Made by a program: the position numbers and the translations under genes
NCBI GenBank assembly: GCA_021773815.1
Contig: JAJFJS010000147.1
Span: 1 to 33,637, forward strand
Length of the DNA stretch: 33,637 nucleotides
From: Gammaproteobacteria bacterium
Lineage (GTDB): Bacteria; Pseudomonadota; Gammaproteobacteria; Steroidobacterales; GCA-2729495
Direction of reading: 5' to 3'
In this document: positions 1 to 33,637 of the stretch, one piece after another
Layout of the letters: each line of letters opens with the position of its first letter
Numbering within the stretch: the first letter of the stretch is position 1
Notes under the pieces: model-generated
Seen by the model: the letters and a program-made list of their open reading frames with translations, nothing else
Told to the model about the DNA's origin: nothing
The model's database searches: none

Positions 1-1140
1 GACCGTGCCGCGAATCTGCGCCGGCGCGGTCTGGCCGATCAGTGCGTTGCCGGCAATGATCGTGCTCGTCTCGCCCATGCCGAGCACGATGGCCGGAATG
101 AAGATGCTGGACGAGAAGGGGTCCTCGGTCAGGCCGAATAACGTATAGCCGGTTGCCGACAGGCCGAAGGCGATGATGACGCCGGTGACGCGATCGATCC
201 GGTCGAGCATGGTGCCCATGATCAGCGCCCAGCACAATGCCGAGGCCTGAATCACGCCGACGATAATACCGCCGCGCTGGTAACCGGCCGCCATGTCCAG
301 CCCGAGATCCTCGGCGGCTTGTTGTGTCCACAGAAAACTGAAGGTGCCGACGACGAGTACGTCGCCGCGCGCGGCGAAGGCGCAGCCGTAGGCGAGGGCA
401 ATGCGCCCGCTGCGGCGCCCGGCGTCGAGCCCCATGCGGATGAGCCCGAGTAGTGGTTCGCGGTCGCGCGTTTCCGGTGGGTTCTTCCGGTTCAACCCGA
501 ATGTGGCGATCAGGAAGGTGAACACGCAGACGCCCGTGCAGCCCCAAAACAGGTATTGCGCCGTGATCGCTTCCGAATAACCGGCTTCGGCCAGTTCGAC
601 GGGCAGGCGTCGCAGCAGTTGCGTGAGGATAAAGATGCCGATGCCCTGGGTCATGCTCGCGGTTGCCACCCATTTGCCGCGGCTGCGGTCCTGCACGTAG
701 TCCATGTTGACGATCGAGATGACCGTCGCTACCAGCGCCAGCCCGCCGGCAAAAACTGTCCGGTAGGCGTACATCTGGAAGGCGGTGTCGGCGAACGGGT
801 AAAACGCGTAGCCGAGGCCGAGCAACGCCATGCCGAGCATGACCAGCGGCCGGCGGCCGACCTTGTCGGCCAGCGCGCCGATGAACGGCGTGACGAGCAG
901 CACAATGCATTCCTGGTAGAAGGTCAGGTCGCCGCTCAGCGTGCCCTGCACGGCGCGTTCGATGCCGGCCAGTTTCAGGACCATCGGTTGCAGGAAACTC
1001 AGCGCCGCCATCATCGGGATCGCGAGCATCGCCGTCGTGAAATACGTCAGCCCGTTGATTCGCGTGATCCGGGGCATGAGCCAGAACGGCCCGAGTTTTC
1101 TCGCTTCCGGTTCGGGGGCGCTAACGCTGGGTGTCGACAT
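1..1140 (-). CDS. MFS transporter, partial (3' end beyond window)
   Basis: Major facilitator superfamily permease, probably a 12-helix secondary transporter of the inner membrane; the substrate cannot be told. The reading frame begins at ATG 1140 and stays open for 380 codons to the left edge, so the C-terminus is missing. The translation is a run of hydrophobic helices with short polar loops. The loop between helices 2 and 3, about residues 84-95, carries the MFS motif A as GALADKVGRRP. A GGAA-containing ribosome site lies about 8 bases before the start. The gene follows the SDR gene on the same strand after 72 bases and is probably the last member of a leftward unit that starts with the bilin-reductase-like gene. 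Family assignment is secure; a role in exporting or importing a product of the two upstream enzymes is inference. Confidence 0.85.
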   Translation of the reverse strand, partial: MSTPSVSAPEPEARKLGPFWLMPRITRINGLTYFTTAMLAIPMMAALSFLQPMVLKLAGIERAVQGTLSGDLTFYQECIVLLVTPFIGALADKVGRRPLVMLGMALLGLGYAFYPFADTAFQMYAYRTVFAGGLALVATVISIVNMDYVQDRSRGKWVATASMTQGIGIFILTQLLRRLPVELAEAGYSEAITAQYLFWGCTGVCVFTFLIATFGLNRKNPPETRDREPLLGLIRMGLDAGRRSGRIALAYGCAFAARGDVLVVGTFSFLWTQQAAEDLGLDMAAGYQRGGIIVGVIQASALCWALIMGTMLDRIDRVTGVIIAFGLSATGYTLFGLTEDPFSSSIFIPAIVLGMGETSTIIAGNALIGQTAPAQIRGTV

Positions 1141-1212
1141 TGGTGTTCCTGCAAAAAAAGAAGGCGGATGCCATCGTCCGCCTATCGTTCTGTCAGCCGC
1201 CAGATCCGGGCA

Positions 1213-2088
1213 TTACAGTAGCCCCTTGCCGTCGTGTTCGGCAAGCGGGTCGAGAAAAACGTAGCCGGCATCCTTGATCTTGCGGTTGGACAATGACTTC
1301 GGGCCGGTGCCGTGTCCGACCCAGTTGATCGGTTCGCCCCCAGCGGCGGCCACCATCCGACCAAAGAAATCCGCTTTCGAGTCGCTGATGTCGTTGACGA
1401 GGTTATAGACGCCTGCGAGCCGGTGTTCGAGCGCGAATGCGAGTGCGTTGACGACATCGTCACGATGGATGATCGTCGCCGGCGACGCGCCGTCGAACGG
1501 CACGGTACGGCCGGCCAGCGGCAGCGTCTGGGCGGTCAGTTGGCGTGGCACGAAGCCGATCTGCGGACCGTAAATCGTGCCGGTCCGGAAGACGCAGACC
1601 CGCAGTTGGTCGCCGGCGGCGCCAAACAGAATCGATTCGGTATCCGCATAGACCTGCTGAAACGGGCTGCCCGGCGTGGCCGGCGTGTCTTCGTCGACGT
1701 TGTCGGCCCCGCCCGCGTTGCCGTAGACGCTCCAGGAACCGGTGAAAATCACCTGCGCCAGGTCCGGCGCCGCGTCCAGGCATTCGACCAGGCACCGCGC
1801 CGTGCCGACATAGGTGTCCGTGTACAGGTCGAGATCCATGACGTATTGCCCGTCTTTCTCGACCATGCCGCCGGCGACCGTCAGCAATACGGCCTGCTGG
1901 CCGGCGAGCAGGTCGCGCATCCTGGCGCGGTCGTTACCGCGCATTACGATGACGCGATCCGCTACCGCCTCGAGTTCGGCGACGCGTCGCTCACTCGTCG
2001 TCGTCACGGTGACTGTGTGACCTTCGCCATGCAGATAGCGCGCGGCTTCCATGCCCGTGTAGGCCGCGCCGATAATTGCGATGTTCAT
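1213..2088 (-). CDS. NAD(P)-binding epimerase/dehydratase-like protein (extended SDR, YeeZ-like)
   Basis: A 291-residue Rossmann protein of the extended short-chain dehydrogenase type, likely cytoplasmic. The N-terminus has a beta strand followed by GAAYTGMEAARYL at about residues 7-19, a variant of the GxxGxxG dinucleotide loop. A T/S-rich segment TGSWSVYG matches the SDR catalytic serine strand. The usual YxxxK is replaced by YADTE, so the catalytic Lys is absent, as in YeeZ-like members whose chemistry is not settled. A later IIHRDDVVNAL segment is the typical nucleotide-sugar-epimerase-like substrate region. The start at 2088 is fixed by a strong GGAGGA (complement of 2094-2099). It lies 36 bases after the bilin-reductase-like gene and before the MFS gene, all leftward, suggesting one transcript. 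The substrate is unknown. Confidence 0.75.
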   Translation of the reverse strand: MNIAIIGAAYTGMEAARYLHGEGHTVTVTTTSERRVAELEAVADRVIVMRGNDRARMRDLLAGQQAVLLTVAGGMVEKDGQYVMDLDLYTDTYVGTARCLVECLDAAPDLAQVIFTGSWSVYGNAGGADNVDEDTPATPGSPFQQVYADTESILFGAAGDQLRVCVFRTGTIYGPQIGFVPRQLTAQTLPLAGRTVPFDGASPATIIHRDDVVNALAFALEHRLAGVYNLVNDISDSKADFFGRMVAAAGGEPINWVGHGTGPKSLSNRKIKDAGYVFLDPLAEHDGKGLL

Positions 2089-2124
2089 TTATGTCCTCCG
2101 TGATGTGCTGCAGGACCGGCGCCG

Positions 2125-2871
2125 TCAGCTGCGCAGCGCGGTCTTGAAAGTCGACTTGATCTGCCGGCCGATGTCTTCCCCGATCACGCCGTAGACGCCG
2201 TTCCACGCGCGCGGGTCGAGTTCATCGGCAAAAAACAGGTCCAGGTGCCGGCGGTTGCGTTCGCGCATCGCGTCGGCGGCCGGTGCCGGGTATGACAGGC
2301 CGCCGGCGAGTGCCAGATAGTGATCCAGGAACGCGTCGATCCATGGCGCAACGCTCTCCAGTTCGGCGCGCTTCGTCGGCCGGCCGCAGCCGATGCTCCA
2401 CGGCGTCAGGAAGGCGGCAACGGCCGGGTTCGCGGGCGCGAGTGCGCAGACGTTGTTGCGGTCCTTGACGGCTTTCCAGTAGGGCCGGGTCAGCGGTGTG
2501 AACACCTCGGTGTAGTAGGCCGGGTGGTCGACGGGGTCCAGCCGTGACAGGAAATCGGCATTGAACACGCAGGCATCGGGGGCAAACTGCACGACCTGCG
2601 CGTGGAAATGGGGCATCGCGGTGTCGTCACGGCCGAACAGGAAGAACAACTGGGTATCGACCGGTGCGCGGATCAGCCGGAAATGAATCATCCGGTCGAG
2701 CAGGCTGTCGTCTGCGCCGCGCCACAGGCGCAGAAAGCCGGCCTCGATGTCGGGTTCGTCCGCACGGACGAGCGTCCGGCTGGGCCCGCCCGTGGCGGCG
2801 TGCAACTCGACCAGCGAGTGCCGGGCCAGCGTCGTCTCGACCAGTTGATTGATATATTCGTAACCAAACAT
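2125..2871 (-). CDS. Ferredoxin-dependent bilin reductase (PcyA/PebS)-like protein with Asp-to-Gln change
   Basis: A 248-residue protein I align by memory with the ferredoxin-dependent bilin reductase (FDBR) family, which reduces biliverdin without flavin or metal. Residues 72-96 align without gaps to the central strands of PcyA and PebS (hydrophobic run, then MPHFHAQVV where the family has LPxFGxDxv). A segment around 155-185 (LTPW...GRPT...WIDAFLDHY) matches the family's FSxWxxFxRP and following helix. The C-terminus has ELDP (217-220) and a VIGEDIGRQIKSTF helix like the family's DPxRgxxxxxFGExwxexfi. Length fits (about 230-250). The central catalytic Asp is Gln92 here and the PcyA His88 position is Leu75, while the C-terminal Asp (219) is kept. 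ATG 2871 is preferred over TTG 2889 because a candidate promoter sits just upstream. No heme oxygenase or phytochrome gene is in the window. Activity is uncertain. Confidence 0.6.
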   Translation of the reverse strand: MFGYEYINQLVETTLARHSLVELHAATGGPSRTLVRADEPDIEAGFLRLWRGADDSLLDRMIHFRLIRAPVDTQLFFLFGRDDTAMPHFHAQVVQFAPDACVFNADFLSRLDPVDHPAYYTEVFTPLTRPYWKAVKDRNNVCALAPANPAVAAFLTPWSIGCGRPTKRAELESVAPWIDAFLDHYLALAGGLSYPAPAADAMRERNRRHLDLFFADELDPRAWNGVYGVIGEDIGRQIKSTFKTALRS

Positions 2872-2888
2872 AAATATTAATAAAACCA

Positions 2889-2916
2889 ATTATTTAAGGA
2901 TTAAACATGATGTTAA
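2889..2916 (-). promoter_or_regulatory. Candidate sigma70 promoter of the bilin-reductase-like gene
   Basis: On the minus strand TTAACA (complement of 2911-2916) and AATAAT (complement of 2889-2894) are separated by 16 bases, each one mismatch from consensus. Transcription would begin about 10 bases before ATG 2871. The surrounding 70 bases are strikingly AT-rich against a GC-rich background. Confidence 0.45.
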
Positions 2917-3049
2917 TTAGACGCATGTTCCCGCGTTGCTATCCGATAGCCGACACTCTGCCCGAATACTTTCCGCGCCTCGATTGTAGGGTGGCGCCGT
3001 CCATGACGGGTTGTTGCCCGCGGACCTATCCGCTGTGCAAAATGACCGC

Positions 3050-4111
3050 GTGAAAAAGTTGCCAGCCGCCCCACTGACGCTGTCCGGTCGGGTTGCGACC
3101 GGACGCGGGCAGGGCGCCGATTTTACCCGGCTCGAATGGGCGCGGGCGCAGTTTCTGCGCCATAGCGGCATCGAACCGTTCCCCGGCACGCTGAACCTGC
3201 TTCTGGAAACACCGATCGATCACGATGCGTGGCGCGCGTTGCGGTGCCGATCCGGCCATCGGGTCAGCGCACCGACGCCCGATGCCTGCGACGCGCGGCT
3301 GTATCCGGTGCGCATCGCCGATGCGGTCAGCGGGGCGGTCGTCGTGCCGGAGGTCGACGGCTATCCGCCGGATCAGGTCGAAATCATCGCGGCGATCGAT
3401 CTGCGCGTGCATCTCGGTCTCGTCGATGGCGATGCCGTGTGCGTCGCCGAACCGGGCACGCCTGCGCCGCAGGCCGTGATCTTCGATGTCGATGGTACTT
3501 TGCTCAACTCGCTCGACGGTTATTGTCTGGCGGCCGGCCGTGCGACCGAACCGTATGGGTGGCATGTCAGTCTTGATGATGTGCGCCGCGCGCTCGATGC
3601 CAACCAGCCGTTCTGGAATTTTGTCATACCGCCGGACCAGGAGCCTGACGAGCGACTGATTGCCGAGTTGCGGGACGCGACCATGCGTCACTGGCCGGAG
3701 GCGCTGGCCGAGGTCGTCGCGGTGCTGCCCGGTTGCGCAGCTGCGCTGCACCGGTTGCGACAGGCGGGGATGCGACTGGCGATCTTCACCGGGTCGGGCG
3801 GTGAATCTTTTCCGCCGCTGCGTGATGCCGGACTGCTCGACCTGTTCGAGGTCATCGTGACCGGCAACGATGTCGCCGGGCGCAAGCCGGCGCCGGATGG
3901 CCTGCACCTGTGCCTGGAGCGACTCGGGCTCGCGCCCGAACAGGCGGTCTATGTCGGCGATGCCAGCATCGACGTCGCGGCCAGCCGGGCGGCGGGCATG
4001 GCGGCGATTGCCGTGCTGACCGGCGCCGGCAATTCGGCGAGCCTGACTGCGGCCGGCGCGCACCGGATCACGCCGAGCGTGGCGCACCTGCCGGAAATCT
4101 GGTTGTCCTGA
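3050..4111 (+). CDS. Fusion of CTP-dependent riboflavin kinase (DUF120) domain and HAD phosphatase
   Basis: A two-domain protein of 353 residues from GTG 3050; an in-frame TTG at 3011 would add 13. Residues about 10-135 match the archaeal CTP-dependent riboflavin kinase family (RibK, DUF120): a GRGQGADFTRLEW glycine loop (18-30), the hallmark PFPGTLN with Thr47 and Asn49 (Mg/nucleotide ligands in that family), and the C-terminal VEIIAAIDLR...LVDGD strand pair. Residues about 140-350 are a HAD-superfamily phosphatase of the Gph type: motif I FDVDGTL (Asp146, Asp148), motif II FTGSGG (Thr247), motif III Lys279 in GRKPAPDG, and motif IV VGDASID (Asp304, Asp308). All HAD motifs look intact. A kinase making FMN and a phosphatase possibly removing its phosphate in one chain resembles, in logic only, the plant FMN hydrolase/riboflavin kinase. 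Domain calls are firm; substrate is inference. It diverges from the bilin-reductase-like gene and converges on the UbiD gene. Confidence 0.85.
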   Translation: MKKLPAAPLTLSGRVATGRGQGADFTRLEWARAQFLRHSGIEPFPGTLNLLLETPIDHDAWRALRCRSGHRVSAPTPDACDARLYPVRIADAVSGAVVVPEVDGYPPDQVEIIAAIDLRVHLGLVDGDAVCVAEPGTPAPQAVIFDVDGTLLNSLDGYCLAAGRATEPYGWHVSLDDVRRALDANQPFWNFVIPPDQEPDERLIAELRDATMRHWPEALAEVVAVLPGCAAALHRLRQAGMRLAIFTGSGGESFPPLRDAGLLDLFEVIVTGNDVAGRKPAPDGLHLCLERLGLAPEQAVYVGDASIDVAASRAAGMAAIAVLTGAGNSASLTAAGAHRITPSVAHLPEIWLS

Positions 4112-4168
4112 ATCTGTTGTGGGCATCGGCGCCTTGCGATTCACCGCCCGGCGAGCGGGAGCCCCGGA

Positions 4169-5677
4169 TTATTTCTGCCAGTCTCGCCAGTACTCTGGCC
4201 AGCGCGCGGCGACGATTTCGAACGCCTCGGCATGGCGTTGTTCGACAATTTCGCGCGACACCTGCGGCCATTTCTCCGGCCCGCCTTCGGCCGGCCACTG
4301 GCGCGTCGCGTCGATGACCATCTTGCTGGTCAGCCAGCGCGTGGGCGCGCTCGGATCGAGCGGAAAGCCGCGTGTCTGCGGGATCAGCAGCGACGCAGGG
4401 TCGGGCTGCCAGCGCGTACCGAGCGCCTGAAAAATCTGTGTCTTGTCACGCACGTCGATGTCGTGGTCGACGACGATGATTACCTTGGCGAACAGGTCGC
4501 TGGCGGCAATGTACTGTCCGGCCGTCAGGCCCTCACCGGGGAAACGCTTGTTGATACTCAGGATCGCGACGCCCATCGTCTCGATCGGCCGGTAGAACTC
4601 GACGAGATTCGGCAGTGCCTTGCGATACGCGACGTTATTCGCAACGGTCTGCGGCAGGCTCATCGTCAGCTTGGTAATGCCGGCAAAGCAATTGACCACC
4701 CAGGGTTTCCGGCGGTGCGTGATTGCCGTGACGGTCATGAAAAAGTTTTTCGGTTTCGCCAGGCCCATGTAGCCGAAGACTTCGCCGTAGGGTCCTTCGG
4801 CCTCGGTCCCGGTAACCGATATTTCACCCTCGATAACAATCTCGGCATGCGCGGGTACCAGCAGGTCGCTGGTTCGGCATTTGACCAGTTCGACCGGTTT
4901 GCCGCGCAGTCCGCCGGCAATCTGGAGCTCATCTTCGCCCAGCGCGGCCATCTTGGACGTGCCGACCGCAAACGTGATCGGATCTACGCCGATGACGACC
5001 GCAGCCGGCATTGTCTCCTGGCCACGCTTGCGGTAGCTCTGCAGGAAACTCCAGCCGTTCTGTCCGGTCTCCATGTTGACGCCGATCCGGTTGCGACTCT
5101 GGACCTGGCAGCGATACGTTGCGACGTTGCGACCGAGTTCCGGATCCTCGATGAATACGGTGCCCGCGGTGATGTAGGCGCCGGCATCGCCGGGATTCGT
5201 TTGTAGCCACGGGAATGCGCCGAGATCGACGTCGTCGCCGGTCACGACGATTTCCTGGCAGGGCGCGCCCGCGGACGGAGTGACGACCGGTGCAATGCGC
5301 GGCCACTGATCCTGCGCCGCGTACACGGACCGGAGCCGCTCGAAGGCGGTCCGATACATGTCACGTGCCGGCGTATCCTGCGCCACGCCGAAGGCCATCG
5401 CCTCGTTGGCCCAGCCGCCGAACAGATTGCCGAGCACCGGCAGGTCGTGCCAGGCGCCGCCCGTCCGGATGCGCTCGATAACAAACGGCGGGGCTTCGTC
5501 GAAACCAAATTCCTCGACGAGGCGGTAGGCAAATGCCGTCGCCTCATAGCGGTCCTGATCCATGTCGGCGATGCGCAGCAGACCGCCGCGTGCGTCCACC
5601 GCGGCGACATAGTCGCGCAGCGAGTCGAACGGGCCGGTCGTGATCGGATCCGGGCGCGCGGCGGGGTCAGTATGCAT
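4169..5677 (-). CDS. UbiD-family prenylated-FMN-dependent decarboxylase
   Basis: A 502-residue cytoplasmic enzyme of the UbiD/Fdc family, which decarboxylates (or carboxylates) aromatic or alpha,beta-unsaturated acids using prenylated FMN and a divalent metal. Asn184 and Arg189 in NVATYR, and Glu294 and Glu299 in EGPYGE, sit with the same spacing as the Asn168/Arg173 and Glu277/Glu282 active-site residues of Fdc1. Length is as expected for the family. It need not be the ubiquinone enzyme itself: many paralogues act on other acids, and no ubi gene or UbiX flavin prenyltransferase lies nearby. It ends 57 bases from the converging riboflavin kinase-phosphatase gene, so both neighbours concern flavin, though they are not co-transcribed. 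The start ATG 5677 lacks a strong ribosome site. Confidence 0.88.
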   Translation of the reverse strand: MHTDPAARPDPITTGPFDSLRDYVAAVDARGGLLRIADMDQDRYEATAFAYRLVEEFGFDEAPPFVIERIRTGGAWHDLPVLGNLFGGWANEAMAFGVAQDTPARDMYRTAFERLRSVYAAQDQWPRIAPVVTPSAGAPCQEIVVTGDDVDLGAFPWLQTNPGDAGAYITAGTVFIEDPELGRNVATYRCQVQSRNRIGVNMETGQNGWSFLQSYRKRGQETMPAAVVIGVDPITFAVGTSKMAALGEDELQIAGGLRGKPVELVKCRTSDLLVPAHAEIVIEGEISVTGTEAEGPYGEVFGYMGLAKPKNFFMTVTAITHRRKPWVVNCFAGITKLTMSLPQTVANNVAYRKALPNLVEFYRPIETMGVAILSINKRFPGEGLTAGQYIAASDLFAKVIIVVDHDIDVRDKTQIFQALGTRWQPDPASLLIPQTRGFPLDPSAPTRWLTSKMVIDATRQWPAEGGPEKWPQVSREIVEQRHAEAFEIVAARWPEYWRDWQK

Positions 5678-5915
5678 ATCTACGGTCTCGGTTTTTCGGG
5701 GTTATTCTGTTCGGCGACCGCGACATTGTCGAGCAGCCGGGCCGGCCAGCGCAGCCACATCGCAATGGCACGCAGAAGAAGGGCCCGAAGAGCCCACCCG
5801 CGATCCGCGGGTCGAGCAGCGCTAGCGAGTCGGTGGCGTTCCTGCCTGCCTGAGCGCCGCGGCGGGTCAGGCGGAGACCGGGACGGGCGGCCGACTGCCG
5901 CCCGATTTCGCTTCG
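5678..5915. other. Intergenic region with one hairpin, no gene seen
   Basis: These 238 bases separate the UbiD gene from the upstream CoA-transferase gene, both leftward. They contain a 7-bp inverted repeat, ACCCGCG-ATC-CGCGGGT, at 5796-5812. No T-tract follows it on either strand, so it is not a convincing intrinsic terminator. Short frames here have no recognisable product. Confidence 0.5.
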
Positions 5916-7124
5916 TCAGATGACGCCTTCGTCTTTCAGCCGGTCGCGTTCTTCGGCGCTGATGCCCAGCAGCCCACCGAGGATCTCATCGTTGAACGCG
6001 CCGACGGCGGGACCGGGCCAGTCCGTGCGCCCCGGTGTCTCGCTGAATTTGGGGACCATGCCCGGGATCTTCAGTGGCACGCCGTTGACTTCGACCTCTT
6101 CGAACAGGCCGCGGGCCTGAAAATGCGGGTCAACCATCATATCGGCCACGCTGTAAATCGGTCCTGACGGTACGCGCGCCTCTTCGAGCATGGCCAGCGC
6201 CGTAGCCGTGTCGAGGGAACCGGTCCACGCGGTAATCGCCGCATCGATTTCCGGTTCGTGCGCGACGCGTCCGGCATTGTCGGCGAAGCGCGGATCGTCG
6301 CCCATGGCCGGCTGGCCCATCTTGTCGCACAGCCGCTTGAAGATCGAGTCGCCGTTGGCGCCGATGATGATGAACTTGCCGTCGCTGCAGCGGTACGTAT
6401 TGGTCGGCACGATACCGGTCAGCGTCGAACCGGATGGTTCGCGGACGACGCCGCCACCGTCGTATTCGGGCACCACGCCTTCGAGCATGTTGAAAACCGC
6501 CTCGTACAGTGCCGTGTCGATGATCTGGCCGCGACCGGTCGGGTCTTTCATGCGCCGGACCAGCGCCATGACGATGCCGAGCGCCGTGTGCAGACCGGCC
6601 AGCGTATCGCCGAGGCTCAGATTCGGCCGAACCGGCGGGCCGTCCGGAAAACCGTTGACGAAACGCAGTCCGCCGACGCCTTCACAGACCGAGGCAAAAC
6701 CCGGCTTGGATGCATAGGGCCCGGTCTGCCCGTAGCCGGAGATCCGGGCATAGATCAGGCCGGGATTGCTGTCACGGAAAGTGTCCGGGCCGAGGCCCCA
6801 TTTCTCCATGGTGCCGGGCCGGAAGTTTTCGACGACGGCATCGGCCGATTCGATCAACCGGCGCACGATATCCTGACCCGCCTCGGTGCGCAGGTTCGCC
6901 GTGATGCATTTCTTGTTGCGCCCGAGGCTGTGCCACCACCATGACGTGCCTGAACCGTCGAGGACGCGCCATTTGCGAATCGGGTCGCCGTCGCCGGGCG
7001 ACTCGATCTTGATGATCTCGGCGCCGAAATAGCCCAGCACGCTACCGACGAAAGGGCCGGCGAGCAGTTGCCCGACTTCAATGATGCGGAAGCCGTCCAG
7101 GGGACGGGCTTTGGGTTCGTTCAT
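5916..7124 (-). CDS. Class III (CaiB/BaiF) acyl-CoA transferase
   Basis: A 402-residue CoA-transferase of family III, which moves CoA between carboxylic acids through an enzyme-bound aspartyl anhydride. The N-terminus PLDGFRIIEVGQLLAGP and the stretch FGAEIIKIE...GD are hallmarks. NFRPGTMEKWGLG (about 100-112) is the conserved CoA-binding region, and Asp173 in LGDTLAG is the expected nucleophile. TGRGQIIDTALYEA (196-209) is also typical. The longer frame to 7358 is rejected because family homology begins at ATG 7124. Substrate specificity cannot be read; relatives handle oxalate/formate, carnitine, mesaconate and bile or aromatic acids. The gene is leftward, upstream of the UbiD gene by 238 bases and divergent from the lipoprotein gene. 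A joint role with UbiD in acid catabolism is possible but unproven. Confidence 0.9.
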   Translation of the reverse strand: MNEPKARPLDGFRIIEVGQLLAGPFVGSVLGYFGAEIIKIESPGDGDPIRKWRVLDGSGTSWWWHSLGRNKKCITANLRTEAGQDIVRRLIESADAVVENFRPGTMEKWGLGPDTFRDSNPGLIYARISGYGQTGPYASKPGFASVCEGVGGLRFVNGFPDGPPVRPNLSLGDTLAGLHTALGIVMALVRRMKDPTGRGQIIDTALYEAVFNMLEGVVPEYDGGGVVREPSGSTLTGIVPTNTYRCSDGKFIIIGANGDSIFKRLCDKMGQPAMGDDPRFADNAGRVAHEPEIDAAITAWTGSLDTATALAMLEEARVPSGPIYSVADMMVDPHFQARGLFEEVEVNGVPLKIPGMVPKFSETPGRTDWPGPAVGAFNDEILGGLLGISAEERDRLKDEGVI

Positions 7125-7384
7125 AGTGATCGATCCGGTACCGAAAGCGGTCGGGTCAGGGGACCCGCCCGATGGATTTTTTCTGGTGTGGCGATTCCTG
7201 CCTTTGCAGCCAAGTCTAGCCGGAAACACCGGTGCATGACAGGACGCAGCAGCGTTGCGGGCGCGCATCGTAGCCGGCACCGAAATTGACCGCAACCGAT
7301 ACCTGGTTGCGGCGGGGCAGCGGTCGCAACGGACGGGTAAAAGTGTGACCCGGTGCACGGGCGCATCCCGCTCGTCCCGTAATC
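7125..7384. other. Divergent intergenic region between CoA-transferase and lipoprotein genes
   Basis: These 260 bases lie between two divergent starts and should hold both promoters. Two inverted repeats stand out: CGGGTC-AGGG-GACCCG at 7152-7167 with a T6 run at 7177-7182, and the perfect CCGCAACC/GGTTGCGG pair at 7290-7312. No gene is seen, and I cannot identify convincing -35/-10 pairs. Confidence 0.4.
7290..7312. repeat. Perfect 8-bp inverted repeat, candidate operator
   Basis: CCGCAACC at 7290-7297 and GGTTGCGG at 7305-7312 are exact reverse complements around a 7-base spacer. The arrangement suits a dimeric repressor site in the divergent promoter region of the CoA-transferase and lipoprotein genes. 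A further related GCAAC lies just to the right. No regulator gene is adjacent. Confidence 0.4.
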
Positions 7385-7852
7385 ATGGGGTCGATGCGTG
7401 CTTCGATTCGTCAAGCGATCGGTGGCGTCCTGCGAATGACGGGCGTCGTCGTGCTATGCGGCTCGTATGCCGGTTGCGCAAATGACCGCCTCGGCCAGCG
7501 CCTCGCGTCCTGGCAGGGCAGTTCGTACGACGCGGTCGTGATCGCATGGGGGCAGCCGGATCGGTGTGAACCGGGCGCGGCGACGCGTATTTGCCTTTGG
7601 CAGATGCGCCCGACGGCCGCCGACGTCGGGGCAACGCCCGGGATCGGTGTCACCTGCCGCACGCTGTTCGAATTCGATGCTGATGGACGCGTCATCGGCT
7701 GGCGCTGGCGTGGCGATCGCTGTCAGCGGATCGCGCCGATGCTGGCGGCGGCGAACGCATCCGGCTCGCGGCCCGATGCGCTCGCGCACGCCCGTTGGCG
7801 TGAGCCCGAGCCGGGTGTCGTGACGGCGGGCAGGTCAGCGGAGCAATACTGA
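7385..7852 (+). CDS. Small predicted lipoprotein of unknown function
   Basis: A 155-residue protein with a basic N-terminus (MGSMRASIRQ), a hydrophobic stretch and a lipobox-like ending SYAGC with Cys31. The Tyr at -3 is atypical for a lipobox but Ala-Gly-Cys is right, so export and lipidation are likely but not certain. The mature part has a SWQGSSYDAVVIAWGQP segment (about 42-58), the W-G-x-P pattern common in small SmpA-like outer-membrane or periplasmic lipoproteins, followed by Cys-containing beta-strand-like sequence. A second in-frame ATG (residue 4) could also be the start. It stands alone, divergent from the CoA-transferase gene and convergent with the dehalogenase gene. Function is unknown. 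Confidence 0.65.
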   Translation: MGSMRASIRQAIGGVLRMTGVVVLCGSYAGCANDRLGQRLASWQGSSYDAVVIAWGQPDRCEPGAATRICLWQMRPTAADVGATPGIGVTCRTLFEFDADGRVIGWRWRGDRCQRIAPMLAAANASGSRPDALAHARWREPEPGVVTAGRSAEQY

Positions 7853-8009
7853 CGTCCGGGCGGGGGCGCCGACCGACGTCGGCATGCGAACCGAACATCG
7901 GTCCTGCGAGTTCATTTTTCTGCATCCGCGCCGCCGAAAACCGGCCACCTCAATCGGCGGGGCCAACTGCTGTTCAGATGGCAGTCCGCCGGTCGAATTC
8001 AGCTTCGGT

Positions 8010-8876
8010 TCATGGTCCCGCGGCGTACCAGGCGGCCAGCGCAGCGCCGATCTCGTGTGCCGAATCTTCCTGGATGAAATGTATGCCCGGCACCGTGACT
8101 TCCTGCTGATTCGGCCATTGCCGGCAGGTTTCGCGCAGCGCACCGACGAGGATCGCGCCGGGCTCGGCGTTGATGAACAGCTTGCGGACGGGTGACGTGG
8201 CGAGCCAGTCGGCGTAGCGGCCGACGATCTCGACGACATCAGCGGGCTGGCCGTCGATCGGCAGTTCGCGAGGCCAGGTCAGCGTCGGCAGACGATCGTC
8301 GCCCGGCGTCAGGAATGGCGCCCGGTAGGCGTCCATCTCCGCGTCGGTCAGTGTCCGGATGGTCGATCCGGGCAGGATGCGTTCGATAAATACATTCTTG
8401 TCGAGGATTAGCGCCTCGCCGGCATCGGAGCGCAAAGCCTCGAACAGCGGCCGACTCGGTTCCGGCCATTCGTCCCAGCGAATCGGCCGCACGATGGCCT
8501 CCATATACGCAATCCCGGCCACGCGGTCCGGGTGGCGGCACGCCCAGTCGAAGCCGAGCGCCGAACCCCAGTCATGCAGTACGAGCGTTACACGGTCGCC
8601 GATGTCGAGAGCCTCGAGCGCGGCGTCGAGATAGCGCCGGTGGCACGTGAAGCGGTAGCGGTCCGGCTCGTCGGCGTCGAGCTTGTCCGAACCGCCCATG
8701 CCGATCAGATCCGGAGCGATACAGCGGCCATGGTCGGCCAGCTGCGGTAATACATCGCGCCACAGGAACGAAGACGTCGGATTGCCGTGCAGGAACACGA
8801 TGGGGTCGCCACTGCCGGCTTCGCGGTACGCGATGCGCTTGCCGAGCACCGTGACATGCTTGAGTTCGGCAGTCAT
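8010..8876 (-). CDS. Haloalkane dehalogenase, alpha/beta-hydrolase fold
   Basis: A 288-residue cytoplasmic alpha/beta hydrolase that would hydrolyse carbon-halogen bonds of haloalkanes to alcohol and halide. The family signature is complete: HGNPTSS (30-36) with halide-binding Asn32; nucleophile Asp102 in LHDWGS followed by halide-binding Trp103; acid Glu126 in YMEAIVRP; and base His266 in GIHFIQEDS. Asn32/Trp103 with the Glu after strand 6 places it in subfamily II, like DhaA and LinB. Plain esterases and epoxide hydrolases lack this full set. Its ATG overlaps the stop of the upstream P-loop gene by four bases (ATGA at 8873-8876), implying translational coupling. The natural substrate is unknown; many marine and soil bacteria carry such enzymes without known halogenated growth substrates. 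Confidence 0.92.
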   Translation of the reverse strand: MTAELKHVTVLGKRIAYREAGSGDPIVFLHGNPTSSFLWRDVLPQLADHGRCIAPDLIGMGGSDKLDADEPDRYRFTCHRRYLDAALEALDIGDRVTLVLHDWGSALGFDWACRHPDRVAGIAYMEAIVRPIRWDEWPEPSRPLFEALRSDAGEALILDKNVFIERILPGSTIRTLTDAEMDAYRAPFLTPGDDRLPTLTWPRELPIDGQPADVVEIVGRYADWLATSPVRKLFINAEPGAILVGALRETCRQWPNQQEVTVPGIHFIQEDSAHEIGAALAAWYAAGP

Positions 8877-9727
8877 GCGGCGTGCTCGGCCTGGCCGACG
8901 GCGTCGGCGATCATGTTGATGAAATCGGCCTCGCTGTGCACGTCACCGACCAGGCGGGCGTCGATCGTATAGCCGTGTTCGCGCGCCAGCGCCTCATACA
9001 GCGGACGGCGATACTCGAGCAGTTCGGGGAAGATCCATTGGACGAACCGATCCGGTTCGATCTCGTCGGCCGACGTGAGTTGCTCGTTGGCAAGGTATTC
9101 GGCGAGTTTCCGATCGAGGAAGGCCTCATTAAAATACAGCGGCTTGGGGTTACTGACGGCGCGGCGGATCAGTTCGAGTTCCATGTCCGGATCCGCCTTG
9201 AGATATAGGATCAGGGTGTGTCGGCGCAGCGCATCAATCGCCGGTCCCGGCGGCAATTCGCAGATACTCCCGCCGGCATCATTCAGAAAATGATCGTAGC
9301 CGTAGATTTCGTGCGCCTTGTCGATAAACCCGGCGACATCACACATCGCGGCCGATTCGGCCTCCAGGTGCAGCGCCTGGCGCCGCTTGAATTCATTCGT
9401 CGGTAACCCGCCGAGATCGGCGCGGCCGATCTTGCCGAGAAACGTCGACACCGGTTCCAGGTTATGGACGCTGATGTTGTTGGCGATATAAATCGAGTCG
9501 CTGCGCAGCAGGTCCCGCAGGAAATCGACCTGCATGGCCTGACGCTTGACGTTGTCGAGAATCGGCTCGGCCAGGTATTTGGTGCCGATCCGGTAGTCGC
9601 CACTGTAGTGAAACCAGTTGTTCTTCGGCAGCCGGTTGGCCAGGTGCGTCTTGCCGACCCCCGACATGCCCAGCAGCGTGACCGCCTTCTGCGGCCAGGC
9701 GACAAATTCATCGCGCGTCATATGCAT
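8873..9727 (-). CDS. P-loop NTPase of unknown function
   Basis: A 284-residue protein with a clear Walker A motif, GMSGVGKT at residues 20-27, directly after a hydrophobic strand, as in small-molecule kinases and related P-loop proteins. The spacing to HYSGDYRIGTKYL (about 40-52) and the late stretch ILYLKADPDMELELIRR, followed by a charged NPKPLYF segment, resemble the substrate and lid parts of shikimate/gluconate-kinase-like folds, but no known kinase signature is recognised. ATG 9727 and ATG 9721 are both possible starts; neither has a strong ribosome site. It is leftward, directly upstream of and overlapping the haloalkane dehalogenase gene, and preceded by an AT-rich region with two inverted repeats. 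A functional link to the dehalogenase is suggested by coupling only. Confidence 0.75.
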   Translation of the reverse strand: MHMTRDEFVAWPQKAVTLLGMSGVGKTHLANRLPKNNWFHYSGDYRIGTKYLAEPILDNVKRQAMQVDFLRDLLRSDSIYIANNISVHNLEPVSTFLGKIGRADLGGLPTNEFKRRQALHLEAESAAMCDVAGFIDKAHEIYGYDHFLNDAGGSICELPPGPAIDALRRHTLILYLKADPDMELELIRRAVSNPKPLYFNEAFLDRKLAEYLANEQLTSADEIEPDRFVQWIFPELLEYRRPLYEALAREHGYTIDARLVGDVHSEADFINMIADAVGQAEHAA

Positions 9728-9770
9728 GGATTATCGCCAGCCTTTGCGTAGATTTATGATGATAGAGATT

Positions 9771-9794
9771 CTGGAAAAGTCCAGTAATATACTG
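9771..9794. repeat. Two overlapping inverted repeats upstream of the P-loop/dehalogenase pair
   Basis: CTGGA-AAAG-TCCAG (9771-9784) and CAGTA-ATA-TACTG (9782-9794) share CAG and lie in an AT-rich stretch (about 9747-9815) between the HNH gene stop and the P-loop gene start. They are 44-67 bases upstream of ATG 9727, a position suited to an operator. A candidate -10 TATCAT is the complement of 9759-9764. A weak terminator for the HNH gene is an alternative reading. Confidence 0.4.
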
Positions 9795-9815
9795 AAAATT
9801 ATTTAAAAAAACGAT

Positions 9816-10823
9816 TTATAACCCGACCAGCCGGCGGTGCAGATCCAGGGCCTCGGTGCTCGGGCGCTGGCTGTCCTCCTTGGGATAGCGCAGCGGCCGG
9901 TTGGCAAGAATCCGATAACTGGTCTCGAGCAATTCGTCGGCAATGACCAGCGTCATCATCCGGGTGTCCACGGCGATCTTGCCGAGATCGAACAGCGTGT
10001 GGATGTCGGCGCGCAACAGCAGGCCATTCGATGAATGGTGGGTGTATTTGCCCCGGTACGGGATGATATACGCCGCCTCCAGGGCATCCGGCGCATTGCA
10101 GCCCGTCACGGCGCAGGTGTAGTCGTAGGCGGCCAGCAGGCTCTGGCGCATTTGCGGATGGCCGCGGCGCTTGGTAATCGTCTCGACGATGCGTTCGCGG
10201 CCGTCCTTGGTACTTTTCGGATCGAAGGCCTGCATTTTGGCCTGTTCGCGCTCGGACAGGCGGATGATGCCGCTCATGTCGAGTACGGGGCCGCCGACAT
10301 TGGTATTGAGCAGGCGGTGCCGGAAGAATCGCTCGACCGTCCCAAAATCGCCCTCGATCCGTTCCATGACCTCATCGGACAACTGGACGAACCGGTCGGC
10401 GGCCGGCGGCAGATAATCGCGGAGTTCGGCAAGCGGCAGCGACAGGGAAATCGGTTCGGACAGGAAGAACAACAGTTCGCGGGCGCTCGAGTCCGCGTCG
10501 GATCCGCCCCAGATTGCCGCCGCGGCGCGCTGGTTTTCGTAGCGTCCGAGCACCTTGCCGTAGTATCGGTACGCACCGTCGAACGTCACGAGGACGAAGT
10601 CGCCGATGCCCATGTGAAACCAATTTTCGACGAAGGCCGGTTCGGTCGGGTAGCCCCAGGCGAAGAAGCCCCGCCCGCGACGCTCGATGTCGATCAGTTC
10701 CGGGTAGGTCGCATCGCTGAACGACTTGATGACGGCCTGGCGCTCGACCGGATTGATGATCGATCGCTCCAGACACGCTTTATCGGTCGCGGTATTGGCG
10801 GCGGCGATGAAGATTTTCGGCAT
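9816..10823 (-). CDS. PUA-like/HNH endonuclease-family protein with first catalytic His replaced by Tyr
   Basis: A 335-residue protein. Residues about 55-135 (GIGDFVLVTFDGAYRYYGKV, then NQRAAAAIWG) look like a PUA/EVE-like base-reading domain as found in modification-dependent restriction enzymes. Residues about 225-285 form an HNH_2-type domain: YDYTCAVTGC, then ALEAAYIIPY, SNGLLLRADIHTLFD. In this family the middle motif is normally AAHIIPY; here the codon at 10068-10070 is TAT, giving Tyr252, while Asn266 and His275 of the H-N-H triad remain. The start is set at ATG 10823, with GGGAG ten bases upstream and a promoter behind it; the longer frame to 10964 has no such support. It is divergent from thrA. 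Likely a type IV-like defence nuclease or an inactive derivative. Confidence 0.75.
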   Translation of the reverse strand: MPKIFIAAANTATDKACLERSIINPVERQAVIKSFSDATYPELIDIERRGRGFFAWGYPTEPAFVENWFHMGIGDFVLVTFDGAYRYYGKVLGRYENQRAAAAIWGGSDADSSARELLFFLSEPISLSLPLAELRDYLPPAADRFVQLSDEVMERIEGDFGTVERFFRHRLLNTNVGGPVLDMSGIIRLSEREQAKMQAFDPKSTKDGRERIVETITKRRGHPQMRQSLLAAYDYTCAVTGCNAPDALEAAYIIPYRGKYTHHSSNGLLLRADIHTLFDLGKIAVDTRMMTLVIADELLETSYRILANRPLRYPKEDSQRPSTEALDLHRRLVGL

Positions 10824-10851
10824 GCGTCTGGGTCTCCCGAAGCGCACGGGG

Positions 10852-10880
10852 ATTATTGATAGTCGTCCGGACTTTTGCAA
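10852..10880 (-). promoter_or_regulatory. Candidate promoter of the HNH gene
   Basis: On the minus strand TTGCAA (10875-10880) and AATAAT (complement of 10852-10857) are spaced by 17 bases. The start of transcription would fall about 20 bases before ATG 10823, leaving room for the GGGAG ribosome site. Confidence 0.5.
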
Positions 10881-10889
10881 CGCCGGCAC

Positions 10890-10918
10890 CTGTCCGGGCG
10901 CGTCAGAACGGGTATGAT
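10890..10918 (+). promoter_or_regulatory. Candidate thrA promoter
   Basis: TATGAT at 10913-10918 is a good -10 element; a weak -35 (CTGTCC, 10890-10895) lies 17 bases upstream. Transcription would start near 10925, before both candidate thrA start codons. I see no leader peptide rich in Thr or Ile codons, so thrL-type attenuation is not apparent. Confidence 0.4.
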
Positions 10919-10980
10919 AAGCGGCTTTGCCGGGCAGCGACATGGTGTTGTGGCTCGCTCTCAAACGGTTGGCGTTGCAG

Positions 10981-13464
10981 ATGGCTCAGAACGGCTGGCA
11001 GGTTCACAAATTCGGCGGCAGCAGCCTTGCCGACGCGGGTTGTTTCCGGCGTGTGGCATCGATATTGACGGCTGCTTCCGCAAATCGGCAGGCCGTCGTC
11101 GTATCGGCGATGGGCGGTATGACGGATGCCCTGCTGCGGCTCGTTGCCGCGGCCGAAGTGTCGGCCGAGCCGATCGCGGCGGGCCTGCGCGCCATCGACG
11201 ACCGCTACACAGCCGCGGTTCGTGAACTCGTCGGCGATGCACCGGCGGCCGACGACCTGCTGGACCGATTTCGTGCCGATCTCGGCGATGCGGCCGATGT
11301 GCTGCAGGCGATCTCGCTGGTCCGGTCTGCGGCCGATCGCAGCCGCGACCTGATTGCCGGCTTCGGTGAATTGTGGTCCGCACGACTGCTCGGTGCCTGG
11401 CTCGGACAGAACGCCGACGCCGACCGGCCCGTCAAGTGGGTCGATGCACGCGAACTGATCGTCGTCGAGCATGGCGAGATGGGGCCGGGTGTCTGCTGGC
11501 CGGAATCACGGGCGAACGCCGCTCGATTGTTTGCCGCTGATACGCACGGCATCGTCGTCGTGACCGGCTTTATTGCCTCGGATCCCCAGGGGTTGCAGAC
11601 CACACTCGGCCGCAACGGCAGCGATTTTTCGGCGTCGATCCTGGCCGCGCTGCTCGAAGCAGAAACGATCACGATATGGACCGATGTTGACGGCGTCATG
11701 AGCGCGGATCCGAATCGCGTGCCGGAAGCCACGATTATCCCGGACCTGTCGTACAGCGAGGCGATGGAACTGGCCTATTTTGGCGCCAAGGTGATTCATC
11801 CGCAGACCATGTCGCCGGCGGTCGAACGCGCGATTCCGATCCGGATTCGCAATACGTTCAATCCGGACGCGCGTGGCTCGCGGATCAGTATCGCCGCGGA
11901 TGCGAGCGACGGCATCAAGGGCGTCACGTCCGTCGATGACGTGGCGCTGGTCAATCTCGAGGGCGCCGGCATGATCGGCGTGCCGGGCACGGCCGATCGG
12001 CTGTTCGGCGCATTGCGCGATGCGGGTATTTCCGTGACGCTGATCTCGCAGGCCAGTTCCGAACACTCCATCTGTTTCGCCGTTCCGGGGCCGTCCGCGG
12101 GCAAGGTGGAGCAGGTCGTTCGGCGGGCCTTCCGCGCGGAGCTCGAGCAAAACCTGATCCAGAGCGTAGACGTGCAGAAGGACTGCAGCATTATTGCGGT
12201 CGTCGGCGACGGCATGGCCGGAATGCCGGGCATTGCCGGGAAGTTTTTCGGCACGCTGGGCGGCGCCGGTATCAATGTCCGCGCGATCGCGCAGGGTTCT
12301 TCCGAACGCAATATCTCGGCGGTCATCGACAAAGAAGACGAGACGCGCGCATTGCGCGCCGCGCACGCAGGTTTCTACCTGTCCGCGAACACGATTTCGG
12401 TCGGCCTGATTGGCCCCGGCAACGTCGGCGCGATGTTGCTGGACCAGATTGCCGCGCAAGCGGAACGGTTGCGAGCCGAGTTCAGCCTGGATTTTCGCGT
12501 GCGCGCGATTGCGACGTCTGCCCGCATGCACCTGGCCGAACGCGCCGTCGACCTGGCGGATTGGCGCAGTGTGCTCGCGACCGACAGCGAGCCGCTGGAC
12601 TGGAGCAGGTTCGCAGCGCACATCAACGCCGAACACTTGCCGCATGCGGCCATCGTGGATTGCAGCGCCAGCGGTGATGTCGCGAATCGGTACCTGGACT
12701 GGTTCGATGCGGGCATCCACGTCGTGACGCCGAACAAGAAGGCGCACAGCGGGTCGCTGGAGCGCTATGACGAAATGCACCGGCGACGGCGTCAGCACGG
12801 GGCGCACTTTCTTTACGAAACGACCGTCGGCGCGGCGTTGCCCGTCATCGAAACGCTGCGCGATCTGCGCCAGACCGGTGATGAGATCTACAGCATCGAG
12901 GGTATCTTCTCCGGCACGCTGGCTTACCTGTTTAATGTCTTCGACGGCAGCGTGCCATTTTCGACGATCGTCCGCGAAGCACGGGACAGTGGCTACACCG
13001 AGCCGGATCCGCGCGACGACCTGTCCGGCATGGACGTTGCGCGCAAGGTGATTATCCTGGCGCGCGAAATCGGCATGCGACTCGAACTGGGTGATCTCGA
13101 TGTGGAGAGCCTGGTGCCTCAGGGGCTCGGCGACGGCAGCGCCGACGACTTCCTCGACGCGTTGCCCGCGTACGACGAGATTATGAAACAGCGCTGGAAT
13201 GAGGCGCAGGCCAAAGGCGAGATCCTGCGGTACGTCGGGCGACTTAGTCAGAGCGACGGTGCCACGGTAAGACTCGAATCCCTGCCGGCCGACCACGCGT
13301 TCGGCAACATGAACCTGACCGACAACGTCGTGCGTTACGTATCGCGACGGTACCACGACAATCCGCTCGTCGTTCAGGGGCCGGGCGCCGGGCCGGCTGT
13401 GACGGCGGCCGGCGTTTTTGCCGATATGTTGCGTCTCGCCTCATATCTGGGCACCTCGCGCTGA
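10981..13464 (+). CDS. thrA: Bifunctional aspartate kinase / homoserine dehydrogenase
   Basis: An 827-residue cytoplasmic enzyme catalysing the first and third steps of the threonine/methionine branch: phosphorylation of aspartate and NAD(P)H reduction of aspartate semialdehyde to homoserine. The N-terminal kinase opens with VHKFGGSSLADAG (Lys10). Two ACT-type regulatory segments follow at about 330-470, with the hallmark sequences VTLISQASSEHSI and VRAIAQGSSERNIS. The dehydrogenase begins near 470 with the nucleotide loop IGPGNVGAM, continues with VVTPNKKAHSG (about 580) and ends with the signature EPDPRDDLSGMDVARKV. ATG 10981 is chosen because family proteins start close to KFGG; ATG 10942 would add 13 residues. 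It could equally be called metL. thrC follows after 11 bases. Feedback inhibition by threonine is typical for the family but not readable here. Confidence 0.93.
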   Translation: MAQNGWQVHKFGGSSLADAGCFRRVASILTAASANRQAVVVSAMGGMTDALLRLVAAAEVSAEPIAAGLRAIDDRYTAAVRELVGDAPAADDLLDRFRADLGDAADVLQAISLVRSAADRSRDLIAGFGELWSARLLGAWLGQNADADRPVKWVDARELIVVEHGEMGPGVCWPESRANAARLFAADTHGIVVVTGFIASDPQGLQTTLGRNGSDFSASILAALLEAETITIWTDVDGVMSADPNRVPEATIIPDLSYSEAMELAYFGAKVIHPQTMSPAVERAIPIRIRNTFNPDARGSRISIAADASDGIKGVTSVDDVALVNLEGAGMIGVPGTADRLFGALRDAGISVTLISQASSEHSICFAVPGPSAGKVEQVVRRAFRAELEQNLIQSVDVQKDCSIIAVVGDGMAGMPGIAGKFFGTLGGAGINVRAIAQGSSERNISAVIDKEDETRALRAAHAGFYLSANTISVGLIGPGNVGAMLLDQIAAQAERLRAEFSLDFRVRAIATSARMHLAERAVDLADWRSVLATDSEPLDWSRFAAHINAEHLPHAAIVDCSASGDVANRYLDWFDAGIHVVTPNKKAHSGSLERYDEMHRRRRQHGAHFLYETTVGAALPVIETLRDLRQTGDEIYSIEGIFSGTLAYLFNVFDGSVPFSTIVREARDSGYTEPDPRDDLSGMDVARKVIILAREIGMRLELGDLDVESLVPQGLGDGSADDFLDALPAYDEIMKQRWNEAQAKGEILRYVGRLSQSDGATVRLESLPADHAFGNMNLTDNVVRYVSRRYHDNPLVVQGPGAGPAVTAAGVFADMLRLASYLGTSR

Positions 13465-13475
13465 GGGATGATGCC

Positions 13476-14777
13476 GTGAAATTCGTCAGCACCCGGTCAG
13501 CGGACCCCGTCGGCATCGAGCGGGCCATCATGAGCGGCACGGCGCCCGATGGCGGTTTGTACGTGCCGGAATCGCTGCCGCATTTTTCTGTCACTGATTT
13601 CGACGGCAGCGAGGGTTTCGCGCCGATTGCCGCGCGTTTCCTCGCGCCTTTTTTCGCCGGTTCCAGTCTTGCGGACGGACTGGCGGGAATCTGCACCAGG
13701 GCGCTGAATTTTCCGATTCCGCTGCGCCGGCTGCCCGACGAACCGGCCGAGGTTTCCGTGCTCGAGTTGTTTCATGGTCCGACCGCCGCATTCAAGGATG
13801 TCGGTGCGCGGTTTTTGGCCGCGACGATGGTCGATATCATCGCCGGCGGCATCTATGCGCAGCCGCCGGTTACAGTGATCGTGGCAACCTCGGGCGATAC
13901 CGGCGGCGCCGTCGCGGCAGCCTTTCACCGTCAGCCCGGTACGCGCGTCATCGTGCTGTTCCCGGATGGTCGCGTCTCGCCCCGTCAACAGCATCAACTG
14001 ACGTGCTGGGGCGACAACGTTATCTCACTCGCGGTGCGCGGTGAATTCGACGACTGCCAGCGACTGGCCAAGGCGGCATTCGCCAGTGATACGTTGAACG
14101 CCGCGCATAACCTCGTATCGGCGAACAGCATCAACGTCGGACGTTTGTTGCCGCAGGCCGCGTACTATGCCGCGTCGAGCCTCGAGCATTATCGCGCCAC
14201 CGGCACGGCGAGCAGTTACATCGTGCCGACCGGGAACCTGGGTAACGGTTTCGCCTGCGTCTGGGCGAAACGCATGGGCATGCCGATCGATAGGATCCGG
14301 TTTGCAACGAACGACAATACGACGATTCCCGATTTTCTGCGGTCCGGCAAGTACCAGCCGCGCGCGAGTCGCGCGACACTGGCGTCGGCAATGGATGTCG
14401 GTGATCCGAGCAATATGGAGCGCCTGCGCGCGCTGTGCGGCGATGTCGACGGCATTCGTGACCTGGTCAGTGCGCAGTCGGTCGATGACGACACGATCCG
14501 CGCCACGATTCAGGATGAATACCAGCGGCACGGAATTGCATGGTGTCCGCACACCGCAACGGGGCTGCACATTTACCGGCAGTTGTCCGACGCGGACAGG
14601 GCGAGCGGTCACTGGATCGTCGTCGCGACGGCACATGCGGCGAAATTCGATACGATCGTGGAACCGTTGCTGGGCATCCGCATCGAGCCGCCGCCGGAGC
14701 TTGCGGCGCTGCTCGACTGGCCGGCGGATTTTGCGACTATCGATGCGGACCTGGCGCAGGTTGAACGGTTGATCTAG
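13476..14777 (+). CDS. thrC: Threonine synthase
   Basis: A 433-residue PLP enzyme converting O-phosphohomoserine to threonine. Lys107 in HGPTAAFKDVGARF is the PLP-binding lysine, at the same position as in the E. coli enzyme. ATSGDTGGAV (about 144-153) is the phosphate-binding region, and PTGNLGNGFA binds the cofactor phosphate. The N-terminus MKFVSTRS...APDGGLYVPE is typical. Translation starts at GTG 13476, nine bases after GAGGG, just downstream of the thrA stop, so the two form an operon. The homoserine kinase gene thrB, usually between them, is missing here. The TAG stop codon (14775-14777) lies in a CTAG that borders an inverted-repeat element; protein length is normal, so the element has not truncated the gene noticeably. 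Confidence 0.95.
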   Translation: MKFVSTRSADPVGIERAIMSGTAPDGGLYVPESLPHFSVTDFDGSEGFAPIAARFLAPFFAGSSLADGLAGICTRALNFPIPLRRLPDEPAEVSVLELFHGPTAAFKDVGARFLAATMVDIIAGGIYAQPPVTVIVATSGDTGGAVAAAFHRQPGTRVIVLFPDGRVSPRQQHQLTCWGDNVISLAVRGEFDDCQRLAKAAFASDTLNAAHNLVSANSINVGRLLPQAAYYAASSLEHYRATGTASSYIVPTGNLGNGFACVWAKRMGMPIDRIRFATNDNTTIPDFLRSGKYQPRASRATLASAMDVGDPSNMERLRALCGDVDGIRDLVSAQSVDDDTIRATIQDEYQRHGIAWCPHTATGLHIYRQLSDADRASGHWIVVATAHAAKFDTIVEPLLGIRIEPPPELAALLDWPADFATIDADLAQVERLI

Positions 14778-14963
14778 CAGCTTGTTGATAAAACCTCGGG
14801 TGGCACAATCTGGCGTTAAAACCGGCTCGCCCTGGCCGATTCGACGAGGACTCATGGTCTGGGGTGTACACTGCGCTTGTCTCCCCGTTGTTGCCTTGGT
14901 CTTGCGCCGGAAAAAAGTGCCCTTGGGGGCTCTCAGCCGAGACATTTTCAGCAAGCCTGCCAG
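14774..14963. mobile_element. MITE-like or decayed IS element with imperfect terminal inverted repeats
   Basis: The left end (14778 onward) reads CAGCTTGTTGATAAAA and the complement of the right end (14959 leftward) reads CAGGCTTGCTGAAAAT. With two single-base gaps the ends match at most positions, and similarity continues inward (CTCGGGTG against CTCGGCTG). The 182-bp element is flanked by CTAG (14774-14777) and CCAG (14960-14963), a possible 4-bp target duplication with one change. There is no transposase gene inside. The ends resemble the GCNTGTTGAAAAA-type termini of several IS families, but the family cannot be named by eye. Confidence 0.5.
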
Positions 14964-15020
14964 GCGAAGCGGACGGGCCGCGGCAGACAAGACGAAATCG
15001 ATGCACAATGGCCTCGCAAC

Positions 15021-15614
15021 ATGAATGATCTGCTCCAGAATGACATGATTGTCGCGCTCGGCGCCGCCGGCTTGCTGCTGATCGTGCTGATCGTCGGTCT
15101 CGTGATTTACCGGCGCAGGGCAGCGCGTACACCCGAGCGTCGCCTGCGCTCGGTGGCTGTGGACTGCCTGGCCGGATTCATCATTCCAAACGGCGACGAG
15201 GGCGAGATCGTCGTTGAATATGCGTTGCTGACCCACCGGGGCATCGTTGTCGTCGACGTGAAGGATGTTACCGGCAATATTTTCGGCAGCGATGCAATGC
15301 AGGACTGGACTGTCATCTCGGACAAACGCCGTTTCACGTTCGCCAATCCTCAATATGCGCTTTACGATCGACTCGCGGCGGTCAAACGACTGGTGACGGA
15401 CGTTCCGGTCGATGGCCATGTCGTGTTTACGAACCGCGGGCGCTTCAGCAAGGGTCAGCCGACGGACGTTATCGCGCTCGATGCGTTGATCGATCAGCTG
15501 GAAGAGGAGCGCCGGGCCGGTGACGATGACAGGATACGGTCGTGGCAGCCCCAATGGGACCTGTTGCGCGAGACGATCGTCACGACGCAGGTGGACCACC
15601 TGATGAAGGGCTAA
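15021..15614 (+). CDS. Membrane-anchored NERD-domain protein
   Basis: A 197-residue protein starting at ATG 15021. Residues about 10-30 (IVALGAAGLLLIVLIVGLVIY) form one transmembrane helix followed by an RRR stop-transfer signal, so the rest is probably cytoplasmic. The remainder resembles a NERD (nuclease-related) domain: EIVVEYALLTHRGIVVVDVKDVTGNIFG (about 68-95) matches the core of hydrophobic strands with Asp and a Lys in place of the usual E-x-K, then a Trp (DWTV), and a later GHVVFTNRGRFSKG strand. NERD domains are linked to DNA processing or phage defence, but many single-helix versions have no known role. The longer frame to 14877 would run into the inverted-repeat element and is rejected. 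It converges on tatD with a 16-base gap. Confidence 0.65.
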   Translation: MNDLLQNDMIVALGAAGLLLIVLIVGLVIYRRRAARTPERRLRSVAVDCLAGFIIPNGDEGEIVVEYALLTHRGIVVVDVKDVTGNIFGSDAMQDWTVISDKRRFTFANPQYALYDRLAAVKRLVTDVPVDGHVVFTNRGRFSKGQPTDVIALDALIDQLEEERRAGDDDRIRSWQPQWDLLRETIVTTQVDHLMKG

Positions 15615-15630
15615 CCGGCAGGGTCGATCG

Positions 15631-16419
15631 CTACAGACCAAACAGCTGTTCGGCGTTCCGGGTGGCAGCAGCGGCGATGTCGTCGACCGGCCGGCCCATG
15701 CAACGCGCCACCGCCTGCAGCACGTGCGGCAGCACGGACGGTTCGTTGCGGCGTCCGTTCGGTTTTTTCGGCAGGTCGCGCGGCAACAGGTACGGCGCGT
15801 CGGTTTCCAGCATGATCCGATCCAGTGGCAGGTAGCGCACGGCTTCCTGCAGATCGTGACCGCGGCGTTCATCGCAGATCCAGCCGGTGATGCCGATATG
15901 CAGACCCATGTCCAGGTACGCCCGCATCTCCGCACGCGTGCCTGTGAAGCAGTGTGCGACGCCGCCGGGAATCCGGTTGAGCACGGTTCGTAATTGCGCG
16001 ACAAAATCTTCGTGTGCGTCTCGCTGGTGCAGAAAGACGGGTTTGCGTGCGTCGGCGGCCAGTTCGAGCTGCCGTTCGAAGGCCAGGCGCTGTGCGTCGC
16101 GCGGGGCATAGTCGCGAAAATAGTCGAGACCGCATTCGCCGACGGCAACGACCTCGGCGTGCGCGGCGAGGTCGCCGAGTGCAGCCAGTGTCTCGTTGTC
16201 GAGTTCCGCGGCATGGTGCGGGTGGATGCCGGCCGTGGCGAACAGCACGCCGGGGTGTTCGCTCGCGAGAGCGACTGCATCGCGACTGGCCGCGAGCGTC
16301 GTTCCGGTCACGATCTGCCGGCGCACGCCGGCGGCATCGGCACGCTGCATGACGGCCGCGCGGTCAGCGTCAAATGCGTCGTGCGTCAGATTGGCGCCGA
16401 TGTCGATCAGGTCATGCAT
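15631..16419 (-). CDS. tatD: TatD-family metal-dependent DNase
   Basis: A 262-residue TIM-barrel metallohydrolase, the length of E. coli TatD. Metal and active-site residues are visible: IDIGANLT at the N-terminus (the TatD form of the HxH motif), Glu in VGECGLDYFRD, His in FLHQRDAHEDF, His in AHCFTG, and Asp in ETDAPYLLPRDL. The following RNEPSVLPHV is typical of TatD proper rather than YcfH or YjjV. TatD has 3'-5' exonuclease and DNA-repair-related activity and is not part of the Tat translocase. It lies 60 bases downstream of acnA on the same strand and may be read through from it. Confidence 0.92.
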   Translation of the reverse strand: MHDLIDIGANLTHDAFDADRAAVMQRADAAGVRRQIVTGTTLAASRDAVALASEHPGVLFATAGIHPHHAAELDNETLAALGDLAAHAEVVAVGECGLDYFRDYAPRDAQRLAFERQLELAADARKPVFLHQRDAHEDFVAQLRTVLNRIPGGVAHCFTGTRAEMRAYLDMGLHIGITGWICDERRGHDLQEAVRYLPLDRIMLETDAPYLLPRDLPKKPNGRRNEPSVLPHVLQAVARCMGRPVDDIAAAATRNAEQLFGL

Positions 16420-16479
16420 GCGGTCGCTATTGTCCTGCCGCGAGAGTGACCGCGTGTATCGACCTGTTTTGCCGGGCCG

Positions 16480-19137
<2,658 letters not shown>

Positions 19138-19155
19138 GGAATATCTCCGGTCGAT

Positions 19156-19169
19156 GCCCTCGCGAGGGC
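19156..19169. repeat. 14-bp perfect palindrome in the acnA leader
   Basis: GCCCTCGCGAGGGC is its own reverse complement and lies 19-32 bases upstream of the acnA ATG. In the transcript it would form a 5-bp stem with a CGCG loop. It might be an operator or an RNA hairpin near the ribosome site; no consensus of a known regulator is recognised. Confidence 0.4.
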
Positions 19170-19235
19170 TAGTTCAGGCCGATACGGCCGATGCCGCGTT
19201 GAGTCGCGGATCGACGCCGGCGCAAGAGGCGCGGA

Positions 19236-19241
19236 ATTATA
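19236..19241 (-). promoter_or_regulatory. Candidate -10 box for acnA
   Basis: A perfect TATAAT (complement of 19236-19241) followed by a GC-rich discriminator lies within the last codons of mnmA, about 100 bases upstream of acnA. No good -35 element is seen at 16-18 bases, so this is tentative. Confidence 0.35.
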
Positions 19242-20373
19242 GCGGAGCGACGCGCTCGACGGCCACCGGGTTCGCTGCGGGCCGTGCGGTGGTGATCGCC
19301 GCGCCGCCGAGACAGGTATCGCCGGCATAGAAAACCGCGTATTGCCCGGGCGTGACGGCCCATTGCGGGGCATCGAACCGAACGGCCAAACCACCGTCAG
19401 CGCCGGCCCGAACCTGGCACGGTACATCCCGCTGCCGATACCGCGTTTTGACGCTGCACCGGAAGCCGTCGGCGGCATTGAGCGCCGGCGGCGCGGTGAC
19501 CCAGTGCGCCGCTTCGGTGTCGAGTCCGGCCGACCACAGCAGCGGGTGGTCGCGTCCCTGGACGACGATCAGTGTGTTGCGTGCCTCGTCCTTGCCCGCC
19601 ACGTACCACGGTTCGCCTCCGGCGCCGGCGCGTCCGCCGATGCCGAGTCCCTGGCGCTGGCCGAGCGTATAGAACGGCAGACCCTCGTGAGCACCGACTG
19701 GTTCGCCCGTGGGCGTCACCGCATCGCCCGGTGTGCCCGCCAGGTGCCCGCCGAGAAATTCGCGAAACGGTCGTTCGCCGATAAAGCAGATGCCCGTGCT
19801 GTCGCGCTTGTCGTGGACGCGCAAACCCGCGTCATTGGCGAGTCGCCGAACCTCGGATTTCTGCAGCCCGCCGAGCGGAAACAACGCGCGGGCCAGGGCG
19901 TCGGCCGGTACCTGGTGCAGAAAATAGCTCTGATCCTTGCCGTCGTCGACGCCGCGGAGCAGGCGCACGGGTGGGCCGACATCGAGGCGCGCATAGTGGC
20001 CCGTCGCGATACGGTTGCCGCCGAGCCGACGCGCATAATCGAGAAACACGCCGAACTTGATTTCGCGATTGCACAGCACATCGGGGTTGGGCGTGCGTCC
20101 CTGGGCATATTCGGCCAAAAATGCGGCAAATACCTGTTGGCGATATTCGGCGGCGAAATTGACATGGTGCAACGGTATGTCGAGGTCATGGCAAACCGCC
20201 TGCGCATCCTGCAGGTCCGTTGCCGCCGTGCAATAGCCGTCGTCGTCTTCCCAGTTCGTCATGTGCAGCGCCTCGACCCGGTGACCGGTGCGCACGAGTT
20301 CCATGGCTGCGACGGCCGAGTCGACGCCGCCCGACAGGGCGACAATGACTTTTTTGTGTGTGCCGGCGGTCAT
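19237..20373 (-). CDS. mnmA: tRNA-specific 2-thiouridylase
   Basis: A 378-residue cytoplasmic enzyme that puts sulfur on U34 of tRNA-Lys, -Glu and -Gln. The PP-loop SGGVDSAVAA is near residue 14, the catalytic Cys pair is in NPDVLCNREIKF and STGICFIGER, and the ATGHYAR and KDQSYFLHQ motifs between them are typical. Length is normal. ATG 20373 gives the usual short lead to KKVIVALSGG; ATG 20382 would add three residues and is also possible. It is leftward, downstream of the DUF7931-like gene and purB. In E. coli, hflD lies between mnmA and purB; here the gene order is different and hflD is absent. Confidence 0.96.
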   Translation of the reverse strand: MTAGTHKKVIVALSGGVDSAVAAMELVRTGHRVEALHMTNWEDDDGYCTAATDLQDAQAVCHDLDIPLHHVNFAAEYRQQVFAAFLAEYAQGRTPNPDVLCNREIKFGVFLDYARRLGGNRIATGHYARLDVGPPVRLLRGVDDGKDQSYFLHQVPADALARALFPLGGLQKSEVRRLANDAGLRVHDKRDSTGICFIGERPFREFLGGHLAGTPGDAVTPTGEPVGAHEGLPFYTLGQRQGLGIGGRAGAGGEPWYVAGKDEARNTLIVVQGRDHPLLWSAGLDTEAAHWVTAPPALNAADGFRCSVKTRYRQRDVPCQVRAGADGGLAVRFDAPQWAVTPGQYAVFYAGDTCLGGAAITTARPAANPVAVERVAPL

Positions 20374-20382
20374 GCACACCAT

Positions 20383-20579
20383 TATCGCGGCTCACCGTCG
20401 ACGGGTCGACCCGGGGAGGCCGCTGGGCGACGTGCCTGCACGATTCGTGCGGCCCGTGCTCGGCGCCGCCGAACGATTACAGTGTTTCGGGAGTCGAGGA
20501 TTTCGCTGGCCTCGCGTCGAACCACGCGCGACTCGTTGCGCGCCGTGGTGGCGGCGGGACCAGGACAATCGACGTCCGG
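20383..20579. other. Short intergenic region upstream of mnmA, no gene seen
   Basis: These 197 bases separate the DUF7931-like gene from mnmA, both leftward. They include a GTCGAC-GG-GTCGAC direct repeat near 20399. Frames through it have no recognisable product. A promoter for mnmA is expected here but no clear pair of boxes is seen. Confidence 0.4.
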
Positions 20580-21077
20580 CTAGACGCGCAGTTCGCGGGC
20601 TTCCGTTTCGACGTTCGACAGGTGCCAGATCTCGTCAAACATGCCGATATAACGTCGCGCGACGGCCGGTTCATGAGTATCGGCGATGCCGTCCCATTTG
20701 CGTGCATCGACCCGGTAAACGAGCGCGGTTTCGTCGGCGATCAGGAAAGCTTCGCGGTGATCGCGAAATTCCTCGGCCGCATTGCGAAATTCGATGCATG
20801 CACTGAGTCGCCGGGCAAGCTGCACAAACGGATTGCCACCGCGTACGACGCGCGATGGATTGGCAATCAGCACGCGGATACGCACGAACGGCTTGCCGAG
20901 AGTCAATCGCCTGACCGCGGCCAGGAAGCGCTCTTCGTCGTAGACGCCTGGTTCCAAATTCGGGGTGAAAATCGATATCCGTCGATGCGTCATGGCCGTC
21001 AGTTCGACGACGGCATCGAGCGTTTCCTCGACGGAGGACAGGACCCAGCGACGGCCACGGGAGCGTGTCTCCTCCAT
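20580..21077 (-). CDS. DUF7931-like conserved hypothetical protein (phospholipase D-like fold)
   Basis: A 165-residue soluble protein resembling a conserved gammaproteobacterial family (DUF7931) that occurs alone or fused to GNAT acetyltransferases. Recognisable stretches are ISIFTPNLEPGVYDEERFLAAVRRL, FVRIRVLIANPS, LARRLSACIEFR and EAFLIADETALVYR, ending with FDEIWHLS. The strand and helix order recalls a phospholipase D half-domain, but the HxKxxxxD catalytic motif is absent, so it is not expected to be a phospholipase. A GGAGGA site about 11 bases upstream supports ATG 21077. It sits between purB and mnmA on the same strand. Function unknown. Confidence 0.6.
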   Translation of the reverse strand: MEETRSRGRRWVLSSVEETLDAVVELTAMTHRRISIFTPNLEPGVYDEERFLAAVRRLTLGKPFVRIRVLIANPSRVVRGGNPFVQLARRLSACIEFRNAAEEFRDHREAFLIADETALVYRVDARKWDGIADTHEPAVARRYIGMFDEIWHLSNVETEARELRV

Positions 21078-21241
21078 ACTCTTGCGATTCCTCCAACACG
21101 GATGCCGCGGCGGCCTGTTTCCGAGGTCTCGGCAGGCACTTATCGGCTTATCGCAGATTCTATGTGGGAATGTTGCGGCGGCGCCGGCGACTGCGTCACG
21201 TTTTCGGCACGGGCGGAGTTGCCGCGTGCGCGCTGACCGGC

Positions 21242-22881
<1,640 letters not shown>

Positions 22882-24267
22882 ATGGCGAACGGTTTTCGCA
22901 TCGAACGGGACAGCATGGGTGAACTCCAGGTGCCCGAGGATGCTTTATGGGGCGCGCAGACACAGCGTGCGGTCGAGAATTTTCCGATTAGCGGCTTGCC
23001 GATGCCGCGCGGGTTCATCCGCGCGCTCGGGCTGATCAAATGGGCCGCCGCGGGTGCCAATGCCGAACTCGGGTTGCTGGCGACCAAAAAAGCCATCGCG
23101 GTCCAGGGCGCCGCGATGCGGGTCGCTGACGGCGATGTCGACAGGCACTTCCCGATCGACATCTTCCAGACCGGTTCGGGCACGAGCTCGAACATGAACG
23201 CGAACGAGGTCATCGCGCGGCTCGCGACGGAAGCGCTGGGTGCGGCCGTGCATCCCAATGACGACGTCAACATGGGCCAGAGCAGCAACGATGTGATACC
23301 GACTGCCGTGCACGTCAGTGCGGCCCTGCTGATCGCCGAGCGCCTGCTGCCCGACCTTGCGCAGCTGCAAAAGGTCATCGAGAAGAAAGCGGCCGAGAAC
23401 GAGGACGTCATCAAGACCGGGCGCACGCACCTGATGGATGCGATGCCGGTCAGTCTCGCGCAGGAATTGCGCGGCTGGGCGAGCCAGATCGGCCACGGCG
23501 TCGAGCGACTCGAGCAGTCGATGCCGCGGCTGTGCCGGCTGGCGCTGGGCGGCACCGCGGTCGGCACCGGCATCAACGCCCATCCGAATTTCGGCGCCAA
23601 GGCCGCCGTGCTGCTGTCCGAACAGACCGGCCTGGAATTCGCGCCGGCCGCCGACTACTTCGAGGCGTTGAGCAGCCAGGATACGGCCGTCGAGATCTCC
23701 GGTCAGCTCAAGACGCTGGCGGTGTCGCTGATGAAAATCGCGAACGACCTGCGCTGGATGAACAGCGGCCCGCTGGCCGGTCTCGGCGAGATTGCGCTGC
23801 CGGCGTTGCAGCCGGGCAGCAGCATCATGCCCGGCAAAATCAACCCGGTCATACCCGAGGCCGCCGCGATGGTCGCCGCCCACGTCATCGGCAACGACGC
23901 GGCGATCACGATCGCGGGTCAGTCGGGCAATTTTCAGCTCAATGTCATGCTGCCCGTCGTCGCCTACAACTTGTTACAGAGCATCGAGGTGCTGGCGAAT
24001 GTGTCCCGGCTGCTGGGCGACAAGGCGATTGCCGGCTTCACGGTCAACGAAGCCAACCTGAGCGAGGCGCTCGACCGCAATCCGATTCTCGTGACCGCCA
24101 TGAACTCGGTGATCGGCTATGACCAGGGCGCGGCAATCGCCAAGGCCGCCTACGCGCAGGGTCGGCCGGTACGCGACGTCGCCCGGGAAATGACCGATCT
24201 GACCGACGAGGAACTCGACCGGCTGCTCGACCCGGCCGACCTGACCCGCGGCGGCATCAAGACCTGA
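22882..24267 (+). CDS. fumC: Class II fumarate hydratase
   Basis: A 461-residue oxygen-stable, iron-free fumarase that hydrates fumarate to malate in the TCA cycle. The signature GSSIMPGKINPVIPEA is near residue 313. TGSGTSSNMNANEV (about 98-111), HPNDDVNMGQSSND and the catalytic-His segment KTGRTHLMDAMPVSLAQE are all present, and length matches FumC. GGGAG lies 8-12 bases before ATG 22882. GKINP, rather than the HKVNP of PurB, separates it from its divergent neighbour. It precedes nudL by 22 bases and may share a transcript with nudL and mazG. Confidence 0.97.
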   Translation: MANGFRIERDSMGELQVPEDALWGAQTQRAVENFPISGLPMPRGFIRALGLIKWAAAGANAELGLLATKKAIAVQGAAMRVADGDVDRHFPIDIFQTGSGTSSNMNANEVIARLATEALGAAVHPNDDVNMGQSSNDVIPTAVHVSAALLIAERLLPDLAQLQKVIEKKAAENEDVIKTGRTHLMDAMPVSLAQELRGWASQIGHGVERLEQSMPRLCRLALGGTAVGTGINAHPNFGAKAAVLLSEQTGLEFAPAADYFEALSSQDTAVEISGQLKTLAVSLMKIANDLRWMNSGPLAGLGEIALPALQPGSSIMPGKINPVIPEAAAMVAAHVIGNDAAITIAGQSGNFQLNVMLPVVAYNLLQSIEVLANVSRLLGDKAIAGFTVNEANLSEALDRNPILVTAMNSVIGYDQGAAIAKAAYAQGRPVRDVAREMTDLTDEELDRLLDPADLTRGGIKT

Positions 24268-24289
24268 CGGCCGCGCGGCCGGCACGACC

Positions 24290-24910
24290 GTGAGGCAACT
24301 AATCGAACGGCGACTGAGTGCGACCCGGCCGGCCGCGGATCCGACCGGCGCGGCGCTGGCCCGGCTGCCCGAGTCGGTCGCCGCACAATGGTTCCGGCGG
24401 CCACTCGTACCGGCGGCGGTGCTGGTGCCGCTCGTTGAGCGGGCTGCGGGGCTGACGATAATACTGACGCTGCGCACCGATCACCTCGTCGACCATCCCG
24501 GGCAAATCAGCTTTCCGGGCGGCCGCAGCGAGCCGGAAGATGCCGGCCCCCGGCACACGGCGCTGCGCGAGGCCGGCGAAGAGATCGGCCTGCTGCCGGG
24601 ATCGGTCGCCGTCGCCGGATACCTCGACCCGTTGGCTGTCATCACGGGCTATGCGGTCACGCCGGTCGTCGGTTTCGTCGCCGCCGAGACCGCTTTGTGC
24701 GTTGATTCGTGCGAAGTTGCCGAGGCGTTCGAGGTGCCGCTGGCCTTTTTCCTCGACGAGGGCAATGTCCGGCATACCGAACGCGCCGTTGAGGGACTGA
24801 CGCTGACGCTGCCGTTTGTCGAATACCATTTCGAGTCGCGACGGATCTGGGGCGCCACCGCGCTGATGATACGAAATCTGACTCAAATTATTAATGAAAA
24901 CAAACATTAA
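24290..24910 (+). CDS. nudL: CoA pyrophosphatase, NUDIX family (NudL-like)
   Basis: A 206-residue NUDIX hydrolase expected to cleave coenzyme A (and acyl-CoA) into phosphopantetheine and 3',5'-ADP. The NUDIX box runs through FPGGRSEPED...ALREAGEEIGL (about 74-98), with the REAGEEIG metal-binding core. The preceding TLRTDHLVDHPGQISFPGG is the extra motif (RSxxLxxHxGQxxFPGG) that marks the CoA-specific subgroup. The start is GTG 24290. The stop overlaps the mazG start (TAATG at 24908-24912), so the two are translationally linked, pairing two nucleotide housecleaning enzymes. Confidence 0.88.
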   Translation: MRQLIERRLSATRPAADPTGAALARLPESVAAQWFRRPLVPAAVLVPLVERAAGLTIILTLRTDHLVDHPGQISFPGGRSEPEDAGPRHTALREAGEEIGLLPGSVAVAGYLDPLAVITGYAVTPVVGFVAAETALCVDSCEVAEAFEVPLAFFLDEGNVRHTERAVEGLTLTLPFVEYHFESRRIWGATALMIRNLTQIINENKH

Positions 24911-25692
24911 TGAGCGATATCAAGAATCTGCTTGATATCATGCGTGCGTTACGCGATCCGGACACGGGTTGCCCGTGGGACCTGGAACAGGATTTTCGCT
25001 CCATCTATCCGTACACGATCGAGGAGGCCTACGAGGTCGCCGATGCGATCGATCGGCGGGCGTGGCTGGAGCTGCGCGACGAACTTGGCGACCTGCTGCT
25101 GCAGGTCGTCTTTCATGCCCAGATGGCCGATGAGCAGGGTCTGTTCGATTTCGCGGCCGTCGTCGAATCGATTGCGGCGAAACTGGTGCGCCGGCATCCG
25201 CATGTGTTCGAGGGTGTGCCGCTCGCTGACGCGGCCACGCAGCGTGCGGCATGGGCGGAGCACAAGCGAGCCGAACGCGCCGGGGCAGGCGACGATGGCG
25301 TGCTCGGCGGGGTTGCCCGTGCGCTACCGGCGCTGATGCGCGCGGAAAAACTCGGCGCGCGCGCGGCCGGGGTCGGTTTCGACTGGCCCGATGCCGATGG
25401 CGTCCGTGCCAAGGTCGTCGAGGAACTGGCCGAGCTGGACGAAGCCCGGGCGAGCGGTGACGCCGCAGCCATCGCCGAGGAACTCGGTGACCTGCTGTTC
25501 GCGAACGCGCAACTGGCGCGGCGGTTGGGCATCGATCCCGAAGACGCGTTGCGCGCTGCCAACGATAAATTCGCCCGGCGGTTCCGCGCGCTGGAGCGGT
25601 CGCTGGCAGCGGCCGGGGAGGACTGGGCGAACCTGAGTATCGACGAAATGGAGGCGCGCTGGCAGCGCGTCAAGCGCGAAGCGGCCTCGTGA
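24910..25692 (+). CDS. mazG: Nucleoside triphosphate pyrophosphohydrolase
   Basis: A 260-residue all-alpha NTP pyrophosphatase removing aberrant or excess nucleoside triphosphates. It has the two tandem MazG units of the proteobacterial long form: the first with CPWDLEQDFRSI, TIEEAYEVADAI and ELRDELGDLLLQVVFH (about 20-70), the second with KVVEELAELDEA and AIAEELGDLLFANAQLAR (about 165-205). The EExxE and ExxD metal-binding residues are intact in both. ATG 24910 shares one base with the nudL stop. It converges on the slipin gene with only six bases between stops. Confidence 0.95.
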   Translation: MSDIKNLLDIMRALRDPDTGCPWDLEQDFRSIYPYTIEEAYEVADAIDRRAWLELRDELGDLLLQVVFHAQMADEQGLFDFAAVVESIAAKLVRRHPHVFEGVPLADAATQRAAWAEHKRAERAGAGDDGVLGGVARALPALMRAEKLGARAAGVGFDWPDADGVRAKVVEELAELDEARASGDAAAIAEELGDLLFANAQLARRLGIDPEDALRAANDKFARRFRALERSLAAAGEDWANLSIDEMEARWQRVKREAAS

Positions 25693-25698
25693 TCCGGG

Positions 25699-26463
25699 TC
25701 AGCTCGAGCGATCGTCCTTGCCCTTGTCCAGCTGCAGCAGCGGTGTCAGCAGGTCCATCGGCAGCGGAAAGATGATCGTGTTCGTGCCTTCGGTCGCGAC
25801 CTCGGTCAGCGTTTGCAGATAGCGCAACTGCAGGGCCTGTTTGTTCACGCCGAGCAGCGCGGCCGCCTCCGATAACTGTCCGGCCGCCTGCCGCTCGCCT
25901 TCGGCATGAATCACCTTGGCGCGCCGCGACCGTTCGGCTTCGGCCTGCGCGGCAATCGCGCGGATCATGCTTTCGTCCAGATCGATATGCTTGATCTCGA
26001 CATTGGCGACCTTGATGCCCCACGCATCCGTATGCCGGTCGAGTATTTGCTGGATGTCGGCATTGAGCTTGTCGCGTTCCGACAGCATCTCGTCCAGTTC
26101 GTGCTGACCGAGCACCGAGCGCAGCGTCGTCTGCGCGATCTGGCTCGTGGCCTCGAATACGTTGACGACCTGGATGATCGCCTTCTCGGGATCGACGATG
26201 CGAAAGTAGACGACGGCGTTGACCTTGACCGAGACGTTGTCTTTCGAGATGACGTCCTGCGTCGGCACGTCCATGACGATCACGCGCAGGTCGACGCGGG
26301 TCATTTTCTGGATGAACGGGACGACGATGATGATGCCCGGGCCCTTGACCTTCTGGAACCGGCCGAGGAAAAAGATCACGCCGCGTTCATATTCATTCAG
26401 GATCTTGAAAATCGTCATGATCGCCAGGATCACGAAGCCCAGAATCACCAGTCCGGTTAACAT
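25699..26463 (-). CDS. Slipin (stomatin-like SPFH protein)
   Basis: A 254-residue membrane protein with one N-terminal helix ([19 protein letters not shown]) followed by an SPFH/Band 7 domain: [30 protein letters not shown]-like strands and [25 protein letters not shown] helical, Ala/Glu-rich segment ([24 protein letters not shown]) suits oligomerisation. ATG 26463 is chosen over 26481 because AAGGAGA sits eight bases upstream. It is 25 bases downstream of the NfeD-type protease gene; such pairs are a conserved unit thought to organise membrane microdomains and process the slipin C-terminus. Its exact role is not known. Confidence 0.92.
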
Positions 26464-26470
26464 GTCGGCA

Positions 26471-26477
26471 TCTCCTT
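26471..26477 (-). promoter_or_regulatory. Ribosome binding site fixing the slipin start
   Basis: AAGGAGA (complement of 26471-26477) is spaced seven bases from ATG 26463, arguing against the upstream in-frame ATG at 26481, which would place this site inside the gene. Confidence 0.7.
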
Positions 26478-26488
26478 GCAAGAGTTGA

Positions 26489-27871
26489 TCATTCGGTCGG
26501 CGTCACTTCGACGACGAGCCCATGGATGTTCGTGATCCGCAGACGGTCACCCTTGTGTACCGGCGCGTCGCTGTGTGCGTTCCAGGACTCGCCGTTGACG
26601 AATACGGTGCCGGTGTCCTGAAAGTCCTCGAGTGCTTCGGCAATCTGACCGAGCATGTGATCCGCACCGCTGACCGCGGGCCGGCGACGAATCCGCATCA
26701 GTGAATAGACGAGCGCCAGCAATAGCAGGGCGGCGACCAGCGCGATGCCGAAGATCAGGGAACGCGCAATCTGCATACCCGGAATATCGGTATCGAGCAA
26801 AATGATCGAGCCGAATACGAACGCGGCGACACCGCCGAAGCCGAGCGCGCCGAAACTCGGTACCAGCGATTCGGCAATGATCAGCACCACACCGAGCAGG
26901 ATCAGCGCCAACCCCGCGTAGTTGACCGGCAATACCTGGAACGCAAACAGTGCCAGCAGGATGCAGATCGCCCCGACGACGCCCGGTACGATCGCGCCCG
27001 GGTTGTAACCCTCGAACAGCAGGCCGTAGATACCGACGAGCATCAGCAGGTAGGCAATATTCGGATCCGTAATCGTTGCCAGCAACCGCGTGCGCCAGTC
27101 GGGCTCGAAGGTCTCGATGGTCAGGTCGGCCGTCGCCAGCGACTGCTCCGTGTCGCCGACCTTGACCGTGCGCCCGTCGATCGCGGCGAACAGTGCCGGC
27201 ACGGATTCGGCGATCAGGTCGATAACACCTTTCTCCAGCGCCTGTTCGGCGCTCAGGCTTTCGGCCTCGCGGACCGCGCGTTCGGCCCAGTCGGCATTGC
27301 GACCGCGCATCTCGGCCAGACCCCTGATATACGCGACGGCGTCATTGATCGACTTGCGCTCCATGGCCGTTTTGCCGTCGCCGGTTGCCGGCGCGGCATC
27401 TTTCTGGTCCGTCGGCTCGCCATTCGTGTCGCTGTCCGCCGGTTCGGCCGGCGGTCGAAACGGTTCGCCGCCGCCGATCTGCACGGGCGTGGCCGCCCCG
27501 AGGTTGGTCGCCGGTGCCATCGCGGCGATATGGCTGGCATACAGCAGGTAGGTGCCGGCACTCGCGGCCCGCGAACCGCTCGGTGACACGTAGGTCGCGA
27601 CCGGCACCGGCGAACCGAGGATCGCCTTGATCATGTCGCGCATGGCCGAATCCAGCCCGCCCGGCGTGTCCATCTCGATCAGCACAAGTCGCGCCCCGGT
27701 ATCCGTCGCGTGCGCTATGCCCTTGATGATGTGGTCGCTGGTGGCCGGCCCGATGGCGCCCTTGATCTCGATGCGCACCGCCGTGTTCGCGGCCTGCGCG
27801 ACAGGCGCGAACCACGCCGCGATCAGTGTCGCGAGGAGGACAATTCCGGGCAGCACGCGTGTATCTGACAC
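26489..27871 (-). CDS. NfeD-type membrane serine protease (ClpP-class, long form)
   Basis: A 460-residue protein in four parts: a signal peptide ending near VAQA (about residue 27); a ClpP-like periplasmic protease domain; a block of four to five membrane helices (about 265-400); and a C-terminal NfeD OB-fold (about 405-460, ending in [15 protein letters not shown]). Ser104 in RAASAG and Lys173 in [13 protein letters not shown] match the Ser-Lys dyad of the archaeal 1510-N protease that cuts stomatin. The loop at about 133-168 is acidic, Pro/Gly-rich and probably disordered. The start is GTG 27871. It is followed by the slipin gene and diverges from the metallo-beta-lactamase-fold gene. Confidence 0.92.
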
Positions 27872-27994
27872 TTGCAGTTCGCCTCGACCGTCGGATGCGA
27901 TCCATCATAGCAGGAGCCGCGCTGCGGCGGGGCTACGGCACCGGCGGAGAAACTGCGATAATCGGCGGCCACGAAGCGATACGGAAGACTCCGG

Positions 27995-28903
27995 ATGACG
28001 GTACACGCAAAGCTCACAGTCGCACTGCTGGCGCTCATCGCCATCTGGTCCGTGCCGACCGCCGCACAGGATTTTTCCCGGGCGACGATCACGACCGTGC
28101 CCGTTTATGACGGCATCTATATGCTGATGGGGCAGGGTGGCAACATCGGCGTGAGCGTGGGTCCCGATGGCATCCTGCTGATAGACGATCAGTATGCGCC
28201 GATGAACGACAAGATCGTCGCTGCGCTCGCGGCTATCGCAGAGCAACCGGTCAAAATGGTGCTCAACACGCACTGGCACGGCGACCATACCGGCGGCAAC
28301 GAACTTTTCGCCGATTCCGGGGCGCTGATCGTCGCGCACGACAACGTCCGGACGCGCATGAGTGCGACGCATTTTTCATCGTTCTTCCGCTCCGAATCGC
28401 CGCCGTCACCGGCGGCGGCGTTGCCGGTCGTCACGTTCGACAGGTCCGTGACGCTGCACGTCAACGGCCTGACGATTCACGCCGAACACGTCCCGCCGGC
28501 ACACACCGACGGCGATTCGATCGTCTGGTTCCGCGAAGCCAATGTCGTACACCTCGGCGATACGTACTTCAACGGGTTCTACCCGTTCGTCGACGTCGAC
28601 AGCGGCGGCTCGGTCCGCGGCGTGATCGCCGCCGTCGACGGCGTATTACCGCGCATCGACGATGCGACCCGGGTCATGCCCGGCCACGGCCCACTCAGCA
28701 ACCGCGCCGAACTATTGCGCTACCGCACCATGCTCGCGACGGTGTCGGACAGCATCGACAAGCTCATTAGTGCAGGCCGCTCGAAAGAGGAGGTCATCGC
28801 GGCGCAACCGAGCGCAGCGTTCGACGCGGACTGGGGCGGCGGTTTCATCAAGCCGGACCAATGGGTCGGGCTGGTCTACGAATCGATGGTTGCCGACCGA
28901 TGA
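27995..28903 (+). CDS. Exported metallo-beta-lactamase-fold hydrolase
   Basis: A 302-residue zinc hydrolase with an N-terminal signal peptide (hydrophobic to about residue 23, cleavage likely near TAAQ), so probably periplasmic. Zinc ligands are seen in THWHGDHTGGN (HxHxDH, about 92-98), AHTDGD, LGDTYFNGFYPFVD and PGHG. The LGDTYFNGFYP segment is typical of the SoxH/cyclase-like and quinoprotein-associated MBL group rather than true carbapenemases, so beta-lactam hydrolysis should not be assumed. Its stop overlaps the DAHP synthase start (ATGA, 28900-28903), so it heads a compact rightward unit. Substrate unknown. Confidence 0.88.
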   Translation: MTVHAKLTVALLALIAIWSVPTAAQDFSRATITTVPVYDGIYMLMGQGGNIGVSVGPDGILLIDDQYAPMNDKIVAALAAIAEQPVKMVLNTHWHGDHTGGNELFADSGALIVAHDNVRTRMSATHFSSFFRSESPPSPAAALPVVTFDRSVTLHVNGLTIHAEHVPPAHTDGDSIVWFREANVVHLGDTYFNGFYPFVDVDSGGSVRGVIAAVDGVLPRIDDATRVMPGHGPLSNRAELLRYRTMLATVSDSIDKLISAGRSKEEVIAAQPSAAFDADWGGGFIKPDQWVGLVYESMVADR

Positions 28904-30252
28904 CCGGTGCGGCCTGGTCCCCCGACAGCTGGCACGCAAGTCCGGCGATCCAGCAGCCGACGTACGCCGACAGCACCGAGGTCGAGCGCGTCGTCGGGCG
29001 GCTGGCACAGTTGCCGCCGCTCGTAACCAGTTGGGAAATTGAAGCATTGCGCGAACAGATCGCCGCCGCCCAGCAGGGGCGGGCGTTCGTGCTGCAGGGT
29101 GGGGACTGTGCGGAAAATTTCGACGAATGTACGTCGGAAAATATTGTGCGCAAACTCAAGATCCTGCTGCAGATGAGCGTCGTGCTGACCGCGGGTCTGA
29201 AACGGCCGATCGTCCGTGTCGGGCGCATGGCCGGCCAGTTCGCGAAGCCGCGCTCGGCCGACATCGAGACGCGTGGTGACGTGTCACTGCCGAGTTATCG
29301 CGGTGACCTGGTCAACCGCCTGGCGTTCACGGCTGAGGCGCGCGAACCGAACCCGGAACTGCTGCTGCGCGGCTATGAACGCGCGGCGCTGACGCTGAAT
29401 TTTATTCGTTCCCTGATCGACGGCGGCTTCGCCGACCTGCACCATCCGGAAAACTGGGATCTGGATTTCGTCGGCCATTCCGCTTCTGCTGCCGAGTACC
29501 ATCGACTCGTCGAACGCATCGCCGACAGCCTCGATTTTTTCGAATCGATCACCGGCACGGCGATCAGTCAGGCAAGACGCGTCGATTTCTACACGTCGCA
29601 CGAGGCACTGCACCTGCTGTACGAGCAGGCGCAAACGCGTTTTCTGGAACATCGCGATGGCTGGTACAACCTGACCACGCATTTTCCGTGGATCGGCATG
29701 CGCACGGCGGCTGCCGACGGTGCGCACGTCGAATACTGTCGCGGCCTGCGCAACCCGATCGGCGTCAAGGTTGGCGGCGAGATGAGTGACGATGACCTGC
29801 GGCGGCTGGTCACGACACTGAATCCGGATGCCGAGGCGGGACGATTGACGCTGATTCATCGTTTCGGTGCCGGCAAAATCAACGACGGCCTGCCGCCCAT
29901 GATCGAAACGGTGGCGTCGCTCGGTATCCCGGTGCTGTGGATGTGCGATCCGATGCACGGCAATACCGAATCGGTCGCCAACGGACGCAAGACCCGGCGC
30001 TTCGACAATATTCTCGGCGAACTCGAGGCGGCGTTCCGGATACATCACGATGCCGGTACGGTGCTCGGCGGCGTGCACCTGGAACTGACCGGCGAGCACG
30101 TCACTGAATGCATCGGCGGTGCGCGCGGCCTCGATGCCGATGGTCTCGAGCACGCATACCGAACCCAGGTCGATCCGCGACTGAATTACGAGCAGGCGAT
30201 GGAGGTTGCGCTGCGGATTGCCGATCGAGCCGTCGCGCAGGCTACACCGTGA
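28900..30252 (+). CDS. Class II (plant-type) DAHP synthase
   Basis: A 450-residue enzyme for the first shikimate step, joining phosphoenolpyruvate and erythrose 4-phosphate to 3-deoxy-D-arabino-heptulosonate 7-phosphate. Class II is shown by LQGGDCAENF (metal ligand Cys70), VGRMAGQFAKPRS, LPSYRGDLVN, DPMHGNT (His), HLELTGEHVTEC (Glu) and VDPRLNYEQA (Asp), the full Cys-His-Glu-Asp metal set. It is unrelated in sequence to AroF/G/H. Start ATG 28900 overlaps the preceding gene by four bases, and the stop overlaps the uracil-DNA glycosylase GTG by four. No other shikimate or aromatic gene is near. The N-terminal extension that binds regulators in the mycobacterial enzyme is short here. Confidence 0.95.
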   Translation: MTGAAWSPDSWHASPAIQQPTYADSTEVERVVGRLAQLPPLVTSWEIEALREQIAAAQQGRAFVLQGGDCAENFDECTSENIVRKLKILLQMSVVLTAGLKRPIVRVGRMAGQFAKPRSADIETRGDVSLPSYRGDLVNRLAFTAEAREPNPELLLRGYERAALTLNFIRSLIDGGFADLHHPENWDLDFVGHSASAAEYHRLVERIADSLDFFESITGTAISQARRVDFYTSHEALHLLYEQAQTRFLEHRDGWYNLTTHFPWIGMRTAAADGAHVEYCRGLRNPIGVKVGGEMSDDDLRRLVTTLNPDAEAGRLTLIHRFGAGKINDGLPPMIETVASLGIPVLWMCDPMHGNTESVANGRKTRRFDNILGELEAAFRIHHDAGTVLGGVHLELTGEHVTECIGGARGLDADGLEHAYRTQVDPRLNYEQAMEVALRIADRAVAQATP

Positions 30253-30938
30253 CGCGCGATTTCGACAGCCGCTGTTGCCGCTGTCCGCGCCTGGCCGATT
30301 TTCTCGACGACGTGCGCGCCCGGTATCCGGGTTATTTCGCGCGCCCGGTGCCGTCTTTCGGGGACCCGGCCGCGCGCCTGCTGATTGTCGGCCTGGCGCC
30401 CGGCATGCACGGCGCGAATGCGACCGGCCGGCCGTTTACCGGCGATCATGCCGGCATCCTGTTATACGAGACACTGTTTGCATTCGGCTTCGGTACGCAA
30501 GCGGTTAGCCGCAGCGCCGACGACGGGCTGGAGCTTCGGGACTGCCGAATAACCAACGCCGTGCGCTGCCTGCCGCCGCAAAACAAGCCGACGACCCGCG
30601 AAGCAGATACCTGCGGCGATTATCTCGCCGCCGAATTGCGCGCCATGCCGACGGCCGGATTCGTGCTCGCGCTCGGTACGGTCGCCCATCGATCCGTGCT
30701 CAAGGCGCTCGGCCTGAAGCTGTCGGCACATCCGTTCGGTCACGGCGCGGAGTACGCGGTCGGATCGGGATTGCGGCTCGTCGATTCTTATCATTGCAGT
30801 CGCTACAACACGCAGACCCGGCGCCTGACGCCGGAGATGTTTCGAGACGTTTTTGCCGGCCTGCGCGAACGTCTCGATGCGATGGCACCGGCTGCTGATG
30901 AGGTAACGACCGGCCCCCCTGTCCGGGCAGCCGGCTGA
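30249..30938 (+). CDS. Family 5 uracil-DNA glycosylase (UdgB type)
   Basis: A 229-residue iron-sulfur DNA glycosylase removing uracil and other deaminated bases. Four cysteines (9 and 12 in CCRCPRL; 107 and 122 in RCLPP...DTC) form the expected 4Fe-4S site. Motif A is GLAPGMHGANATGRPFTGD (48-66), whose HGxNxTGRxFTGD form is characteristic of family 5 rather than family 4. Motif B is YHCSRYNTQTRRLT (His182), where the more usual His-Pro-Ser is His-Cys-Ser. The true start is GTG 30249, overlapping the DAHP synthase stop; the longer frame is not supported. uvrC begins six bases later, so base-excision and nucleotide-excision repair genes are adjacent. Confidence 0.9.
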   Translation: MTRDFDSRCCRCPRLADFLDDVRARYPGYFARPVPSFGDPAARLLIVGLAPGMHGANATGRPFTGDHAGILLYETLFAFGFGTQAVSRSADDGLELRDCRITNAVRCLPPQNKPTTREADTCGDYLAAELRAMPTAGFVLALGTVAHRSVLKALGLKLSAHPFGHGAEYAVGSGLRLVDSYHCSRYNTQTRRLTPEMFRDVFAGLRERLDAMAPAADEVTTGPPVRAAG

Positions 30939-30944
30939 CCGGCC

Positions 30945-32765
30945 ATGGACGAGTCGTTCGACGCGAAACGTTTCCTGGCGACGCTGAGCCCGGGGCCCGG
31001 CGTGTACCGGATGCTCGACGAATCCGGTACCGTGATTTACGTCGGCAAGGCGCGCAATCTCCGGCGACGCGTCGCCAGTTACTTCGGCAGCAAGGCTCAT
31101 CATCCCAAGACCCAGGCGCTGATGAATCGCGCCGTCGATGTCCAGGTCACCGTCACCGAAACGGAGACCGAAGCGCTGCTGCTCGAGTACAACCTGATCA
31201 AGGCGCATCAACCACGCTTCAATGTCCTGTTGCGTGACGGGAAGAGTTATCCCTACATCAAGCTGACGGTGGCGCAGGAATTTCCGCGCTTCGAGTTTCA
31301 TCGCGGACCGCGACCGCCGAAACACCGTTACTTCGGGCCTTTTCCGTCGGCCGGCGCGGTGCGCCAGACCCTCGGGCAATTGCAGAAACTGTTTCGCGTG
31401 CGCCAATGCGCCGATTCGTATTTCGCCAACCGCAGCCGCGCGTGCCTGCAGCACCAGATCCGGCGCTGCACGGCGCCGTGTGTCGGCCTGATCGATGCCG
31501 CTGAGTACCGCACGGACGTCGACAATGCCGTTCGATTTCTGTCGGGCCGCAACGACGCCGTGCTCGTCGATCTGCAGGCGCGCATGGACCGTGCCGCCGA
31601 GGCGCTGGAATACGAGCGCGCGGCGCTGTACCGCGACCAGATTGCCGCGATCAAGGACGTGCAGGGGCGCCAGGTGGTCGTCGGCGGGCGTATCAGGGAT
31701 GCGGACGTGCTCGCCGCCGTGTGCCTCACCGGGACCTGGTGCGTCGCCGTGCTGATGATTCGCAACGGCCGGATGCTCGGGAGTCGCACGTTCTTTCCCA
31801 AAACGTCGGCGCATACCGAGTCCGGCGAGGTGCTGTCCGCATTCGTCGCCCAGCATTATTTCGCGCAGGAGGCGCCGCCGGAGATCATCGTCGGGACCGC
31901 GATCGACGATCAGGCGCTGCTCGAGGCGGCCCTGTCCGAGCGGGGCGGGCGCCGCGTCGGGATTCGTGCGCGCGTCCGGGGGCATCGCCGACGCTGGCTC
32001 GACATGGCGACCGCCAATGCGGAGCAGGGGCTCAAGACCCAGCAGGCGACGAATGCGACGTATAGCCGCCGCTACGAGTCGCTGGCCGACCTGCTCGGCT
32101 TCGATGATCTGCCCGAGCGCATCGAATGCTTCGATATCAGCCATACCGGGGGGCAGAACACGGTGGCATCCTGCGTCGTGTTCGGGCCGCAGGGGCCACT
32201 CAAGTCGGACTACCGGCGGTTCAATATCAGCGGCGTGGAGCCCGGTGACGATTATGCGGCGATCGAGCAGGCGGTTACGCGGCGCTACCGGCGCGTACGC
32301 AAGGGCGAGGCGCCGGTCCCGGACCTCGTGCTGATCGACGGCGGGCGCGGACAATTGGGCAAGGCGGTTGCCGTCATGCAGGATCTGCAACTCGGCGACG
32401 TCCGGCTGGTCGGCGTGGCGAAGGGGCAGGGCCGCAAACCGGGGCGTGAACGGCTGTTTGTCGCCGGCGCGGACGAGCCGCTGCCAATCCCGGCCGATGC
32501 GCCCGCGCTGCATCTCGTCCAGCAGATCCGTGACGAAGCGCACCGGTTCGCGATTACCGCACACCGGCAGCGTCGCGCCCGGGCGCAGCAGGGCTCGGTG
32601 CTCGATGCCATCCCGGGACTCGGTCCGCAACGGCGCAAGGCGCTGCTCAAGGCTTTCGGCGGAATGCAGGGCCTCAAGCGGTCGGGCATCGACGATCTCG
32701 TTGCCGTCAAGGGAATCAGCCGCAACCTGGCGGAACGGATCTACCATCGGTTGCACAGCGATTAG
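30945..32765 (+). CDS. uvrC: UvrABC excinuclease subunit C
   Basis: A 606-residue nuclease making both incisions in nucleotide excision repair. The N-terminal GIY-YIG domain reads GPGVYRMLDESGTVIYVGKARNLRRR (17-42), with Glu81 in LLLEYNLIK as the catalytic acid. A UvrB-binding UVR helix lies at about 205-235. The RNase H-like C-terminal nuclease has CFDISHTGG and LVLIDGGRGQLGKA (Asp residues). Tandem helix-hairpin-helix motifs close the protein (IPGLGPQRRKALLKAFG, VKGISRNLAERI). The length is normal. It follows the uracil-DNA glycosylase gene after six bases and precedes pgsA, the order common in gammaproteobacteria. Confidence 0.97.
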   Translation: MDESFDAKRFLATLSPGPGVYRMLDESGTVIYVGKARNLRRRVASYFGSKAHHPKTQALMNRAVDVQVTVTETETEALLLEYNLIKAHQPRFNVLLRDGKSYPYIKLTVAQEFPRFEFHRGPRPPKHRYFGPFPSAGAVRQTLGQLQKLFRVRQCADSYFANRSRACLQHQIRRCTAPCVGLIDAAEYRTDVDNAVRFLSGRNDAVLVDLQARMDRAAEALEYERAALYRDQIAAIKDVQGRQVVVGGRIRDADVLAAVCLTGTWCVAVLMIRNGRMLGSRTFFPKTSAHTESGEVLSAFVAQHYFAQEAPPEIIVGTAIDDQALLEAALSERGGRRVGIRARVRGHRRRWLDMATANAEQGLKTQQATNATYSRRYESLADLLGFDDLPERIECFDISHTGGQNTVASCVVFGPQGPLKSDYRRFNISGVEPGDDYAAIEQAVTRRYRRVRKGEAPVPDLVLIDGGRGQLGKAVAVMQDLQLGDVRLVGVAKGQGRKPGRERLFVAGADEPLPIPADAPALHLVQQIRDEAHRFAITAHRQRRARAQQGSVLDAIPGLGPQRRKALLKAFGGMQGLKRSGIDDLVAVKGISRNLAERIYHRLHSD

Positions 32766-32795
32766 ACGGGTTTCTCATCGCGGCCGGAAGCGCGC

Positions 32796-32801
32796 TACAA
32801 T
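32796..32801 (+). promoter_or_regulatory. Candidate -10 box upstream of pgsA
   Basis: TACAAT at 32796-32801 is followed by a GC-rich discriminator and lies 45 bases before pgsA, in the 81-base gap after uvrC. The -35 is poor (TTTCTC at 19-base spacing), so an internal promoter is only tentative. Confidence 0.3.
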
Positions 32802-32846
32802 TCGGGCGCGCATGACCTGAACTTTCTGTCACGGGTCGGAACCGAA

Positions 32847-33482
32847 ATGTCTGGAACACTGAATATCGCCACAATCCTGACGTGGTTTCGCATCGCTGCG
32901 ATTCCGCTGATCGCGCTGGTCTTCTACCTGCCGCCGAGCCACTGGATGCGGCCGCTCGCCTGCGTGGTCTTTACGATCGCCGGGCTGACGGACTGGCTGG
33001 ACGGCTACCTGGCGCGCAGGCTGAATCTGACGTCCAAGTTCGGCGCATTCCTCGATCCGGTCGCGGACAAGCTTATGGTCACGACGACGCTCGTCATCAT
33101 CGTGCAGTCCGATCCGCGCATCATCATCGCGCTGATCGCCGCCATTATTATCGGCCGCGAGTTCACGATTTCCGCCCTCCGCGAATGGATGGCCGAACTG
33201 GGCGCGCGCAATATCGTTGCTGTGTCGGGTTTCGGCAAACTCAAGACGATCCTGCAGATGGTCGGACTCGGCATGATGATCTGGCTGTACCCGCTGTATG
33301 GCATACCGATCTATGAGATCGGCATGGCCCTGCTGCTGATATCGGCCGGCCTGACCCTGTATTCGATGTTTGTTTATATCCGCGCAGCCTGGCCGGCGCT
33401 GACCAAGCATGCCGAACCTGAAGGGTCAGCGGCAGCGGACCAGATCGACGGCGGTGTGCGAGACCACGACGGGGTTTCTTGA
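32847..33482 (+). CDS. pgsA: CDP-diacylglycerol-glycerol-3-phosphate 3-phosphatidyltransferase
   Basis: A 211-residue inner-membrane enzyme making phosphatidylglycerol phosphate from CDP-diacylglycerol and glycerol 3-phosphate. The CDP-alcohol phosphatidyltransferase motif is complete: Asp49, Asp52-Gly53, Ala56-Arg57, Gly66, Asp70 and Asp74 (TDWLDGYLARR...GAFLDPVADK). About five to six hydrophobic helices surround it, starting with NIATILTWFRIAAIPLIALVF. After the last helix there is a polar tail of roughly 25 residues (from about 187) not needed by the family. The -35 box of the downstream tRNA promoter overlaps its stop codon. The preceding gene is uvrC. Confidence 0.96.
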   Translation: MSGTLNIATILTWFRIAAIPLIALVFYLPPSHWMRPLACVVFTIAGLTDWLDGYLARRLNLTSKFGAFLDPVADKLMVTTTLVIIVQSDPRIIIALIAAIIIGREFTISALREWMAELGARNIVAVSGFGKLKTILQMVGLGMMIWLYPLYGIPIYEIGMALLLISAGLTLYSMFVYIRAAWPALTKHAEPEGSAAADQIDGGVRDHDGVS

Positions 33483-33506
33483 CAGGTCGCCGGCAGGCTA
33501 TATCAT
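33479..33506 (+). promoter_or_regulatory. Sigma70 promoter of tRNA-Gly
   Basis: A perfect -35 TTGACA (33479-33484) and a -10 TATCAT (33501-33506) are spaced by 16 bases, followed by a GC-rich discriminator (TCGCGTCC) of the kind seen at stringently controlled stable-RNA promoters. The -35 overlaps the last codons of pgsA. The transcript would begin about 38 bases before the tRNA. Confidence 0.7.
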
Positions 33507-33550
33507 TCGCGTCCGGGTCAGGATTTCGACCCGTCGTCCAGACCTTTCAA

Positions 33551-33626
33551 GCGGGCATAGCTCAGTTGGTAGAGCGCAACCTTGCCAAGGTTGAGGTCGC
33601 CAGTTCGAATCTGGTTGCCCGCTCCA
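33551..33626 (+). tRNA. glyT(GCC): tRNA-Gly (anticodon GCC)
   Basis: A 76-nt cloverleaf: acceptor GCGGGCA pairs with TGCCCGC; the D arm has GCTCAGTTGGTAGAGC; the anticodon arm is CAACC-TTGCCAA-GGTTG with anticodon GCC; the T arm has CCAG-TTCGAAT-CTGG; and CCA is encoded at the end. Only a few bases differ from E. coli tRNA-Gly(GCC), which also follows pgsA. In relatives, tRNA-Cys and tRNA-Leu often come next, but the window ends 11 bases later. Confidence 0.97.
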
Positions 33627-33637
33627 TATTTCCCCGG

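Follow-up and report, generated by a model that had tools for sequence, protein, structure and literature searches.

Described riboflavin kinases of the PF01982 (DUF120) family include the archaeal enzymes RibK (MJ0056 of M. jannaschii) and RbkR, the latter reported to be both regulator and enzyme and to have an HTH domain that MJ0056 lacks (PMC8305020). The protein described here shares with them the PF01982 domain and its conserved glycine, PGT-x-N and glutamate positions, but it is bacterial, fused to a HAD phosphatase domain and encoded beside a UbiD gene in a genome that also carries RibF. A kinase of the same family (38% identity) occurs in the phenylphosphate carboxylase operon of Azoarcus sp. 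KH32C as part of a UbiX-DUF120-NUDIX trio. As in the fusion, the kinase there comes with a partner that removes phosphate; the setting is a UbiD/UbiX operon, the genes are separate and NUDIX takes the place of HAD. In plants, AtFMN/FHy combines a kinase of the ATP/RFK family, which is unrelated to DUF120, with a phosphatase of the HAD type. It resembles the present protein in holding riboflavin kinase and phosphatase in one chain (PMC9678776) and, unlike it, has no UbiD context. Compared by their described activities, AstI, AstK and the HAD domain of AsDMS are a further parallel, as HADs that remove phosphates from (cyclised) prenyl diphosphates, one of them in fused form; these differ in that they serve terpene biosynthesis in a fungus and in a marine bacterium.

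Activation of phenol and other aromatics is among the reactions of UbiD enzymes that depend on prenylated FMN (prFMN), and these enzymes find use in making chemicals. UbiX is reported to require reduced FMN plus either dimethylallyl monophosphate (DMAP) or dimethylallyl diphosphate (DMAPP) (PMC6541611), and the origin of its FMN and DMAP is described mainly from E. coli, with NUDIX enzymes and ThiM (PMC12359138). Riboflavin plus prenol has been fed to E. coli to raise prFMN (PMC10807440), and such feeding reportedly inhibited one benzene-degrading culture (PMC8446749). A natural enzyme supplying FMN, DMAP or both would, if the function considered below is right, offer a direct handle on prFMN supply, and an archaeal-type kinase would gain a defined role in bacteria that already have RibF. 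In the titles and opening parts of abstracts of the open-licence literature we found no paper that links this kinase family to UbiD or UbiX or that describes the fusion.

One reading frame with a kinase and a HAD domain

The window, i.e., the whole stretch of 33,637 nucleotides analysed, carries the fused gene on its plus strand:

3050..4111, plus strand: fused gene, DUF120/CTP-dependent riboflavin kinase plus HAD phosphatase, 353 aa from GTG 3050
3092..3445, plus strand: CTP-dependent riboflavin kinase domain (PF01982), with the PGTLN motif and the glutamate of VEIIA retained
3464..4108, plus strand: HAD phosphatase domain (HAD_2), motifs I-IV intact

The frame is open throughout 3011..4111 (plus strand), with no internal stop and with in-frame starts at TTG 3011 and GTG 3050; a minus-strand open frame at 3026..4144 overlaps it. 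Numbered from GTG 3050, Pfam places the CTP-dep_RFKase domain PF01982 at residues 15-132 (84.2 bits, E 9e-24; positions 1-119 of the 121 of the profile, curated cut-off 25 bits) and HAD_2 (PF13419) at residues 143-322 (E 1.2e-29). The first-pass annotation, made from the letters alone, had proposed a single uninterrupted frame with an N-terminal DUF120 kinase and a C-terminal HAD domain, and both the frame and the domain assignment are borne out. A frameshift across two genes, as well as a chimera or a chance arrangement, is excluded, since the same two-domain frame recurs in 17 other bacterial genomes, including the single-contig genomes G812 and G830. The fusion thus stands as a genuine two-domain enzyme family, conserved in some bacteria and present in at least one haloarchaeon.

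Searched against the PDB, the N-terminal half matched three distinct sequences at E values up to 1, namely two of M. jannaschii RibK MJ0056 (2p3m, E 4.7e-10, 42.7 bits) and 3cta, which is named riboflavin kinase (E 5.3e-6). The claimed RibK hallmarks (Gly-x-Gly, PGT-x-N and the glutamate) proved invariant: the positions of MJ0056 Gly9, Gly14, Gly16, Phe21, Gly36, Gly42, Thr43, Asn45, Pro96, Glu107 and Arg115 are kept in all 26 non-divergent bacterial copies. We take Thr43 and Asn45 of MJ0056 to bind metal and Glu107 to lie near the phosphate-accepting hydroxyl. The NCBIfam riboflavin kinase equivalogs, which were presumably built for archaeal forms, match below their cut-offs (NF010762, 58.4 vs 279 bits; NF040694, 54.4 vs 168 bits), and the plant-type RFK/Flavokinase family PF01687 gave no match in the fusion protein at E 0.1. 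We consider it somewhat more likely than not that the N-terminal domain supplies FMN.

The HAD motif residues of the window protein are D146, D148, T247, K279, D304 and D308. Among 23 HAD domains of sufficient length, five of these are kept in every one and position 247 holds Thr in 22 copies, with Ser in the remaining one, so that all four motifs noted earlier are indeed present in the window protein and maintained in its relatives. With catalytic positions conserved in kinase and HAD alike, neither domain shows signs of being dead. The features of HAD class IA (DxD, Thr/Ser, Lys, GDxxxD and a helical cap) are all found. An AlphaFold2 model, built from the window protein and 27 HAD relatives, shows the HAD half with confidence, its blocks mostly at pLDDT >90, and places helices at 154-238 between motifs I and II. 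Structure prediction, suggested earlier as a check, therefore succeeded for this half but not for the kinase half (residues 1-130), which reached a pLDDT of 28-48 in this model, whose alignment added HAD relatives only. The best 50 structural matches of the HAD model are all HAD proteins, at Z 21.4-24.9; those listed include the alnumycin P phosphatase AlnB, phosphoglycolate phosphatases and an inorganic pyrophosphatase. As the matches spread over HAD proteins within this range, the fold does not fix the substrate. The HAD equivalogs likewise stay below cut-off (best PGP_bact, 108.5 vs 180 bits), and only the broad subfamily HAD-SF-IA-v3 exceeds it among the best 25 of 40 profile matches. Overall, the domain resembles many phosphatases about equally in both sequence and fold.

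Distribution and domain orders

The kinase family, described in the first-pass annotation as mostly archaeal, is rare but real in bacteria. Counting the window's genome each time, PF01982 exceeds its cut-off in 7 of 369 genomes of the class (one more falls below it), 2 of 398 in a draw from the phylum, 5 of 97 from the order and 17 of 40 from the window's family; 6 of 8 genomes from the order of G357 also carry it. The resulting bacterial set comprises 28 loci, one of them from a plasmid of Azoarcus sp. KH32C. A locus at 19.4 bits, below the family cut-off (L081 in G216), was dropped from the counts, and five haloarchaeal plasmid copies were counted apart.

The order DUF120-HAD accounts for 18 of the 28 loci, 17 from the window's family (window included) and one from another family (G120). 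The suggested survey of this architecture thus recovered it in 17 other bacterial genomes, 16 of them from the window's family. The reverse order, HAD-DUF120, occurs at six loci of a different family (G357, G262, G150, G839, G840 and G841). Stand-alone DUF120 genes are found at two loci (G014 and Azoarcus), and the remaining two (G180 and G487) hold divergent PF01982 domains. At one locus (L113), the HAD part is cut off by the contig end. A search for viral counterparts returned one short, weak match (L125), and a viral origin was rejected on this basis. In the loci drawn from the genome-contig scan we found HAD domains only and no DUF120.

In a tree of HAD domains each domain order forms its own clade, and a single origin is not rejected (p-AU 0.41). 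This tree drew on 50 of 66 loci, namely those whose match spanned roughly 150 residues or more, and it is biased because the outside HADs were retrieved by means of patterns derived from the window protein. Most of the DUF120 tree is unresolved, and neither tree includes the haloarchaeal copies.

The two divergent copies, L080 and L094, were set apart to leave the 26 bacterial copies used throughout. At L080 (6045-7634, minus strand) a divergent PF01982 domain shares one frame with a glycosyltransferase and has GSLN in place of PGTLN. L094 (9261-9815, plus strand) encodes a second divergent PF01982 protein of 184 aa, also with GSLN, that groups with L080 in the tree. The genomes of both lack UbiD. 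L080 may represent a further branch within the kinase family.

Association with UbiD, UbiX and NUDIX genes

The fusion lies in a syntenic block of the window's family that consists of a CoA-transferase, UbiD, the fusion, a conserved protein and an epimerase. In the window its neighbours are:

4169..5677, minus strand: UbiD family decarboxylase (PF01977, E 9.5e-61; TIGR00148, 274 bits, cut-off 245)
5916..7358, minus strand: class III CoA-transferase, kept in the family's syntenic block
2125..2889, minus strand: conserved protein flanking the fusion on the opposite side, with no Pfam family above cut-off
1213..2088, minus strand: NAD-dependent epimerase/dehydratase family protein, member of the block

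UbiD is convergent with the fusion and lies 57 bp downstream of it; its orthologues (61-66% identity) adjoin the fusion in seven other loci. The conserved protein at 2125..2889 is found in nine block loci, window included, and is kept in G368, where the syntenic UbiD (61% identity) is retained and DUF120-HAD is absent, the aligned ends of this UbiD and the conserved protein being 21 bp apart. The converse occurs as well: at L090 of G812 an 82-residue C-terminal remnant of UbiD (8525-8773, plus strand) lies 27 bp from an intact fusion, so that UbiD decayed there while DUF120-HAD stayed, and in G861 and G783 the fusion is retained without the block UbiD. Fusion and neighbouring UbiD therefore do not strictly co-occur (G368, G812). 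Nor does UbiD require the DUF120 gene, since six members of the family without DUF120 carry 3-10 UbiD matches each (5-12 in five DUF120-positive members).

Across the bacterial copies, UbiD lies less than 1 kb from the DUF120 gene in 14 of 26, a count that corresponds to roughly three independent events because the copies of the window's family share one ancestral block. Four further copies, including that of G812, have UbiD at 5.5-7.9 kb, and in the stretches examined around the other eight no UbiD was found. The UbiD-linked lineages, about three in number, are the window's family, the genus of G357, G840 and G841, and the stand-alone copies. In that genus UbiD stands directly upstream of HAD-DUF120 on the same strand, with gaps of 31-106 bp. 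The UbiDs that adjoin DUF120 genes belong to divergent subfamilies with about 30% identity. Full UbiD coordinates were available for 13 genomes that carry DUF120. UbiD occurred within 2.5 kb in seven of them, as compared with 0.15 expected from UbiD number and genome size without correction for relatedness, and none of 200,000 simulations reached seven. The UbiD link is correlative.

The stand-alone copies, the most informative of the set, extend this association to UbiX and NUDIX in operons of the phenylphosphate-carboxylase type. As annotated, the Azoarcus operon begins with two PEP-utilising/PEP-binding genes and a CBS protein and continues with ppcB, ppcD, ppcA, ppcG, ubiD, ubiX, DUF120 and a NUDIX hydrolase, with an overlap of 4 bases where ubiX meets DUF120 and 19 bases where DUF120 meets NUDIX. 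G014 has UbiD, HAD, UbiD, UbiD, DUF120 and NUDIX in this order, with UbiX 3.3 kb further on, and the NUDIX proteins of the two loci are 49% identical. UbiX and NUDIX matches were confined to these two among the 28 bacterial loci; the stretches examined around the 24 fused copies gave no UbiX match. The kinase thus occurs with a phosphate-removing partner in three arrangements, with a C-terminal HAD, an N-terminal HAD or a NUDIX neighbour.

Flavin genes in the window's genome

The window's genome is 98.95% complete and has RibF, as a single PF01687 flavokinase match (E 2.8e-39) on contig C87, which is not the contig of the fusion. The fused kinase is therefore an extra one, and general flavin levels need not depend on it. 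The genome further holds six UbiD matches and one UbiX-type flavoprotein, which aligns over 189 residues with the UbiX from the Azoarcus operon at 57% identity. At the column of AnUbiX Q203, Azoarcus and G014 have Gln and the window's genome has His. Gln at this site is reported for a DMAPP-specific UbiX and His for one accepting both substrates, and the residue is described as not the sole determinant (PMC6541611). Since Gln or His fits DMAPP at least as well as DMAP, DMAP is possibly unneeded by these enzymes. Among the 20 window proteins scanned there is no other rib gene. A tRNA was the only Rfam match in the window at gathering scores, and control by an FMN riboswitch was accordingly rejected.

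Copies on haloarchaeal plasmids

The fusion, seen initially as a bacterial feature, is real in bacteria but not confined to them. A 1.6 Mb plasmid of Natrinema gelatinilyticum encodes DUF120-HAD in one frame of 307 residues (L129, 11995-12918, plus strand), unannotated in its record, with PF01982 (E 4.4e-15) and HAD_2 (E 2.3e-18) both above their cut-offs. It has the domain order of the window protein, with which it shares 27.6% identity over 341 columns; it differs in being archaeal, in having a nitroreductase gene 85 bp upstream and in its distance from UbiD, the nearest of four matches on the plasmid lying 13.5 kb away.

Another four kinase copies on haloarchaeal plasmids lack a HAD fusion. 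Three of them have ribB as their immediate or next-but-one neighbour (L131, 9995-10408; L132, 9689-10405; L133, 9761-10417; all plus strand), and two of these kinase genes overlap it; near the fourth no ribB is annotated. An LLM class flavin-dependent oxidoreductase is annotated near three of the four, L131 and L132 included. UbiD is absent from three of the four plasmids, with one match above cut-off on the other. As ribB adjoins three of the four, a flavin substrate for the accessory copies is supported, and these genes are perhaps a local FMN supply for catabolic flavoenzymes. Overall, the haloarchaeal copies support local FMN supply in general and are neutral to weak evidence for a connection with UbiD.

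Possible functions of the fusion

The reading that we tentatively favour is that the fusion serves as a bifunctional feeder for the prFMN cofactor of UbiD-type (de)carboxylases. The two domains with their conserved residues, the RibF present in addition, the UbiX and six UbiD matches and the repeated neighbourhood are the observations behind it; both substrates, the use of CTP and the delivery to UbiX are what we infer. The N-terminal domain would use CTP to phosphorylate riboflavin, so that FMN forms without the FAD-synthetase step to which bacterial RibF normally couples it. The HAD domain would then strip the outer phosphate from DMAPP to leave DMAP, UbiX, encoded elsewhere in the genome, would join FMN and DMAP, and UbiD would use the product. 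Next to the stand-alone copies, the NUDIX partner would supply DMAP as the HAD domain would in the fusions. Points against this reading are the relatives in which UbiD and the fusion occur apart, the UbiX residue pattern, the distance between the haloarchaeal fusion and UbiD, and a HAD domain about equally similar to many phosphatases.

Precedents exist for the second activity. In E. coli, conversion of DMAPP to DMAP as a prFMN precursor is reportedly carried out by the NUDIX enzymes NudB, F, I and J (PMC12359138, citing Wang et al. 2018). Among HAD enzymes, AstI is reported to take a prenyl diphosphate to the monophosphate and to stop there (PMC5024094), and the HAD domain of AsDMS, fused to a terpene cyclase, is described as dephosphorylating stepwise; against the comparison, the latter is reported to be inactive on farnesyl diphosphate itself and to proceed to the alcohol (PMC12365925). 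One UbiD-like pair has been reported to work with FMN alone (PMC7500099), and for such an enzyme the kinase half would be needed and the HAD half not. The full form of this proposal, in which one enzyme makes FMN (with CTP) as well as DMAP, the activities are joined in three ways and a dedicated prFMN feeder pathway exists apart from RibF and the housekeeping RibK in bacteria and perhaps some haloarchaea, seems to us doubtful; the Natrinema fusion slightly lowered our estimate for one enzyme making both UbiX substrates.

The function first proposed for this gene was control of flavin levels, the kinase making FMN and the HAD domain hydrolysing it to riboflavin, as a convergent counterpart of AtFMN/FHy, which unites riboflavin kinase and FMN hydrolase (PMC9678776). 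Catalytic positions kept in both domains would suit such an enzyme, as would the absence of UbiD within 12 kb of the haloarchaeal fusion, and FMN phosphatase activity is also ascribed to the majority of HAD enzymes in the riboflavin pathway (PMC13028884). However, the UbiD/UbiX neighbourhood would be left unexplained, and RibF is present in the genome. NUDIX enzymes cleave diphosphates and FMN is a monophosphate, so those beside the two stand-alone copies are not expected to hydrolyse it. Of the earlier proposal, the two domains are real, while convergence with plants appears unlikely, as the tracking with UbiD and UbiX, the NUDIX partner and RibF point elsewhere. Instead of supplying DMAP, the fusion might help the riboflavin pathway, with HAD dephosphorylating ArPP, a precursor of riboflavin, and the kinase phosphorylating the riboflavin that results, so that overall FMN output increases, possibly still for prFMN. 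HAD enzymes catalyse the ArPP step in plants and microbes, but two enzymes separate it from the riboflavin step, so that the two are not adjacent (PMC13028884). On the haloarchaeal plasmids ribB adjoins three of four accessory copies, as such a helper would predict, whereas the window holds neither a second rib gene among the 20 proteins scanned nor an Rfam match besides the tRNA, and the NUDIX partner finds no explanation; we regard this as very unlikely.

Two other possibilities concern what the domains act on. The modest match to the archaeal enzymes (42.7 bits to MJ0056) and a RibF that already makes FMN would be consistent with a kinase that has moved to another alcohol, such as prenol, yielding DMAP directly, or an intermediate of aromatic pathways, with the HAD domain as an editing phosphatase. 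Since divergent PF01982 copies (L080 and L094, one of them fused to a glycosyltransferase) occur in two UbiD-less genomes, the family may indeed hold several substrates; yet the Gly-x-Gly, PGT-x-N and Glu positions are invariant in 26 of 26 copies, and a changed substrate is in our view quite unlikely. Alternatively, the HAD or NUDIX partner could clear a by-product or a faulty phosphate formed by the kinase/UbiX pair, e.g., a misprenylated flavin or pyrophosphate. UbiX that uses DMAPP releases pyrophosphate as its leaving group (PMC6541611), and an inorganic pyrophosphatase from Bacteroides is among the near structural and sequence neighbours of the HAD domain. This likeness is not specific, because many other activities in the same HAD subclass score similarly, and damage control is the most improbable of the functions considered here. 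The favoured function, supply of prFMN in place of flavin-level control, is put forward as a tentative shift.

Further genes of the window

Beyond the CoA-transferase, three more genes on the minus strand extend the neighbourhood. A conserved P-loop-like protein with no Pfam family above cut-off (8873-9727) occurs in 14 block loci, window included. At 9816-10964 lies an HNH endonuclease gene with a weak match to a model of phosphorothioated-DNA restriction endonucleases (41.9 bits, cut-off 180). Near the UbiD and CoA-transferase genes, the gene at 8010-8876 gives a strong haloalkane dehalogenase match (425.9 bits, cut-off 241).
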